A program made the position numbers and the translations under genes. The notes under the pieces were generated by a model. That model was not told where the DNA came from. It made no database searches and saw only the letters and a list, made by a program, of their open reading frames with translations. This document shows positions 1 through 64,000 of a stretch of DNA of 64,000 nt, piece by piece (positions within the stretch are counted from its first letter, which is position 1; each line of letters begins with the position of its first letter). Source of the stretch: Acidobacteria bacterium Mor1 (GTDB lineage: Bacteria; Acidobacteriota; Polarisedimenticolia; Polarisedimenticolales; Polarisedimenticolaceae); NCBI GenBank assembly GCA_001664505.1, contig CP011806.1, positions 1,967,443-2,031,442 of the forward strand, given 5' to 3'.

Positions 1-327
1 ACCCTGGCCAACCATTCGGCGGCTCACTGGCCCATCGGCGAGCGCGCGGCGATCGAACACCTGGAAGCCCAGTTCACCGAGTGCGAAGAGGCCTGCGCAA
101 AGGCGGGTCTGAAGCTCTCCGACGATTGGGTGCTGCCCTTCGACCGGCAGCGAGCGGATGAACTGGAACTGGAGTTCCGGCGGGTCGCCCCCGAGCGGCG
201 GTTGGTGCTGGTGGGCAACCAGGTCAACCGGGCGGACACGTTGGAGCGAAGGGTGATCTCGCGAATCGTGGCGCCGCCGGTCAGCGGCAACGAGTTGATC
301 GCGCGGATGAAACGGGCCGCAGGCTAG
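1..327 (+). CDS. C-terminal part of an unrecognised protein (5' end outside window)
   Basis: The frame is open from the first base to a TAG at 325-327 and encodes at least 108 residues. It is rich in charged helical sequence, with a beta-like stretch (RRLVLVGNQVNR) near the end. I do not recognise a family. There is no start codon with a ribosome binding site inside the window, so this is the tail of a gene that begins upstream. Its stop overlaps the stop of the convergent glycosyltransferase gene in the four bases CTAG (324-327). Function unknown; being coding is likely because codon use matches its neighbours and the frame is long and unbroken. Confidence 0.6.
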   Translation, partial: TLANHSAAHWPIGERAAIEHLEAQFTECEEACAKAGLKLSDDWVLPFDRQRADELELEFRRVAPERRLVLVGNQVNRADTLERRVISRIVAPPVSGNELIARMKRAAG

Positions 328-1325
328 AAGATCCAGTGCGGTCCCGGCCGCGCCGAGGTCCGCCGGTGCCGGGAGATCTTCCCCGCCCGCCCCAGTGCCC
401 GGAAGAATCCGCGGAAGCGCGCCGACGCTTCGTCGAAGCGGCCGCGCAGCAGCAGTCGCGAACCGAGGCTCAGGGTCTCCCACGCCGCGCCCAGCCACGA
501 CCGCCACATCGGGCTATCCGGCCGCTTGACCGACAGCACGTGCCGCAGATAGATCCGGTTGGCCCGGGCGGTCACCTGGCGCATCTTGTCCCGGCTGCCG
601 GACTCCCCGCCCCGGGCGTGAATCGCCTCGGCCGAGGGCACCACACCGAGCTTGACGCCCAGGCGCGCCGCTCGCAGGCACCAGTCGTCATCCTCGCCGT
701 AGAGGAAGAACAGCGGATCGAAACCGCCGACCTTCTCCAACGCCTCGCGGCGCATCAGCCAGACCGCCGCGTTGACGAAGGGCACCTCGTAGACATCTCG
801 GAGCGAGCCGGACTCGAGGTCGTGGAACAGCTCGGGGTTGGTCTGCCCCAGGGTCGTGGCGAAGGGACCGTCCAACTCCGCGCCGCCGGCATCCCGGTGC
901 AGCGGACTGAAGACGCCGACCTCGGGATGCCGTGAGGCCACGTCGAGCATCTGCGCCAGGGTCTCCTCGCCGAGGAACGCGTCCTGGTTGAGCAGCAGCA
1001 CCCACTCGGCGCCGTGCTCCCGGGCATGATGAAGGCCGAGGTTGTTGGCCACGCCGAAGCCGAGGTTCCGCTCCTGGGGGAAGCAGGTTGCCTCGAACTC
1101 CCTGGCGATCTCGACGCTGCGATCCGAAGACCCGTTGTCGATGATCACCACCCGGGTCGGCACGCTGCTCTGACGGCAGGAATCGAGACAGCGCTCGAGC
1201 CAGGGCTCGGCCTGGTAGGTCGCGATCACGGTCCAGACCAGCGGCGCGGATGCAGGTGCACCGCTGCCTGACGGCTGCTTCGCGTCGGGCGGTCCCGGTT
1301 CGGGCTGAGCGTTCTCGGGCATCAT
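324..1325 (-). CDS. family 2 glycosyltransferase
   Basis: A 333-residue inverting GT-A glycosyltransferase (GT2 superfamily, rhamnosyltransferase/WbbL-like). After a Pro-rich leader comes the nucleotide-sugar fold (VWTVIATYQAEPWL), then the DNGSSD motif, NLGFGVANNLG, the metal-site region LLLNQDAF and the acceptor/catalytic region YGEDDDWC. The family adds sugars to cell-surface polysaccharide, usually on the cytoplasmic face of the membrane. I chose ATG at 1325 (a second ATG follows at 1322); the frame is open further upstream but that part lacks family sequence. An RmlD-like enzyme lies 3.4 kb away on the same strand, which would fit dTDP-rhamnose as donor, but the donor cannot be read from sequence. 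Confidence 0.85.
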   Translation of the reverse strand: MMPENAQPEPGPPDAKQPSGSGAPASAPLVWTVIATYQAEPWLERCLDSCRQSSVPTRVVIIDNGSSDRSVEIAREFEATCFPQERNLGFGVANNLGLHHAREHGAEWVLLLNQDAFLGEETLAQMLDVASRHPEVGVFSPLHRDAGGAELDGPFATTLGQTNPELFHDLESGSLRDVYEVPFVNAAVWLMRREALEKVGGFDPLFFLYGEDDDWCLRAARLGVKLGVVPSAEAIHARGGESGSRDKMRQVTARANRIYLRHVLSVKRPDSPMWRSWLGAAWETLSLGSRLLLRGRFDEASARFRGFFRALGRAGKISRHRRTSARPGPHWIF

Positions 1326-1399
1326 GCGAATCGTCGGTCGGTCGGCCCGGGAAAGCAAGTCGCACCCGCCACGCGGATACGGCACCCTCGTCGAGGCTT

Positions 1400-3979
1400 C
1401 TACTGCGGCGGGTCGACGGACACGCGCAGGGTCCGCCCCACATTCACCTGCACCGATCGGGGCGCGCCGGACCGGGCGCACGCCGCGTCGGCGCAGCTCT
1501 CCAGGGTGTAGTCGCCGGGAAGCAGGCCGGGAATGGTCACGGCGCCCTCCTCCAACGGGAACAGCGCCGGCTCGACTCCGTAGAGGCTGCGCTCATCGGC
1601 GGCGATCGCAGCCGGCGCCGTGAGGCGTACCGCCGCCGCGCTGCCGGAAACATCCAGCGCGCCCGCCCGAGCGACGAAGCGGGGTTCGACGATCAGCAGA
1701 TCTCCCCGTTCGAGCCAGGGCTCGCCGAGGATCCCCCGATCGCCGGTCTCGAACACCGTGCGCACGGGAATCAGGTAGGGGTGGTACCAGTCGATACGGG
1801 CGGCGAGCCGCCCTTCGCCCAGGCCGACCAGGTACAGCGCATCGTAGGTTTCACGCAGCGCGGGATCGAGCTTCAGCGTCTCGCCGGTGTCGGTCGCCGC
1901 CTCACCGCTGAAGGTGATCTCCGCGTCGTCGACGCCGGTGGCGCGGGTACCGTCCCGCAACAACGGCGCGAGCTGCAGTGCCGGCGCACAGAAGAGTTCG
2001 GTGTGGCCGATCGGGAGCGCCTCCCCCTCGCCCAGGGTCAGGGAGTAGCCCTCGCCGGGCAATACCTGCGCGTCGTACCAGGTCCAGAGTTCCGCATCGG
2101 CGGCGAGCATCGCCAGACGGTAGGCGCCGGGTTCCAACGGGCCGATGATGAACTCGTCGGCGTCCTGCCCGCCGAGCGGATGATTGTCGAGGCGCACCAC
2201 CGCCCCGTCGCCGCCTGCCTCCTCTTCGCCGGCGCCCGCGTCACCGGCTGGCGGACCGGGAGCTCCGGTGTCCTCCGCATCATCCTCGAACTCGGGAAGC
2301 TCCAGGTAGGCCGGCTCCTCTCCCTCGCGGAAAACCCGGAAGGAGACCGCCGCCGGCGCGCCGCGGCCGTCGTCACAATCGACGCTGCCGCGAAAGGAGG
2401 CCGCCGGCAGGACCGGCAGCTCGAGCTCGACCCGCTCCCCTTCCTCGACCGTCAACTCCAGCTCAGCGGCCGGCTCCTCCCCGGCCACCGCCACCCGGGC
2501 GAAACGGGTCAATCCACGCTCGCCGCGCACCCTCGCCGCAACCCGGTAGCGTCCGGGGTAGAGGCCGCGGTGCACCGCCCAGCCGCTCTGGTCGGTCAGC
2601 GCGGTCCGCTCTCGCTTGTCTCCCTGGAGTTCGAGGTCGGCGGGCGGCGTCAACGGCTCATCGCCCAGGTACTCGACGCTCAGCTCGACCCCGGCAAATG
2701 GGTTCTCTCCCCCCTCCCGGGCCTGGCCGATGATCTCGGCACCCCGGCGCATGTTGACCGTGGCGCTGCGATAAAACTCGCCGTCGGGGTCGAACTTCTC
2801 GACGGTGGCTCGCCCGGGGAGCCACTCCCGGTGCCCGGCAACGACCACCAGGTTCCCCGCGTCGGGAAACACCGTGGCCGAACCGAGGTGTCCGGTGCGG
2901 TCGGTATCCAGCGGCTCCGCACCCTCGAGCAGCGGGTCCTCGTAGACCTCGACGACCGCCCCGCGTAGCGGCACCCCCTCGGGGTCCTTCACGTGGACGT
3001 ACAGCGGCCGTTTGAGCTTGCCCCCCTTGCCCTCGGCCAGTTCCACGACGAAGTCCTGGCGGCGGAACTGCCCTCGCGCCAGCGACGCCTCGATCCGTTC
3101 CGGCTCCGCCGAGGCGATCAGATCGCTCTCGGGCGCGATCTCCCACACGCCGCTGGGCAGATAGATCTCGTAGTTCCCCAGGGCATCGAGTTCCTGGGGC
3201 ACCACGGTGGTAGGAAGGGGCAGGCCGCGCTGCTGGAGCGACTCCGCCCAGGGACCGGGCTCGATCAGCCGCGCCCGTAGCCCGACCGGCTCCCAGATGT
3301 TTCCCAGCACCGAACAGGGCGCCGCGAGTAACCAAGTCACCACCTGGGCACTGCGGTAGCGGGCCAGATCCAGTTCCGCCGTGGCGGTGGTAAGTTCATC
3401 CCCGTTGCGCACCAGGGACTCGAGCACGTACCCCGCCTCTCCCTCGAGGCCCAGTTCCCAGCGCCCTTCGGGCAGCTTGGTCTCGAGGACCGGGCGGCGA
3501 GCGTTCAGCCGGTAGTCGGTACGGAACCCGGTCTCGGGATGCTGCAGGGTCAGGCGGGCGGCAGGCGCCCTGGGGCTGTCCCATTGAAGCTCGACGGTCA
3601 CCGGCACCCCGCGCCAGAGGACGATCGAGGTGCTGAGCTCCGAGTCCTCATCGACCACGGTGACCACCGGCGATGCGGCCAGGGGGTTCAACGCCGGATC
3701 GACCCATGGTTCGGTATGGGGCACCCGAACGCTGAACCCGTAGGTGCCGGGGGGAACGTCCTGCAGGGTGACCCGGCCGCTTCCGTCGGAGATGCCGTTG
3801 TAGCGCCAGACCCAGCGCCGGGCGGCGTTGTCGCCGAGGCTGCCGGCCGCGGCCAGACTGACCCGCAGGTCCGGCACCGGGGTGCCGTCCCGCTCGACCA
3901 ACTGAACGTGAATCGTGCCCGCATGGACGGCGCCGGCGCAGACCGCCAGCAGGCACACCGACAGAATCAGTGAGCGCAT
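1400..3979 (-). CDS. large secreted protein with carboxypeptidase-regulatory-like domains
   Basis: An 859-residue protein with a clear signal peptide (MRSLILSVCLLAVCAGAVHA, cut near residue 20). The rest is a chain of beta-sandwich modules with repeated phrases of the type DGSGRVTLQDVPPGTYGFSV, DRTGHLGSATVF and PLEPGAYRLAML, typical of carboxypeptidase regulatory-like or transthyretin-like folds. No peptidase catalytic domain is visible. An acidic, Glu-rich low-complexity patch lies in the second half. Such proteins are extracellular or periplasmic adhesion or scaffold proteins, but no specific role can be assigned. It is the next minus-strand gene upstream of the glycosyltransferase, with a 74-bp gap. 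Confidence 0.75.
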   Translation of the reverse strand: MRSLILSVCLLAVCAGAVHAGTIHVQLVERDGTPVPDLRVSLAAAGSLGDNAARRWVWRYNGISDGSGRVTLQDVPPGTYGFSVRVPHTEPWVDPALNPLAASPVVTVVDEDSELSTSIVLWRGVPVTVELQWDSPRAPAARLTLQHPETGFRTDYRLNARRPVLETKLPEGRWELGLEGEAGYVLESLVRNGDELTTATAELDLARYRSAQVVTWLLAAPCSVLGNIWEPVGLRARLIEPGPWAESLQQRGLPLPTTVVPQELDALGNYEIYLPSGVWEIAPESDLIASAEPERIEASLARGQFRRQDFVVELAEGKGGKLKRPLYVHVKDPEGVPLRGAVVEVYEDPLLEGAEPLDTDRTGHLGSATVFPDAGNLVVVAGHREWLPGRATVEKFDPDGEFYRSATVNMRRGAEIIGQAREGGENPFAGVELSVEYLGDEPLTPPADLELQGDKRERTALTDQSGWAVHRGLYPGRYRVAARVRGERGLTRFARVAVAGEEPAAELELTVEEGERVELELPVLPAASFRGSVDCDDGRGAPAAVSFRVFREGEEPAYLELPEFEDDAEDTGAPGPPAGDAGAGEEEAGGDGAVVRLDNHPLGGQDADEFIIGPLEPGAYRLAMLAADAELWTWYDAQVLPGEGYSLTLGEGEALPIGHTELFCAPALQLAPLLRDGTRATGVDDAEITFSGEAATDTGETLKLDPALRETYDALYLVGLGEGRLAARIDWYHPYLIPVRTVFETGDRGILGEPWLERGDLLIVEPRFVARAGALDVSGSAAAVRLTAPAAIAADERSLYGVEPALFPLEEGAVTIPGLLPGDYTLESCADAACARSGAPRSVQVNVGRTLRVSVDPPQ

Positions 3980-4055
3980 CGACCGTGATACGGGGTGGAC
4001 GGCAGGAGCGTCCAGCGGCGCCGCGCGGCGAGAGTCGGGCCGCGCAGCGACCGGC

Positions 4056-4532
4056 CTAGCCCTCGGCCAGGATCAGCACCGCCGAGGCGTTGAACTCGTA
4101 GGGATCCTTGCGGATCTCGAGGCTGCCTCCGGCTTCCTCTTCCATGTGGGCCCGGTCTTCCGCGGTGAGTTCCTTGGGGTAGAACGAACCCTGGATCAGC
4201 ACCCGCTTGCCGATGGCCTGCTCGGGGAACTTGTACTTACCGCCGCAGCCGGTCTCCCAGCGGACCATCGAGGTCTTGCCCTGGTCGGTAACCTGCATCC
4301 AGCAGCCCTTCTTCTTGCAGACCGCGACGATCTCGGCCTCGACCAGCAGCGTGCGGTTGAAGTAGTCCGACGGAGCGGCGTCGACGGTGGCGAACTGGAT
4401 CACGTCGCCGGGCTCCATCGCCTCACCGATCCGCTCGCCGGCGGGGAGCGACCCGCCGGCCTGGCCGACGGTGGTCACGAGGATGCCCAACAGGACAGAA
4501 GAGACCAGCAGGGTCAGGACCGAACGCTTCAT
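4056..4532 (-). CDS. DUF4920 family exported protein
   Basis: A 158-residue exported protein. Residues 1-25 form a signal peptide; the mature part carries the DUF4920 signature: a small OB-like beta barrel with VCKKKGCWMQV and, further on, ETGCGGKYKFP, whose cysteines are conserved in the family. DUF4920 proteins are periplasmic and often sit near metal or redox genes, but their function is not established. The start is supported by a GAGG ribosome binding site about 6 nt before ATG 4532. It lies between the tRNA-Gln gene and the large secreted protein, all on the minus strand. Confidence 0.8.
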   Translation of the reverse strand: MKRSVLTLLVSSVLLGILVTTVGQAGGSLPAGERIGEAMEPGDVIQFATVDAAPSDYFNRTLLVEAEIVAVCKKKGCWMQVTDQGKTSMVRWETGCGGKYKFPEQAIGKRVLIQGSFYPKELTAEDRAHMEEEAGGSLEIRKDPYEFNASAVLILAEG

Positions 4533-4577
4533 CGAATGCCTCGCATACAGGGGGTGCAGATAGAGCCATCTGGCGGA

Positions 4578-4652
4578 TGGCTGGGGCGGCAGGATTCGAA
4601 CCTGCGAATGCCGGGACCAAAACCCGGTGCCTTACCGCTTGGCGACGCCCCA
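4578..4652 (-). tRNA. tRNA-Gln (anticodon TTG)
   Basis: Read on the minus strand, a 75-nt cloverleaf is present: acceptor stem TGGGGCG/CGCCCCA, D arm with GCCAAGCGGTAAGGC, anticodon stem CCGGG/CCCGG around loop TTTTGGT (anticodon TTG), T arm GCAGG-TTCGAAT-CCTGC, discriminator G and an encoded 3' CCA. All stems pair perfectly. The TTG anticodon reads CAA and, by wobble, CAG. Confidence 0.97.
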
Positions 4653-4697
4653 ACGCTCCGGCCGGACCGAAGCGGCCCGACGGCAACGCACTTTACA

Positions 4698-5585
4698 TCA
4701 AGATCCGGGAGCGTGGTAGCGGCCCACGTACTCCCGCAGGGCCTCCCGCCAGGGACGGGGCGGCCGGCCCAGGGTCTCGGCCAGCAAGGTGGTGTCCAGA
4801 GGGGAAAAATCGGGGCGTTCCAGGGTGGCCGGAGGGGCCGGCCGGATCGCGACCTCGACCCGCCCGGCGTAGCCGGCTTCCTCCACGGCGGCGCCGGCGA
4901 GCTGAAAGCGGCTGCAGTGCCCCGCGTTGACGGTGTGCAGAATGCCGCCGGCTCCGAGGTCGAGGAGCGCCAGCAGCCAGCCGGCCAGATCGGGAGCGTA
5001 GGTCGGCGAGGAGACCGGCTTTTCGACCACCTCGATCCGGTTCTTCTCCCGGGCCTGGCGCAGGATGGCGTCGACGTAGTGGGGACGCTCCCGCTCGCCC
5101 GGGCCGTAGAGGGTCGAGGTGCGGGCGATCAGCGCCCCGGGCAAGACCTCCTGCACCGCCCACTCCCCTTCCAGCTTGGAGCGGCCGTAGGCCTGAACCG
5201 CGCAGGTCGGATCGTCCTCGCGGTAGGGGCGGTCCGCCTTGCCGTCGAAGACGAAATCGGTGGAGACGTGGAGCAGCGGAATAGAGAGTTCCTTGCAGGT
5301 CCGGGCCAGGGCCCCGGGCACATCCCGATTGATGCGAAAGGCCAGCTCCCGCTGATCGTCCCGCTCGGCGCCGTTGACGTCGGAGTAGGCCGAGGCGTTG
5401 ATCACCGCCCCCACCCCCGCTTGCGACAACGCCGGAGCGATCCGGTCGAGGCGCTCGAGATCGAGCTCCCGCCGGGTCAACGCCACGAAGGGCCGCCGGG
5501 ACTCCTGCAACAGACGCACCAGCGCGCCGCCGAGCATTCCGGCCGCACCTACCACGGCAATCCTGGTCTGGTTGTGTTCGCTCAT
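4698..5585 (-). CDS. rfbD: dTDP-4-dehydrorhamnose reductase family protein (RmlD-like)
   Basis: A 295-residue short-chain dehydrogenase of the RmlD subfamily, normal length. It has the N-terminal Rossmann motif (VVGAAGMLGGALV), STDFVFDG, and the catalytic Tyr-Lys pair in AYGRSKLEGE. RmlD reduces dTDP-4-keto-L-rhamnose to dTDP-L-rhamnose with NAD(P)H in the cytoplasm, the last step of rhamnose donor synthesis. The usual partners RmlA, RmlB and RmlC are not in the window, so a role in another deoxysugar route is possible. It follows lptD on the same strand after an 81-bp GC-rich spacer. Confidence 0.85.
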   Translation of the reverse strand: MSEHNQTRIAVVGAAGMLGGALVRLLQESRRPFVALTRRELDLERLDRIAPALSQAGVGAVINASAYSDVNGAERDDQRELAFRINRDVPGALARTCKELSIPLLHVSTDFVFDGKADRPYREDDPTCAVQAYGRSKLEGEWAVQEVLPGALIARTSTLYGPGERERPHYVDAILRQAREKNRIEVVEKPVSSPTYAPDLAGWLLALLDLGAGGILHTVNAGHCSRFQLAGAAVEEAGYAGRVEVAIRPAPPATLERPDFSPLDTTLLAETLGRPPRPWREALREYVGRYHAPGS

Positions 5586-5666
5586 CGTTTCCTGGTTGCT
5601 CGGGTTCCTGACTGCCGGGGTCCCGGGTACCCCCCTGGTCCCGGGCTGCCCCGGCTTCCCGGTTGT
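5586..5666. repeat. GC-rich imperfect repeat spacer between lptD and rfbD
   Basis: The 81 bp between the lptD stop and the rfbD start consist of variations on a short unit such as CCCGGGT/CTGGT/CCCGG (for example GGTCCCGGG at two places), giving several self-complementary CCCGGG cores. It could fold into an RNA structure that separates the two genes, but no clear stem plus T-run terminator is present. Confidence 0.45.
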
Positions 5667-8126
5667 CTAGTTGCTGAAGTTCAGCAGCTTGCCGATGCCC
5701 TGCAGGTCGATCTGCACCTGCCAGTCGTCACGATTCTCCAGGGACTCGAAGTCCCGGTTGAAACGCTGGACCATGATCGTGCAGCACTGGGTGCGGTAGG
5801 TCATGCGGATCTGGCTGTTGGGAATCCGGCGCCGGTCTTCCTCGGGATCGAAATCGATCGAGCCGTCGACCGCCAGCTCCAGCCGGTCCTGGAACAGGCG
5901 GGTCGCCGCGGTGAGCCGCAACTGGGTGTCCTCGGTCTGCAGCGCGCTCAGCGGCTGACGGTTGATCAGCGAGAAGCGGGTGAAGGCCCACTGGTTCTTG
6001 AGCGACCCGGACACCGTCACGTCGGAGATCTTGTTCTGCAGCACGTCGAAGCTGCTGCGCAGATCGAGGCTGACGTTCTGGGTCGGGTTGAAGCGCCCGG
6101 TGATGGTCCAGGGGGAGAACGGGCTGGTGTCCTCGTCGCCGGTATCGAGCAGGCCGTCGGGGTTGGCCGACGAGAGATCGGTCTCGAAGGAGCGGGACTG
6201 GCGCAGTTCCAGCGAGGCGATCTCCACCGCGACCCCCTCGTCCTCTGCGGTGGCCTGGGCGGCCCGCTCCTCGGCGCCCGGATCGGGGGTCAACCCCGGA
6301 GGTAGCTGGATCGCCGAGGCCAGCGGCGCCTTCTGATTGCGGCCCCGGGGCCGCTTGGCAAAGAGGCGCGAGCGGATGCCGTAGCTCAAGGTCGCACCGG
6401 AACCGGCGACCCGGTCCACCTCGTCAAAGCGCAGGATGTCGTCGATCCGGTCGAACTCGTCGAAGAACCCGTAGGACAGGTTCGGTTCGATGGAGTGCTT
6501 GTACTTCTTCGAGTACTTGCTGTCGGGCCGCTCGAACACGCGGAAGAACTTCGGCCCGACAATCTCCAGGTTGGCGCCGAACAGGTCGCGGGTCAGCGAC
6601 TCGTCGACGACCCGCAGCTGACTCGACGTGAGGTTGGTAACCGGATCGGTGACCGTGATGTTCTCCTGCTGCTGGGTCCAGTGGGTCACCCGGTAGCGAA
6701 CGCTGGGGGTGATATCGAGCCAGGGCTTCGGCGACCAGGGCGCGGTGATCGTGGGAAACAGATCGGCGCGGAAGTAGTCGGCGTTGTTGGGCTGGGTCGA
6801 CTCGGTACCATCCTGGCGAATCGAGGCCAGAGAGGACTCGAAGGAAAGGTAGAACGGACTGTCCCCCAGGCGGCGGCTGCGACCACGCCATTCGATCTCG
6901 GGCAGCGTCGACTGGGTCAACTCGGTGCCGCCGGAGAAGAGCTGCTCACGGCGCAGTTCGCGCACGTTGAGGCTGGTCCACTTGCCGTTTCGCGAGAACT
7001 CCAGCCGGGCCAGGATCGTCGGCGACGAAACCAGGTTGAGGTCGTACTCGAAGTCGCTGAAGAAGTTGAAGTCCGAGACCAGGTTGATGTCGGCGACCAT
7101 GCGGAAGCCGTTGCTGAAGCTCTGGGTCTGCTTGTACGAGGCCCGGTAGCGGCTGCAGGGCGCCTCGTCGGCAGGACAGAAGGGCGGACTCGCCACCTTG
7201 TCCCGGATGAAGAACCCGTCGATGATCGCGTTGCCCTTGTCGTTGGGCACGAAACGCAGGGTACCGCCGCCCCCGAAACCGGAGACGGTGTAGTAGCGGC
7301 CCAGCAGAGTCAGGTCCGCGCTGCGCCCGATGGGAATGAACAGCGGCTGATTGATCACGCGGCCGCGGGACGCCGTGCGCCCGAAGTCCGGCAGCAGCAA
7401 CCCGGCGGCGCGGTCCCGCTTCACCGGCCAGATCACGTAGGGCAGGTAGACGAACGGCACCTTCCCCGACTTGAGCCGCGCGTTGTACATGTGGGCGTAC
7501 TTGTTGAGCCGGATGTTGGCGCTGCTGACGCTGAACGACCAGTAGGGCACCGGCTGGGTGCAGGTGGTCACCGTCGCCGAGTCGAGGTGCAGCTTGTCGC
7601 TGCCCGTCTTCTCGGCGCTGTCGGCCCAGAAGTAGTAGCCCCCCTGCACCTGGCCGATGGCGTTTTCGATCAGTCCGAAGTCTTCATCCAGGTCGTAGGT
7701 CACACGAGAGCCGGAGATCCGGTTCTCCTGCCAGACCATCAGAATGTGCCCCTCGGCGTCGAGGTAGCGCCCCTCCTTGACCTCGATGCGGTCCGCCTGG
7801 AGCAACACCTCCCCCCAGCCGATGGTGACCTTGCCCTCGAGCAGCAGATCCTTGTCGGGTTGGCCGCGAATCCGCTCGGCTTCGAGGCGGGTGAAGCGTC
7901 CGCCGCTGGGGATGACCTGGGATTGGGTCGGCGACGGCGCGGCCGCGTCGGGAGAAGCCCCGGTACCCTCGGGCGCAGACTCTCCCTCCTCGGTCGCAGG
8001 CGCATCGGTACCCTCCGACGCCGTCTTCTCGGGAGGCTCGGTGGGCTCGGGATCCTGGGCGACAGCCGGCATTGCCAGGAGGGCAACGGCAAGCAACAGG
8101 GAGGTGATCTTCGGCGCCGAAATCAC
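5667..8126 (-). CDS. lptD: LPS-assembly protein LptD
   Basis: About 819 residues, the expected size of LptD, the outer-membrane barrel that inserts lipopolysaccharide into the outer leaflet together with LptE. After a signal peptide (ending AMPAVAQ) and an acidic Pro/Glu linker comes the OstA-like jellyroll (LLLEGKVTIGWGEVLLQADRIEVKEG), then the long barrel domain with many alternating aromatic strands. A Cys pair (TQCC) near the C-terminus matches the conserved CC of the family's disulfide network. I place the start at GTG 8126 because the signal peptide begins there; the frame is open 168 codons further but that part is not LptD-like. LptE and the Lpt bridge are not in the window. Confidence 0.9.
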   Translation of the reverse strand: MISAPKITSLLLAVALLAMPAVAQDPEPTEPPEKTASEGTDAPATEEGESAPEGTGASPDAAAPSPTQSQVIPSGGRFTRLEAERIRGQPDKDLLLEGKVTIGWGEVLLQADRIEVKEGRYLDAEGHILMVWQENRISGSRVTYDLDEDFGLIENAIGQVQGGYYFWADSAEKTGSDKLHLDSATVTTCTQPVPYWSFSVSSANIRLNKYAHMYNARLKSGKVPFVYLPYVIWPVKRDRAAGLLLPDFGRTASRGRVINQPLFIPIGRSADLTLLGRYYTVSGFGGGGTLRFVPNDKGNAIIDGFFIRDKVASPPFCPADEAPCSRYRASYKQTQSFSNGFRMVADINLVSDFNFFSDFEYDLNLVSSPTILARLEFSRNGKWTSLNVRELRREQLFSGGTELTQSTLPEIEWRGRSRRLGDSPFYLSFESSLASIRQDGTESTQPNNADYFRADLFPTITAPWSPKPWLDITPSVRYRVTHWTQQQENITVTDPVTNLTSSQLRVVDESLTRDLFGANLEIVGPKFFRVFERPDSKYSKKYKHSIEPNLSYGFFDEFDRIDDILRFDEVDRVAGSGATLSYGIRSRLFAKRPRGRNQKAPLASAIQLPPGLTPDPGAEERAAQATAEDEGVAVEIASLELRQSRSFETDLSSANPDGLLDTGDEDTSPFSPWTITGRFNPTQNVSLDLRSSFDVLQNKISDVTVSGSLKNQWAFTRFSLINRQPLSALQTEDTQLRLTAATRLFQDRLELAVDGSIDFDPEEDRRRIPNSQIRMTYRTQCCTIMVQRFNRDFESLENRDDWQVQIDLQGIGKLLNFSN

Positions 8127-8179
8127 GGGATCGAGTGTAGCCTCGGCCGGTGGTCTGTCAACACGGCCAGGCCACGCCG

Positions 8180-9166
8180 CTAGAACTGATCCTGGTAGGG
8201 AAAGAAGACCCGGCCGCCGGCCAGCAGAGGTTCCACGTCGAGCTTTTCGTCGAGGCCGAGGATCATCGGCTGAGCCCGGCGGCGGGTGGTCCGGCGCAGG
8301 GTCCAGCCCCCCATCCGCTCGATGACCGGATCCTCGATCCAGCCGTAGAACTTGCGCAGCCCCTCGGCCCGGGCGATCGCCGCGCCGTGGCGCAGGACCC
8401 CCTCGATCTTTCCAGGGTCTCCGCCGACGGCCCCGACTTCCCGCACGCTCCACTCGCCATGCCCCTCGACGGCGATCAGGTAGCCGACGAAGCGGCCGTC
8501 CTCGAGCACCACCGTGGCCCGGTGGCGCAGGCGGCGATCCCCCAACCGGCGAAAGAAGCCGGCGGTGCGCACGAACAGGAACTGCCAGTGCTCGGCACTC
8601 CGCTCGATGGCCAGGGGTTGCCGGGCACACCAGGCCTCATGAGCCGCGCGGACATCGGGCAGATGCTCGGCGCGCATCTCGTCGGAAGACCAGTTGCCGG
8701 GCCCCGGCGGCGAACCTGTCAGGCGGCCCCAGACCTCGGTGCTGGGCAGGGAGCGGAAACCGAAGTCCGCGTAGTAGCGGGTCCCGATATCCGAGAACAG
8801 CAGGGCGACCACATCCCCCTCGTCTCGCGAGTGGTCGAGCACCGCCGAGATGAGCTCCCGGGCATGGCCGGCCCGGCGGTGCTTGCGCGGGGTGAAGACC
8901 GCGCCGACGATCGACGCCCGTCCGGCGGTGCCGTCGATGACGATCCGGGGATGGTAGAGCTTCAGGCTGGAGAGCAACTCGCCTTCATCGCCCAGCCAGA
9001 CGAAGTAGCGCACGTTGCGCTCAGCCCAGGGTGTGGAGGCCAGCTCGGACCAGAACTCCCGGTACTCCGCCGGCTTGAGTCCCCCGCCCCAGAGTGCGTG
9101 AGACTCGGCGTAGATCCGGTCGATCTGCTCACGGTTCGCCACGGCAAGTCGCGCCATGGCAGTCAT
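8180..9166 (-). CDS. GNAT family N-acetyltransferase
   Basis: A 328-residue protein with an N-terminal GNAT fold: the acetyl-CoA binding strand and loop are visible around GAVFTPRKHRRAGHARELI (the RxxGxA/G motif), followed by FSDIGTRYYADFGFR. The C-terminal half looks like a second, degenerate acyltransferase-like domain, as in Eis-type enzymes. The acceptor is unknown. ATG 9166 and ATG 9157 are both possible starts and neither has a strong ribosome binding site. It lies 53 bp upstream of lptD on the same strand but has no obvious functional link. Confidence 0.75.
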   Translation of the reverse strand: MTAMARLAVANREQIDRIYAESHALWGGGLKPAEYREFWSELASTPWAERNVRYFVWLGDEGELLSSLKLYHPRIVIDGTAGRASIVGAVFTPRKHRRAGHARELISAVLDHSRDEGDVVALLFSDIGTRYYADFGFRSLPSTEVWGRLTGSPPGPGNWSSDEMRAEHLPDVRAAHEAWCARQPLAIERSAEHWQFLFVRTAGFFRRLGDRRLRHRATVVLEDGRFVGYLIAVEGHGEWSVREVGAVGGDPGKIEGVLRHGAAIARAEGLRKFYGWIEDPVIERMGGWTLRRTTRRRAQPMILGLDEKLDVEPLLAGGRVFFPYQDQF

Positions 9167-9215
9167 TGTACGGTTCGGGATTGGGGTGCGGGAGAGGGTG
9201 TCGGCAAGGAACGGA

Positions 9216-9473
9216 CTAGAACGGTGCGGTGGCTTCCTTGGGACAGCGGCAGCGGCCCATGCGGCGGCTGCAGGTGAAGCAGTAGCCGTTGCGCTCGAAG
9301 AACTCGACCATCTCCTGTTGCCAGGCGTCGAGGATCGAGAGGCGATCGAGCACCGTCAGCCGGCCCGAGACAGAGGTGTCCCCGAGCCATCCCCGCATGT
9401 TCGAGAGGGAGTCGTGGTACGCCTTGCGCAGCTCGAAGATGGTGAGATCGATCTCGCCGTTGGTCTGGATCAT
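9216..9473 (-). CDS. small protein with Cys-rich C-terminus
   Basis: An 85-residue protein starting at ATG 9473 (AAAGGG just upstream); the frame continues further upstream into AT-richer sequence that looks non-coding. It is mostly helical and ends in a cluster of four cysteines and arginines, CFTCSRRMGRCRCP (CxxC, then CxC), followed by ten residues. The cluster could bind zinc or an iron-sulfur cluster, but I do not recognise a family. It has its own transcription context upstream of the GNAT gene. Confidence 0.55.
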   Translation of the reverse strand: MIQTNGEIDLTIFELRKAYHDSLSNMRGWLGDTSVSGRLTVLDRLSILDAWQQEMVEFFERNGYCFTCSRRMGRCRCPKEATAPF

Positions 9474-9682
9474 TGCCCTTTTCGCTCCCCGGATACGCGT
9501 GGAGAGTATCGCCAAGCGAGCTTCGGGACCGCGGGTTTCGATATCAGTTGCGGTATTTGTGCCGCAAATGCTCCGAAAATCGCCGCAATCCGCCGGGGCC
9601 TCCTGATCTACGGCCATTTTGGAAGGGCGCCCATAACCGAACGCGTTTTCTTGACTTAGCGCGATCCGATGCTGCGGACCCA

Positions 9683-9856
9683 TGTGGAAAAGCTGTGGAC
9701 GAAGAGCCGATTGCGATGTGACAGCTTTGTGTCAAGATTGGTCCACTAAAATGTGCTAGTCGGCAGAAGCTTCTTCTTTTCAGCTATTTAGAGGAAATGC
9801 TATTGCGAAGGTTTTGCGCCGTAGCTGCAACATCAGCGTGTTCAGCGATTTCCACA
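9683..9856. other. non-coding region with DnaA-box-like sites
   Basis: The 525 bp between 9474 and 9998 hold no convincing gene and are AT-richer than the surroundings. On the minus strand, TTTTCCACA (9683-9691) fits the DnaA box consensus TTWTNCACA; TCGTCCACA (9694-9702) is a weaker copy 2 nt away. A third near-match, ATTTCCACA, is at 9848-9856 on the plus strand. This is a small cluster, not a typical origin, and the neighbours (sigma factor, Cys-rich protein) are not classic origin genes. Confidence 0.3.
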
Positions 9857-9943
9857 GAAGCGCAACTCCCGCGATGCACCCCGCGCTCATTCAGAATTAT
9901 CATAAGAATTGCGAAACAGCAGCAGAACGAGGGCCTGGAAATG

Positions 9944-9971
9944 AAACGGCCGGGCTCTCGCCCGGCCGTTT
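9944..9971 (-). terminator. strong intrinsic terminator after the sigma factor gene
   Basis: A perfect 12-bp stem (9944-9955 with 9960-9971) closes the tetraloop TCTC. On the minus strand it is followed by TCATTTCC, and on the plus strand by TTGG after a TTT end. It lies 27 bp beyond the sigma factor stop codon, so it most likely ends that transcript. Confidence 0.85.
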
Positions 9972-9998
9972 TGGACCCTGGATTCGGTGCGACCCGGA

Positions 9999-11189
9999 CT
10001 AGCTCACGAACTCCTTGAGCTGCTTGCTTTCCTGGGCCGACTGGATCTTCTTGAGCGCGGTCGCCTCGATCTGGCGCACCCGCTCCCGCGACAGCCCCAT
10101 CACCCGGCCGATCTCCTCGAGGGTGTACGGGGTGTCCCGTCCGATGCCGAAGCGCAGGCGGACGATCTCCTCCTCGCGCGGGTTCAGCACCTTCAGCGTG
10201 GACTCGATCTTCTCGCGCAGCTCGCGATCGACGGTGCGCTCCAGCGGATCTGGAGCGTTCGGGTCGGCCACGAAGCGCAGGAGACCCGGGCTGTCGTCAT
10301 CCGCCGACATGTCCTCGAGAGCCTGCGGATCCTGCACGACGCCCAGCACCTCTTCGACCTTGGCCACCGGCATCCGCAGCTTGCGGGCGATCTCCGGCGG
10401 CGTCGGCTTGCGGCCGAGAGTCTCGGCCAGTTCGCGAGAGACACGGGCGATCTTCTTGATCTTCTCGTTGACGTGCACCGGGATGCGGATGATGCGTGCC
10501 TTGTCGGCGATCGCTCGCTCGATGGCCTGCTTGATCCACCAGTACGCGTAGGTCGAGAACTTGTTCCCGCGCTCGTACTCGAACTTCTCCACCGCCTTCA
10601 TCAGGCCGATGTTCCCTTCCTGGATCAGATCCATGAAGGTGATCCCGTGGTTCAGGTACTTCTTGGCGATGTGAACCACCAGACGAAGGTTGGCCAGGAT
10701 CAGCGCGTCCCGGGCGTGGTTGAGCCGGCGCTTCGCGCGCTTGGCCTCACGCACCAGGGTGGTGACCCGGGCTTCCTTGTACTCGCGCTCGTAGCGCACG
10801 ACCTTGCCGTAGAACTCCTCGAGATCGTCCAGCGGCCATTCGCGGCCGCGCTTGGGACCTTCGAGGTCGCCCTCGAGGCAGTGCAGGCGGCACTGCTTCG
10901 GCAGCTTGAGCGCAATGGCGGCGATCGCCTCGCGAGCTTCCTGAAGCTCACGGGCCAGCGACACTTCCTGCGTCTCGTCGATCAGCGGCGTGGCACCCAT
11001 CTCCCGCAGGTACAGCGGGAGAATGGCGGCAGCCGGCTTCTCGGCTTCCGCGGGCTTCTTCTGCACGCGGCGCTTGCGAGTTCCCATCAGGAGCTCGGAC
11101 GTCGTGTTCCGCGTGAGACGAGCTCGCGTCTCGTCGAAGTCCATCGATTCGTCGATGATTACCTTCCGCGACATTTTCTTTGACCCCAT
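9999..11189 (-). CDS. sigma-70 family RNA polymerase sigma factor (group 1/2, RpoD/RpoS-like)
   Basis: A 396-residue sigma factor (from ATG 11189; ATG 11174 is an equally good start) with regions 1.2, 2, 3 and 4 but no long region 1.1. Region 1.2 is around YLREMGATPLIDETQEVSLA; regions 2.1-2.4 are at LRLVVHIAKKY, DLIQEGNIGLMKAVEKFEY and FSTYAYWWIKQAIERAI; region 4.2 is at TLEEIGRVMGLSRERVRQIE. The -10 recognition helix is intact. An extra segment of about 60 residues sits between regions 1.2 and 2, as in primary sigma factors. Short length argues for an RpoS-like or second primary factor. It is monocistronic: a perfect terminator follows and a divergent promoter region precedes it. Confidence 0.9.
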   Translation of the reverse strand: MGSKKMSRKVIIDESMDFDETRARLTRNTTSELLMGTRKRRVQKKPAEAEKPAAAILPLYLREMGATPLIDETQEVSLARELQEAREAIAAIALKLPKQCRLHCLEGDLEGPKRGREWPLDDLEEFYGKVVRYEREYKEARVTTLVREAKRAKRRLNHARDALILANLRLVVHIAKKYLNHGITFMDLIQEGNIGLMKAVEKFEYERGNKFSTYAYWWIKQAIERAIADKARIIRIPVHVNEKIKKIARVSRELAETLGRKPTPPEIARKLRMPVAKVEEVLGVVQDPQALEDMSADDDSPGLLRFVADPNAPDPLERTVDRELREKIESTLKVLNPREEEIVRLRFGIGRDTPYTLEEIGRVMGLSRERVRQIEATALKKIQSAQESKQLKEFVS

Positions 11190-11510
11190 GCCCGGCGGGG
11201 ACTGCCGGGTCCTTTCTGCGTTTGCAGCCCTATTCCTATGAAAGAAATGGGCCAACCCCCCGACGCATTACATCCTCGAAATCAAGCCTACAACAGATTG
11301 CCACTTTGTCGGGTATTTTCAACAATTTAAAGCGCAGAGATGGCTCAACCGGGGTATCGGGAAAATGCCCGGCCGGAGCCAAGTGCGTCATTCTGGTACA
11401 GATACCGACTGCGTGCCTTTTCGGCGTAGTTCCTCCCGCCGGCGCCATGGCCGATTGCGGCGCAGACCTGTAACATCCGGAACACTTGGAAGTAACCGCG
11501 GAGAAGGCCC
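11190..11510. promoter_or_regulatory. divergent promoter region between sigma factor and NAD synthesis genes
   Basis: These 321 bp hold no supported gene. They must contain the promoters for the sigma factor (leftward) and the amidase/nadE pair (rightward). The centre (about 11290-11340) is AT-rich. I see no confident -35/-10 pair. The amidase has a good ribosome binding site (GGAG at 11500-11503) before its GTG. Confidence 0.4.
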
Positions 11511-12389
11511 GTGCGCAAGGTGAGAGTTGTGGTCGCGCAGATTGCGCCCCGCCTCGGTGAAGTCCAGGCCAACCTGGAGCACCACCTCGAGGTCATCGAA
11601 CAGGCCCGCGAGGCCAAAGCCGATGTCCTCGTCTTCCCTGAACTGTCGCTGACCGGTTACGAGCTCCGGGACCAGGTGGCCGACTGCGCCCCCGATTGCG
11701 GGCCGGCGGTCAGGCGGCTGGCCGAGGCCTCCACCGATCTGGATCTGGTCGTCGGCTACGTCGACGAATCCCCCGCTCACAAGTTCTACAACGCCGCGGC
11801 CTACCTGAGCGGCGGAGAGATTCGCCACGTTCACCACAAGGTCTACCTGCCGACCTACGGCATGTTCGACGAGGGCCGCTACTTCGCCCGGGGCGACGTG
11901 CTGCGCACCTTCGATACGAGCTACGCGCCGGCAGGCATGCTGGTCTGCGAGGACGTCTGGCATCCGACCTCGGCCTGGCTGATGGCCCAGCAGGGAGCCA
12001 GCATCCTGTTCGTCCCTTCCAGCGGGCCGACTCGCGGTGCCCGCCCCGGCGAGGTGACCAGCGTCGAGGTCTGGCACGAACTGCTTTCGGTCACCGCCCA
12101 GTTCCAGACCGCGTGGGTGGTCTACTGCAACCGGGTCGGCGGTGAAGACGGTCTGATCTTCGGAGGCGGCTCCATCGTGATCGATCCCTTCGGCCGCACC
12201 GTCGCCGAGATCGAGCCGCTGGCCGAGGGGCTGCTGGTCGCGGACCTCGACGGCGAGGTGCTGCGCCGGGCACGGACCGCGTATCCCCTGCTGCGGGATG
12301 CCGACGTCGAGATGATCTACCGGGAACTGGGCCGGGTGCGGCGCACCCGCTTCGACCTTCCCGGCGAGGATCCGGAACCCTCGACATGA
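11511..12389 (+). CDS. nitrilase-superfamily amidase, partner of NAD synthetase
   Basis: A 292-residue carbon-nitrogen hydrolase. The catalytic triad is visible: Glu44 in FPELSLTGYE, Lys110 in HHKVYLPTYG and Cys146 in LVCEDVW. In many bacteria this glutaminase domain is fused to the N-terminus of glutamine-dependent NAD synthetase. Here it is a separate protein whose stop overlaps the nadE start (GTG start 11511; ATGA at 12386-12389). The likely job is to release ammonia from glutamine for NadE in the cytoplasm. An independent nitrilase role cannot be excluded. Confidence 0.85.
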   Translation: MRKVRVVVAQIAPRLGEVQANLEHHLEVIEQAREAKADVLVFPELSLTGYELRDQVADCAPDCGPAVRRLAEASTDLDLVVGYVDESPAHKFYNAAAYLSGGEIRHVHHKVYLPTYGMFDEGRYFARGDVLRTFDTSYAPAGMLVCEDVWHPTSAWLMAQQGASILFVPSSGPTRGARPGEVTSVEVWHELLSVTAQFQTAWVVYCNRVGGEDGLIFGGGSIVIDPFGRTVAEIEPLAEGLLVADLDGEVLRRARTAYPLLRDADVEMIYRELGRVRRTRFDLPGEDPEPST

Positions 12390-13249
12390 CCCGCTACCCG
12401 ATCCACAAGGGCGAACACAATCCCACTCCGGGTCTCAAGGTCGACCCCGAATGGTCGGTGCGGATGCTGACCGATTTCATCGCCCGGGAGGTGCGGCGCA
12501 CCGGACACCACAAGGTGGTCCTGGGACTCTCCGGCGGACTCGATTCGGCGCTGTCCGCCTTCCTCGGCGCCAAGGCGTTGGGCCCCGAATCGGTGCACGC
12601 CGTGTTGATGCCCTACCGCAGCAGCAGCGCCGACTCCCTGGCCGACGCGCAGAAGGTGGTCGATGCCCTGGGCATCCACGCCGAGACCGTCGAGATCAGC
12701 TCCATGGTCGACGGCTTCGTCGGCGTTACCTCGGGCGAGATCGACCGCAACCGGTTGGGCAACGTGATGTCCCGCTGCCGGATGACGGTGCTGTTCGACC
12801 GCTCGGCGGCACACCGGGCGCTGGTGCTGGGCACCAGCAACAAGACCGAGTTGCTCCTGGGCTACGGCACCCTCAACGGCGACCTGGCCTCGGCGATCAA
12901 CCCGCTGGGCGATCTTTACAAGGCTCAGGTACGGCAGCTCTCGGCTCATCTGGGCGTGCCCCGGTCGATCCTGGACAAGCCCCCCTCGGCGGACCTGTGG
13001 CCGGATCAGTCCGACGAGAAGGAACTCGGCTTCAGCTACGACGAGGTCGACCGGCTGCTGGCGCTCCTGATCGATGCCCGCATCAGCCGGGCTTCGGCGC
13101 TGGAGCGAGGGTTCTCGCCGGAGATGATCGACCGGGTGACCAAGCTGGTGCTGCGCTCCCAGTTCAAGCGGCGTCTGCCGGTCATCGCCAAGATGTCGAC
13201 CCGCTCGATCAACTGGGACTTCCGCTACCCCCGCGACTGGAAGAGCTGA
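12386..13249 (+). CDS. nadE: NAD+ synthetase
   Basis: A 287-residue NAD synthetase of the short, ammonia-using architecture. The PP-loop motif SGGLDS is at residues 49-54; LGTSNKTELLLGYGTLNGD forms the deamido-NAD site and PSADLWPDQSDEKELGF the conserved C-terminal loop. It amidates deamido-NAD to NAD using ATP and ammonia, the last step of NAD synthesis. The four-base overlap with the upstream amidase gene indicates translational coupling and a working amidase-synthetase pair. Confidence 0.95.
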   Translation: MTRYPIHKGEHNPTPGLKVDPEWSVRMLTDFIAREVRRTGHHKVVLGLSGGLDSALSAFLGAKALGPESVHAVLMPYRSSSADSLADAQKVVDALGIHAETVEISSMVDGFVGVTSGEIDRNRLGNVMSRCRMTVLFDRSAAHRALVLGTSNKTELLLGYGTLNGDLASAINPLGDLYKAQVRQLSAHLGVPRSILDKPPSADLWPDQSDEKELGFSYDEVDRLLALLIDARISRASALERGFSPEMIDRVTKLVLRSQFKRRLPVIAKMSTRSINWDFRYPRDWKS

Positions 13250-13288
13250 CGCGCCGCCCCTCCGCGGCCGCGTGCTAAAGTCTCCGCC

Positions 13289-14128
13289 GTGTCCGGCACC
13301 CTTTACGTGGTCGCCACTCCGCTCGGCAACCTGGAAGACATTTCGCCTCGTGCGCTCCGCCTGCTGCGGGAGGTGGATGTGGTCGCGTGCGAAGACACCC
13401 GGCGTACGGGGCGGCTGCTGGCCCGCTATGAAATCGAGGTTCCGACCCTCTCCTGTCACCGGTTCAACGAACGGGAGCGGCTGGATCCGATCCTCGAACG
13501 GATCCGCCGGGGTGAACGGGTCGCCCTGGTCTCCGACGGCGGAACGCCGGGGATCGCCGACCCCGGAGCGGCCCTGGTCGAGGCGGCGCTGGAAGAGGGG
13601 TTGACGGTGTCGCCGATTCCGGGGGCCTCGGCGGTGACGACGCTGCTCTCGGCCAGCGGCATGCCGGCGGACCGCTACGTGTTCGACGGCTTTCTGCCCC
13701 ACCGGGCAGGCGAGCGCCGGAGGCGGCTACGGGAACTGGCCGGCGAGACCCGTACGGTGGTGGTCTACGAAACACCCCACCGCATTCGGGAGTGCCTCGC
13801 GGATATCTCCGAGGTGCTCGGCGAACGGAAGCTGGTGCTCGGACGTGAACTGACCAAGGTCCACGAGACCCTGCTGCGCGGCAGCGCAGCCGGCGTGCTC
13901 GCGCAGCTGGGTGACGGAGAGATCAAGGGAGAGATCGCCCTGGTCCTCGACGGTGCCGACCCCACGGCGGTGCATCGGGATGACCGGGCGGAGCAGGTGC
14001 TGGCGCTCTGGCGCGCCGCCCTGGAAGAAACCGGCGATCGGCGGCAGGCGCTGCGCCGGGTGGCGAAGGACAGCGGGATGAAACGCGCGGAGCTTCAGCG
14101 CTATCTTGCGGAGCTTGGCGAGGACTGA
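13289..14128 (+). CDS. rsmI: 16S rRNA (cytidine(1402)-2'-O)-methyltransferase RsmI
   Basis: A 279-residue SAM-dependent methyltransferase of the tetrapyrrole methylase fold, full length. The N-terminal ATPLGNLEDIS, CEDTRRTG, SDGGTPGIADPG and GASAVTTLLSASG motifs are diagnostic of RsmI (YraL). It 2'-O-methylates C1402 of 16S rRNA at the decoding site. The start is GTG 13289. It sits one base before smpB, so the two are co-transcribed; both act on the ribosome. Confidence 0.93.
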   Translation: MSGTLYVVATPLGNLEDISPRALRLLREVDVVACEDTRRTGRLLARYEIEVPTLSCHRFNERERLDPILERIRRGERVALVSDGGTPGIADPGAALVEAALEEGLTVSPIPGASAVTTLLSASGMPADRYVFDGFLPHRAGERRRRLRELAGETRTVVVYETPHRIRECLADISEVLGERKLVLGRELTKVHETLLRGSAAGVLAQLGDGEIKGEIALVLDGADPTAVHRDDRAEQVLALWRAALEETGDRRQALRRVAKDSGMKRAELQRYLAELGED

Positions 14129-14129
14129 G

Positions 14130-14633
14130 ATGGCGAAGAAGGGCAAGGGCGACAAGAAAAAGAGCGAGCCGCTGCTGGCGCAGAACCGGGCGGCCCGGCA
14201 CAACTTCGAGTTGCTGCAAAAATTCGAGGCCGGCATCGTGCTGACCGGCACCGAGGTGAAGTCTGCCCGGGAGGGCAAGGTCAACCTCAAGGAAGGCTAC
14301 GCCAAGCTGAAGAACGGCGAGGTGTTCCTCATCGGCGTGCACTTCTCCCCCTACACCCACGGGGGCTACGACAACCCCGACCCGCTACGGGTGCGCAAAC
14401 TGCTGCTCAACCGCCACGAGATCCGCAAGATCGCCAAGGAGGTCGACACCGGAGGCAGCGGCGGCCTGACCCTCGTTCCGACGCGGATGTATCTCAAGAA
14501 CGGCCGGGTCAAGGTCGAGATCGCCATCGCCCGGGGCAAGAAGAGTCACGACAAGCGGGAGTCCAAGAAACGGCAGGAAGCCGATCGCGAAATGGCCCGC
14601 GCCCGCGGCACCCGCCGCGTCGCCGACGGCTAG
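14130..14633 (+). CDS. smpB: SsrA-binding protein SmpB
   Basis: A 167-residue SmpB, typical length. Conserved blocks include NRAARHNFELL, GIVLTGTEVKSAREGKVNL, GVHFSPYTHGGY and the basic C-terminal tail (KKSHDKRESKKRQE) that enters the mRNA channel. It binds tmRNA and rescues stalled ribosomes. ATG 14130 follows the rsmI stop by one base. The ssrA gene itself is not in this window. Its stop overlaps that of the convergent orphan gene by four bases (CTAG). Confidence 0.96.
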   Translation: MAKKGKGDKKKSEPLLAQNRAARHNFELLQKFEAGIVLTGTEVKSAREGKVNLKEGYAKLKNGEVFLIGVHFSPYTHGGYDNPDPLRVRKLLLNRHEIRKIAKEVDTGGSGGLTLVPTRMYLKNGRVKVEIAIARGKKSHDKRESKKRQEADREMARARGTRRVADG

Positions 14634-15286
14634 CGGGCTTCTTCGGGGCGTTTGATGTAGCGCTTGATCTCGCAGTTGTGGCCGTCGATCTCGGCCTGGC
14701 AGACCACGGCGCATTCGCCGGCGGCATCCTCGGGAAGCTCGATGTTGGTCGTCAGCCTTCCGTCGGGGTCGGTGCTTCCGCTCTCGAGCTGCGTGGGCTT
14801 GTGCTCGGTGGAGATCAACTTGACCACCACGTTGGCGGCGGACACCGGCCGGTCGGTCTCCTCGTCGACGACGCGCAGGTGCAGCACCGGAGACTCACCG
14901 AAGATCAACGTCGGCGCGTTTTCCATCTCGATGCGAACGTGGCGCAGGCCGGGCTGCTCGACCAGGTAGTCGAGGACGACCTCGTCCAGGCTCTTGTTGC
15001 TGATGATGTTGTAGCCGAAGGGCTTGGGGCCCTCGGGGTCGAAGCGGCCGTTGCGGATGTCGCGGATCAGGTTCTGATGCTGGACTTCCATCCGGCGCAG
15101 GACCTCGGTCTCCGCTTCCTCGCCCTGGGGCACGAGCTCCTCGTACTCGGACTTGACCGAGGTGATGATCTCGCCGCCGCTGTAGACGAGGCTCTCGATG
15201 ATCGGGTTCTTGAGACCCTTGTCCTCGGTCTGAACGTGGTAGACCCGTCCGGCGTAGTCGACGTCGGTGTTGAAGCCCGTAATCAT
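14630..15286 (-). CDS. conserved protein of unknown function (FNTDVDYAGRVYHVQTED type)
   Basis: A 218-residue protein without signal peptide or membrane segments. The N-terminal block (GFNTDVDYAGRVYHVQTEDKG, then ESLVYSGGEIITSVKSEYEEL) has the look of a highly conserved domain that I associate with Acidobacteria and deltaproteobacterial groups; no function is known to me. The second half (residues about 115-205) looks like an immunoglobulin-like or transthyretin-like beta sandwich (PVLHLRVVDEETDRPVSAANVVVKL). It is convergent with smpB and lies upstream of the arginase-family gene's stop, same strand. Confidence 0.7.
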   Translation of the reverse strand: MITGFNTDVDYAGRVYHVQTEDKGLKNPIIESLVYSGGEIITSVKSEYEELVPQGEEAETEVLRRMEVQHQNLIRDIRNGRFDPEGPKPFGYNIISNKSLDEVVLDYLVEQPGLRHVRIEMENAPTLIFGESPVLHLRVVDEETDRPVSAANVVVKLISTEHKPTQLESGSTDPDGRLTTNIELPEDAAGECAVVCQAEIDGHNCEIKRYIKRPEEAR

Positions 15287-15321
15287 CTCGTTGCTAACTT
15301 AGGCAGCTACCTACCACAGTG

Positions 15322-16221
15322 TCAATCCACCCCGGTTCCGGGCAGTTGGAGGCTGCGGGCGTGGAGTCCGATCAGCTTGTGGATCAGCCGGGCCACGGTG
15401 AAATCGGCGTGGGATTGCCCCGGAGCGGGGGCCAGTTCCACGGCATCGCAGGCCACCACCCGGCTCATTTCGAATAATTCCGTCAAAAACGAAATCGTTT
15501 CCCACCAGTCCGGCCCCCCCGGCTCAGGCGTCCCGGTGGCGGGAATCAGCGCCGGATCGAAGTAGTCGACGTCGACGGTCAGGTAGACCGGGCGGCCGGC
15601 CAGCCCCTCGAGAGCCCGTTGGGCCCAGCCGGGGCGAGCCATTTCCCAGCCGTGGAGCACCCGGTACCCCGGAATCCCGGCCCGGATGCGCTCCGCCTCC
15701 TCGACGGAGTAGCTGCGGATCCCCAGGGCCCGGACCTCGGCGACATGGTCGAGGCTGCGAGCGACGGCGCAGGCGTGGCTGTGGGGCGAGCCCTCGTAGC
15801 TCTCCCGCAGATCGGCGTGGGCATCGAGCTGGACCAGCACCAGGCCGTCTTGCCGAGACGCCGCTGCGGCCACCGCTGCGGGGGTCAGCGAGTGCTCGCC
15901 GCCGAGGGTCACCACGAACTTGCCGGCATCGAGCAGCTCCCCGACCCGGCCGGTCAGGCGCTGGAGGCTCTGCTCGATGGGTCCGGCGGTATCCACCGGG
16001 GCGGGGTCGGTCCAGATCCCGGCCCTGTAGGGCTCGAAGCCGAGCTGCTCGTCGTAGAGCTCGACCTGGGTCGACGCTTCCAGGATGCCGGCGGGGCCTC
16101 CCGCCGTTCCGCCGCCGTAGGAGACCGTAGCCTCGAGGGGCATCGAGACCACCGCGACACGGGCCTCTTCGAAGGGGGCGTCGGCGCCGTCGCCGAGAAA
16201 CACCGGGGTCTTCACGCTCAA
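15322..16221 (-). CDS. speB: arginase/agmatinase family ureohydrolase
   Basis: A 299-residue ureohydrolase. The dinuclear metal ligands are visible in GGEHSLT, QLDAHADLRESYEG and TVDVDYFDPALIPATGTPEPGG. Such enzymes hydrolyse agmatine (to putrescine plus urea) or related guanidino compounds; the length and motifs fit agmatinase best, though formiminoglutamase or arginase cannot be ruled out. I place the start at TTG 16221, which has GAGGAG 7 nt upstream; the longer open frame overlaps sequence with no family match. It is 35 bp upstream of the orphan gene and probably co-transcribed. Confidence 0.85.
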   Translation of the reverse strand: MSVKTPVFLGDGADAPFEEARVAVVSMPLEATVSYGGGTAGGPAGILEASTQVELYDEQLGFEPYRAGIWTDPAPVDTAGPIEQSLQRLTGRVGELLDAGKFVVTLGGEHSLTPAAVAAAASRQDGLVLVQLDAHADLRESYEGSPHSHACAVARSLDHVAEVRALGIRSYSVEEAERIRAGIPGYRVLHGWEMARPGWAQRALEGLAGRPVYLTVDVDYFDPALIPATGTPEPGGPDWWETISFLTELFEMSRVVACDAVELAPAPGQSHADFTVARLIHKLIGLHARSLQLPGTGVD

Positions 16222-16528
16222 TGAAGTGCTCCTCGTTCGAGGAATCCCGGAGGCTACCCGGGACGATCTGCAGCAGTACGAGCGGGGATCGAAGTCGCCT
16301 CCGAAAACCTCGATCCCCACCCGGCGGCAGTTCCCATCGCCGGCGGGGGTCCCGAACCGGCCGGCGCTGGTCGGGAGCACCCTGCTCCCATCCGCGCCCC
16401 TCGAGAACTGCAACGGGCGAGCCAGCTCACCCCGGTTCGAATCCCGGAGCAAACGGCTGCATCGGTGGGGTGAACGGTGCGCACGCGGCGTCCGTCAGCG
16501 GACACCGCGTACGCGAACGGTCGAATCG
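16222..16528. other. intergenic region without a supported gene
   Basis: The 307 bp between the agmatinase start and the stop of the next minus-strand gene hold no supported coding frame. They include a T-arm-like GGTTCGAATCCC at 16432-16444, but the rest of a tRNA cloverleaf is missing. The promoter for the agmatinase gene should lie at the left end. Confidence 0.4.
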
Positions 16529-17029
16529 TCAGACGCCGGGAGTCGCTTCGCCGGACGCCTCAGGTTCGTTCTTGAACAACACGCCGCCGAGCAGACCACC
16601 CAGGGTGCAGAAGATGAGGCCGAACAGGCCGTACATGATGATGCCCGAGATCACGGTCATCCCCATGCCGACGGCTTCGCCGCCGCCGCCGAAGCCGTCG
16701 CGGGCGTCGTCGGGAATCTCGATCCCCATGCCTTCCATCATCTCGAACATCTGCTCGGGGTCCGACGGCATCACCAGACTGAATCCGGTGGCCAGCACCG
16801 TGGCCGCAAGGGTGAAGAACACCGCGGTCAACAGGCCCACGATCACGCCGTCGCCCACGCCGAACGCGGCTCCGACCGACTTGGAGTCCTTGGACAGCAG
16901 GAACGCCGCCAGGACCCCCGCGCCGATCGCGATCAAGCAGCAACAGATATTCACGAACGGGATGCCCGAGGCAGCACCCAGCCCGAGTCCCGCAATCAGA
17001 GCCGGTTTCAACTTCGACGGACTGTTCAT
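16529..17029 (-). CDS. small polytopic membrane protein
   Basis: A 166-residue protein with about four membrane segments: residues 10-32 (Gly/Ala-rich, with a CCC triplet), 50-85 and 120-150. A loop with an acidic stretch and a GFGGGG patch separates the halves. There is a strong ribosome binding site (AGGAGGAG) before ATG 17029. It resembles the next gene in topology (both have a Cys cluster in the first helix and end LGGLLGGVLF or LGGVIGGALF), so the two are probably distant paralogues. Function unknown. Confidence 0.65.
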   Translation of the reverse strand: MNSPSKLKPALIAGLGLGAASGIPFVNICCCLIAIGAGVLAAFLLSKDSKSVGAAFGVGDGVIVGLLTAVFFTLAATVLATGFSLVMPSDPEQMFEMMEGMGIEIPDDARDGFGGGGEAVGMGMTVISGIIMYGLFGLIFCTLGGLLGGVLFKNEPEASGEATPGV

Positions 17030-17049
17030 TCGATCTCCTCCTGAGCGGA

Positions 17050-17598
17050 TCAGCCCTCGGGGGGAGCGTCCTGCTCACGCCGGGGCGCCTGCACCGTAAC
17101 CGGGGCCGCCGCCGGGGCGGGGTCGACGCGGAAGAGCGCGCCGCCGATCACGCCTCCGAGGGTACCAAACACGGCGCCGACGATCAGAGAGAAGAACAGG
17201 GCGAAGATCAGCTGGACCAGGCCGGACAAACCGGCCAGGGCGGTGCTGCCGAACCACTCGGCAACGCTCAACCCGTCGATGTCCTCGCCGAAGGCCTCGA
17301 GGAAAGGCACCGAAACCGTCCACATGCCCAGAATCAGGAAGCCGAACAGCGCGCCGAAGACCGTCGAGGTCATGGCGTTGATCAACCCGGTCCAGAGTCC
17401 CAGCATCGCCCCGGGGCCGGCGTCGAAGGGATACCCGACTCGGCGGCACTCCTGGGAGTAGAACAGCGCCGCGACCAGCGAGGAGCCCCAGACCGTGCCG
17501 AAGCAGGTCAGGCAATCCACGCAGCCGCAGCAGCCGAGGGAGGTCCCCGCGGAGATCAGGCCGAAGATCACGCCCGGGATCAGCGCCCACTTGAACAT
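17050..17598 (-). CDS. small polytopic membrane protein, paralogue of its neighbour
   Basis: A 182-residue membrane protein starting at ATG 17598. Helices lie near residues 4-45, 60-95 and 125-160; the first is rich in cysteine (GCCGCVDCLTC), spaced as CCxCxxCxxC, unusual for a membrane helix and possibly a metal site. The C-terminal VFGTLGGVIGGALF motif repeats the end of the neighbour. The 20-bp gap to the next gene makes a shared transcript likely. No function is known. Confidence 0.6.
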   Translation of the reverse strand: MFKWALIPGVIFGLISAGTSLGCCGCVDCLTCFGTVWGSSLVAALFYSQECRRVGYPFDAGPGAMLGLWTGLINAMTSTVFGALFGFLILGMWTVSVPFLEAFGEDIDGLSVAEWFGSTALAGLSGLVQLIFALFFSLIVGAVFGTLGGVIGGALFRVDPAPAAAPVTVQAPRREQDAPPEG

Positions 17599-17623
17599 GC
17601 TCGGTTGCTGCAAATCGTTCCTC

Positions 17624-18136
17624 TCAGACCGCCGATTCGGAGTCGGCCGAAGGCGCCGGGGCGGTTCCACCCCGGCCTCGCGCCCATTGCAACGCAATGG
17701 CGGCAACTCCGGTTCCCAGGAACAGGCCGATCACCGCTCCGGTACCGACCCCGAGGAGTGCCCGGGGCACATTGGGCAGATTGGGCAATCCCAGGATCCC
17801 GAGCCCCACGTCCAGCACGTTGAGCCCCAGGGCGGCCAGGAACCAGGAGGTCGGGGGCCGGTAGCCGGGCCTGGCCAAGAAACCGTAGGCCCACAGCCCC
17901 AGGGTCCCGCCGGCATAGAGCCCGATGCATCGGGCGCAAACCGCCATGGGCTCACCGTCGATCATCAGGCTGCGCCAGGGCATCTGGTGGCAGCTCGGCG
18001 ATGCCAGCAGGCGGATCACCGCCGCCGGCCCCTCGGCGAGAAAGGGGGGCAAGGCGAGGGTCACGGTGAAGGCGGTGGCCAATGCGGCCACGGCCCATAC
18101 CAGCCCGCGGCTCCACCAGCGCTCCTTTCGGGTCAT
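17624..18136 (-). CDS. DUF2085 family membrane protein
   Basis: A 170-residue membrane protein with the DUF2085 signature: CHQMPWRS in the first loop, then [12 protein letters not shown] at the start of a helix. These conserved Cys and His residues define the family, whose function is unknown. About four membrane helices. GGAGG lies 4 nt before ATG 18136. It heads a three-gene minus-strand set of small membrane proteins and is divergent from the Topo VI gene. Confidence 0.8.
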
Positions 18137-18222
18137 CGGTCCTCCGGTCGCTCCTGTCGGATTCTATCGAAACCCAGGAGGGTGGATATAGAATCCCGGC
18201 GTCTCGATCGATGGAGGGGCCG

Positions 18223-19830
18223 ATGGCCGCGACCCGCAAGACCGCGAAGAAGACCGGCACGAAGAAGAAGGCGCGCTCCCGCGAAGACGCCACCTCGATG
18301 GCCGCCCGGCAGCGGGACATCTCCGTCTCCGAATTCTTCACCAAGAACCGCCACCTGCTCGGCTTCGACAACCCGCAGAAGGCGCTGTTGACCACGATCA
18401 AGGAAGCGGTGGACAACTCCCTGGATGCCTGCGAAGAGGCGGGCATCCTGCCGGAGCTGATGATCGAGATCATGGAGATGGGCCCCGAACGCTACCGGGT
18501 CGCGATCCAGGACAACGGCCCCGGCATCGTCAAGGCCCAGGTGCCCAAGATCTTCGGCAAGCTGCTCTACGGCTCGAAGTTCCACCGCCTCAAACAGCAG
18601 CGGGGCCAGCAAGGCATCGGTATCTCGGCGGCGGGCATGTACGGCATGCTGACCACCGGCAAGCCGGTACGGATCTTCTCGCGCACCGGAAAGCGCAAGC
18701 AGGCCCATCAGTTCGAGGTCGCCGTCGACACCAAGAAGAACGCCCCGGTGGTGAGCAAGGACGACGTGGTCGAGTGGCCGGTCGACCATGGCACCCGGGT
18801 CGAGATCGAACTGGAAGCGACCTACAAGAAGGGACGCCGCTCGGTGGACGACTACATCGAGCAGACCGCCCTGGCCAACCCCCACGCCACGATCTTCTAC
18901 TACCCGCCCAAGGGAGAAGCGGTTCAGTACCCCCGGGTCTCGCCGGAACTGCCCAAGGAAGCCCTGGAGATCAAACCGCACCCTTACGGCGTCGAACTCG
19001 GCATCCTGATGCGGATGATGAAGGAGACCCAGGGCAAACACCTGCGGAGCGCGCTCCAGCAGGATTTCAGCCGGGTCAGCGGCGCCGTGGCCGACAGGAT
19101 CATCGAGGAGGCCAAGCTGTCGCCCAAGGCGCGGCCCAAGAGCCTCAACGCCAACCAGCTCGAAGCGCTGTTCAAGGCGATTCCCAAGGTCAAGGTCCTG
19201 GCGCCGCCGACGGCGTGCCTTTCCCCCATCGGCGAAGAGCTGCTGGCCCGCGGACTGGACACCCGGATCCCGTCGGATTTCTTCACCGCGGTGACCCGCC
19301 CTCCGGCGGTCTACCGGGGCAACCCGTTCCAGATCGAGGTCGGCCTGGTCTACGGCGGAGAACAGCCTGCCGACGAGCTGGTGACCCTGTATCGCTTTGC
19401 CAACCGGGTGCCGCTGCAGTACCAGCAATCCGCCTGCGCCATCAGCAAGTCGGTGCTGGGTACCGATTGGAAGAAGTACGGCCTACAACAGTCCCGGGGT
19501 GCCCTGCCGACCGCGCCGATGTCGGTGGTGGTGCACATCGCGTCGGTCTGGGTGCCGTTCACGTCGGAGTCCAAGGAGGCGGTCGCCTCCTACCCCGAGA
19601 TCATCAAGGAGATCCGGCTGGCGCTGCAGGAAGCCGGCCGGCGGTTGGCCACCTTCGTGCGCAAGCGGCGCCGGGAGGCCGACGAACTGAAGAAACGGGC
19701 CTACATCGAGCGCTACATCCCCCACATCGGCGACGCCCTGGGAGATATCCTCGGCTTCTCCGAACGCAAGAAGGCCAACACGGTTTCCAACCTCAAGACG
19801 ATCCTCGAACGCAGCCGCAAGATGGGCTGA
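18223..19830 (+). CDS. top6B: DNA topoisomerase VI subunit B
   Basis: A 535-residue type IIB topoisomerase ATPase subunit, the length of archaeal Top6B. The GHKL ATPase motifs are intact: EAVDNSLDA at 61-69 (motif N1, Asn65), DNGPGI at 97-102 (N2) and [14 protein letters not shown] at 128-141 (ATP lid). A central H2TH region ([19 protein letters not shown]) and the transducer domain follow. The N-terminal 25 residues are Lys/Arg-rich. The start ATG 18223 has GGAGGGG just upstream. The DNA-cleaving subunit A (Spo11-like) is not adjacent and not in this window. Topo VI is typical of archaea and plants and sporadic in bacteria. Confidence 0.93.
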
Positions 19831-19846
19831 ACGGCGGAGCGCCGTT
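19830..19846 (+). terminator. short hairpin after top6B (weak terminator or attenuator)
   Basis: A 7-bp perfect stem (AACGGCG/CGCCGTT) closes a 3-nt GAG loop right at the top6B stop and is followed by only T-TGGG. The short U-tract suggests partial rather than full termination, so the following selenoprotein gene could be reached by read-through. Confidence 0.35.
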
Positions 19847-19884
19847 TGGGCGGCGGCGAAGATCGCCGGACCCGGGAGACGACC

Positions 19885-20226
19885 ATGATCGAACTGATCT
19901 GCACCAAGACCTGAAGCACCTGTCGCAAGGCGGTCGCCTTGCTCGACGAACACGGGATCGAGTACCGCTACCGGGAGTACCGCAAGGAGCCGCTCTCGGC
20001 GACGGAGATCCGCTCGGTGCTGAAGAAGCTGGGCCTGAAGGTCCACGACGTGCTGCGCAAGAACGACAAGGCGTTCAAGGAGCTGAGACTGCGCGGCGAT
20101 GAACCGGCGTCCAAGCTGATTCCGCTGATGGCCGAGCACCCGACTCTGCTGCAGCGCCCGATCGGTGTCGCCGGCAACAAGGCGGTGGTCGGCCGCCCCC
20201 CGGACAACCTGCTCGAGTTGAAGTAG
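19885..20226 (+). CDS. ArsC/Spx-family thiol oxidoreductase, candidate selenoprotein (TGA codon 10 read as Sec)
   Basis: A 113-residue arsenate-reductase-family protein when the in-frame TGA at 19912-19914 is read as selenocysteine. The N-terminus becomes MIELICTKT-U-STCRKAVALL, placing Sec10 at the position of the catalytic cysteine of ArsC/Spx/YffB proteins (family pattern CxxCRKA); the resolving Cys13 is kept, giving a UxxC redox motif. The rest is a full ArsC fold ending LLQRPIGVAGNKAVVGRPPDNLL, including the family's RPI motif. GGGAG lies 6 nt before ATG 19885. Starting after the TGA (TTG 19939) would remove the active site. Substrate unknown: arsenate, disulfides or peroxides are possible. 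The gene is 54 bp after top6B. Confidence 0.88.
19912..19942 (+). promoter_or_regulatory. bacterial SECIS element for selenocysteine insertion
   Basis: The TGA (19912-19914) is followed after 10 nt by a perfect 7-bp stem, GCAAGGC (19925-19931) with GCCTTGC (19936-19942), closing the loop GGTC (19932-19935). Bacterial SECIS hairpins are read by SelB just after the UGA; they need a G in the apical loop at about 16-37 nt from the UGA, and the well-studied E. coli fdhF element has a GGUCU loop. Here the loop begins 17 nt after the UGA. The stem lies wholly within the coding frame. Confidence 0.85.
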
Positions 20227-20238
20227 CCGGCGCCGGGG

Positions 20239-21750
20239 CTAGCCCCCGGCCAGCCTCTTCAACACCTCCCGAGCGTGGTCGTTGTCCGGGTCCATCTCCA
20301 GCGCCCTTGCGTAGTTCACGCCGGCCAGCTCGTCGTTGCCCTGCTCGAGATAGGCCTCGCCCAGGCTGTCGTAGCCGTTGGCCACGTCGGGGTAGAGTTC
20401 GACGTTGAGCGCCAGCACCTCGACCGCCCGGTCGTACTCCTCCCGGCCCATCAGGTAGTAGCCGAAGTCGTTGAGCGGGTCGGGAGAGTAGGCGTAGGTC
20501 GCATCCTGCTCGTCGATCACCCGCCGGTAGAACGCACCCGCCTGTTCGATACCCTGGTCTCGATAGAGCGGCGCGAACTCGCTCAGGATCGGACGCTTGA
20601 CCTCAGGAAGCTCCTGCCCCAGCAGAACCGCCGTCAATCCGTCCCGTAGCAGCCCTGTGGGGCAGCGGCTGTAGTTGGAGACCACGGCGAAGCCGCTGTT
20701 GCTCTCGGGCAGGAGCATCAGGTAGCTGCGGAATCCATCGTCTCCACCGCTGTGGGCCACGGTTCGTTGTCCGTCGACCTCGCCGATGAACCAGCTCAGG
20801 CCGACGTGGCGCCGCCCCCACGCGGGGCCGGGTTTCCACAACTCGTCGAACGCCGCTTCGGACAGGATCCGCCGGCCGTCCAGTTCGCCCCGGTTGAGGT
20901 TGGCCTGGATCCAGCGGGCGATCTCCGGCGGGTTGGAGTTGAGGGTCGAACTCGGGGCGTGGCGGCGGTTGTAGGGGTAATGCCCCAGGGCCACCGGTTC
21001 GTAGTCCCAGCCGTGACCGGTCGTTCGCCGCTCCTGCGGGATCTCCGGATAGAAGAACGTGCTGTGGGTCATGCCCAGCGGCTCCAGGATCCGGGCCTCC
21101 ATGAAGTCCTCGAAGCTCTGCCCGCTGACCTTGGCGATCAGGTCACCGAGGGTGTCGAAGGCCCGGTTGCTGTAGCGCGCCTGCTCCCCCGGCGGGGCGA
21201 TGAGGCTCTCGTCCGCGAGCTCCCTTACGTACTTTTCCGCCTCACCCTCGCCGCTCTGCGGGTTGCGCCAGTCGTAGTCCGAGACGTCGGGCATGCCCGA
21301 GGTGTGGTTGAGCATCTGGCGAATGGTGATCTCGGCCGCAGCCGCATCCTGCAGCTTGAAGTAGGGCAAGTGGGAAACCACGGTATCGTCGAGCCCCAGC
21401 TTGCCGTCCTCGACGAGTTGCATGATCGCCGTGGCGACGAAGGGCTTGGATACCGAGGCGAAGTGCAGCAGGTGCCCGGCCTGTAGCGGCGCCCGGCTCT
21501 CGGTGTCGGCGACACCCCGGGTGGCGCTGTAGACGACCTCCCCCTCATGAACCACCGCGACGCTGAGACCGGGGACGCCGTGGGCCTCGACTACGGCGTC
21601 GATGAAACCGTCGAGGGTCTCGGCCATCGGCGAGGCTGCCGGGTCTTCCGGCGGTGCAGCAGCGGGATCCTCATCGGAACTCGAGCCGCAACCCAGCGGG
21701 AGCAGCGAGACCAGGACCACGATCAGCCAGGCAATGGTTCGACGACGCAT
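20239..21750 (-). CDS. lipoprotein serine hydrolase (beta-lactamase/DD-peptidase family) with C-terminal TPRs
   Basis: A 503-residue class C beta-lactamase-like enzyme. A lipobox (LLPLGC, Cys21) makes it a lipoprotein. The active-site motifs are SVSK (Ser99, Lys102), YSN (193-195) and HSGG (333-336). This fold covers DD-peptidases, esterases and LACTB-like proteases; the substrate cannot be told from sequence. After the catalytic domain, from about residue 410, come tetratricopeptide repeats (FGYYLMGREEYDRAVEVLAL, then NGYDSLGEAYLEQGN), probably a protein-binding platform. It is convergent with the selenoprotein gene, 12 bp apart. Confidence 0.85.
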   Translation of the reverse strand: MRRRTIAWLIVVLVSLLPLGCGSSSDEDPAAAPPEDPAASPMAETLDGFIDAVVEAHGVPGLSVAVVHEGEVVYSATRGVADTESRAPLQAGHLLHFASVSKPFVATAIMQLVEDGKLGLDDTVVSHLPYFKLQDAAAAEITIRQMLNHTSGMPDVSDYDWRNPQSGEGEAEKYVRELADESLIAPPGEQARYSNRAFDTLGDLIAKVSGQSFEDFMEARILEPLGMTHSTFFYPEIPQERRTTGHGWDYEPVALGHYPYNRRHAPSSTLNSNPPEIARWIQANLNRGELDGRRILSEAAFDELWKPGPAWGRRHVGLSWFIGEVDGQRTVAHSGGDDGFRSYLMLLPESNSGFAVVSNYSRCPTGLLRDGLTAVLLGQELPEVKRPILSEFAPLYRDQGIEQAGAFYRRVIDEQDATYAYSPDPLNDFGYYLMGREEYDRAVEVLALNVELYPDVANGYDSLGEAYLEQGNDELAGVNYARALEMDPDNDHAREVLKRLAGG

Positions 21751-21861
21751 CGGGCCACCTCCGAACGGGAGTTCTCCCGGGACGGAAGTCGCCCCTGCCC
21801 CCTTGCCCGAACAACGCCGCCGGGGCGGGTGCGGTTACAGGGCTGCGTTCGGTTTCGACCG

Positions 21862-22659
21862 CTACTTCTTGCGGTGGTGCAACTCCACCGGGTGCTGTTC
21901 CCGTTTGCGCTCGTACCAGTTCTGGTAGAGATCGACGCAGAACATCAGGATCAGCACGAAGATCACGATCCACTGGGGCACGTAGGGGAAGGAATCGTCG
22001 CCGACCTTCAGATGAGCGACATGACCGCCCTCGAGGAACAGCACGAAGCCGATCAGCAGCATCACGAACAGGCCGAGGATCTCGAAGTCCGGGTTCCTGC
22101 TCAGGTAGTCGGCGATCTTCGCGGCGAAGGCCAGCATCAACGCCACCGAGATGACCACCGAACCGACCATCACCGGGAAGCGGTCGGTCATGCCGACGAC
22201 GGTCAGGATCGAATCCACCGAGAAGAGCAGGTTCATCGCCACGATCACCGTGACGACCTCGGCGAACTTCCCCGCCTTGCCCAGTTCCTTCTCGCCGACC
22301 CCCTTGGCCTTGACCCGCAGTTCCTTGATGCCCTTCCAGATCAACACCAACCCGCCGAGGATCAGCACGATGGACTTGACGTTCCACTCGGCTTCGAAGT
22401 GAATGCCGAACAGATAGGTGTCCATCGAATTGAAGACCGAGATGGCGTAGGTCAGGATGTAGCTGACCAGGGACAGCAGCACGATGCGGAACAGCATCGC
22501 CAGGATCAACCCCCAGCGCACCGCCTTGTCCCGCTCGCTGGGCGGAAGCTTGTTGGCGATGATGGTGATGATGATCAGGTTGTCCGCGCCCAGGGCGATC
22601 TGCACCAGGGTCACCGAAAACAACGCCACCCAGAATCCGGGATCCATCAAGAAATCCAT
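21862..22659 (-). CDS. TerC family integral membrane protein
   Basis: A 265-residue inner-membrane protein with seven to nine helices. The family's acidic pairs are present: GADN at 24-27 in the first helix and LLFSVDSILTVVGMT in the second half. TerC proteins include manganese exporters and proteins linked to tellurite resistance and to metalation of exported enzymes; the substrate here is not determined. The C-terminus is basic and His-rich (HPVELHHRKK). It follows the ABC-F gene on the same strand after 36 bp. Confidence 0.9.
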   Translation of the reverse strand: MDFLMDPGFWVALFSVTLVQIALGADNLIIITIIANKLPPSERDKAVRWGLILAMLFRIVLLSLVSYILTYAISVFNSMDTYLFGIHFEAEWNVKSIVLILGGLVLIWKGIKELRVKAKGVGEKELGKAGKFAEVVTVIVAMNLLFSVDSILTVVGMTDRFPVMVGSVVISVALMLAFAAKIADYLSRNPDFEILGLFVMLLIGFVLFLEGGHVAHLKVGDDSFPYVPQWIVIFVLILMFCVDLYQNWYERKREQHPVELHHRKK

Positions 22660-22695
22660 GTCTCAGCAAATCCTCATTGAACGGGGACGCGCATT

Positions 22696-24669
22696 CTATT
22701 CCGGAAAGGCCTCGGCCAGGGCCTCCCAACGCTCGTAGAGCTCGGCCAGCTTCGATTCCGCGTCGGCCAGTTCCTTGCCGATCTCCGCAGCAGCCTCGGG
22801 ATTGGAGTAGACCTCGGGATCCGCCTGGCGAGCCGTCAGCGTCTCGATCCGGCTCTCCAGCAGCTGGATCTCCTGCTCCACCGGCCCCAGCTGCTCCTCC
22901 CGGGCCTTGCGTTCCCGGTAGCGCCGGTTGCGCTCCTCGGCCTCGAGCCGCCGGGATTCCTTGTCTTTCTGGCGGGCGGCCTGTTTTTCCGCCGGCGTGG
23001 ACGAGGCCACCGGTTGGTCCGGACGCTCGGTGTCGTCCAGGGTCACCGGCTGCCCCTGGCTCGCCCGCCAGCGCTTCCACTCGACGTAGCTGTCGTAGTC
23101 GCCGGGATGCACCTCGGCCCGTCCGCCACCCACGATGGCGATCGAGGTCGCCACCCGGTTGATGAAATAACGATCGTGTGAGATCAACACGAGGGTGCCC
23201 TCGTACTGGTTCAGCGCCTCCTCCAGCACCTCGCGGCTGGGCAGGTCGAGGTGGTTGGTCGGCTCGTCCAGCAGCAGCAGGTTCATCGGCCGCACCAGCA
23301 ACTTGCAGAGCGCCAGCCGCGCCTTCTCCCCTCCGGAGAGCACACCGACCCGCTTCTCCACCGCTTCACCCTTGAACAGGAAGCTGCCGAGCATCGAACG
23401 AAGCCGCGGCCGGAGGTCCAACGGGGCCACCGACTCCATCTCTTCGAGCACCGTGGCCTCGGCGTCCAGTTCGTCGAGTTGGTGCTGGGCGTAGTAGCGG
23501 CGCACCACGTTGTGGCCCAGCTCCAGCTCACCGTCGTCGTAGTCGACCTTGCCCGCCAGCATCTTGAGCAGCGTCGATTTGCCGGCGCCGTTGGGGCCCA
23601 TCAGCGCAATGCGCTCCCCTCGGCGCAGCATCAGGTTCAGCGAGCGGTAGACCTCGTTGTCGCCGTAGCTCTTGGCCAGGTCTTCGATGCGCACGGCGAT
23701 ATCGCCGCTGCGGGGCGCCGGCGGGAATCCGAAGCGCACGCTGCCCCCACGGGACTCGACGTGGATCGTCTCCTGCTTCTCCAGCGCCTTGATCCGCGAC
23801 TGCACCTGTTTGGCCTTGGTGTTCTTGTAGCGGAAGCGTTCGATGAAACGTTCGACCTTGGCCCGCTCCTTGGCCTGCTGCTTCGCCGCGGCCTCCAGGC
23901 GCTCTTCCCGTTCCGCCCGCTCGGTCAGGTAGTTGTCGTAGGAGCCGGGGAAACGGGTGATCACCCCGCGGTCCAACTCCACTACCTCCCGCACCATGCG
24001 GTTGAGGAAGTAGCGATCGTGGGACACCACGACGAAGGCGCCCTCGTAGGCGTCGAGAAACTGCTCGAGCCAGTCGATCGCCTCGAGGTCCAGATGGTTG
24101 GTCGGCTCATCGAGCAGCAACACGCCGGGCTCGCCCAGCAGCAGCCCGGCGAGGACCACCCGCATGCGCCAACCGCCCGAGAGTTTCTCGACGTCGGCGT
24201 GATGCAGGTCCTCGGTCACACCCAGGCCCGAGAGAATCGCCCGGGCGCGGGCTTCGACCTCATCGCCGCCCAGCGCCTCGAACTGCTGGCGCAGTTCGCC
24301 GTAGCGCTCGGTCATGCCTGCGAGTTGCTCGTCCCCTTCGGTGAGCCGGGACATTTCTCGCTCGAGCTCGGCCAACCGGTCCTCCAGGGTGCGCACCTCC
24401 GGGAAGCCGGCCAGCACCACGTTGAGCACCGAGCCCCCTTCGATGGTCTCGACCTCCTGGGACAGATATCCGATACGCAAGGCGTTGGGCTTCTGCACAC
24501 TCCCGCCGTCGGGGCGGTCCTGGCCGGTGATCATGCGCAACAGGGTGGTCTTGCCCGCCCCGTTGGGGCCGACCAGCCCCACCCGGGACTGGGGCTGGAT
24601 CGTCCAGCTCAGCCCGTCGAACAGGACCTGCGGCCCGAATTGCCGCTCGATGCCTTCCAATCGAATCAC
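22696..24669 (-). CDS. ABC-F family ATPase (Uup/EttA-like)
   Basis: A 657-residue soluble protein with two ABC ATPase domains and no membrane segments. Domain 1 has Walker A GPNGAGKTT at 34-42, signature LSGGWRMRV and DEPTNHLDL; domain 2 has GPNGAGKSTLLKM, LSGGEKARL and DEPTNHLDL. The interdomain P-site linker (RYKNTKAKQVQSRIKALEK) is basic, and the last 100 residues are a charged coiled coil, as in Uup/YdiF. ABC-F proteins act on the ribosomal E site in translation or antibiotic protection. Confidence 0.9.
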   Translation of the reverse strand: MIRLEGIERQFGPQVLFDGLSWTIQPQSRVGLVGPNGAGKTTLLRMITGQDRPDGGSVQKPNALRIGYLSQEVETIEGGSVLNVVLAGFPEVRTLEDRLAELEREMSRLTEGDEQLAGMTERYGELRQQFEALGGDEVEARARAILSGLGVTEDLHHADVEKLSGGWRMRVVLAGLLLGEPGVLLLDEPTNHLDLEAIDWLEQFLDAYEGAFVVVSHDRYFLNRMVREVVELDRGVITRFPGSYDNYLTERAEREERLEAAAKQQAKERAKVERFIERFRYKNTKAKQVQSRIKALEKQETIHVESRGGSVRFGFPPAPRSGDIAVRIEDLAKSYGDNEVYRSLNLMLRRGERIALMGPNGAGKSTLLKMLAGKVDYDDGELELGHNVVRRYYAQHQLDELDAEATVLEEMESVAPLDLRPRLRSMLGSFLFKGEAVEKRVGVLSGGEKARLALCKLLVRPMNLLLLDEPTNHLDLPSREVLEEALNQYEGTLVLISHDRYFINRVATSIAIVGGGRAEVHPGDYDSYVEWKRWRASQGQPVTLDDTERPDQPVASSTPAEKQAARQKDKESRRLEAEERNRRYRERKAREEQLGPVEQEIQLLESRIETLTARQADPEVYSNPEAAAEIGKELADAESKLAELYERWEALAEAFPE

Positions 24670-24786
24670 GCCGTGCTCACCCTGAAACCGTCCGCAGCAA
24701 CCGGGGCCGCGGGATTGACCCGCTGCCGGGTTTTCGGGAGAATCCCGCGAACGTACCGACTCAAGCTACAACGAAAGGGCCCCCAG

Positions 24787-25242
24787 ATGGAATCCGGAGA
24801 AAGCCTCGAACAACTAGGCGCAGGCGTCGGCATGCTGATGGCGCTGCTGATCGGGTTCGGGATCGCGCTGATCCCCCAGATCATCATCAACCTGCTGCTC
24901 ACGTCGCTCCTGAACGGGATTCCCGAGCAGTACCGCAGGACCTCGCCGCTGATGATCTGGCTGCTGCTGGTTCCCTGCGTCAACCTGATCCTGGGATTCT
25001 TCGTCTACCCCAAGCTTCCCGAGTCCTTCCGCGCCTACTTCGACGCTCAGGGGGACCAGAGCCACGGCGACTGCGGACAGACCCTCGGCTGGGCCATCCC
25101 GATCCTGTTCCTCACGGCGATGATCCCGTACCTCGGCTGCGTCACCGCCATCGTCGGACTGGTCATCTTGATCGTCTACATGATCAAGCTGTTCGAGCTC
25201 AAGAAGCTGGTCCAGAGCGGGTCCTCGACCTCGGCCATCTGA
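24787..25242 (+). CDS. small integral membrane protein
   Basis: A 151-residue protein with four hydrophobic helices (about residues 15-40, 55-75, 95-120 and 120-140). A conserved-looking block, LPESFRAYFDAQGD, faces one side between helices 2 and 3. ATG 24787 has AAAGGG upstream. It overlaps nothing and is followed 3 bp later by the DUF2752 gene, so the two form an operon that ends in a hairpin at 25663. No function is known. Confidence 0.65.
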   Translation: MESGESLEQLGAGVGMLMALLIGFGIALIPQIIINLLLTSLLNGIPEQYRRTSPLMIWLLLVPCVNLILGFFVYPKLPESFRAYFDAQGDQSHGDCGQTLGWAIPILFLTAMIPYLGCVTAIVGLVILIVYMIKLFELKKLVQSGSSTSAI

Positions 25243-25245
25243 TCG

Positions 25246-25641
25246 ATGACGGGCAGGCGTATCTCCGGGACGCTCGGCGCCGGCGGCCTGGCGGCCGCGA
25301 CCGCCCTGGCGGTGTCCTTCGTCTACACCCCGGCAACGCTGCCGCAGATTCCGTTGTGCTGGTTCTCCCGGATCAGCGGAATGTCCTGCGGCGGCTGCGG
25401 GCTGACCCGGGCGGTCTGTGCCATCTCCCACGGAGACTGGCGCGCCGCCTGGGAGTTCAACCCCTTCGGTTTCGTCTGCTACGGGGTGCTGTGGCTGATC
25501 GCCGCGCTACCCCTGATCGAGTACGCCTCGCCGGGGAGCGCCGGGCGGATCCTGCGCAGCCGCCTGGCCGGAATCGCCGGCGCCGCGCTTGTGATCGGCA
25601 TCAGCCTACTCGGCATCTCGAGGATCCACGGCGCCGGATAG
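25246..25641 (+). CDS. DUF2752 family membrane protein
   Basis: A 131-residue membrane protein with the DUF2752 signature: CWFSRISGMSCGGCGLTRA followed by the helix and AAWEFNPFG. The Cys cluster CxxCG and the NP motif define the family, whose function is unknown. Three membrane helices. It starts 3 bp after the previous gene and probably shares its transcript. The DUF2085 gene at 17.6 kb is a functionally unexplained counterpart of similar build. Confidence 0.85.
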   Translation: MTGRRISGTLGAGGLAAATALAVSFVYTPATLPQIPLCWFSRISGMSCGGCGLTRAVCAISHGDWRAAWEFNPFGFVCYGVLWLIAALPLIEYASPGSAGRILRSRLAGIAGAALVIGISLLGISRIHGAG

Positions 25642-25662
25642 CCACCGAGGCCCTCGTGTGGT

Positions 25663-25690
25663 TTCCGCGGTTTCGCGGAATTATATTTTG
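25663..25690 (+). terminator. intrinsic terminator after the DUF2752 gene
   Basis: A 7-bp perfect stem TTCCGCG/CGCGGAA closes the loop GTTT and is followed by TTATATTTT, a usable U-rich tract. It lies 22 bp beyond the DUF2752 stop and before the next gene's GTG. Confidence 0.65.
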
Positions 25691-25722
25691 CCGCGAACGC
25701 CCTTCGGCGAACGCGAGGCCAC

Positions 25723-26838
25723 GTGCGCATCCAATTTGATTTCAACAAGTTAGCAGCGAAGACACTCTGCATCCTGACGGTCGCCCTGGCCCTCGGTTCG
25801 GCGGCTCCCGCCTCGGCGGAGACCTGGCCCTACCGGTTGGAGATCCCCGAGGGGCGAAGGGCGGGCTTCGAGCTCTCCTTCGACGTCGAACACAAGGGCG
25901 TGCTGGCCATCGAGGCCGAATGGACCGGCCTCCCGGTGCTGACCTTCAAGATCGAACCGCCCAACGGCCTCGGCATCGTGCGCCGGTCGGGTCCGTCGCC
26001 CCAGCGGATCGAGGTGCTGGTCGACGAGCGCGGCCTGAGCTCCAGCGGCCAGTGGAAGCTCTCCATCCAGTCGCTGGCCAACGGCAAGGGTGGGGACGGC
26101 ATGCTCTGGTTGATGCTGCCCGACGATGCCCCTCCGCCGCCCCCGCCGGCGTCGGACCCGCCGCTGATCGCCGCGGCCGACGCTCCGGAAACCGCAGCAG
26201 CGGAGCCCTGGTTGATGGCCCGGCGCGCTCCCCGCGGCGCCAGCGAACAGCAGATCCGGATGTTCGACTCGGTGGAACAGCTGCGACAGGAGCTGGTCAG
26301 TCCCGAGAACACCCTCGGGCTGGACAACTGCCGCTGGCAGGGAGACATGCTGCGCTACGTCAGTTACTGGCGTGACCGGATGCACGAGACCGGCGAGATT
26401 CCGCCGGTCGCGACCCGCCGCTACCTCAAGCGGGTGGTCGAGGCGTACCGGGACGTGGAGAAGCTGCGCAACGGCGACGACCCGATCCTCGCAGGCCCGA
26501 TGCCCGAGCAACGCTCCCGCCAACGTGCCTGGCTGCGCGTGCGCGGTAAGCGAATCGAGAAGATCGAGCGGGCGCTGGACATGCTGTCCGACGACGTCCG
26601 CGACGGCCATGCTCCGGAACTCCGCGAGCAGGACTGGCCGGTGCGCCTGCTGGCCTGCCTCGCCGCCTGCGAGCGGCATTTCGACCAGCGTCTGCTGATC
26701 GGCGAGGAGAAGGCGGACAACCTGGAGCTGACCCTGGCCCAGTGGGACGCCATCGCCGCGGCGGCCCGCACCCTCGAGACCATGGTCTACCTGGTCGACG
26801 AGGGACAGCCCGCCCGGGACGCCGTCGCCGGTCGCTGA
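25723..26838 (+). CDS. secreted protein of unknown function
   Basis: A 371-residue protein starting at GTG 25723 (GAGG 4 nt upstream), with a signal peptide ending near ASAETWP (about residue 33). Residues 35-135 look like a small beta-sandwich domain; a Pro-rich linker (PPPPPPASDPP) follows; the C-terminal 200 residues are helical and rich in Arg, Glu and Trp (REQDWPVRLLACLAACERHFDQR). No family recognised. It may be periplasmic. Confidence 0.6.
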   Translation: MRIQFDFNKLAAKTLCILTVALALGSAAPASAETWPYRLEIPEGRRAGFELSFDVEHKGVLAIEAEWTGLPVLTFKIEPPNGLGIVRRSGPSPQRIEVLVDERGLSSSGQWKLSIQSLANGKGGDGMLWLMLPDDAPPPPPPASDPPLIAAADAPETAAAEPWLMARRAPRGASEQQIRMFDSVEQLRQELVSPENTLGLDNCRWQGDMLRYVSYWRDRMHETGEIPPVATRRYLKRVVEAYRDVEKLRNGDDPILAGPMPEQRSRQRAWLRVRGKRIEKIERALDMLSDDVRDGHAPELREQDWPVRLLACLAACERHFDQRLLIGEEKADNLELTLAQWDAIAAAARTLETMVYLVDEGQPARDAVAGR

Positions 26839-26986
26839 GCCCGGACGGTAGCCGCCCCCGCCCCACGACAGTTTGGCCGGGAGCTTGGCGCTCCCCGGAA
26901 GTCGTCGTATGCTCCCGCCAGGTGCCGCTCCACCTCGGAGCGGTTTTGCGACTCAACCGTCCGAACAAACCAGTCAGGGGGTACCG

Positions 26987-27202
26987 ATGAAGGGACTCGG
27001 GGGCTTCATGGTGCTGATGGGCGCCGGATCGTTCGTCTTGAACATGATGGAGCGTGAGTTCACGCTGCTGATGTGGATCGATAACTGGGGCACCACGGTG
27101 GGGATGGTCATCCGCATCGCGTTGATCGTCGTCGGCGCCGGCCTCTGGTTCGCCGGGAAGAAGCAGGAAGACGCCGCTGCCCAGGCCGGAGACGCCGGCT
27201 AG
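26987..27202 (+). CDS. two-helix small membrane protein
   Basis: A 71-residue protein with helices at residues 3-20 and 38-57 and a short acidic tail. A strong ribosome binding site (AGGGGGT) lies 4 nt before ATG 26987. No family recognised. It is followed after 5 bp by the next gene. Confidence 0.6.
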   Translation: MKGLGGFMVLMGAGSFVLNMMEREFTLLMWIDNWGTTVGMVIRIALIVVGAGLWFAGKKQEDAAAQAGDAG

Positions 27203-27207
27203 GTCCG

Positions 27208-28035
27208 ATGGCCGTCTGCGAGCGAACAACCGGACGGCGAGCGCAACGCTGCTCCCCCTCCCGTCGACGCCGGTTCTTGATTCTCGGACTCGCGTTCGCG
27301 GTACAGGCTGCCTACCCGTGCGACACCGGGCGGGTCATCGAACCGGGCGCCTACACCCTGAAGCGAGCCGTACTGGTGTACGAGGCGACCGCCACGGATG
27401 CGGATTTCACCTTCGACGTGTATCGCGCGTGGAAGGGGCCCGATCGTGGCCGGGTACGGCTGGATTGGCCGAGGGAAAGGCTGAACGGCTGCGACGGACA
27501 CTATCCGGTCGTGGCCGGAAAACGCTACCTGCTGACGATCAACTGTGGAGAACCGGTCGCAGGAGACCGTTTCGTCTGCAAATCCCGGGCAGAGCTCGTG
27601 ACCGAAGTTCCGCGCGAGCTCGACCTCTTGACCCACGGTGAGCCCTTCTACGCGGCGGAGGTGCGGACGGCCATCGGGGAATGGGCAGCCGGTCGAAGAA
27701 CCCTGGAGGAACTCGCAGCCTGGTCGCGCCAGCGGTTCCGCTTCGGAGAACCGCAGGACTGGGTTGAGTTCGAAGGCGAGTTCTGGTCTCCGTCTCTCGC
27801 CCTGGTTCACCTGGTCGACGATACGGTCAGCTCTGTGCTCGGTTTCCAGGGTCCGTACGGCTCCCCGAACGACGCGTTTTCGGAAGCCGAACGGCGCTGT
27901 TTCGAGCAGGAGTTCCGCGAGTGCGCCCTGCCGTTTATCTACGACGGGCTGGTACCCGACCCTGAGATCGATCCCTGGCCGGTGCTCGACGACATCGTCG
28001 AAGAGGCCCGCAGCGCCTGCCTCGACCACGAGTGA
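27208..28035 (+). CDS. exported Cys-containing protein of unknown function
   Basis: A 275-residue protein. A basic N-terminal stretch (RRRR, residues 19-22) precedes a hydrophobic core and likely signal peptide (FLILGLAFAVQAAYPC); that cysteine could be lipid-modified, though the lipobox is poor. The N-terminal part resembles proteins that describe a secreted tissue-inhibitor or NTR-like fold (ADFTFDVYRAWKGP, GKRYLLTINCG), common in bacterial lipoproteins with GxxCG motifs. Seven or more cysteines suggest disulfides in the periplasm. The start may be at an internal codon closer to the hydrophobic core. Confidence 0.55.
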   Translation: MAVCERTTGRRAQRCSPSRRRRFLILGLAFAVQAAYPCDTGRVIEPGAYTLKRAVLVYEATATDADFTFDVYRAWKGPDRGRVRLDWPRERLNGCDGHYPVVAGKRYLLTINCGEPVAGDRFVCKSRAELVTEVPRELDLLTHGEPFYAAEVRTAIGEWAAGRRTLEELAAWSRQRFRFGEPQDWVEFEGEFWSPSLALVHLVDDTVSSVLGFQGPYGSPNDAFSEAERRCFEQEFRECALPFIYDGLVPDPEIDPWPVLDDIVEEARSACLDHE

Positions 28036-28047
28036 TTCGATCCCCCG

Positions 28048-28707
28048 CTACTCCACCCGCAGGAAACGGTAGCCGCCGACCTCGCTGCCCCAGACCTGGG
28101 TGTCCTCGGCATCGAAGCCCTGGTCCCAGCTGACCATGCCCGTGGCGCCGATGTCGACCCGGGTCGTGGCGTAGGACGCGCCGCGCAGGGCGCTCTTGCA
28201 GAGGTTGCCCAGGGTGCCCCCGACGACACGGTCGCCGGCGAACTTGAGCAAGACCTCACACCCGGTGCGGTAGGTCAACGAGTCCGGCGTCGCGTCCTGG
28301 AACCGCTGGGGGTCCTGCCAGGCGCCGACGTAGGCCTCGGGGCCGTCCAGTTCGAAGATGCGGCTCTCCATCACCTCGTCGGACAGCCGGGTCAACCGGT
28401 AGATCCTCTGGCGGTAGGGACTCTCGGGAGCCGATGCGGCAGCCTGCTCGACGTAGAGCCAGAACGCATCCTCACGCTCGGGCCAGACCCGGGCGACGTG
28501 GAGCTGGATGTGGAAGAAGCGGTCGTCGTCGATCGACTGCTGCTCGCTGCTGAAGGAACCGCTCATCCACTCGACGAGCTGCGCCAGACCCGCGTCTTCG
28601 GTCTGGGCGGGTTCCGGCGCGGGCTCCGGAGCGGTCGTGCCGCCTCCCCCGCCGCCGCAGGCAGCCAGAATCAACAGCAACCCAGCAAGCCATGCCACAC
28701 GCTTCAT
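28048..28707 (-). CDS. lipoprotein with CpcT/CpeT-like domain
   Basis: A 219-residue lipoprotein: LILAACGGGGGG gives lipobox Cys17 and a Gly-rich spacer. Residues from about 43 match the CpcT/CpeT chromophore lyase barrel (LVEWMSGSFSSEQQ, FFHIQLHVARVW, AFWLYVEQA, YRQRIYRL). In cyanobacteria this domain attaches bilins to phycobiliproteins, but relatives occur in many non-phototrophs, where the ligand is unknown. A GAGGAGG ribosome binding site precedes ATG 28707. It is convergent with the preceding gene. Confidence 0.8.
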   Translation of the reverse strand: MKRVAWLAGLLLILAACGGGGGGTTAPEPAPEPAQTEDAGLAQLVEWMSGSFSSEQQSIDDDRFFHIQLHVARVWPEREDAFWLYVEQAAASAPESPYRQRIYRLTRLSDEVMESRIFELDGPEAYVGAWQDPQRFQDATPDSLTYRTGCEVLLKFAGDRVVGGTLGNLCKSALRGASYATTRVDIGATGMVSWDQGFDAEDTQVWGSEVGGYRFLRVE

Positions 28708-28740
28708 CGCATCCTCCTCGCCGCAACGGGCGCGAGCAGT

Positions 28741-29145
28741 CTAACCCTCGGCGCCGTCTCGGAGGAGGGCTTCCGCCTCGAACTCGACCCGCCAGTCCGG
28801 ATCGATCAGTTTGCCGATACCGATCATCGTCGCCACCGGCTTGATCTCGGCGAAGAACTCGCCGTGAACCCGGCCGACCGCTTCCCAGTCCTCGATGTGG
28901 GTCAGGAACATCCGTGTCCGCACCACGTCCCGAGCGCTGCCGCCCAGCTGCTCGATCGCCTCGATCATGATCTCGAAGCAGCGGCGGGCCTGGGCCGCGG
29001 GGTCTCCGACACCGACGGTCTTGCCGTCGGGACCGATCGGCGCCGTCCCGGCAACCTCGATGCGGTCGCCGATGCGTAGAGCCCGGCAGAATCCGAACTG
29101 CTCTTCATAGGGACTGGCACTGGTGATCCGGCGCGTCTCGGACAT
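28741..29145 (-). CDS. RidA family protein (YjgF/Rid)
   Basis: A 134-residue Rid-family protein, normal length. Typical blocks are GDRIEVAGTAPIGPDG, QARRCFEIMIEAIEQLGGSARDVVRTRMFLTHI and the trimer-forming GIGKLIDPDWRVEFEAEA. RidA hydrolyses reactive enamine/imine products of amino acid metabolism; RidA-like subfamilies vary and some lack activity. The catalytic-type arginine is present at RTRMF. It lies upstream of the CpeT-like lipoprotein on the same strand. Confidence 0.88.
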   Translation of the reverse strand: MSETRRITSASPYEEQFGFCRALRIGDRIEVAGTAPIGPDGKTVGVGDPAAQARRCFEIMIEAIEQLGGSARDVVRTRMFLTHIEDWEAVGRVHGEFFAEIKPVATMIGIGKLIDPDWRVEFEAEALLRDGAEG

Positions 29146-29178
29146 GAGCAGCGAACCTCGTTCGAATGGCCGGCGAAA

Positions 29179-32100
29179 CTACCGGCTGCGATCGTAGCAG
29201 ACCGCATTCGACGGCAGTTCGGCGCACAGGCCGGCAATCGTCTCGGTCAAGGACACCTCCTCGAGGCCGGAGAGTCCTGCAGCGTCGGTCGCTCGCCCCG
29301 TGAAGACCAGGTCCGCGCCACTCCCTGACGCGCTGGCGCCCCGCAGTTGGAGCTCGTCGCCGAGTTCGTAGCGTGTGACCAGCGGTCCCGGGCGTGAGAC
29401 CAGAGCCAGCGTTACCGACGGCTCCGGAGACAACCGGAGCGCACCCCGATGCGCGACCTGCTCCCAATAGCCTCGAATGGTCATCTCGTCAGGACCGCTC
29501 AGATGCACCTGGGGCGGGGCTGAGGACCATTGAACGCCGATCGCGTATTCGTCGCCCGGCTGGTAACCAACCACCGCATTCAGAGCACCGGCCGGAAGGC
29601 GCAGTTCTCGCTGGGCGGGCAACGCTCCGTCGCAAAGATCCGACGCCCCGGCCAGAACATCCCAGCGCCGGGTGACTACCCGCGACTCGGGAACCGGCTG
29701 GAGCGCCAGCGAAATCTCAGGCGGAGTCCGGTCGACCACCTCCAGAGGCTCCGTGGTTCGAGAGATCGCTCCCAGGCGATCCTCTACCTCCAGGGTCACC
29801 GAGTGCAGCCCCTTGTCCAGTTCCAGCTCGAGCTCCGGCCCGCGACCGAGGGCAACCTCATCGAGGCTCCAGGACCAGGCCGCAAGGTCATCGCGGGTCC
29901 CCGATGAAGAGTCCGGATCCGTGGACCGGCGACCATCCAACCTGACCGGCGTCCCCTCCGCAGAGGCGCACTCGATGAGCCCTGTCGGTGCAAAGTCCGC
30001 CTGGGGCGGCCGGTTCATCGACGGGTCCCGGGCGATCAGCACCTCACGGCGACGGTAGGAATCCGCCAGCCGAGAACCGGCGACGAAGCCGTGCCGCAGG
30101 GTTTCGGCCTCGCCCAGAGGTATCGCTCCGGCGGCCTGGTAGCCACCGTCAGGAAAGCCCAGCATCAGAACGCCATCGCGAAACTCGTAAAACGCCTTGT
30201 CGTCGCTACGAGGCGTGTAGCCGGGGCGGGCGAAGTATTCCTCGGACTCCCAGACACGTTTCGGCGTGTCCGAGGTGAGGTCGTACATCACGGTCTTCCA
30301 ACCGCCCCAGGTCCAGCGCCAGAAGACGGCCTGCTCTCCCCTCCCGGATCCGTAGACGAGCCCGGGTGACCAGTAGAAGAACACCGGAGACGGCTCGCCG
30401 GGATCTCCCAGCGGCTCGCCGCTGACTGCGTCGAGCATCACCGGAACGAACCCCGCCACCGAACCTCGAACCCCCATCACGGCGTTCCCTCGCCGGGCCA
30501 GTCGGGCAAACGCATAGCCCTCGGCTCTCCATCGAACTCCGGGAGGGGCGCCTGCGGGCAGGTCGACCACGGCGAGCACGCCGTCGAACCAGATCGATCC
30601 CCATGAGACCAGCGCCGAGCGCTCGTCCGGCGCGAGCTCCAACTCGAATGCGTCTCCACCGAGGGCTAGCTTGCGGCGGCTCCCATCCAGGTCCGTGGTG
30701 ATCACATTGAACGGATACCTGGTCAGGGCGATCACCCTCCCGTCCCGGGTCAAGGCCAGATCGGAGATCGATCCGTCGCCTGGATCGAGATAGCTCCGGC
30801 GCCGCAGTTCGACCCGTCCGTCGCGAATCTCGAACAGTTCGAAACCGCTACGGGCTTGAACCACGAAGAAATCCCCGGCCGCCATGACCCGCGGTTTGGT
30901 GTAGCGGCCGGTACTACGTTCCAGCCCGGTCTCGGCGATGACGCTCCCATCGGACCCGTCGAGCACCACCAGGGCGTTGACGTTCGGATCGACCAACACC
31001 ACGTAGCGCCCGGCGACCGTCGCCATCCCGACGATCTCGAAGGGACTGACATGGTCGAGAGAACCGAGATACTCTGCCGGAGCCGGGGCATTCCAGGAGA
31101 GCAGGTCGATGAACGCCTGGCCGCCGATCCGGAAATCCTCGAAGAACCTCTTCAGACGCAGAGCGGCAACCCGAAGTCCGTCTCCTTGATCGAGAAGCGC
31201 AATCGCCGAGGCGGGTTCGGGCCCCTGGCTCCATCGGGCGATAGTCTCCCCATCGTCGAGATCGACGAGCAGCAACTCCGGAACATCGGGATCGGCCAAC
31301 GCGATCCATGGACGGCCGGGTACGGTTCGGATGGTCGACAGCGCCCGCGGGACGGACGGGATGTTGACGTGAATGTCCGTATCGATCTCCCAGCGGAGCC
31401 GAGGCACGGCGGCATCTGCGAGATCGAGTAGCCGGGTCCCTCCAGGCTCGGAAATCAGCAGATGGGTCCGTTCTTCGAATTCGATGAACCGGTATTGCGC
31501 GAAACGCGACAACCCATTGATCGCATGAAGCGGTTCTCCGTCGCGGATCCGGATGAGCTGCAACTCCTCTTGACCCTTGGCCAGGGCCAGCTCGCCGCGA
31601 GAGTCGATGGCGACGACCTGATCCGACGATCCTGGGAGCAAGGGCGAGGACAACTCGACCGGATTCGCCGGATCTTCGAGGCTCCAGAACCTGAGTCGCG
31701 CGGGCGAAGGGGAGCGCGGCCGCTCGGTCCAACCGAGAACCTCGGATGCTCCGCTCCCTCCGATAGCCGCGCTCCAGATGTCGTCCTCCGGAACGAACTC
31801 TCGCCGCACATGCCCGTTGGTCACGTCCACAAGCCGCGCGCAGTCCCTACCGAAGACGAAACCGACGCTACCGCGGGGAGCAAGGACGGTCGGCCGCTCG
31901 CAGATTTCGAAGGTGGAGATTCGCTCGGGCCGATCAGGATCCGAGAGATCGTAGACGTGGCTCGGGGCGGGGTCCTGATAGGAGGCTTGCTGGTAGTCGA
32001 CCACCAGCAGATTTCGATCGGGCCCGGTGATCCCGGCGTCCCAGAACCGCTGCAGAGAGCCGTCAGGATTGCCCAGGGAGTCCGAAAACCGGAGCTCACC

Positions 32101-32379
32101 CGTGGTATCGAAGATCAGGAGGGAAGCATCGCGGGTCGCGAGCACGAAACGGCCGGCGACCTGTTCGAACACGAGGGCATCGGTCGCGATCGGCGGCGGG
32201 AGGCGCACACGCAAGGCCTCAACCAGGACTTCGCTGGCCGCGACCTCGGACGGGACGGCAGATTCCATCGCCCTTCGGGCGTGGGCCGAGACCTCGTCGG
32301 AGAGAGACTCCGGTGGCGCGGCTCCAAGCGCCGGCAAGGCCGGCAAGCACAGGAAGAGAAACGCTTGGCGCAAGTTCAT
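29179..32379 (-). CDS. large exported protein with propeller-like and PKD-like domains
   Basis: A 1066-residue protein with a signal peptide (FLFLCLPALPALGAA). Residues about 60-780 hold many repeated beta-strand blades of the type GRFVLATRDASLLIFDTTGEL, TRDGRVIALTRYP, consistent with one or two beta propellers. Residues about 800-900 form a PKD or Ig-like module (GTPVRLDGRRSTDPDSS, HSVTLEVEDRLGAIS). The C-terminal 150 residues are another beta domain. The role is probably extracellular and binding; no catalytic residues are recognised. Confidence 0.65.
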   Translation of the reverse strand: MNLRQAFLFLCLPALPALGAAPPESLSDEVSAHARRAMESAVPSEVAASEVLVEALRVRLPPPIATDALVFEQVAGRFVLATRDASLLIFDTTGELRFSDSLGNPDGSLQRFWDAGITGPDRNLLVVDYQQASYQDPAPSHVYDLSDPDRPERISTFEICERPTVLAPRGSVGFVFGRDCARLVDVTNGHVRREFVPEDDIWSAAIGGSGASEVLGWTERPRSPSPARLRFWSLEDPANPVELSSPLLPGSSDQVVAIDSRGELALAKGQEELQLIRIRDGEPLHAINGLSRFAQYRFIEFEERTHLLISEPGGTRLLDLADAAVPRLRWEIDTDIHVNIPSVPRALSTIRTVPGRPWIALADPDVPELLLVDLDDGETIARWSQGPEPASAIALLDQGDGLRVAALRLKRFFEDFRIGGQAFIDLLSWNAPAPAEYLGSLDHVSPFEIVGMATVAGRYVVLVDPNVNALVVLDGSDGSVIAETGLERSTGRYTKPRVMAAGDFFVVQARSGFELFEIRDGRVELRRRSYLDPGDGSISDLALTRDGRVIALTRYPFNVITTDLDGSRRKLALGGDAFELELAPDERSALVSWGSIWFDGVLAVVDLPAGAPPGVRWRAEGYAFARLARRGNAVMGVRGSVAGFVPVMLDAVSGEPLGDPGEPSPVFFYWSPGLVYGSGRGEQAVFWRWTWGGWKTVMYDLTSDTPKRVWESEEYFARPGYTPRSDDKAFYEFRDGVLMLGFPDGGYQAAGAIPLGEAETLRHGFVAGSRLADSYRRREVLIARDPSMNRPPQADFAPTGLIECASAEGTPVRLDGRRSTDPDSSSGTRDDLAAWSWSLDEVALGRGPELELELDKGLHSVTLEVEDRLGAISRTTEPLEVVDRTPPEISLALQPVPESRVVTRRWDVLAGASDLCDGALPAQRELRLPAGALNAVVGYQPGDEYAIGVQWSSAPPQVHLSGPDEMTIRGYWEQVAHRGALRLSPEPSVTLALVSRPGPLVTRYELGDELQLRGASASGSGADLVFTGRATDAAGLSGLEEVSLTETIAGLCAELPSNAVCYDRSR

Positions 32380-32477
32380 CGACTTCCCCCCTTGGAAGTG
32401 AACGTTGCGCCCAGTCTAGTCGTCCCTGCTCTCAGACCGAAACATCCGAGCCGACAGTTTCCCCGGGGAACCGTGGA

Positions 32478-33095
32478 TCAATCCCGCTCGGCCAGTTTTC
32501 GCTCGAGCTCCTCGATCCGCCGATGAAGCGGCGCCACGGCAGCCTGCACCTCGGCCTCGGTGAACCGCGGCTGGATATGCTGGGGACAGTTGGCGTCCCA
32601 GGCCTCGACGTCGAACAGCATCACCTGCTCGGGCCGGCCCGGATAGTCCTCGTCGACGACCCGGGCCAGAAGCTTCGCGTCGTTCTCCACCACCCGCACC
32701 CGGCCCCAGATCTTGATCCGCCTGCGGTTCGGGTAGTCCATCAGGAACAGGAACGCCTTGGGGTTTTCGGCGAAGTTCCCCTGGGAGATGTACTGACGGT
32801 TCCCGACGAAGTCGGCGAAGGCCAGGGTCTTGTCGTCGAGCACCTTGAGAAATCCGGGGATGCCTCCCCGATGCTGGATGTAGGGCTGGCCGTCGGCGGA
32901 GGCGGAGCCCAGGTAGAACGAATCCCGCTGGGCCAGGAACCCGGCCAGGTCCGGCGTCACCCGGTCTGACCAACCTCGCGTCTGCTCCATCCGGCCGTAG
33001 CTTTGCCGGGAGCCCTTGCGCTCCTGAATCTCCTTGACCTTGGCGCTGAAGGCGATGTCGCTGGTGTACTTCCGCGTGCCGCTTCGCTCGCTCAT
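32478..33095 (-). CDS. pyridoxamine 5'-phosphate oxidase-like (flavin/F420-binding split barrel) protein
   Basis: A 205-residue split-barrel flavin-binding protein. ATG 33095 follows GGAGGAG; the open frame continues upstream without family sequence. Motifs include FYLGSASADGQPYIQHRGG, GFLKVLDDKTLAFADFVGNRQY and RIKIWGRVRVV. Such proteins bind FMN or F420 and act on small oxidised compounds; they are also found as general stress proteins. The last 35 residues form a helical Glu/Arg-rich tail. It is divergent from the TPR gene across 75 bp. Confidence 0.8.
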   Translation of the reverse strand: MSERSGTRKYTSDIAFSAKVKEIQERKGSRQSYGRMEQTRGWSDRVTPDLAGFLAQRDSFYLGSASADGQPYIQHRGGIPGFLKVLDDKTLAFADFVGNRQYISQGNFAENPKAFLFLMDYPNRRRIKIWGRVRVVENDAKLLARVVDEDYPGRPEQVMLFDVEAWDANCPQHIQPRFTEAEVQAAVAPLHRRIEELERKLAERD

Positions 33096-33170
33096 GCTCT
33101 CCTCCGGGGTCGTCGTCGGAGTGGCTGGAACAGCCGGGAGGCGTTTCCTATTCCGGCTATCATCGCCGGC

Positions 33171-34079
33171 ATGTCCGAGCACCTGGAGCATGCCCGCATC
33201 GCCTTCGACCGGGGCAACCTCGAGAGTGCCGTCGAGGCGGTACGCCGGGCCCTGGCCGAGGACCCGGATATCTCCGAGGGGCATGCCCTGATGGCCCTGT
33301 GCCTGCTGGCGAAAAGCGAACTGGGGCCGGCCACCTGTTCGGCGGTCACGGCACTGACCCTCGACCCGGACTCCCCCGCCGCCCACTTCGTGATGAGCTG
33401 GATCTGGCTCTCCCGGGGCCGGCTGCGGGACGCGGCGACCCAGATCGAACAGCTCTTCGCCCTCGACCCGGGAGTCGCCGACAACTACAGCCTGCGAGCG
33501 GAGCTTCACCGCCTGCGGGACGACGAAGAGGCCTGCCTCGCCGACCTGACCCGGGCGCTGGAGCTCGAACCGGAGAACGCCCTGCGTCTGGCCGAACTCG
33601 GAGAGTGTCACCTGCGCCGGGGAGAACTCGCCGTGGCCCGGCGCCATGCCGACGACGCCCTGGGCCGCGATCCCGAGAACACCCATGCCATGGTGTTGCT
33701 CGGCAACCTGGAACTACGGGCCGGCCGCACCTTTGAAGCCCAGGAACTCGCCCTCGACGCGTTGCGTATCGGCGTTGCCGGCGGAGGCGCGCTCGAGCTG
33801 CTGATCTCCGCCAAGATGCGCCGCAACAAGTTGACCGGCGTCTGGTGGCGCAGCGCCGCCTGGTTCGACGGGCTCGGCCTGAAGCGGCAGGTGCTCTACG
33901 GCAGCCTGGCGGGAATCGCCTACGTGATCGCGGCGCTGATCGCCAAGAGCTTCGGGCTCGACAAGCTGGTGCACGGAGTCTTCTGGGGGCTCGTGATCTA
34001 CGGCGTGGCCTCGAGTTCACTCTTCGACACCCTGCTGGAACGTGAACTCAAGGACGTGAAGCTCGACCCGAAGTTCTGA
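33171..34079 (+). CDS. TPR protein with C-terminal membrane helices
   Basis: A 302-residue protein starting at ATG 33171. About six tetratricopeptide repeats fill residues 1-210 (for example ARIAFDRGNLESAVEAVRRAL and ALRLAELGECHLRRGELAVA). Residues about 240-275 form two membrane helices (LYGSLAGIAYVIAALIA; GVFWGLVIYGVASS). This topology suggests a membrane-anchored cytoplasmic scaffold. No partner is identified; the gene is alone in its transcription unit. Confidence 0.75.
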   Translation: MSEHLEHARIAFDRGNLESAVEAVRRALAEDPDISEGHALMALCLLAKSELGPATCSAVTALTLDPDSPAAHFVMSWIWLSRGRLRDAATQIEQLFALDPGVADNYSLRAELHRLRDDEEACLADLTRALELEPENALRLAELGECHLRRGELAVARRHADDALGRDPENTHAMVLLGNLELRAGRTFEAQELALDALRIGVAGGGALELLISAKMRRNKLTGVWWRSAAWFDGLGLKRQVLYGSLAGIAYVIAALIAKSFGLDKLVHGVFWGLVIYGVASSSLFDTLLERELKDVKLDPKF

Positions 34080-34253
34080 CCGGAATCCCGACAGCTTCGA
34101 ATTGCTAAAGCACATCCGGGCAGAAAGCCTGCAAACCCCTTCGACAGCTTGCCCCGGCCTGAAGCGGCGCCACATGTTGGCCCCTGTCTGCGAAGTCATG
34201 TCCTTGAACGAAGGACACGGTCAACGCACGAGGCAAGGACCGGCTAATCGACG

Positions 34254-35759
34254 ATGTTCCCGACGGGTTCGCACAGGACGACCCTGCCCGGAAACGCGAG
34301 CGACGGCGGCGTCACGAAGGCGCGCCGGTTCGTGCAGGCGGCGCTCTGCCTGCTCGCCGCGCTGATCCCGTTCCCGGCGACGGCGCTCAACGTCTGCGAA
34401 GACAACGGCGGAGCCGGTTGGTTCATGCCGGCGACCGCAGACCCGGGCGCCGGACAACCCGGCGAGTTCGTCGTCATCGACATCCCCTTCGCCCTGGGCC
34501 CCAACGCCATCGTCCTCGACATGAACGTCGAGATGGACATCACCTATCCCTGGGTCGGTGACATCCGGGCGAACCTGATCAGCCCCGCCGGCACAAACGT
34601 CGCCCTGTTCGACCGGCCGCGGACCACGGCGGTCAATCACCGGGCGCCCTGGGGCTGTTCCCGGGATCACTACCGGGACGTGGTCATCGACGACGAGTCG
34701 AACGAGGGAACCATCGAAGCGGCTCGCTGCGCCGGCTTCCCCGTCTACAGCGGAGACTACGAGCCCCATGTGCCCGGCACCCTGGCCAACTTCGACGAGG
34801 AGGCGCTCGACGGCACCTGGACGATCCTGATCGAGGACGCGGTGTTCTACGACCAGGGGCGCACCAACTACGGCTGCCTCGATCTGGTCTACGCCAACCT
34901 GCGCTTCGATCAGTGGGTCAGCACCGACCCGGCATGCGGCGACCAGCTGGAAAACCTGGCCGTACCCAGCGGCACCGACGTCTACTACTGCTACGAGGTC
35001 GAGAACACCGGCGAGCGGCAGTTCGAGATTGCGGCTGGCGGCACCGGCGACGACCTGGGCCACGATCTGACCGGCCTGGAAACGACCTATGCGCCGGGCG
35101 CGGTGGAGACGGTGATCGTGGGACCCTTGACCGCCGGCGTCGACCTGCCCCAGGGCACCACGACCCAGAACGCGACGGTCACCGCCGAGGGAGACGACGC
35201 CGACTTCCCTTCGACGATCACCATCAGCGACACACAGACCACCGTGCTCGATGTCACCGTGTCGCCGGAAACCACCATCGTCCTCGCCGTGAGCGTGGTC
35301 TCGGATCCGATCAACGGCACGTTGAACCCGGTCTCGATGCCCGGCGCGATCCTGCGCTACACCATCACCGTCGAGAACATCGGGCTCGGGGCGTCGAACC
35401 CGGACACGGTGGTGATCTCCGACTTCCTGCCGCCGGAGACCCGGCTGGTGCTGCAAAACCCGCTGGCCCCGGTCACCATGAGCCCCGGGGCGGAGCCCAG
35501 CGGCCTGAGCCTGGTCGCCACCGACGTGGGCAACGATCTGTCTCCTCTCTCTTCGGGGGGCAACCAGGTCAATCTATCCAACGACGGCGGCTCGACCTTC
35601 CTCGCGCCGGGAGGCATCTCCACCGACGGCAGCGACGTCGACGCCACGGTGCCGGCGATCGACTTCATCCAGGTGCGGCTGAGCGGCACGATGAGCGCCG
35701 ACGACGGCGCGGCGCCCTACCCCGGATTCGTGCTGACCTTCGACGTTCGGGTGGAGTAG
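34254..35759 (+). CDS. secreted protein with P/Homo-B domain and DUF11-like repeats
   Basis: A 501-residue protein with a signal peptide (ALCLLAALIPFPATA; N-terminal 20 residues before it are basic and Ser/Thr-rich). Residues about 65-225 match the proprotein convertase P domain (VEMDITYPWVGDIRANLISPAGT, DGTWTILIEDAVFYDQG), a calcium-dependent beta barrel that normally follows subtilase domains. No protease domain is present. Residues about 230-500 carry DUF11-type beta sandwich repeats (ILRYTITVENIGLG). It is probably a surface or extracellular structural protein. Confidence 0.8.
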   Translation: MFPTGSHRTTLPGNASDGGVTKARRFVQAALCLLAALIPFPATALNVCEDNGGAGWFMPATADPGAGQPGEFVVIDIPFALGPNAIVLDMNVEMDITYPWVGDIRANLISPAGTNVALFDRPRTTAVNHRAPWGCSRDHYRDVVIDDESNEGTIEAARCAGFPVYSGDYEPHVPGTLANFDEEALDGTWTILIEDAVFYDQGRTNYGCLDLVYANLRFDQWVSTDPACGDQLENLAVPSGTDVYYCYEVENTGERQFEIAAGGTGDDLGHDLTGLETTYAPGAVETVIVGPLTAGVDLPQGTTTQNATVTAEGDDADFPSTITISDTQTTVLDVTVSPETTIVLAVSVVSDPINGTLNPVSMPGAILRYTITVENIGLGASNPDTVVISDFLPPETRLVLQNPLAPVTMSPGAEPSGLSLVATDVGNDLSPLSSGGNQVNLSNDGGSTFLAPGGISTDGSDVDATVPAIDFIQVRLSGTMSADDGAAPYPGFVLTFDVRVE

Positions 35760-35782
35760 CCGGCACTCCACGTTCCGCGGGT

Positions 35783-37051
35783 TCAGTCGATCGCGCGCCC
35801 CGCGTAAAGTTCTCCCAGTCCGCAGTGTTCGATGATCTGGTCGCGGTAGACCTTGACCCATGTAGCGACCTTGGGCTTGGGGATATCGAAGAACCAGATA
35901 TCGAGGGTCTGGCCCAGATCGAGCAAGAACACGTCGTCATGGCTGCGCCGCAGGCGGCGAATGAACCAGCAGGCCAGCGATCCGCCGCACTGGAACAGCA
36001 CCACCGGCTTGCGGCTCGAGGACGCCCGGGCCCGGTCCAGGGCGATGCGGGCCGCGGCCAGCACCTCTCCACGCATCAGCTGGGTGTTCGCCGGAGGGAT
36101 CGACAGATGTCGGAAGTGCGGAAGCTGCCAACGCCGGCCGAGCAGGCCGAGGCGTTCGGGACCGATCAGCACCACCGGATGTTCACGGCACAGTTCGGGC
36201 AACCGGCCGAGCGCTCCGCTGATGGCCCAGCGTTTCCAGAGGGTCGCGTCGTAGAGCGTGCGCTCCGCGGTGAAGTAGCGGGTGAAGCGGGCGAAGCGTT
36301 CGAGGTTGGCCTCCCCCGGCGGGTCGCAGGGAAAGACCGACCCGTCGGCGGTAGGGAACCCCTTGAACGCCACCGCCTCCAGCAGGCCGGGATCGTCGTT
36401 GCCCGATTCGAGGTCCGCCTGGAGTTCCCGCAGGAAGCCGTCGACGAAGGAGCCGGACCAGTTCCAGCGTTCGAAGCAGAGCCGGGTGGCCAGCGCCCGG
36501 AGCTGCTCGCCGCCGGCGAAGGTCAGGCGCGGGTCGGCGCTCATGCGTTCGGCGGTTGCCGTAATCGCCTCGATCGAATCCCATACACCGTGGACCACCC
36601 GGGCGAAGGCGAAGGGTTCATCGGCCTCGATGCGGTCGAGCAGGAAGCCGGGCTCGGGGTGGCGGAAACGGTAGACCTCGCCTCGATGCTCGTAGCGCAA
36701 CTCGCCGGCAGAGGAGAACCCCCGCGCCACCTCGTCGCTGACGGCGAGCTCCTCAACCCGATGGGCATGCCGCGCCCGGAACGGAACGTCGATCTCCGGG
36801 AACAAAGCCGTCAGTCGCACCCCCTCGGTCGGCTCGCCCCGGTGGGCGACGAAGTGCTCCCAGGGCTTGTCGCCCGCCTCGGGACGGGCCATCCGGTAGA
36901 GCAGCGGATCGAATCGGGGGTTGGGCATGTTCCCCATCCCCTCGCCGGTTTCCCGGTAGTGAGCGCGGGGATCCACCGACTCGGGAGCGTCGGCCAGGTA
37001 ACGGCTGCGATAGAACGCCTCGTCGAAGACGTAGGGGTCGGACGCACTCAT
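35783..37051 (-). CDS. conserved protein of unknown function, possibly glycan-related
   Basis: A 422-residue protein without signal peptide, starting at ATG 37051. The N-terminus (DPYVFDEAFYRSRYLA, then AHYRETGEGMGNMPNPRFDPLLY) resembles the short module found ahead of some glycosyltransferases and polysaccharide proteins. The C-terminal 120 residues have a Rossmann-like core (PVVLIGPERLGLLG, ARKPVVLFQCGGSLACWFIRRL, DVFLLDLGQTLDIWF). A glycosyltransferase of GT-D type is a guess only. The gene is convergent with the P-domain gene. Confidence 0.55.
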   Translation of the reverse strand: MSASDPYVFDEAFYRSRYLADAPESVDPRAHYRETGEGMGNMPNPRFDPLLYRMARPEAGDKPWEHFVAHRGEPTEGVRLTALFPEIDVPFRARHAHRVEELAVSDEVARGFSSAGELRYEHRGEVYRFRHPEPGFLLDRIEADEPFAFARVVHGVWDSIEAITATAERMSADPRLTFAGGEQLRALATRLCFERWNWSGSFVDGFLRELQADLESGNDDPGLLEAVAFKGFPTADGSVFPCDPPGEANLERFARFTRYFTAERTLYDATLWKRWAISGALGRLPELCREHPVVLIGPERLGLLGRRWQLPHFRHLSIPPANTQLMRGEVLAAARIALDRARASSSRKPVVLFQCGGSLACWFIRRLRRSHDDVFLLDLGQTLDIWFFDIPKPKVATWVKVYRDQIIEHCGLGELYAGRAID

Positions 37052-37174
37052 CGGCGGCACTATATCCGATCGCCGGAGCGGCGCGGTCCGCAGCAACAGG
37101 TGACAGGCACCCGGTTTTCGCGGTAGCTTTGAAGCGCCTGCCGCCGTCGGCGGCCTCCGTGAATGGGGTATGAC

Positions 37175-37912
37175 ATGCGTAAGACGACCCTCGCCCTGAG
37201 CCTGATCGGCCTGGCCCTGACCGCCCTCGCCTCGCTGCCCTGCCTGGCCGCCGAGGGTTTCATGACCGACCGCAAGGCGGCATTCAAACAGGCGACCCAG
37301 GACGACCGGCCGCTGCTGATCGACTTCCAGACCACCTGGTGCGTGGCTTGCCGCACGATGGAAAAGACAACCTGGGTCGACACCGATGTCGTCGCGGCGA
37401 TGGGCGCCTACGTGCCGCTGATGGTCGACGGCGAACGGGATCACAACCTGGTCGCGCGCTACCGGGTCGAGGCCTACCCCACCATCGTGATCGCAACCCC
37501 CGACGGCGCGCCGATCCTGACCCTGGTCGGACTGCAAACCGCCGAACAGATGAAAGCCCATCTCGCCGCCGTCACCGCGCGCCTCGACGATCTGGCCGCA
37601 TGGGCCAGCGCCGCCAGCTCGCGCAAGCCTGAACCGGTGGCGCTGCTCGGCCTGGCGGATTTCGCGCTCTCCCGTGACTCCGGCGGCGAGGCGGAGCGGA
37701 TGTTCCGCGACGTGCTCCGGCGCAAGAAGGGGCTCGACCCCGGGATGCGCCGGGACGCCCAGCTCGGCCTCGCCCGGGCGTTGATCGAACTTGACGAGTG
37801 CAAGGACGCCGGCAAGTTGCTCGATGAGATCGACTCCCGGGATTCCGGCGACGACTCCTTCGCCGGCCGGCTGGAGCAGGCCCGGGTGTCCCTCGGCAGC
37901 TGCGAGTCCTGA
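37175..37912 (+). CDS. exported thioredoxin-like protein with helical repeat tail
   Basis: A 245-residue protein starting at ATG 37175 (TGGGGT 6 nt upstream), with a signal peptide (LSLIGLALTALASLPCLAA). Residues about 30-130 form a thioredoxin fold; the active site is CVAC in LIDFQTTWCVACRTM, and the cis-Pro lies in AYPTIVI. The C-terminal 90 residues are TPR-like helices. It is probably a periplasmic disulfide reductant of the thioredoxin_7/DsbD-C type, with the propeller-redoxin protein 250 bp downstream as a possible partner. Confidence 0.82.
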   Translation: MRKTTLALSLIGLALTALASLPCLAAEGFMTDRKAAFKQATQDDRPLLIDFQTTWCVACRTMEKTTWVDTDVVAAMGAYVPLMVDGERDHNLVARYRVEAYPTIVIATPDGAPILTLVGLQTAEQMKAHLAAVTARLDDLAAWASAASSRKPEPVALLGLADFALSRDSGGEAERMFRDVLRRKKGLDPGMRRDAQLGLARALIELDECKDAGKLLDEIDSRDSGDDSFAGRLEQARVSLGSCES

Positions 37913-38168
37913 CCCCGGCCGTCCCGGGCGGGCAACCCCTGCCGATACAGCCCCGATACAAACCGCTTCGACAAACGGGGTACAAAACCCCGACAATCCC
38001 GACACAGCCCCGCCACTCCGTTTTCGCTATGGACTCGCTTCGTCCAATCGCCGTATAAGTGCGGGCATGAACGGCGTTAGCCGCCGCCCGGCGGCCCGGC
38101 GCTGGTCGTAGCAACCGCGGGAGGAGCCAGGGGTAAGGCGATCCCCGCGCTGACAGAGGGGGATAGCG
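37913..38168. promoter_or_regulatory. leader region ahead of the propeller-redoxin gene
   Basis: These 256 bp have no gene. They contain short related copies of CCGATACA/CCGACACA (37940-38010), a 5-bp stem CGGGG/CCCCG, and a 6-bp stem GCCGCC/GGCGGC with loop GCCC (38080-38095). The gene has an AGGGGG ribosome binding site 8 nt before its ATG. I do not recognise a known riboswitch. Confidence 0.35.
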
Positions 38169-40238
38169 ATGGAAAGCCACCTGGCGAGGCGGAGCCTCGT
38201 CTTCTTCGTGTTGGTCTGCGCGCTCGTGACATCGGTATCGGCGCAGGTCCTGCCCTGGTCGGTCAAGATCGAAAAAGTCCTGGACAATACAGCGGAGGCC
38301 GGCGACATCGCGCTGTCGCCGACCGGTGAGATCTGGCTGCTCGAACGCGCGGGTACCCTGCGCGTATTCCGCGACGGTGCGCAGGTCGCCACGCTGGCCG
38401 TGCCGGTCAGCACCACCTGCGAGAGCGGTCTGCTCGACGTCGCCTTCGATCCGAACCACGCGAGCAACGGTCGCGCGGCGATCTCCTACGTCACCGGCGC
38501 CGGACAGGTGCGGGTCGACGAGGTGACTCGCGTGCCCGGCGGCGTGAACCTCGGCGGGATGCTGATCGACCTCGGCACCACCGCCAGCGGATGCCGGCCC
38601 GGCGGCGGTCTCGAGACCAGCGCCGACGGCAAGCTGCTGGTCGCCGTAGGTGATCTCGGTGTCGGCGCCGACGCGCAGGATGACGCCAAGTTCGCCGGCA
38701 AGCTGCTGCGCGCCGAGTTCGACGGCGCGGTGCCGGCAGACAACCCGTCGGGCACCCTGGTCTGGGCCAAGGGCTTCCGCCACGGCGCGGACCTGGCGCA
38801 GAACCCGAACACCGCCCGGGCCAACGGCACGGTCTACATGACCGACCGTGGTTCGAGCACCGTGGCGGCCGATGAGGTAAACGCCCCGGGTGAAGGGGGC
38901 AACTTCGGTTGGGATTCGGTGAGTGGCAGCGGCGGCGGATTCGACGATCCGATCGTCTCCTACAACCCGGTGGTCGGCACCGAGGGTCTCGCCACCATCA
39001 CCAGCGACAAGTTCGGCGACGCCTCTGAAGGTTCGTTGACCTTCGCCTGCCTGGATGTCGACGAGATCCGCCAGGCCACGGTCAGCGGAGCCGAGGGAGA
39101 CGCCCTCAACGACAGCGGCGTGTTCTACAACCCGGCCGGCGACCGTGACGGCACGCCGGATGCCGGCTGCCCCGGTTCGATCCACGCGCTGGACGAAGGT
39201 GGCGACGGCTGGCTGTACGGCGTCAACGACGGGGCGAACCCGGGCGTCTGGCGCATGTACAAGGACACCATGGGTCCCCGCGAAGTGTCCGCCCCCGGTT
39301 CTCCCTTCCGCTTCACCGTCGGCAAGTCCGGCGGCGATCTGGAGTTCGGCTGGGAAGACCTGGGCACGCTGGATGCAGGCTTCCCGGTCCGTAACGGCGG
39401 CCAGCACTCCCAGACCTACACCGTCTGGGAAGGCACGCTGCCCATCGCCAGCTACGACCACACCGCCCTGCTGCGCACCGACGGCAACAGCGCCGGCCTG
39501 CGCCGGCTGACCGCGACCACCACCCCCGGCAGCGGCGACCGCTACTACCTGGTCACCGCCCAGGGTGAGAACGTCGAGGGCTCCGCCGGACGCGCGACCG
39601 ACGGCACCGAGCGCAACCCGATGACCGACTACTGCCAGAACCTCGGCGCCGGTCAGTTCATCGGCGACTGCGCCGACGAGTTCCGCCACGTGGACACGGG
39701 TGAGATCCTCAAGCTCACCGACTACAATCCGCGCTCGCCGACCTACCTGCAAGAGGTCGGCCTCTCGGACTACCGCGGCCGCGTGATCCACATCGACCTC
39801 AGCGCCGACGACTGCTTCTGGTGCAACGTCCAGGCGGACTTCTTCCACGACGTGGATGTCGAGTTCCGCGATCGCGACTTCGTACTGCTGGTGATCTTCA
39901 CCCAGAACATCGGCGGCTTCGCCCATGCCGACATCAACGACTGCATCGCCGATGCCGCGTCCTGGGCCGATGCTCACAACGAAGACTCGCCGATCCTCTG
40001 CGACATTCCGCGGGTGCCCAACCCGCAGAACAACGACGAGCGCCGGGGCGCGGTGACCTACAACTACTGGCACGGTTCCAGCGGGACGCCTCCCGGCGAA
40101 GACTGCGGCGGTACGCCCCAGAACATCTTCGTCGACCAGGCGGGGGTCGTTTACGACTTCCAGTGCGGCGCGTTCCTCAGCTCCACTGCGGTGGACAACA
40201 TCGTGGGTCCCGAGACCAACCCGGAGACCTGCGAGTGA
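38169..40238 (+). CDS. secreted fusion of sugar dehydrogenase-like propeller and redoxin-like domain
   Basis: A 689-residue exported protein (signal peptide ending SVSAQ near residue 26). Residues about 35-330 look like the six-bladed soluble glucose/sorbosone dehydrogenase propeller (SPTGEIWLLERAGTLRVF, GLLDVAFDPNHASNGRAA, VYMTDRG); I cannot confirm its PQQ or metal ligands. Residues about 510-680 form a thioredoxin/AhpC-like domain with a CFWC motif at Cys549-Cys552 in DLSADDCFWCNVQADFF, and further cysteines. The gene ends in GTGA, overlapping the TonB receptor start, so the two products should act together in the envelope. Confidence 0.75.
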   Translation: MESHLARRSLVFFVLVCALVTSVSAQVLPWSVKIEKVLDNTAEAGDIALSPTGEIWLLERAGTLRVFRDGAQVATLAVPVSTTCESGLLDVAFDPNHASNGRAAISYVTGAGQVRVDEVTRVPGGVNLGGMLIDLGTTASGCRPGGGLETSADGKLLVAVGDLGVGADAQDDAKFAGKLLRAEFDGAVPADNPSGTLVWAKGFRHGADLAQNPNTARANGTVYMTDRGSSTVAADEVNAPGEGGNFGWDSVSGSGGGFDDPIVSYNPVVGTEGLATITSDKFGDASEGSLTFACLDVDEIRQATVSGAEGDALNDSGVFYNPAGDRDGTPDAGCPGSIHALDEGGDGWLYGVNDGANPGVWRMYKDTMGPREVSAPGSPFRFTVGKSGGDLEFGWEDLGTLDAGFPVRNGGQHSQTYTVWEGTLPIASYDHTALLRTDGNSAGLRRLTATTTPGSGDRYYLVTAQGENVEGSAGRATDGTERNPMTDYCQNLGAGQFIGDCADEFRHVDTGEILKLTDYNPRSPTYLQEVGLSDYRGRVIHIDLSADDCFWCNVQADFFHDVDVEFRDRDFVLLVIFTQNIGGFAHADINDCIADAASWADAHNEDSPILCDIPRVPNPQNNDERRGAVTYNYWHGSSGTPPGEDCGGTPQNIFVDQAGVVYDFQCGAFLSSTAVDNIVGPETNPETCE

Positions 40239-42361
40239 CCTGTAAGCAGACCCTGCGGCGGCGGCCTTCGGCCGTCGCCGTTTTTCTGTTCCTGGCGGCC
40301 TGTTTGACGCTTCCCGGCTACGCCGGCGAAGAGGCCGACCCGGAAGAGCCGACCTCCTCGGCCCCCGAGGACGCGGTCATCGTCGGCGACGCCTCGCCCA
40401 CGGTGACCAGCGCCCTCCAGGGCAAGGAAGGCGTTCGCATTCAGACCCTTTGCACCCACTGCAACTCGGCCAACATCCAGGTGGGTGGACTCTCCCAGGA
40501 CCTGGTTCCCATGTCCCAGGACGGTTTCCCGGTGATCGGAGGCCTGGCCACGTCGCTGGTGCTGACGGTGCTGCCCGCCGACACCATCGCCGAGGCCGAA
40601 GTGCTCAAGGGCCCGGGCGAGGCCGCGGAGCCCTCTCAGGCCGCCGGGGGCGTGATCGCCCTGACCGGCGCCGACCCGGGCGATCTTCCCTGGCTCGACG
40701 TCAACAGCGGCTCCGGTTCCTTCGACCGCCAGTTCGCCAACCTGCGGTTGGCCGGCGAGCTGACCGAACAGGTCACCGCCTCAGTGACCTTCGGCATGGA
40801 CAAGGCGGACCCGATCGACGACGACAACAACGGCTTCAACGACGTGGGCCGGGTCGACCGGGAGTACTACGACGCGCGTACCACCATCGCGCTGGGCCTG
40901 AACCACACGCTGAACCTGGCGACCGACTACATCGGTGAAGACAACTTCAATGCCCGGGGTGCCTTCGACATCTTCGGCTTCCTGCGAGATGGCGAGGACC
41001 AGTGGACTCGCGAGGACACGCTGCTCGAGCGGCGCTCCCACCGGGCCGGATGGACCTGGAACCAGCGCAACGGCGGGACCCTCGCCGTGCGCGGCCTGAC
41101 CGCCGACCGGGACCAGCGGGTGCTTTCCCAGCTCACCGCGATCCCCGACCTGTTCGGACCGGGCAGCGACCAGCTGTTCGACCGCTTCCAGATCGAGGAA
41201 GAGAACCACTGGGTCGGCGCCAGCTACGACCGCCCGATCGGCTTCGCCTGGCGCATCAGCACCGGGATCGAATCGAGCTATCAGCGGGTCGCGGCCAACT
41301 CGGTCAACATCTTCACGCTGATCGGCGGGGGCACCCCCGATGAAGCGGAGGAGGCCGAGGACAAGGTCGAGCTGCAGTCGGCCTATTTCGACGCCGGCTG
41401 GGCTCCGAGTACCAAGTTCGACATGCTGTTCGGCGTACGCTACGACGATGTCGAACTGAGCCACGACGAGATCAACCTGGGCCGGGTGATTCAGAACAGC
41501 CAGGAAGACTCCCAGGTCTCGCCGCGAGTCACCGTGCGCTGGTTCCCCTCCACCGGCTGGACCCTGCGTTTCCTGGCGGGCCGCACCTTCCGGCCGCCCA
41601 AGCCGATCCTCGCCGAGGTCTGTTGCGGCCAGTCCTACCAGGACAGCAGTTCCGCCCGGCCCGAGACCGCCACGACGGTGGGGCTGGAGACGATCTTCCA
41701 GCCGGATCCGGAATGGCGGGTCAGCGCCTACGTGGCGCGCACCGAGTTCGACGATCACCTGCTGCGCCTGGTGGCCTGGAGCCAGTTGTTCATCCAGACC
41801 TACGCCCTGGCCAACGTCAGCGAGGCTCAGGCGGACACTGCCGAGATCGCCATGCGGTACACCCCGGGCGGGGCCGGCGGCCGGCTGCAGGTCGACACCA
41901 GCATCGGCTGGCTCGACTTCAGCAACACCGGAGCCCGGGACGTGCCCGTCGAGGTCGCGCCTCCGTCGTTCGCCACGACCCAGACGGTCCTGGTGCCGAT
42001 GGACGAGATCCCGTACCGCCCGGAGCGGACCGGCTCGATCGCCGCGACCTACCGCTTCGCCGACAAGTACCTGGTCTCCATCGGCGGCAACTACACCGGC
42101 GAGATGTGGATTCAGCAGTTCAACGCCGACGGCATCAGTCCCAACGGGCTGGAGCCCGAGTTCCGCCGCACCGACGACTTCTGGATCGGCACCCTCTCGG
42201 CGATCATCCCGCTCAACGAGACCGTCGAGTTCCAGATCAACCTGGACAACTTCACCGACGAGCTCCAGGACGACCTGGGCGATCCGACCACCGACTACAA
42301 CTGGGGCCCGCTGGCGGGCCGCACCTGGTCGGCAGGGCTACGCATCCACCTGAACCGCTAG
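40235..42361 (+). CDS. TonB-dependent receptor with CxxC plug
   Basis: A 708-residue outer-membrane receptor starting at GTG 40235 and overlapping the previous stop. It has a signal peptide (FLFLAACLTLPGYAGEE), a plug domain with LCTHCNSANIQVGGLSQD, ending around AEAEVLKGPG, and a 22-strand-type barrel ending HLNR. A CxxCN in the plug marks a clade of receptors seen in Bacteroidetes and relatives, possibly for metal or metal-chelate uptake. Cys622-type loops (ILAEVCCGQSYQ) add two more cysteines. The substrate is unknown. A strong terminator follows. Confidence 0.88.
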   Translation: MTCKQTLRRRPSAVAVFLFLAACLTLPGYAGEEADPEEPTSSAPEDAVIVGDASPTVTSALQGKEGVRIQTLCTHCNSANIQVGGLSQDLVPMSQDGFPVIGGLATSLVLTVLPADTIAEAEVLKGPGEAAEPSQAAGGVIALTGADPGDLPWLDVNSGSGSFDRQFANLRLAGELTEQVTASVTFGMDKADPIDDDNNGFNDVGRVDREYYDARTTIALGLNHTLNLATDYIGEDNFNARGAFDIFGFLRDGEDQWTREDTLLERRSHRAGWTWNQRNGGTLAVRGLTADRDQRVLSQLTAIPDLFGPGSDQLFDRFQIEEENHWVGASYDRPIGFAWRISTGIESSYQRVAANSVNIFTLIGGGTPDEAEEAEDKVELQSAYFDAGWAPSTKFDMLFGVRYDDVELSHDEINLGRVIQNSQEDSQVSPRVTVRWFPSTGWTLRFLAGRTFRPPKPILAEVCCGQSYQDSSSARPETATTVGLETIFQPDPEWRVSAYVARTEFDDHLLRLVAWSQLFIQTYALANVSEAQADTAEIAMRYTPGGAGGRLQVDTSIGWLDFSNTGARDVPVEVAPPSFATTQTVLVPMDEIPYRPERTGSIAATYRFADKYLVSIGGNYTGEMWIQQFNADGISPNGLEPEFRRTDDFWIGTLSAIIPLNETVEFQINLDNFTDELQDDLGDPTTDYNWGPLAGRTWSAGLRIHLNR

Positions 42362-42388
42362 CCCCCGACCCCACGACCGACACTGCCG

Positions 42389-42427
42389 AAGCGCCACTCC
42401 CCCGGAGTGGCGCTTTTCTTTTTGAGC
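42389..42427 (+). terminator. intrinsic terminator after the TonB receptor
   Basis: A perfect 12-bp stem AAGCGCCACTCC/GGAGTGGCGCTT with loop CCC is followed by TTCTTTTTG. It ends the propeller-redoxin/TonB operon 28 bp past the stop. Confidence 0.9.
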
Positions 42428-42678
42428 GTGAAGTTTTTTCTCTTTTTTTTGGCAAATGCCCCAATGAGGTTTTTGAGCACTGTCGGCTCAAGAATTGAAA
42501 CAAGTCGCGGGGGTGTCCGCCGGAAGCTCTGAAACTATTCCGCCACGCGCCCTTCGACTCTTCCGTTTCGCAGACTCGGAAAACGCGCAGAAACCGTTCA
42601 CAAGCAAGGTTTTACGCCTGTTTCGCGCTCCCTATCTTTCGATTTGGGTGGCTACCAAATCGCTAGGGGAGATACGAA
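42428..42678 (+). promoter_or_regulatory. AT-rich region and leader with hairpin before the DUF11 gene
   Basis: This gene-free stretch starts with T-rich tracts (42431-42450), then a 6-bp inverted repeat TTGAGC/GCTCAA (42473-42491). Just before the gene an 8-bp stem CGATTTGG/CCAAATCG (42640-42647 with 42655-42662, loop GTGGCTA) abuts the ribosome binding site AGGGGAG (42665-42671). Placing a stem against the ribosome site suggests translational control. No confident promoter. Confidence 0.5.
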
Positions 42679-43188
42679 ATGAAGGCACGAAGCCTGTCCC
42701 GGCCCATCATGATCGCGGGCCTCGTCTGCGCGATCTCGGCGACCACGATGGTCGCCGCCAATCCGAAGGTCGTGCTCGACGTCGGCGTCGAACGCGAAGA
42801 GGTGCTGGTCGATGACAGCGGCACCTCGGTCGTCGAACGGCGGCCGGTGACCCGGGCCAATCCCGGCGACCTTCTCGTCTACACCGTGACCGCCTCCAAC
42901 TTCGGCGTCTCTCCCGCGGCCAACGCCACGGTCGAGGACCCGATCCCGAACGGCACGGTGCTCGTCCTCGACGGCTTCGGCCAGGGACCGCTTCCGACCG
43001 AGGCCAGCCTCGACGGCGGCGAAACCTGGCAGACCTTCCCGGCGGAGGTCGAGGTCGTGCGCAACGACGGCGTGCGGCAGGTCCTGCCGGCCCCCGCTCC
43101 TTCCTACACGCATCTGCGCTGGGTGCTCGATGGCCAGTTGGCTCCCGGTGATTCCAAAGACGTTTCGTTCAAGGTCCGCGTCAACTGA
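42679..43188 (+). CDS. small exported DUF11-domain protein
   Basis: A 169-residue protein: signal peptide (residues 1-30, GLVCAISATTMVAA), then one DUF11-type beta sandwich with RANPGDLLVYTVTASNFG and ATVEDPIPNGTVLVLDG, ending LAPGDSKDVSFKVRVN. DUF11 modules are building blocks of surface and fimbrial proteins. The gene is 38 bp ahead of a second DUF11 gene and probably in one operon with it. Confidence 0.8.
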   Translation: MKARSLSRPIMIAGLVCAISATTMVAANPKVVLDVGVEREEVLVDDSGTSVVERRPVTRANPGDLLVYTVTASNFGVSPAANATVEDPIPNGTVLVLDGFGQGPLPTEASLDGGETWQTFPAEVEVVRNDGVRQVLPAPAPSYTHLRWVLDGQLAPGDSKDVSFKVRVN

Positions 43189-43226
43189 CGCACTTTCCCT
43201 TTCAAGGTCAATCGAGGGGTTTGCTG

Positions 43227-44108
43227 ATGAAGCAGACATTGCGCACCAGGTTCGGGCTGGGCGCGGCTATCGCCGCTCTGGTCCTCCTCGCGACCCCGGC
43301 GCTCGCGTTGGGTACTCCCGAGGGCACTCCTATCTCCAACACCGCGACGGTGAACTACGAGGACGACAACGGCAACCCGCTGTCGGCGACCTCGAACACC
43401 GTCACGACGATCGTGGCCCAGGTGGCTGCTGTCGATGTCGATCCGGATAACGCGTCCAGCGCCGATCCGGGCGATACCGTCACCTACCTGCACACCGTGA
43501 CCAACAACGGTAACGGCGACGACACCATCGACCTGGCGGCCGTCAGCAGCCAGGGCTGGACCGTCACCATCTACCTCGACGACGGCGACGGCGTGTTCGA
43601 GGGCGGCGCCGACGATACGGTCGCCTCCGACACCGGCCTGCTGAGCGCCGACGGTAGCGTCGACATCTGGATCGAGGTCGTCGTGCCGGCAGGTACGGCC
43701 GACGGCACCGTCGACACCACCACCGTGACCGGTACGTCGCAGTTCGACAGCGGCGTCTCCGAGTCGGCCACCGACACCACCACCGTCGACTCCCCCGACA
43801 TCAGCGTGGTCAAGTCGGTGTCGCCCACCGGCGATCAACCTCCGGGCACCACGCTGACCTACACCATGGTCGTGACCAACAACGGTAACGCCGCGGCCAG
43901 CGCCGTGGTGCTGACCGACGCGGTTCCGGCCAACACCACCTACGTGGCCGGTTCGATCACCCAGGACGCCGGTTCGCTGACCGACGGCGGCGGCGACGAC
44001 AACGGTGACTTCGGTGCGACCACGGCGGGTACGGTCACGGTCACCATCGGAACCCTCGCGGCTTCCGGCGGCTCGACCACGATCACCTTCCAGGTGACGA
44101 TCGACTAA
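43227..44108 (+). CDS. exported protein with DUF11 repeats
   Basis: A 293-residue protein starting at ATG 43227 (GAGGGG 7 nt upstream). A signal peptide (residues 1-27, ending ATPALAL) precedes two or three beta sandwich domains in tandem, each with an Ala-Asp-Pro-Gly-Asp-Thr-Val-like strand (SADPGDTVTYLHTVTNNGN; PPGTTLTYTMVVTNNGNA), and a Gly-Asp-rich linker (GGGDDNGDFG). The repeats are of the DUF11/CARDB type found in surface layers. Very low Cys and Lys content fits an exported acidic protein. Confidence 0.82.
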   Translation: MKQTLRTRFGLGAAIAALVLLATPALALGTPEGTPISNTATVNYEDDNGNPLSATSNTVTTIVAQVAAVDVDPDNASSADPGDTVTYLHTVTNNGNGDDTIDLAAVSSQGWTVTIYLDDGDGVFEGGADDTVASDTGLLSADGSVDIWIEVVVPAGTADGTVDTTTVTGTSQFDSGVSESATDTTTVDSPDISVVKSVSPTGDQPPGTTLTYTMVVTNNGNAAASAVVLTDAVPANTTYVAGSITQDAGSLTDGGGDDNGDFGATTAGTVTVTIGTLAASGGSTTITFQVTID

Positions 44109-44135
44109 GACCCGGGACTCATCTGAGTCGGATAC

Positions 44136-44173
44136 GAAAAAGGGGCGGGATGCCGTTTACGGCGTCCCGCCCC
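44136..44173 (-). terminator. large hairpin between DUF11 gene and giant DUF11/OMP gene
   Basis: A 14-bp stem (44142-44155 with 44160-44173; one G-U) closes loop TTTA. The A-run GAAAAA (44136-44141) lies on its left, so on the minus strand it reads as a stem followed by TTTTTC. On the plus strand there is no U-tract. It may end leftward antisense transcripts or act as a processing or attenuation stem between the two plus-strand genes. Confidence 0.6.
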
Positions 44174-44200
44174 ACGCATCTAACCCTCAAGCCGGGATCG

Positions 44201-47200
44201 ATGTACGCCATGGCCGGTGGAAAGCCAAAGCCTCGCGTAAGCGGCCTCCTCCCGGGAGGTCCGGCCCCCGCACGCCTCGCGGGCCCGATCCTGCTCCTGT
44301 TGCTCCTCGCGCTCTGCACTCCGGCCGCGCTGGCCCAGACCTCGCCGGGCACCGAGATCACCAACGTCGCAAGCGCCAGCTTCCCGCCGGGGCCGCCCGG
44401 CAACCAGAACGCGCCGATCCAGATTCAATCGAACATGGTGCGCACCGTCGTGGCCGAGCTGGGCTGCGTCGACACCGCGCCACAGCTCAGCGTGAGCCCC
44501 TCGGGTACCGTCGCTCCCGGCGACGCGCTGACCTATCGCCTGCGCGCGGTCTTCGCCGGAACTTCGTCGGACAACGTGACCTTCACCATGCCCTTCGACC
44601 CGGGGCTCGAAGATCCGACCTCGTTCACCGACGGCACCGCGACCCTCGAGGGGGGCGGAACCGTCCCGGTGACCGCGAACTGGGATCCTCTCGGCCGGGT
44701 GCTGACCTGGTCGCTCACCTCGGTTCCGGCGAGCGCGGTGTTGATCCTCGAGGTCACCGCCGCGGTGCGCGGCGATCTCCCCGCCGACAGTTCGGTCACC
44801 GTCGGCGTCCAGGCCGACGCCGACGGCTGTCCGGCCCCTGTCGACGGCAACCAGGTCACCACCGCCGTCGTGCCCCCGGTGCTCCAGGTGCGCAAGCGCG
44901 TCGATCGGGCCACCGCCGCTCCTGGCGACGCGGTGGTCTACGACGTCGAGATCACCCATCTGGGCACCGAACCCGCCCTGACCTCCCTGGAGCTGCGGGA
45001 CATCCTTCCGGTAGGCACCCGCTACGTGCCGGGCACCGCCCGGCTCGACGGGGTTCCGCTGGCGGATCCGCAGATTTCTTCCGACGCCGCGTCGATCCGC
45101 TTCCCGCTTGGCGCCTTCGCTCCGGGGCAGGTCGCCGTGTTGCGTTACGCGGTGATCGTCAGCGCCGGCGCCGAACGAGGCGAGGCGATCAACCGGGCCA
45201 AGGCCTTCGCCCTGACCGCCGGTGGCGCGGCGATCGAATCTCCGGTGGCCTCGGCGATCTTCACCGTGGTTCCCGGTCCCTTCCGCAGCGAAGCCTATTT
45301 GATGGGCCGGGTCTTCGTCGACGACGATCTCGACGGACTTCCAGACGCCGACGAACCGGGCATCCCCGGCGTCCTGGTGATGATGGAAGACGGCCGGGGT
45401 GCGGTCACCGACATCACCGGCCGCTGGCACCTGGCCGGAGTCCGCCCGGGCATGCACGTGTTGCGTATCGACCCGTCGACCCTGGGCCCCGAGCTGTTGC
45501 TCAAGGACGCCGGTTTCGAATGGGCCGGCAGCCGCAAGACCCGCTTCGTCCAGGCACGGGCGTCCAACCTGGTGCTGGCGGATTTCCCCCTGGCGCCGGC
45601 CCGCCTCGATCGCTGCCGCATCGGCGCGGGAACGGCGGAGATCGAGCTGCCGAAGCCCTTGCTCGTACGGAACGACAAGCTCAACGCCGCCGCAGCGACC
45701 CACCTCGAGGCCGCCGCCGCCTGGCTCAGCGCCCGGGGCGGCGATGCCGACGGCAACGTCCGGGTCGAATGCGGCGACCCCGCCTCCCGCTTCCTGCCGC
45801 ACCGGGAGCTCCAGGAACTGCTGCGCACGCTGCTGGCCCGTCACGACAGCCAGGGCAGCTGGGAGACCGCCGGCCTGCGGCCCGCGACGGGAGCCGCTAG
45901 CGCCGCCGCACCCGGCGGATCCTCCCTCGATCGTGCCCTCGGAGGTGCCCGCGGAAGCACCGGGGTGCACACCGCTTCCAACGGATCCACGGGAGCCGGC
46001 CCCGCCGGCGGCCCGAAGGCCGGAGCGGCCGCAAGCCCAGCCGGCGCGAAGGCCGGCCCGGCTAGTGCACCGGCGAAGCGGGAGTCCCCCTTCGACCACA
46101 TCCTGCGTACGGCGCCGAAGAAGACCACCATCCTCGAACCCGCCGACGGCATGCGCACCGCGCGGGCCTCGGTCAACGTGGACGTGCTCTACCGGTTGGG
46201 CACGACGCCGGAGCTGCGGGTCAACGGCAACATCATCCCCAACTCCCAGATCGGTATGACCTCGTCGCTGCCCTCCCGGGGCCTGGCGGCCGCCCGCTAC
46301 GTCGGCGTCAAGCTGCGCCACGGGATCAACGATCTCGAGATCCGTTCGACCGGGTTGGACGAGCGGGGCGAGGCCCAGGTGATCCTGCCGGGAACCACCG
46401 TCGGGCTGCGACTGTCGACTCCCGAGCAGGGATGGGTCGCCGACGGCGTGACGCCGGCGGAGCTGATCATCGAGGCGGTCGACGCCGCAGGGGTCCGGTC
46501 GATCGAACGGCCGGTCATCACCCTCGACATCAAGGGCGCGGGCCGGCCGCTCAGTGCCGACCTCGACCCGCAGACGCCGGGGCATCAGGTGCGGTTGAGT
46601 GACGGGTCCGCCCTGGTGCGTTTCGCGCCGCCCAGCGTGCCCGGCCGGGTTCACATCACCGCCGAGGGTGTCCGTTCGGAGAACGAGATCTTCATCGACG
46701 TTCGCCCCGCGACCCGCTCCTGGATGGTCTTCGGTCTGGCCGAGGGCCGGGTGACCGACGGCGCCGGGATCGAGGGGGACGGCGGCGGGCCGCCGGCCCT
46801 CGACGACGGAATCAGCGATGACGGCGGACGAGTGGCGCTGTTTGCCCGTGGGCCGATCGGCGAACGTTCGCGACTGACCGTGTCGATCGACAGCGAACGG
46901 GATCCCGATGACGACCGGCTGTTCCGCGGAGACCTGGAGCCGGACCTGTTCTTCCCGGTCAGCGGCGACGACAGCCGGGAGACCGACGAAGCGCCGACCC
47001 AGTCCGAGGTGTACGCCCGGATCGACGGACCGGCGGGCTTCGCCCAGTACGGGGACTTCGCCACCAGCCTGGAACGCACCGAGCTGGCTCGCTACGACCG
47101 GCGGATGACCGGAGCCTCGGGCCGGGTGCAGAACGGCGCGTTCACCATGCAGGCCTTCGCCGCGTCCTCGGACCAGTCGGCGGCCCGGGACGTGTTCGAG

Positions 47201-49204
47201 CCCGACGGCAGCTCGGGACCGTTCCTCCTGAGCGGCAGCCCGATCGTGGCCAACTCGGAGACGGTGCTGATCGAGGTCCGCGACCGCTTCCGCACCGACC
47301 AGGTGCTGACCCGCTATCCCAAGATCCGGGACGTGGACTACGACCTCGACCCGATTGCGGGCACGATCCTGTTCCGCTCGCCGGTGGCGCCCTTCGACGG
47401 CGAACTGAACCCGATGCGCATCGTGGTGCTCTACGAGGTGCGTTCCGCGGTGGACGACAAGGTCACCGGCGGCGCCCGCTTCGCCTTCCAGGCAGCCGAG
47501 AACTTCGAGATCGGCGCCAGCTCGATCTACGAGGAGCGGCCGGGAGACGACCTGGAGCTCCACGCCGTCGACCTCACCTGGCGCCCCAATCCGGGCACGA
47601 TGGTGCGAGGCGAGTACGCCGAGAGCGAGTTCGACACCGATTCCGACGCGGTGCGCCTCTCCGCCGCCGGCCGCAGCGGCCTGGATTTCGCGTGGGAGGT
47701 CAGCTACCAGGACCTGCCCGAGAACTTCGCCAACCCGTCGCTCCTGGGCAGCCCCGAGCTGGGCAGCAAGCGCGCCGGGGCCAAGGTGCAGTGGGAGCCC
47801 GGCGACGACTGGCGGGTCAAGGGCGAAGCGTTCACCCAGGAGGACCAGCGGGTCCAGGTCGAGCGGGACGTGCTTTCAGTCGACGCCGAGAAACAGTTCG
47901 AGAAGGTCGCGGTACTGGCCGGCGTGCGCCGGGTGGAGTCGGACAGCGTCGCCCAGGGTTCCGCCGAGTCGACCATGGGCCGGGTCGGCATCCGCGGTTA
48001 CCTGACCTCACGCCTGACCGCCGAGGTCACCCGGGACGAACTGCTCGACGGCGAGAACGCCATCGGCTTCCCCACCCGTACCGCCGCCGGCCTGTCCTAC
48101 GAGTTCTTCGACGGGCAGCGGCTGTTCGCTCGCCAGGAGATCGAGTCCGGCGACGGGCCCGAGCGGGACCGTACGGTGCTCGGGATCGAGAGCCGGCTGG
48201 GAAACCATACCCGCGCGCTCAATCAGTACAGCCTCGAGGACTCGGTGGACGGCTACGCGCTGCGTTCGACCACCGGGGTCGAAACCCTGTTGCCGGTCTC
48301 TTCCCGCAGCGCCCTGCGTTTCTCGCTGGCGCGGCTGGATACCGTCGACGGCGCCGATCTCGAGGACTACACCACCGTCGCCGGCGGATACGAATACCGC
48401 GCGGGCAGCTCGCTGTTCTCGACGCGGTACGAGCTGCGCCACGGCACCCGGGACGACCGGCACCTGCTGACCGGCGCCGGCGCGATTCGGCCCGGCGAGG
48501 CCTGGACCCTGTTCCTCCGGGAGCGTGTTTTCCTCACCGACCCGGAAGCTGGGGAACGGGCCTATCGGGCCGAGGGCCTGTTCGGGGTGGCGTTCCGCCC
48601 CGAGCAGGATCGCTTCCGTTGCCTGATGCGTCTGGAACACTCGACCGGCAGCGGCTCCGCGGCGGGCAGCGGCGGCGTCTCAGCCGGCGGCGCTCCCTCG
48701 GATCCGGGCGGCAGTGCCTTCGATACTCCGGCCAACGGCGGCGTGCCCGGACTCGGGACCGACCCCGGCCGCGGCGCCGGCATCGTCGACCGGGACAGCT
48801 ACACCCTCTCCTTCGCCGGGGGAGCGCGGTTGAACAACCGGCAGCGAATGGCGGTCACGCTGATCGGCCGGCAGGTCGAGGGGGACCGGGAGATCGGACT
48901 TCCCTCGACCTGGACCCATCTGCTCTCGCTGCACCACACCGCCCAGCTCCACGATCGCTGGGCCGCCGGCTGGAGCCTGCGGCGCTTCACCCAGGAGGAG
49001 ACCGACGTGGTCTCCCACGGCGCCGGGCTCGAACTGAGCTATCTGGCCCTGCGCAACCTGTGGATCACCGGCGGCTACAACTTCGCCGGCCTGGATGATC
49101 CGGACTTCCCCGGCCTGGATCAGAGCCGGGAGGGGGCGTTCCTCTCGATCCGGCTCAAGTTCGACGAGGATTCCTCCCTCCGCGACCTGCGACTGGACCG
49201 CTAG
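44201..49204 (+). CDS. giant DUF11 and outer-membrane-barrel-like protein
   Basis: A 1667-residue protein starting at ATG 44201 (ATG 44210 is an alternative; the longer frame begins inside a hairpin). Signal peptide: residues about 25-55 (LILLLLLALCTPAALA). Then DUF11 domains (VAPGDALTYRLRAVF; AAPGDAVVYDVEITH), a SdrD B-like module (GRVFVDDDLDGLPDADEPGIPGV), an OmpA-like stretch (NAAAATHLEAAAAWLSARG), a Pro/Ala/Gly linker with Ser-rich low complexity, and beta domains with TILEPADGMRTARASVNVDV. The last 650 residues alternate aromatic strands like an outer-membrane barrel, ending in short strands of LRDLRL. Probably a surface-anchored structural protein. Confidence 0.75.
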   Translation: MYAMAGGKPKPRVSGLLPGGPAPARLAGPILLLLLLALCTPAALAQTSPGTEITNVASASFPPGPPGNQNAPIQIQSNMVRTVVAELGCVDTAPQLSVSPSGTVAPGDALTYRLRAVFAGTSSDNVTFTMPFDPGLEDPTSFTDGTATLEGGGTVPVTANWDPLGRVLTWSLTSVPASAVLILEVTAAVRGDLPADSSVTVGVQADADGCPAPVDGNQVTTAVVPPVLQVRKRVDRATAAPGDAVVYDVEITHLGTEPALTSLELRDILPVGTRYVPGTARLDGVPLADPQISSDAASIRFPLGAFAPGQVAVLRYAVIVSAGAERGEAINRAKAFALTAGGAAIESPVASAIFTVVPGPFRSEAYLMGRVFVDDDLDGLPDADEPGIPGVLVMMEDGRGAVTDITGRWHLAGVRPGMHVLRIDPSTLGPELLLKDAGFEWAGSRKTRFVQARASNLVLADFPLAPARLDRCRIGAGTAEIELPKPLLVRNDKLNAAAATHLEAAAAWLSARGGDADGNVRVECGDPASRFLPHRELQELLRTLLARHDSQGSWETAGLRPATGAASAAAPGGSSLDRALGGARGSTGVHTASNGSTGAGPAGGPKAGAAASPAGAKAGPASAPAKRESPFDHILRTAPKKTTILEPADGMRTARASVNVDVLYRLGTTPELRVNGNIIPNSQIGMTSSLPSRGLAAARYVGVKLRHGINDLEIRSTGLDERGEAQVILPGTTVGLRLSTPEQGWVADGVTPAELIIEAVDAAGVRSIERPVITLDIKGAGRPLSADLDPQTPGHQVRLSDGSALVRFAPPSVPGRVHITAEGVRSENEIFIDVRPATRSWMVFGLAEGRVTDGAGIEGDGGGPPALDDGISDDGGRVALFARGPIGERSRLTVSIDSERDPDDDRLFRGDLEPDLFFPVSGDDSRETDEAPTQSEVYARIDGPAGFAQYGDFATSLERTELARYDRRMTGASGRVQNGAFTMQAFAASSDQSAARDVFEPDGSSGPFLLSGSPIVANSETVLIEVRDRFRTDQVLTRYPKIRDVDYDLDPIAGTILFRSPVAPFDGELNPMRIVVLYEVRSAVDDKVTGGARFAFQAAENFEIGASSIYEERPGDDLELHAVDLTWRPNPGTMVRGEYAESEFDTDSDAVRLSAAGRSGLDFAWEVSYQDLPENFANPSLLGSPELGSKRAGAKVQWEPGDDWRVKGEAFTQEDQRVQVERDVLSVDAEKQFEKVAVLAGVRRVESDSVAQGSAESTMGRVGIRGYLTSRLTAEVTRDELLDGENAIGFPTRTAAGLSYEFFDGQRLFARQEIESGDGPERDRTVLGIESRLGNHTRALNQYSLEDSVDGYALRSTTGVETLLPVSSRSALRFSLARLDTVDGADLEDYTTVAGGYEYRAGSSLFSTRYELRHGTRDDRHLLTGAGAIRPGEAWTLFLRERVFLTDPEAGERAYRAEGLFGVAFRPEQDRFRCLMRLEHSTGSGSAAGSGGVSAGGAPSDPGGSAFDTPANGGVPGLGTDPGRGAGIVDRDSYTLSFAGGARLNNRQRMAVTLIGRQVEGDREIGLPSTWTHLLSLHHTAQLHDRWAAGWSLRRFTQEETDVVSHGAGLELSYLALRNLWITGGYNFAGLDDPDFPGLDQSREGAFLSIRLKFDEDSSLRDLRLDR

Positions 49205-49408
49205 CCGGTCCTCAGGCCCGGCTCCGCTTCGCGCCGGAGCCTCGGGATCGGTCCGGATCCCCACTTCTCCGCCTGGCCTTCGGCCCAGCCAGAAGTTTAA
49301 TTTTTTAATTAATTCCAGTCCAATAGCGAGCCGCCGATAACCCATGGGCAGAACACGGGCGCCGGCGGTGGACCCCGGCCCATACACCGATAATATTAAG
49401 AATCACAT
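49205..49408 (+). promoter_or_regulatory. intergenic region with hairpin and AT-rich promoter-like tract
   Basis: These 204 bp follow the giant gene. They contain a 7-bp stem GGCTCCG/CGGAGCC (49218-49239 region), a short GGCC/GGCC stem, and the tract TTTAATTTTTTAATTAATT (about 49296-49314), which could serve as a terminator U-tract for the upstream gene and an UP-type element for the pilin operon downstream. TAATAT lies at 49391-49396. Confidence 0.45.
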
Positions 49409-50605
49409 ATGTGGCACATACGTAACAACTACCCGGAAGTCACAAAAGGCACACGCGAGCACCTCCGCGAGTCGAGCCGTGGCGAGCGAGGAGCCGGCAT
49501 GCTGCTGGCCATCCTGGTCATGGCCACCATGTTCGGGCTGATCGCGGTGAGCTTCGTCTTCCTGCAGTCGGCGAAGCAGTCGATCAGCCAGCAGTTGGCC
49601 TACGAAGGCCAGACCACCAACGCCGCCCAGGCCGGACTGGTGGACACGCTGTCCTGGTTCCGGCGCCAGACGGTGCAGCCGGTCTCGAGCTTCGCACCGG
49701 TGCTCGATGCCACCGCCAGCCCGCCGGTCAATGAAACCGACGATGCGTCGGTCGGGCTGGTGCGCCAGTACGAGATCAGCGACCTGGGCAACGTCTGGGG
49801 CCGCTACGAGGTACGCATCTCGGAGGTCGCCGACGTCAGCCAGCAACGGGGCAAGGACAACGCCGGTTCGGTCTGGGAGTTGACCTCCCACGGTTACGTC
49901 TACATCCAACACGACGACACCAAGTCCTACGACGAGTCGCCGAACCGGATCCTGACCCAGGTCGAAGCACGCACCGAGATTCAACGCCTGACCCTGGTGC
50001 CCCCGGCCAACGCGGCGATCAACGCGGACCGGGGTGACGCCGTCAGTACCGCCAGCAGCACGCGAATCTTCTCCGACGGCAACATCGGCATCGCCTACCC
50101 CAACAGCACCGGCAGCCCCTCGCGCAGCGGGGAGGTCAAGGCCGCGATTCTGCAGAGCACGGTCGCCGACTACAACTCGGAGATATCCGCGGTGTTCGGG
50201 GTGTCCCAGCAGGAGCTGATCGCCATGGCGGACATTCGCGCCGCCTCGGCGGCCGATCTGCCGGACAGCCTGCCCGGCATGTCGCTGGTGGTCATCACCG
50301 GCAACGCCACCTTCACGTCGGCCCAACCGCTCTCGGGCGTCGGCGTGCTGGTCGTGTTCGGCGATCTGACCCTCAGCGCGGGCTCGGCCAGCAGCTACAA
50401 CGGCTTGATCTACGTCACCGGCGACTACACCCAGGGCGCTCCGTCTTCGATCAGCGGAGTCGTGATCGCCAAGGGAGATGTCGCCATCCAGGGATCCAGC
50501 GACTTCTCCGAAGTCAACTACGACCAGAGCATTCTGTCGCAGATCCAGCGCAGTCTGGGCCAGTACCGGTTCACCCGGAACCAGACCTTCACCCGGATCC
50601 AATAG
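49409..50605 (+). CDS. PilX-like pseudopilin/type IV pilus accessory protein
   Basis: A 398-residue protein. After a basic 28-residue leader comes a hydrophobic helix in the PilX style, ERGAGMLLAILVMATMFGLI, lacking the Glu at +5 of classic pilins. The rest has beta-rich sequence with a right-handed-helix-like end (SAQPLSGVGVLVVFGDLTLS; SYNGLIYVTGDYTQG) typical of PilX-domain proteins. It is 3 bp before the next gene, so the three pseudopilin genes form one operon. A weak ribosome binding site makes the start uncertain. Confidence 0.78.
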   Translation: MWHIRNNYPEVTKGTREHLRESSRGERGAGMLLAILVMATMFGLIAVSFVFLQSAKQSISQQLAYEGQTTNAAQAGLVDTLSWFRRQTVQPVSSFAPVLDATASPPVNETDDASVGLVRQYEISDLGNVWGRYEVRISEVADVSQQRGKDNAGSVWELTSHGYVYIQHDDTKSYDESPNRILTQVEARTEIQRLTLVPPANAAINADRGDAVSTASSTRIFSDGNIGIAYPNSTGSPSRSGEVKAAILQSTVADYNSEISAVFGVSQQELIAMADIRAASAADLPDSLPGMSLVVITGNATFTSAQPLSGVGVLVVFGDLTLSAGSASSYNGLIYVTGDYTQGAPSSISGVVIAKGDVAIQGSSDFSEVNYDQSILSQIQRSLGQYRFTRNQTFTRIQ

Positions 50606-50607
50606 TG

Positions 50608-53600
50608 ATGCGAAACGTGAGAATCGACTCCCGCAACCCCCAGAGCGGCCTGACCCTGGCGGAGGTCCTGGTCTCCCTGGGCATTCTGGCCATGGCCATG
50701 CTCGCCGTGTCGGTCTTCATTTCCGCCTCGTTCCACCAGACGCGGCACAACGCCGACAAGGACTTCGCGGTCCAGAAGTCGATCGCGATTCTCGAAGAGC
50801 TCAAGTCGATCGTCGAGATCAACGACGGGCAGGATGTCACCCTGCTCGACGACTACGACGACGGGATCTCGTACAACAATGTTCTGACCGTGCAGGACGG
50901 CGTGACCCATCCGGCGCACGCCGCCAGCGGAAACCTGGCCAACGGGACCGGTTGGCAGTACGAGCGCCAGGTCTCGGTGCAGAAGTTCGCCAGCCTGCAG
51001 GCCAACGACGTGCGCCTGGTCAACGTCAAGGTCTTCGGTTGGGTCGAAGGGGAGCGGGTGCTGCTGGCCGAGACCGCCGGCGTGATCCGCACCATCGCCG
51101 ACAACTACCCGCCGACCCAGGTCTACGACGTCTACCTGCTGGCCATGGAGAACGTGCCCGGATGGTGGGTCTACATGGCGAACCTGGTGCCCTTCGTCGG
51201 CACGGCGATTCAGGACCTGCAGGCCCGCAACCCGGGCCTCGAGTTTCGCACCCACTGGATCCGCACCCTGGCCTACGGCCGCGATGAGGAGTACTTGCCC
51301 TACTTCAACGTGGGGAGCGACTCCAACGCCGACATCGATCTGGCCTACTTCTATCCGTCGACCATGCCCAGCGGAAGCGCCGTCGACACCTACTACGTGC
51401 CGGACTCCCTGCGGGGCCGGGCCAACGTCGACGGTTCGATCATCAACGGCTACGACGCCACCGACAACCCCGCCCCATACGCCCTGGCCGACCACTTCAA
51501 CCACGCCATGCGGCTGCCCCAGGAGCGGGACCTGTTCGACGCCCGGGTCCTCTCGGGAGTCGAGGACTCGGGAGCGCCGACCTTCCGGCTGCTGCTGGAA
51601 GACATGTTCACCAACCCCCACGACTACACCAACGCGATCATCATCAACGTCCACGGCGAGCTGTTTCCCTTCCCGCCGCTACGCAACTACAGCGATCCGG
51701 CCAAGGACCCGACAACCCACCCGGAAGTGCGGGTAGTGACCCATCCGGAGCGCTTGCGCTACGACAACGACGAAGACATCCAGCTGCGGGTCTACAGCTA
51801 TCTGACCGACCCGGCCGCATCGACCGACCGGCTCAGCGTGCCGATCTCGGTGCTGCTTGAAGGGGTCAACGCCAGCGACGTCTCGGTCGCCTCGATCGAA
51901 GGGGGCTTCGACGGCTCGGCCTACTACCGGGAAACCGACTCGACCGACGACGGCGGCAACGACATGTACCACGAGCTCACCACCGTCTCCGGTGGGACCC
52001 TCGTGCGGTTGCACAACAGCCCGCTCAAGACCCCCTGCCCCGGCGGCAACTGCAACCTGGGCGGCCTCGACCCGAGCAAGCGGCTCTACAACCTCGACTA
52101 CATCCCGACACCCCTGGACTCCGGCACCGGTTCGTTCTCCCGGGACCTGCGCCATAGCGGCGACAGCACCAAGAACACCGCGCGCTGGATCATCAACATC
52201 GACCGCGACGGGCTCGGCGACGACCGGCGCTGGGATTTCCAGACCCGCATCGACGACGATCTGACCACGGGAACCATGTACCCGAGCCCGGACAAGCCGG
52301 CCAACCTGTCGGAGACCTACGTCTGGCGGGGCGACGACACCTGGTCCTTCGGCGACGGGACCAAGGACGAACCCGGCCATGTGCCGCTGACCGAGCGCTT
52401 CCAGATCATGGGCGATCCGCGCCACAACCCCTACGCCGACCTCTACGAAGCCTACGACCTGACCAACAACCCGTTGGGCACCGGCTACAACCGCTACTTC
52501 GACGACTTCCACGACGGCTCGGGGAACTTCGCCAACGACAGCGACTACTGGCCGGGCTTCGCCGTCAAGAACGACGGCGACAGCCGCAACGACCTCTGGC
52601 AGAGCCGCATCGAAATCGACATGAACCGGGCGTTCCAGACGTTGCGCCAGGCGGTCACCCGCTCCAACTCGCTGTGGACGACGATGACCGGCTTCTCCTA
52701 CTACTACGTGGGCATCGGCAACGAGATCGGCTACGACTCGGCCAACGGATTCGCCAACTCGATCCCGGTCTCGCGCAAGCCCTTCGACGGCGGCTCCGGC
52801 TCCCGCAACGAGATGTCGATCACCACCGCCCAGAGCGGCGGCGTCAAGTACATCAAGGAGAACACCACCAACGGCTGGTGGGGCCTGAACTGGCTGGGCG
52901 AACTCTACCCGGACACTGCGTACACCGGCTGGTCGACCAAGGGCAACCTCGCGACCGGCACCGGCAGTCAGCGCTACATTCGCGTGCGCCGCGACGCGAT
53001 CACCGACAACCTGCCGGCGGGCACCACATTCGAAAACGCCCAGCGGCGGACCCAGCAGGAAGGCTGCACAACCTTCTTCAGCGTCGGCGCCAGCAACTCG
53101 AAGTTCCACCACACCTTCAGCGGCGGGGACGGCGACCTGCAGTCCGACGGGCAGGAGATCGCCGACCGCTTCAACTTCGGCATCCCGGATACCGTCAGCG
53201 CCAACCGGCCGTTCTACTTCAACCTCAACGGCTCCGGCGGAGTGCCCGACAACTACCTCGACTCGATGTACGTCGGCAGCTCGTCGCTCACCGCTTCGGA
53301 ACTGGCCGAGTTCTATGACCACCCGTCCAGCGGGGTGACCACCAGCGCCCTCCTGGGCGTGGACGGCCCCGGCGAAGACATGGGCTTCATCGTCGTCAAC
53401 GGCATCGCCCAGACGGTGCAGACCGGTAGTGCGTTCATGAGCCGCTGGTCGGTGCTGACCATGCTCCAGAGCTTCATGGTCGGCGGACTCTACAGCGGCT
53501 CCGAGCGAATCGTACAGGTGCCGCAGACCGAACTGTTGACGCCCAACGAACTGACCGACCTGGACGACCCCAGCAGCATCTCCCTCACCTGGCAGAGCGA

Positions 53601-53916
53601 ATGGAACCGCTGGGACGGCCTGGACTACACCGAGAACTACGCATCGAACTTCAGCGAGAGCGTCACCCTGGACTACGTGGTGCTCTACAGCGAAGACAAC
53701 GGCGCCACCTGGGCCTACGTCCAGAACGGAGCCGCGGCGGTGCCGGGAGAGCGGCCGACCGGCTCGATGCCGACCACCACCGCGACCGCCCTGTCCTGGT
53801 CGGTGCCGGCCTCGAAGTTCCCCCAGGGAAGCTACGTGATCCGTATCGAGGCCTATCGCCGCGGCCTCGACCTGCACTACGCCTATCACCAGCGTAAGGT
53901 CTACATCAAACGATGA
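50608..53916 (+). CDS. giant PilV-like prepilin (1102 residues)
   Basis: A prepilin with a 14-residue leader, cut after Gly14, and the helix SGLTLAEVLVSLGILAMAML: Glu at +5 is present (G|LTLAE). Normal PilV-type minor pilins have 150-250 residues; here about 1000 more follow, beta-rich and Asp/Asn/Gly/Tyr/Trp-rich, with no transmembrane segment. The C-terminal end (SSISLTWQSEW, DYVVLYSEDNGATWAYVQNG, SYVIRIEAYRRG) has the look of a fibronectin or Ig-like module. It is probably assembled at a pilus or pseudopilus tip as an adhesin. The start is ATG 50608; GTG 50605 overlaps the previous stop. Confidence 0.82.
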   Translation: MRNVRIDSRNPQSGLTLAEVLVSLGILAMAMLAVSVFISASFHQTRHNADKDFAVQKSIAILEELKSIVEINDGQDVTLLDDYDDGISYNNVLTVQDGVTHPAHAASGNLANGTGWQYERQVSVQKFASLQANDVRLVNVKVFGWVEGERVLLAETAGVIRTIADNYPPTQVYDVYLLAMENVPGWWVYMANLVPFVGTAIQDLQARNPGLEFRTHWIRTLAYGRDEEYLPYFNVGSDSNADIDLAYFYPSTMPSGSAVDTYYVPDSLRGRANVDGSIINGYDATDNPAPYALADHFNHAMRLPQERDLFDARVLSGVEDSGAPTFRLLLEDMFTNPHDYTNAIIINVHGELFPFPPLRNYSDPAKDPTTHPEVRVVTHPERLRYDNDEDIQLRVYSYLTDPAASTDRLSVPISVLLEGVNASDVSVASIEGGFDGSAYYRETDSTDDGGNDMYHELTTVSGGTLVRLHNSPLKTPCPGGNCNLGGLDPSKRLYNLDYIPTPLDSGTGSFSRDLRHSGDSTKNTARWIINIDRDGLGDDRRWDFQTRIDDDLTTGTMYPSPDKPANLSETYVWRGDDTWSFGDGTKDEPGHVPLTERFQIMGDPRHNPYADLYEAYDLTNNPLGTGYNRYFDDFHDGSGNFANDSDYWPGFAVKNDGDSRNDLWQSRIEIDMNRAFQTLRQAVTRSNSLWTTMTGFSYYYVGIGNEIGYDSANGFANSIPVSRKPFDGGSGSRNEMSITTAQSGGVKYIKENTTNGWWGLNWLGELYPDTAYTGWSTKGNLATGTGSQRYIRVRRDAITDNLPAGTTFENAQRRTQQEGCTTFFSVGASNSKFHHTFSGGDGDLQSDGQEIADRFNFGIPDTVSANRPFYFNLNGSGGVPDNYLDSMYVGSSSLTASELAEFYDHPSSGVTTSALLGVDGPGEDMGFIVVNGIAQTVQTGSAFMSRWSVLTMLQSFMVGGLYSGSERIVQVPQTELLTPNELTDLDDPSSISLTWQSEWNRWDGLDYTENYASNFSESVTLDYVVLYSEDNGATWAYVQNGAAAVPGERPTGSMPTTTATALSWSVPASKFPQGSYVIRIEAYRRGLDLHYAYHQRKVYIKR

Positions 53917-54941
53917 CGAAGTCTGCCCACCGTTCCGCATCGCGCGACCAACGAGGCATCACCCTGCCGGAAATGCTGGTGGTGACCGCGCTCCTGAGCG
54001 TGATCGGCATCCTCTTCTTCCAGCTGTTCACCGGCACGGCCAAGACCTCGATGATGCTGGAGTCCCGCGCCGACCTGAACACCCTGGGACAGCGCTCGGT
54101 CAACGAGCTGCGCAGCCAGCTGATGCAGTCCCGGCTCGTGCTCGAGGGAGACGCCGTCGGCCAGAGCTACCTGACCGCGGCGACCCTCGACAGCAGCACC
54201 CCGGTGCTGACCGGCACCAAGCTGCCGAGTATCGACTCCACGGGAACGATCGAGCCGGAGACCAGCGGCAGCGATCTGGTGGGTAACTCGATCCTGTTGG
54301 TTCGCCAGCACGATCCGGTGGAGATCTCGATCGACCACGACGCCGACTCGAGCACGGCGAACATCGACTTTCTCGCCGACACCTACACGTTCCAGTACTT
54401 CTACCTGACCCAGCGCAGCGGCCGGGACTTCGGCAGCACCGGGAGCTACCTGGATCTGGTGCGGACCGAGAGTGCGACCTACGCCGACTACTTCCAGCTC
54501 AGCGGACTGACCGCGGCGGTCCGGGCGCAACTGCACACCGCCCTGATCGCCCAGGACATCGATTGGGCCTGGGACCCGGGCGAGTCGGCGAGCAGCGCCT
54601 TCTACGCGTTGACCACCGCCGGCGGCCTGACCGGCCCCAACAGCGGCCACAAGATCGATCTCAGCTCGCCGGAGTCCATGCTTCCGGAGTTTGCCGGCGG
54701 CCGGATCACCGGCAACATGACCTACTCGGTGGCCCGCAACAACGTGATGGTCAGCAGCGGCTACCTACCGAGCCACAAGCTGGCTTATCCCAACGGCGAA
54801 TTCCCCAGCGGCTTCGAGGTGCTGATCGTCGGGCCGTCGGGCTCCCGGCGGGTATTCATCCGGCTGGCGCTGATGTCCGACCAGGCGAATCAGATCCTGG
54901 GACACGCCAACGAGATCGTGATCGCCAGCTCCGACTTCTGA
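53913..54941 (+). CDS. PilW-like prepilin
   Basis: A 342-residue prepilin with a 15-residue leader, cut after Gly15, and the class III-type motif RGITLPEMLVVTALLSVIGI (Glu at +5). The large beta-rich C-terminal domain matches the PilW family size. Its start overlaps the stop of the giant prepilin (ATGA at 53913-53916). No pilus motor, secretin or prepilin peptidase gene is nearby, so they must be elsewhere. Confidence 0.85.
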   Translation: MTKSAHRSASRDQRGITLPEMLVVTALLSVIGILFFQLFTGTAKTSMMLESRADLNTLGQRSVNELRSQLMQSRLVLEGDAVGQSYLTAATLDSSTPVLTGTKLPSIDSTGTIEPETSGSDLVGNSILLVRQHDPVEISIDHDADSSTANIDFLADTYTFQYFYLTQRSGRDFGSTGSYLDLVRTESATYADYFQLSGLTAAVRAQLHTALIAQDIDWAWDPGESASSAFYALTTAGGLTGPNSGHKIDLSSPESMLPEFAGGRITGNMTYSVARNNVMVSSGYLPSHKLAYPNGEFPSGFEVLIVGPSGSRRVFIRLALMSDQANQILGHANEIVIASSDF

Positions 54942-54954
54942 CCGGTCGCGCCGC

Positions 54955-56526
54955 TCAGTACCAGGCGCGCTGGTTGGTCTCGGCGTGATAGAGCGCCAGA
55001 TCCGCCCAACGCCTCGCTTGCTCTTCGGGCACGTGGGGCACCGTCATCGATCCCGACGCCAACCGGATGTTGAGGTGGGTCAGCCCCGCCCGCCGCTGCC
55101 CCGGGGTCTGCCGGAACCCGACTTGCTGCACCTTGAACAGCGGAAACACCCGGACCCGCCGTCCGATGAACCCGACCCGCACGTAGCCGAACTCTCCATC
55201 CACACCGTAGCCCCAGCGGGACCAGCGCAACCGGGTCAGCCCGTAGGCCAGCCCGTAGAGCAACGGGACGGCCGCCGCGAACAGCCAGTGGGCAAAGATG
55301 GTCGGAGGCAACGTCAACAGCAGGATCGGCGGCGTCCAGCCGAAGAGCAGCACCCTGGAGATGAAGCGGCGGCGATCGGGCCGGGAGTATGCCGCCGGGC
55401 CCGCGCCGGCATCGACGAACTCCCGGGTCATCGCATCGGCCTCGGCGGGCTCGAGGGCGGGAACGATGAAGGAGGTCTGCGGCACCGGCATACCCGATGA
55501 GTCCACCTGCTGGCTGCCGGACCCGGTAACCTCGAGCTTCAGGTTGGCGATGCCCAGGAGGCGCGCCACGGCATTCTCGCGCCGGACCAGCGCCTGGATC
55601 TTGTGGCGTTTGAGAGCCACTTCGTGCCGGTTGAGCAGCCCGGCGCTGCGCCGATAGGTTTCGCCGCTTCGCTCGAGGCGATATCCGTAGTAGCGGAACA
55701 GCGCTCCGGCCATCGACAGCAGCGGCAGCACCAGCAGCCCGCCGGACACGCCGGCCAGGAGGGCCAGCCGCCCGAACAGGCCCCCGTCCCGGACGCCACG
55801 GACGATGCGCTGGATCAGATCCTCGAACAGCGGAAACCAGATATCGTCGCCGACGCTGAAGATCGCCCCGAGGATCAGCGCGACCCAGACCAGACCGCTG
55901 GAGGTCAACCCGTAGCGGGCGATCTGCCCCGGAGTGCGCTGGATCAGGAGTTCCGGCGACGGGGGGGAAACCGCTTTGACCGCAGAGTCGCCGGGGCCTC
56001 CGTCGGCGGCGGACCCCTCAGCGGGAACGTCGGACGGGACCGCCGGCGAGGCCGCGGCGGCCTCGGCCAGCATCGCCGTGCGCAACGCGTCGGCTCGCTC
56101 CCTGCGGATCCCCCCGAGCTTGACCTCCTTGCTGGCGCTCCCCGCGGTGTCGACCCCCAGAACCGCGAGCCCCAGCGGCCGCATGTAAAACGGTTCCTGG
56201 ATCGAGATGTTCTGCACGCGCTTGAAGTCGATGGTCAGGCGTTCGTGCTGAATCACCCCCTGCCGGACAAGGAGCTGCCCCCGGGACACCTTGTACTGGA
56301 AGCGCAGGTAGCCGAGGAACGCCCAGACCAGCAAGATCAGGCCCAGCGGAATCAGGGCCAGGAGCAGCCAGGTCCAACGCAGCTTTTCGACCGTGGCGAA
56401 CACGGCGACCAGGGGCAGCAATGCCTGGAGCCCCTGGGTCAGGATCCCTTTCAGGAACCTTCCGATGTTGAGCAGGATCGCCGTCGGCGATGTGCGCTGC
56501 CAATCCTGCTCGGGCAGGTCGATCAA
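54955..56526 (-). CDS. PH-domain (bPH2/DUF304) membrane protein, YdbT-like
   Basis: A 523-residue inner-membrane protein with two or three bPH2 (DUF304) domains separated by pairs of membrane helices (LLPLVAVFATVEKL; LILGAIFSVGDDIWF; LLVLPLLSMAGAL). Motifs such as RGQLLVRQGVIQHERLTIDFKRVQNISI and RHKIQALVRR are typical. It begins at TTG 56526, overlapping the stop of the upstream PH gene (TTGA), the arrangement of Bacillus ydbS-ydbT. Proposed roles include lipid binding or stress resistance to antimicrobial peptides. Function not shown here. Confidence 0.8.
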   Translation of the reverse strand: MIDLPEQDWQRTSPTAILLNIGRFLKGILTQGLQALLPLVAVFATVEKLRWTWLLLALIPLGLILLVWAFLGYLRFQYKVSRGQLLVRQGVIQHERLTIDFKRVQNISIQEPFYMRPLGLAVLGVDTAGSASKEVKLGGIRRERADALRTAMLAEAAAASPAVPSDVPAEGSAADGGPGDSAVKAVSPPSPELLIQRTPGQIARYGLTSSGLVWVALILGAIFSVGDDIWFPLFEDLIQRIVRGVRDGGLFGRLALLAGVSGGLLVLPLLSMAGALFRYYGYRLERSGETYRRSAGLLNRHEVALKRHKIQALVRRENAVARLLGIANLKLEVTGSGSQQVDSSGMPVPQTSFIVPALEPAEADAMTREFVDAGAGPAAYSRPDRRRFISRVLLFGWTPPILLLTLPPTIFAHWLFAAAVPLLYGLAYGLTRLRWSRWGYGVDGEFGYVRVGFIGRRVRVFPLFKVQQVGFRQTPGQRRAGLTHLNIRLASGSMTVPHVPEEQARRWADLALYHAETNQRAWY

Positions 56527-57071
56527 CTGCGTTCCTCGAGCCGGCCGGTGACGTAGTCCCGCAACTCGGTGGCACGCTCGGCGGTCAGGCCGTCGATCTG
56601 GAGATCGACGCCGGACGCGCCGGCGGTGTAGAGCTTGAGCGAAGCCAGCCCGTAGCGCCGCTGAAGCGGACCCGACGAGACCTCGGCATGTTGCAGTCGG
56701 TTGAGGGGGAGCAACACCGTCTTGCGAAAGATCACCCCGTTGCGATACGCGATGTCGTGCTCCCGCAGGGCGTAGCCGGCGAGCCGCGCACGCCGCACCG
56801 AGAAATAGAGCGGGGCCGAGGCGATCAGGCAGCCCAGCAGCAAAATACCGCCCAGGATCAGCGGGATGGCGCCGACCAGGATCTTGCCCTTGATGTAGAG
56901 CGCTCCCGAGATGATGCTGCCGCCGATCAACGGGACCGCCAGAACGGCAAGGGTGATCAGAAGCCCCTGGACCATCACCTCCCGGGGGAAGTTCGGCGCC
57001 ATCGGCTCGAACTCGATATCCACCGCCCTGGGTAACTCCTCGGCGGGGATCTGTACGTTGCTGAAGCTCAT
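56523..57071 (-). CDS. PH-domain (bPH2/DUF304) membrane protein, YdbS-like
   Basis: A 182-residue protein with an N-terminal acidic stretch, two membrane helices (residues about 30-60 and 70-95) and a bPH2 domain (RRARLAGYALREHDIAYRNGV, LPLNRLQHAEVSSGPLQRRYG). It forms a translationally coupled pair with the YdbT-like gene that follows. Confidence 0.82.
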   Translation of the reverse strand: MSFSNVQIPAEELPRAVDIEFEPMAPNFPREVMVQGLLITLAVLAVPLIGGSIISGALYIKGKILVGAIPLILGGILLLGCLIASAPLYFSVRRARLAGYALREHDIAYRNGVIFRKTVLLPLNRLQHAEVSSGPLQRRYGLASLKLYTAGASGVDLQIDGLTAERATELRDYVTGRLEERS

Positions 57072-57320
57072 ATTTCGGCCAACCCCTTGAGACTACGCGA
57101 GAAGCATACTTGAGGTTCCCTGGCGCGGCGCGGCTCCGGGTGCTACGTTCGATGTGTCTAGTGAAGCCGGATTCACCGGCCCGCGGCGTACAACAGGGTC
57201 CCTCGAGGATCACGCCGCCAAGAAACTCCCCTCCCTGACTCTGTTGTTTAGGTAGGCGACGCCGTACGCTCCCGCTCCGTACACGGTCGAGCGCGTGCCG
57301 CCGAAGAAAGCACTCTCTGT
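57072..57320 (+). promoter_or_regulatory. structured 5' leader of the DEAD-box helicase gene
   Basis: The 249-bp gap includes an 11-bp stem (57190-57200 with 57237-57247; one G-U) enclosing 36 nt, with a smaller 5-bp stem GCCGG/CCGGC at 57166-57180 before it. Helicases of this class are often controlled by folded leaders. A GAAAG-type ribosome binding site is near ATG 57321. Confidence 0.5.
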
Positions 57321-58709
57321 ATGTCCGAAACCCGCACCGAACCCCAGAACGGGTTCGCCTCATTCGAGTTCGATCCGCGCCTCGAGCGCGCCATTGCCGA
57401 CGCCGGTTTTGCCGAGCCCCGGCCGATTCAGAAACAGACCATCCCCGCCGCCCTCGACGGACAGGACGTCCTGGGCCTGGCCCAGACCGGCACCGGCAAG
57501 ACCGCGGCCTTCGCCCTGCCCCTGCTGGACTACGTCCTCGAGAGCCGGGAGCGCCAGCCGAGCGCCCTGATCGTTGCGCCGACCCGCGAACTCGCGACCC
57601 AGATCGCCGAGGAGATTCGCAGGCTGGCCAAGTACACCCGCATCCAGGTGGCGACCCTCTTCGGTGGAGTCTCCCTGGGCTCGCAGCGCACCGCGTTGCG
57701 CCGCAACCCCGAGATCCTCGTGGCCTGCCCCGGCCGGTTGCTGGACCTCTACCGCCAGGGTGACGTGCGCCTCGACCGCATCGAGACCCTGGTGCTCGAC
57801 GAAGCGGACCACATGTTCGACATGGGCTTCCTGCCGGACATCCGCAAGATCCTGGAGGCACTGCCCGAGGACCGCCAGAACCTGCTGTTCTCGGCGACGA
57901 TGCCTCCCGAGATCCGCAAGCTGGCCAAGGGGCTGCTCTACAAGCCTCATGTGGTGGAGCTCGAGTCGACCCGGCCTGTCTCGACCATCGACCACGCGCT
58001 CTACCCGGTGGACCCCGGGCGCAAGATGCAGCTGCTCGAGAAGGTGCTCGGCGACGGGGACTGCACGTCCGCAATCGTCTTCACCCGCACCAAGCATCGG
58101 GCCAAACGTCTGGCGCAACAGCTGAGTCGTTCCGGCCATCGGGCGGTGGCACTCCAGGGCAACATGTCCCAGAACGCCCGTACCCGGGCCATGGACGGAT
58201 TTCGCAAGAAAGAGTTCGACGTGCTGGTCGCCACCGACATCGCGGCCCGCGGCATCGACATCGAGCAGGTTTCCCACGTCGTCAACTTCGACATGCCGAC
58301 CACTCCCGAGGGCTACACCCACCGCATCGGGCGCACCGGCCGTGCCGAACGCCAGGGCCGGGCCTACACCTTCGTGTCCGGCGAAGACCGGGAGATGATT
58401 CGTGCGGTGGAGCGTCGCATCGGCGCGATGATCCCGCGGCTCAGCGTCGAGGGGATCACCGGCGAGCTGCCGGCGGATCGGGAGCAACCCAGGCGGCGGC
58501 CTTCCGACCGTCCCGCATCCTCGCGGCCGCGGCGGCGGCGTCGGCGCCCCGCCGGCTCGAGGCCGAGGAGCCAGTCGGGAAACGCGTCCAAGCCGGGCCG
58601 CAGCGCAGGGGGATCCCGGTCGAAAGCGAGCGGAACCGCTGCCGGTGGCTCGCGAAAGTCGGGGAACGCCAAGAACAACGGCCGGAGGCGGCGGCGCGCC
58701 GCCAGCTGA
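57321..58709 (+). CDS. DEAD-box RNA helicase (RhlE-like)
   Basis: A 462-residue superfamily 2 helicase. Q motif RPIQKQTIP, Walker A AQTGTGKT (54-61), PTRELA, Walker B DEAD (160-163), SAT (191-193), ATDIAARGID and HRIGRTGRAERQG are all intact, giving a complete RecA pair. The C-terminal 75 residues are an Arg/Ser/Gly-rich basic tail (RRRRRRPAGSRPRSQSGN) for RNA binding. The likely role is RNA unwinding in ribosome assembly or mRNA decay. Confidence 0.95.
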   Translation: MSETRTEPQNGFASFEFDPRLERAIADAGFAEPRPIQKQTIPAALDGQDVLGLAQTGTGKTAAFALPLLDYVLESRERQPSALIVAPTRELATQIAEEIRRLAKYTRIQVATLFGGVSLGSQRTALRRNPEILVACPGRLLDLYRQGDVRLDRIETLVLDEADHMFDMGFLPDIRKILEALPEDRQNLLFSATMPPEIRKLAKGLLYKPHVVELESTRPVSTIDHALYPVDPGRKMQLLEKVLGDGDCTSAIVFTRTKHRAKRLAQQLSRSGHRAVALQGNMSQNARTRAMDGFRKKEFDVLVATDIAARGIDIEQVSHVVNFDMPTTPEGYTHRIGRTGRAERQGRAYTFVSGEDREMIRAVERRIGAMIPRLSVEGITGELPADREQPRRRPSDRPASSRPRRRRRRPAGSRPRSQSGNASKPGRSAGGSRSKASGTAAGGSRKSGNAKNNGRRRRRAAS

Positions 58710-58720
58710 CCCGGCGGGCG

Positions 58721-60163
58721 CTACATCACCGGAACGTCGAAGACCGCCACGCGGCCCTGCCCCTCGTGGTTGAGCTGCACCCACAGACGGTACAGGCCGG
58801 CCTCGGGGAATCCGTAGGGGAACTGCACCTGCTCCCGGGCCGTGCCCTCGCTGCCGCGAGGGTCCCGGCTGTCGACCTGGGTGGTTCCACCCGGGTAGAT
58901 CTCGGCGAACACGTCGGCGTCGGCCCGCATGACCGTCAGCCGTCCCGGTTCCCCTTCGACCGGAGCGGCCGCGACGACCGCCCCCTCCGGATCCAGTAGC
59001 TCGAAGGTCAACGGGTAGAACTCACCGGCGATCAGCGAGCGCGACTGCGGCAGGACCCACCGCACCCGGTAACCCTCGCCGGCGTCGGCGGTCAACTCGT
59101 CGAGCCGGGTCGAGCCGAAGGGAGCACTCTGGACCCCGGTTGCTTCCCTCGACCGCACCCGCCCGTCGGCAACCTCGAAGGACTCGGTCACCGTCAAAAC
59201 TTCCCCGCTTTCCCGGGTCACCTGACCGAATACCCGGTACTCCCCCCTGACCGGAGGTTCGAACCGGAAGCGGAAGGCGCTCGGCCCGGACTTCTCGGGG
59301 TTGATGTGCCAGAAGTGGTCGGCGTCGGGATAGCGCACGATCGTCATGTGCATCATGTGCCCGCGTGCCGGGACGATTCCCAGTTCGCGCTGCCCGCCGT
59401 CCCCGCCGAGGGTCAGTACGGCCTCGACCGGCCGGCCGGCGGCTACCGGCCCCAGCGTTCTCAGGCTGCCGACGATCCTTCGACTGTCGGCGACTTCGTA
59501 CAGGGCGTGGACCTGCGACCAGTAGTTGCCGATGAAGGCCAGGATGACGGTGAACGCGGCGCCTCCCAGGGCGCCCCAGATGCGTCCGCGGCGGATGTCG
59601 ACCGGCGACGGCACTCCCGCGGACTCGAGACGGTGGGCGTTGCGCCCCATGCTGCCCAGGATCAGGAACCCGCTGAAAAACAGGAACGTGAGCATGCCGA
59701 TCAACGTGCCCGCCAGCCCGGGCTCGATGGTCTTCGGCGCCGGGATCTGGGCCGGCGCGGCCACACTCAACGTGCCCACTCCTCGAACACCCTCGAGGCG
59801 CGCCTGGAGCCGCCAGACCCCGGTGACCATCAAGGGCACCGGAGCGGTGAAGAACGCGGGATCGACCTCCGAGGGGACGCCGTCGACCCAGGGTGCCGCG
59901 TGCTGCTCTCCCTGGGGCGGCACCGCCCGAATCTGAACCGAGATCTGTTCGTCGGCGGCGCGATCCTGGATGCGGACCTGCACCTCCGCCTCTCCGGGGA
60001 TCGCCTCGGGCATGTGAGCGATCAGCAGAATGTCGTAGGGACCGGCGAGATCCTGAACGAAGACGTGCGGGCTGTTGAGATGCGCTCCGGCAGGCAGTGC
60101 CGACAAGAGAAGCAGCGCCATCAGGGCGGCTGCCGACCATGCCCTGCGCGTCCACCCGGTCAT
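58721..60163 (-). CDS. exported membrane protein with metal-handling-like domains
   Basis: A 480-residue protein: signal peptide (residues 1-27), an extracytoplasmic beta domain (HLNSPHVFVQDLAGPYDILL), two membrane helices (about 160-180 and 205-225), and a C-terminal periplasmic region. The block MHMTIVRYPDADHFWHINPE resembles the Met/His-rich repeat of copper-operon proteins (HLxVVxxDLxxFxHxHP); FPYGFPEAGLYRLWVQ is FixH/YtkA-like. It starts at ATG 60163, overlapping the previous stop (ATGA), and is last of four overlapping genes. Confidence 0.7.
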   Translation of the reverse strand: MTGWTRRAWSAAALMALLLLSALPAGAHLNSPHVFVQDLAGPYDILLIAHMPEAIPGEAEVQVRIQDRAADEQISVQIRAVPPQGEQHAAPWVDGVPSEVDPAFFTAPVPLMVTGVWRLQARLEGVRGVGTLSVAAPAQIPAPKTIEPGLAGTLIGMLTFLFFSGFLILGSMGRNAHRLESAGVPSPVDIRRGRIWGALGGAAFTVILAFIGNYWSQVHALYEVADSRRIVGSLRTLGPVAAGRPVEAVLTLGGDGGQRELGIVPARGHMMHMTIVRYPDADHFWHINPEKSGPSAFRFRFEPPVRGEYRVFGQVTRESGEVLTVTESFEVADGRVRSREATGVQSAPFGSTRLDELTADAGEGYRVRWVLPQSRSLIAGEFYPLTFELLDPEGAVVAAAPVEGEPGRLTVMRADADVFAEIYPGGTTQVDSRDPRGSEGTAREQVQFPYGFPEAGLYRLWVQLNHEGQGRVAVFDVPVM

Positions 60164-61278
60164 CGAGCCACCCGTCGCATCCAGTCCCCGGCGTAGGTCG
60201 CGAGCCAGGCCAGGAGGGACGCCGCGAAGATCGCGATGATGAAAGACAGAATCGAACCCAGATCGAAGTCGACCAAAGGCACCGCCCGTGGCTCGCGGTC
60301 GAAGGCGCTGGCCGGTACATGGCCGGCGAGCAGCCGGTTGGCGCCCAGGGGGGAAACGACGATCCCGGAAGAGATCCAGTTGGCCACGTTGAACGTGATC
60401 ACGAAGGCCAGCCCGGCGCGCAGCGAGCTCCGCACCCGCTGCTTCAGCGAAGCGGTGGCCATCCAGGCCAGAGCGAGGCCGGGAATGAACAGCAGCATCG
60501 GAAACAGCGGCGGGAAGAAGTGTTCGACCTCGTGGTAGACCGGCCCGAACTGCGGGGTGGCGGGGAACAGCTGAAAGACCTGCATCAGCGTCAGCATCAG
60601 CATCACGTAGAGCGCGCCGCTGACCGCGGCGGCCCAGCGCCAGCGCAGGTAGCGTTGGATCAACACCATGGCGAAGGGGAAGGTCGTCGCCGAAGAGATG
60701 ACGAACGCCTTGGCCCGCACCGCCAGCGGCCCGTAGTACGGGTCGACCGCGATGGTCAGATGGGCCAGGAACAGGCCCCAGATCAGCAGCACCGGCAGCC
60801 GGTAGCGGTTGGTGCCCAACTCGCGCTGTTCGTTGTGGTAGCGAGCCACGACCATGAACTGGCCGAAGTAGAAAATCGTGATGCCCCAGGCCAGGAGCGC
60901 GTGGGGCGGCGAGAACACCGAGACGTCGAGGCCGTAGACCCGGTGCCACCAGTCGTCGAAGACGATGGCGGTCAGCTGCAGGAACATGCCCCAGAGGGTG
61001 ACGAACGCCCCCGATGGGCCGCGGAACCCGAGGACCTTCAGCGCCGGAGAGTTCTTGTTCTTGCCGAATGTGAAGCTCAAGACCAGGCCGCTGGCGTAGA
61101 TGAACGCGATGATCAACGAGATGTAGATCACCACGTGGGGCAGGGTCCAGGTCGAGTCCCGGCCGATGCAGCGATGCCACTGGATATCCCACTGCCAGCC
61201 GAGCAGCATGGCCAGGCAGGAGGCGACGGCACAGGCCACCGGCACCGGGACTCCCCACGAACTCCGCGGTGTCGTCAC
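60160..61278 (-). CDS. polytopic membrane protein of unknown function
   Basis: A 372-residue inner-membrane protein with about nine or ten helices and several His/Trp residues in or near membrane segments (WDIQWHRC, TLPHVVIY, FDDWWHRVYG, SPPHALLAWG, YHEVEHFFPP). These could coordinate heme or copper, but no family is recognised. Start GTG 61278 overlaps the peroxidase stop (GTGA), and the stop overlaps the next start. Confidence 0.6.
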   Translation of the reverse strand: MTTPRSSWGVPVPVACAVASCLAMLLGWQWDIQWHRCIGRDSTWTLPHVVIYISLIIAFIYASGLVLSFTFGKNKNSPALKVLGFRGPSGAFVTLWGMFLQLTAIVFDDWWHRVYGLDVSVFSPPHALLAWGITIFYFGQFMVVARYHNEQRELGTNRYRLPVLLIWGLFLAHLTIAVDPYYGPLAVRAKAFVISSATTFPFAMVLIQRYLRWRWAAAVSGALYVMLMLTLMQVFQLFPATPQFGPVYHEVEHFFPPLFPMLLFIPGLALAWMATASLKQRVRSSLRAGLAFVITFNVANWISSGIVVSPLGANRLLAGHVPASAFDREPRAVPLVDFDLGSILSFIIAIFAASLLAWLATYAGDWMRRVAR

Positions 61279-62594
61279 CGGGTCACTCTGTCGGTTGAAG
61301 CCGCGGAGTGCGCTGCGATCTCGAGACCCTGAGGTTGGGCGTCGAGTACGCCGAGGAAAGCCGCCAGCGCCGCGGCCTCGCGGCCGGACAGCTCCAACGG
61401 GAGCAGGTCGGTGTGCCCGATGATCGCCTCGGGCGGGTCGTCGTAGTGCGCGACCACGTCGTCCAGGGTGGCCAACTGCCCGCGATGCATGTAGGGCGCG
61501 GTGCGGGCCACGTTACGCAGGCTCGGAACCTTGAACGCTCCGACCAGTTCGAAGCCGGAGGTCTTGAGGAAGCGGATGTCCTCGCAGCGGGAGGGCTCGA
61601 CGTCTCCGTGCTCACTGGAGCAACCGAACTCGGCGGCGGCGACTTCCGGCGCGCCGTCGATCCGTCCTACGTCGAACCGCTCGCCCGGGATCGGCGGCAG
61701 ACCGATCGAATGGAAATCACCGTTGGTCAGCAGCGGCCCGCTGTGGCAATCGGTGCACGCGCCCTGGCCGATGAAGATCCGCAGTCCCTCCGCCTCCAAC
61801 TCGGTCAGGATGCCCGGCGGGCCGACCCCTTCGGCGGAACTGCCCAGGGCATCCGCGTACTGATCCAGACGCGTGGTGCCGGGGACGATCTGCGCCTCGA
61901 AAGCGGCGATCGCCTTGGCCGCGTTCACCGCCACCTCGGTCACGGCATCCCGATCGGTGGGCGCCATGCTCTCCCAGGCCGAGATCGCCTCGGCGTCTCC
62001 GCGCGGCCCCGCATCGGGAGGAAAGCGGCCGGTGTCGCTGAGGTCGGGAAGCTCGCCGAAAAGCGGTTCGTAGTGCGATCGGTACGACGACGCCATCAGC
62101 TGGGCGATCCGGGTTCGCGTCGTGCCCTGCTCATCGGGATCCTCCAACGGATCCAGCGCCTGGGCCCAGAGGGTGTCCCTGCGACCGTCCCAGAAGAGCC
62201 AGCGGGAAAACCCGGCGCCGACCAGAGTAGGCGTGTTGCGGTGCCCCTCGGCCAGCCCCTTGCCGACGGTTCGGCCGTCGGTGAAACCACGTTCGGGGTC
62301 GTGGCAGGTCGCGCAGGAGATCTCACCGTTGGCGCTGAGACGTTCGTCGAAGAACAGTTTGCGCCCCAGTTCGACGGCGCGCAGGTCTTCGGCCACCCGG
62401 TTCGAGGGGTCGGGCTCGGGCGCCGCCATCCCCGTCAGGGACAGGGACTTGATCAGCGCGACCTCCTCGGGGTTCCAGCTGTGGGGATGCCTCGGGTGGA
62501 AGCTCGAGATCACCACCGTCGCCACGCCGCCGAGTAAGGCCACGGCGCCCAGGGCGACGAAGCGATGCAGCCATCTGCGGCGGCCGTTCTTCAC
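61275..62594 (-). CDS. di-heme cytochrome c peroxidase (MauG/CcpA/MbnH family)
   Basis: A 439-residue exported di-heme protein with an N-terminal signal anchor (residues 9-30). Heme c sites are CATCH (94-98) and CTDCH (280-284). The conserved LGRKLFFDERLSANGEISC and FWDGRRDTLWAQALDP blocks and the C-terminal APYMHRGQL (distal Met/His region) mark the CCP/MauG superfamily, whose members reduce peroxide or oxidise a partner protein. GTG 62594 overlaps the lipoprotein stop (GTGA). Confidence 0.9.
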   Translation of the reverse strand: MKNGRRRWLHRFVALGAVALLGGVATVVISSFHPRHPHSWNPEEVALIKSLSLTGMAAPEPDPSNRVAEDLRAVELGRKLFFDERLSANGEISCATCHDPERGFTDGRTVGKGLAEGHRNTPTLVGAGFSRWLFWDGRRDTLWAQALDPLEDPDEQGTTRTRIAQLMASSYRSHYEPLFGELPDLSDTGRFPPDAGPRGDAEAISAWESMAPTDRDAVTEVAVNAAKAIAAFEAQIVPGTTRLDQYADALGSSAEGVGPPGILTELEAEGLRIFIGQGACTDCHSGPLLTNGDFHSIGLPPIPGERFDVGRIDGAPEVAAAEFGCSSEHGDVEPSRCEDIRFLKTSGFELVGAFKVPSLRNVARTAPYMHRGQLATLDDVVAHYDDPPEAIIGHTDLLPLELSGREAAALAAFLGVLDAQPQGLEIAAHSAASTDRVTR

Positions 62595-63037
62595 GGGAGC
62601 TCCACCTGCCAGACCACCTCATCGCTGAGAGCACCGGCCCAGACCTGCAGGCGGAAGACCCAGAGCCCCTTCATGCTGAACTTGATGCCGTCGACCCGGT
62701 ATCTCCCGGGCTCGACCTCCCCGGCGACCTCGGGAACCGTCGGGAGACCGTGTTGGTGGGCCGGCATCCCGCCCTGGATCGCGATCCGTGCGTCCCGCAC
62801 GGGCGCGCCGTCGCCGTCCCGGAGTTCCAGGGTCCAGGAGTGGATCTGCTGGAGTTCGATCGGCGTGGAATCGGGCGAGAAACGCCCTTCGAAGTGCCCC
62901 TGTTCAGAGGAGACGAAGCCCGCCTGTCCGTCGGCTCCTCCGGCCCCGCCGCAGCCGGCGGCGACCAGGATCAGGGCGGCCAGCGACCACGCCAGCGGGC
63001 GTGGCCAAAATTGGCTATTTAGCATCAAAAAAGGCAT
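62591..63037 (-). CDS. YtkA/FixH-like lipoprotein
   Basis: A 148-residue lipoprotein (lipobox LVAAGC, Cys29) with a small beta sandwich: SWTLELRDGDGAPVRDARIAIQGGMPAHQHGLPT, then PGRYRVDGIKFSMKGLWVFRL. The Met-Pro-x-His-x-His cluster is a common feature of YtkA-like and copper-related proteins. It heads a four-gene operon; every later start overlaps the previous stop by four bases. Confidence 0.75.
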   Translation of the reverse strand: MPFLMLNSQFWPRPLAWSLAALILVAAGCGGAGGADGQAGFVSSEQGHFEGRFSPDSTPIELQQIHSWTLELRDGDGAPVRDARIAIQGGMPAHQHGLPTVPEVAGEVEPGRYRVDGIKFSMKGLWVFRLQVWAGALSDEVVWQVELP

Positions 63038-63368
63038 AAAAGGGGGAGTAGCCTTTAGTCAGAGATCAATTCTTGAAGTTCCCACGTAGCTAATATGCGC
63101 CTGAACCCTTTTTTTACCCCGTGATTCTGCCAAAGGCCAGAAATACGTCGGCTTCTCCAGATTGTTTCCACATCGGTCAAGCCGGGCGTCTCGAACTCGG
63201 GCGCCTCCCCGGCCGATCGGAGCGGATGGACGAACCGCAAGAAGTCGGGTAAACCACCTCTATCTGTCGCATCTCCGACTCAACCGGTGGCGAATCCGGA
63301 CCACCGGGGTATGTTACTGCGACATCGCAAGTGTCCGCCTGTCAGGACACCTGCTGGAGGGGCTAACA
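63038..63368. promoter_or_regulatory. divergent intergenic region
   Basis: This 331-bp region holds no supported gene. It includes A/T-rich DNA near 63010-63060 and 63100-63120, and inverted repeats CCGGTGG/CCACCGG (63284-63290 with 63301-63307) and GTGTCC/GGACAC (63331-63336 with 63345-63350). These could be operator or leader structures ahead of the downstream gene. Promoters for both flanking genes must lie here. Confidence 0.4.
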
Positions 63369-64000
63369 ATGCGTTTCGTGGCGTGCCTCACGGCCATGCT
63401 GCTGCTGGCGTCGCTGCCGGCATTGACCGAGGAGCCGGACGGTTCGTCCGGCGAAGGACCGGCCCAGGTCCGGGATATCGCCCCCGGCGACAAGGTCGTC
63501 GGCGAGAAGGTCCAACTTCAGAAACGACGGGAATGGTTCTGGTCCAGCCGCACCGCCGGGGTGGAATCCCGCCGCCAGGCAGCCCGGATGCGGCTGCTCG
63601 GCGTTCAACAAACCCGCGAGATGCTCGAGCGCCAGGTCCTGCGCCGCAGCTTCGGCACCGACGGGCTCGACAACTGGGAGCCGATGGGTCCCGAGCCCTC
63701 CCGTTTCGGCGGCTGGGCCTTCGGCGACATCTCCGGCCGGGTTACCGCCCTGGCCGCCGATACGGCCGGGGGCACGCTCTATCTCGGCGCCGCCGCCGGC
63801 GGATTGTGGAAATCCACCGATGACGGCGTGAGCTGGCAGGCGATCTTCGATCAGGCGGGCACCCAGACCATCGGCGCCGTCACCGTCGACCCCAACGATC
63901 CCCAGACCCTCTGGGCCGGCACCGGCGACTACATCGAATCCTGCGAGGGCTACTTCGGCATCGGCCTGATGCGCAGCACCGACGGCGGCGTCAGCTGGGA
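63369..64000 (+). CDS. secreted BNR/Asp-box repeat protein (3' end outside window)
   Basis: A signal peptide (residues about 1-19) is followed by at least 190 residues. ATG 63369 has a strong ribosome binding site (GGAGGGG). From about residue 120 the sequence has propeller blades with Asp-box motifs STDDGVSW and STDGGVSW and phrases such as GTLYLGAAAGGLWKS, typical of sortilin/Vps10-like and photosystem-stability-factor-like seven- to ten-bladed propellers. The gene continues beyond the window end; the function is unknown. Confidence 0.8.
   Translation, partial: MRFVACLTAMLLLASLPALTEEPDGSSGEGPAQVRDIAPGDKVVGEKVQLQKRREWFWSSRTAGVESRRQAARMRLLGVQQTREMLERQVLRRSFGTDGLDNWEPMGPEPSRFGGWAFGDISGRVTALAADTAGGTLYLGAAAGGLWKSTDDGVSWQAIFDQAGTQTIGAVTVDPNDPQTLWAGTGDYIESCEGYFGIGLMRSTDGGVSW

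Follow-up and report, generated by a model that had tools for sequence, protein, structure and literature searches.

The window, that is the whole stretch of 64,000 nucleotides that was analysed, contains at 19885-20226 of the forward strand a reading frame for a protein of the ArsC fold with an in-frame TGA, as can be read directly from the DNA. The gene starts at the ATG at 19885, where the sequence-only reading had placed an ATG with a ribosome binding site. The frame continues for 103 codons past the TGA to a TAG stop at 20224-20226. Reading the TGA as selenocysteine (Sec) gives a protein of 113 residues (MIELICTKTUSTCRKAVALL...GRPPDNLLELK), which matches Pfam ArsC with 60 bits (cut-off 24), in agreement with the earlier description of a tenth-codon TGA followed by a complete ArsC-like protein. 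The same description had put the TGA on the active-site cysteine position, and in alignments it does coincide with the catalytic Cys of both ArsC and Spx, in a [C/U]xxC motif. A plain listing of open reading frames misses this gene, giving only a fragment of 95 residues that is devoid of the active site. The features of the locus are as follows.

19874-19878, forward strand: Shine-Dalgarno-like GGGAG, separated from the ATG by 6 nt, read directly
19885-20226, forward strand: gene for the ArsC-fold selenoprotein, with 113 codons and a TAG stop, codon 10 being TGA for Sec
19900-19902, forward strand: Cys6, at the position of ArsC His-8 (from alignments), invariant in the 12-member Sec clade
19912-19914, forward strand: TGA codon for Sec10, the predicted catalytic selenol, TGA in 13 of 13 close homologues
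19921-19923, forward strand: invariant Cys13, partner of Sec10 in the UxxC pair and its predicted resolving thiol
19925-19942, forward strand: bacterial SECIS hairpin GCAAGGC-GGUC-GCCUUGC, assigned from conservation, covariation, a recoding test and a published model
20056-20058, forward strand: Arg58, equivalent of ArsC Arg-60 (from alignments)
20155-20157, forward strand: Arg91, equivalent of ArsC Arg-94 (from alignments)
20194-20196, forward strand: Arg104, equivalent of ArsC Arg-107 (from alignments), a residue that Spx lacks

Conservation of the TGA codon

With a profile built from four family members, 396 genomes of the phylum were searched. This yielded 13 close homologues, including the window's own, from 11 genera and seven families (f1, f19, f26, f54, f58, f76 and f87 in the numbering of the scan); f1 accounts for four genera, that of the window among them. 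Alignment of homologues, to see whether they carry TGA or TGC at this codon, had been proposed as a check. Codon 10 is TGA in every one of the 13, and among the close homologues retrieved from the 396 genomes there is none with Cys at this position. The next matches, from E = 1e-28 downward, are either Cys forms or other groups of selenoproteins.

A tree of 65 sequences included the 12 full-length members of the Sec group, which form one clade (support 99/97) with no Cys member. Other Sec forms in the tree (L029-L034; L080/L081/L087; L044) sit in separate branches, and this scatter suggests that Sec and Cys have been exchanged independently several times. With the present group, the ArsC superfamily, which elsewhere switches repeatedly between the two residues, gains a conserved clade that is clean in its use of Sec alone.

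The SECIS hairpin

The SECIS hairpin that had been proposed to follow the TGA was located 10 nt after it. The hairpin has a stem of 7 bp and an energy of -11.1 kcal/mol, and its GGUC loop (19932-19935) lies at a spacing of 17 nt from the UGA. The published model of the bacterial SECIS has a stem of 4-16 bp, an N1-G-[G/U]..N2 loop and a UGA-loop spacing of 16-37 nt (PMC13188914); as applied here it calls for G in the first two loop positions and a minimum free energy of -7.5 kcal/mol or lower (PMC13188914). The window hairpin falls within all four printed criteria of this model (PMC13188914).

Taken as a single sequence the hairpin is unremarkable. Its fold has a z-score of -0.51, which is of no significance, and 14% of synonymous recodings of the window sequence alone yield a stem of at least 7 bp somewhere. 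A scan of the window for a TGA motif plus a hairpin returned six loose candidates, the Sec gene and five others that were judged by eye, so this pattern alone is not discriminating. The hairpin carries weight because it has been kept across relatives. Over 12 sequences 95 of 96 hairpin cells are paired, with a covariation score of 0.117 against 0.037 for shuffled data. Compensatory changes convert the stem pair C15-G30 to U-A in L023 and the cross-loop pair G21-C24 to C-G in L065 and to A-U in L066. The covariation across the loop (G-C, C-G and A-U around the G-U loop-base pair) argues independently for the pairing of N1 with N2 in the loop of the bacterial SECIS model.

Synonymous identity is higher over codons 14-20 than elsewhere (0.75 versus 0.52, permutation p 0.005). 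In 20,000 independent synonymous recodings 95 pairs were never attained, the maximum being 79 of 96; this comparison ignores relatedness and so overstates the strength of the result. The codon for Leu19 is always TTG or TTA, in keeping with what stem pairing requires. L068 has an A-A mismatch and an 18-nt hairpin of only -6.1, and in L067 a C stands for the second G of the loop; in each of them a G remains within the first two loop positions. Judged by these comparisons, the hairpin is conserved more than the protein sequence would demand, and it is under selection.

Selenocysteine machinery

The genome containing the window is a single contig of 5.985 Mb (99.98% complete). It encodes SelA (516 bits), SelB (330 bits, above cut-off), SelD (358 bits) and a tRNA-Sec (selC) with anticodon TCA, the full set for which a search had been recommended. 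Its selD gene (L010, G000:C1:2910488-2911429, reverse strand) has a TGA at its own catalytic position (...SCAGUASKMGP), hence it is very probable that at least one further gene here uses UGA for Sec. Of the 13 genomes with the Sec ArsC-like gene, 12 gave a selA match; the one carrier that gave none (G135) is an assembly of 750 contigs, and its congener G188 has selA. The presence of selA was discarded as a discriminator within the class, where 39 of 41 genomes have it.

Conservation and the machinery together strongly support the predicted insertion of Sec at codon 10, in which SelB with Sec-tRNA(UCA) would bind the GGUC-loop hairpin just 3' of the codon. That the window gene is a real selenoprotein we regard as close to certain.

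Family assignment and active site

The closest family is TIGR00014 arsC, with 90.1 bits when C is written for U, below the cut-off of 106.05. TIGR01617 (Spx/MgsR) gives 62.8 bits, below 75.05. NF041106 (ArsC_rel_Se_1), the curated family of ArsC-like selenoproteins, gives 24 bits, below 85, and is matched at all by only 6 of the 12 clade members. No curated NCBIfam family thus scores above its cut-off with the window's protein. The read-through product also matches glutaredoxin PF00462 (31 bits). The AlphaFold model of the protein (pLDDT 91.9) has arsenate reductases as its best structural matches, at TM 0.91-0.92, versus 0.80 for Spx.

The three arginines R58, R91 and R104 are invariant in the 12-member Sec clade; their ArsC equivalents, Arg-60, Arg-94 and Arg-107, are reported to be necessary for ArsC function (PMC5155266). 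The His-8 of classical ArsC is not found, position 6 being Cys in all 12 clade members. PMC5155266 cites a paper of 1996 whose title reports that His-8 lowers the pKa of Cys-12 in ArsC. Since the clade combines the three ArsC arginines with a Cys for His-8 and with Cys13, it resembles ArsC more than Spx. Of the earlier label 'ArsC/Spx-like', the ArsC fold stands, and the assignment narrows to the ArsC type with the full arginine triad and a score short of the Spx cut-off.

Model for function

We propose, with high confidence, that the gene encodes a working ArsC-fold selenoprotein in which Sec10 is the nucleophile and reduction of arsenate or a related oxyanion is the likeliest activity. By analogy with the ArsC and Grx families, Sec10 would lie at the N-terminus of helix 1 and attack an oxidised substrate held by Arg58, Arg91 and Arg104. 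Cys13 would resolve the Sec intermediate to give an intramolecular selenenyl-sulfide, which thioredoxin or glutaredoxin would then reduce. Cys6 would have taken the place of the pKa-lowering His-8; Sec would already be deprotonated at cell pH, so a histidine that lowers the pKa of Cys-12 would not be needed. The protein lends itself to testing what Sec contributes when an ArsC-type enzyme no longer has its activating histidine. More tentatively, the clade may represent an uncatalogued, Sec-only ArsC subfamily in which Sec and Cys6 replace the catalytic pair of His-8 and Cys-12 and Cys13 renders the enzyme self-resolving, a selenol-driven arsenate or oxyanion reductase with no close Cys counterpart.

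The substrate is the less certain part. Reduction of arsenate or a related oxyanion is the likeliest predicted activity, the alternative being a Grx-like disulfide or peroxide redox enzyme, at roughly even odds. There are no ars genes in the context of the window's Sec gene, and the relatives have no conserved gene neighbourhood, synteny being shared only by two f58 genomes. The arsenite exporters ACR3 and ArsB are absent from the window's genome, and ACR3 is above cut-off in 7 of the 13 genomes carrying the Sec gene. Given the lack of a conserved neighbourhood, the missing exporters and the incomplete occurrence of ACR3, arsenate reduction by this protein is predicted only as possible. The gene 54 bp upstream (18082-19830, forward strand) encodes a topoisomerase VI B subunit (694 bits, PRK04184), here in a bacterial genome; a match to the A subunit lies far off, at G000:C1:5771501. 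A functional link with the B subunit gene was rejected because it does not adjoin the Sec gene in relatives.

The same selenoprotein could serve instead in general thiol or peroxide redox chemistry, as a Grx-like reductase or sensor, a reading that competes with the substrate half of our proposal only and has a chance not far short of one in two. The UxxC motif resembles that of thioredoxin-fold redoxins, the PF00462 match points the same way, and so do the missing exporter, the want of ars neighbours in relatives and the presence of ACR3 in only some carriers. Against such a role stands the invariance in the clade of the ArsC arginine triad, two of whose three residues have been lost both by Spx and by L029-L034.

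A role as an Spx-type transcription regulator that senses redox state and binds RNA polymerase is improbable. A CxxC-type motif, the similarity to TIGR01617 and the Spx crystal structures among the structural matches are what such a regulator would display, but that similarity is sub-threshold, ArsC is the better structural match, and the protein has equivalents of Arg-60 and Arg-107, both of which B. subtilis Spx lacks.

All that speaks for a pseudogene, a sequencing error or a chance stop in an ordinary Cys-type arsC is the stop that the window sequence shows when taken by itself. Conservation effectively excludes these: TGA, with protein-level constraint on both its sides, recurs in independent genomes of seven families and the hairpin is kept by selection, all of which argues, as the sequence-only reading had held, for a selenoenzyme rather than a pseudogene. 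Equally implausible is a product of 95 residues that starts downstream at the TTG at 19939, a frame present in the mechanical ORF list, so that the TGA is never translated, for L4, I5, C6 and T9 before the TGA are invariant in 12 relatives and the shorter product would, on the model, be without strand 1 and the entire active site.

Relation to known selenoproteins

ArsC selenoproteins with a UxxS motif were described from 14 Sargasso sequences (PMC1088965), and a UxxC form is the 'Arsenate reductase 2' of the GOS data, cd03032 (PMC2398784). ArsC-like selenoproteins also occur in the Deltaproteobacteria Desulfotalea and Desulfuromonas (PMC1794560). Both the UxxS and UxxC kinds have been known since 2005-2008, so the kind to which the window's protein belongs is not new; its clade is a new one within a known kind. 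The sequence-only reading had noted that arsenate-reductase-like selenoproteins have been reported from marine metagenomes, and the literature does contain ArsC-like selenoproteins, UxxC forms included (PMC1088965, PMC2398784, PMC13188914).

The Sargasso Sea and GOS ArsC 1 proteins (PMC1088965, PMC2398784) share with the window's protein the ArsC family, Sec at the catalytic Cys and a bacterial SECIS just downstream, but they are UxxS proteins, whereas the window's protein has a resolving Cys in a UxxC motif and Cys6 in the place of His-8. GOS Arsenate reductase 2 (PMC2398784) and NF041106 (PMC13188914) have in common with it the UxxC motif and the ArsC/Spx superfamily; the score against NF041106 nevertheless falls far short of the cut-off. 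The clade may or may not fall among the GOS 'ArsC 2' sequences. The deltaproteobacterial proteins (PMC1794560) are likewise ArsC-like with Sec. Grx-linked ArsC (V. cholerae 3f0i; E. coli R773 1i9d) has the same fold (TM 0.9) and the Arg-60/94/107 triad, but in the window's protein Cys-12 has become Sec, the Ser at +3 Cys and His-8 Cys. Spx of B. subtilis (3gfk) shares the fold and a CxxC-type redox pair and differs in the two arginines noted above.

Further Sec forms were seen among the sequences compared. L029-L034, of the same class and family f5, make up a second ArsC-like Sec clade with the motif TUTSCRKA and without equivalents of Arg-60 and Arg-107. Their SECIS is AGCAAAA-GGUC-UUUUGCU, with the loop 21 nt after the UGA; in L031 and L034 an A-U pair has become G-C. 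L035 (G005) carries an f5-type Sec gene that appears frameshifted near the active-site codons, as a pseudogene or through an assembly error. In family f30, the YEKPT[U/C]TTCRN ArsC-like proteins have Sec forms (L080/L081/L087) interleaved with Cys forms (L076/L077), which suggests recent switching; our guess is that these Sec forms (YEKPTUTTCRN), on their separate branch, are possibly of the deltaproteobacterial kind. A Bacillota MAG encodes an Spx/ArsC-type protein (L044:2989-3342, forward strand; 112 bits, above the TIGR01617 cut-off) whose CxxC motif has TGA for its first Cys, followed by a hairpin AGCCAA-GGC-UUGGCU; it is the sole Sec form among Cys homologues.
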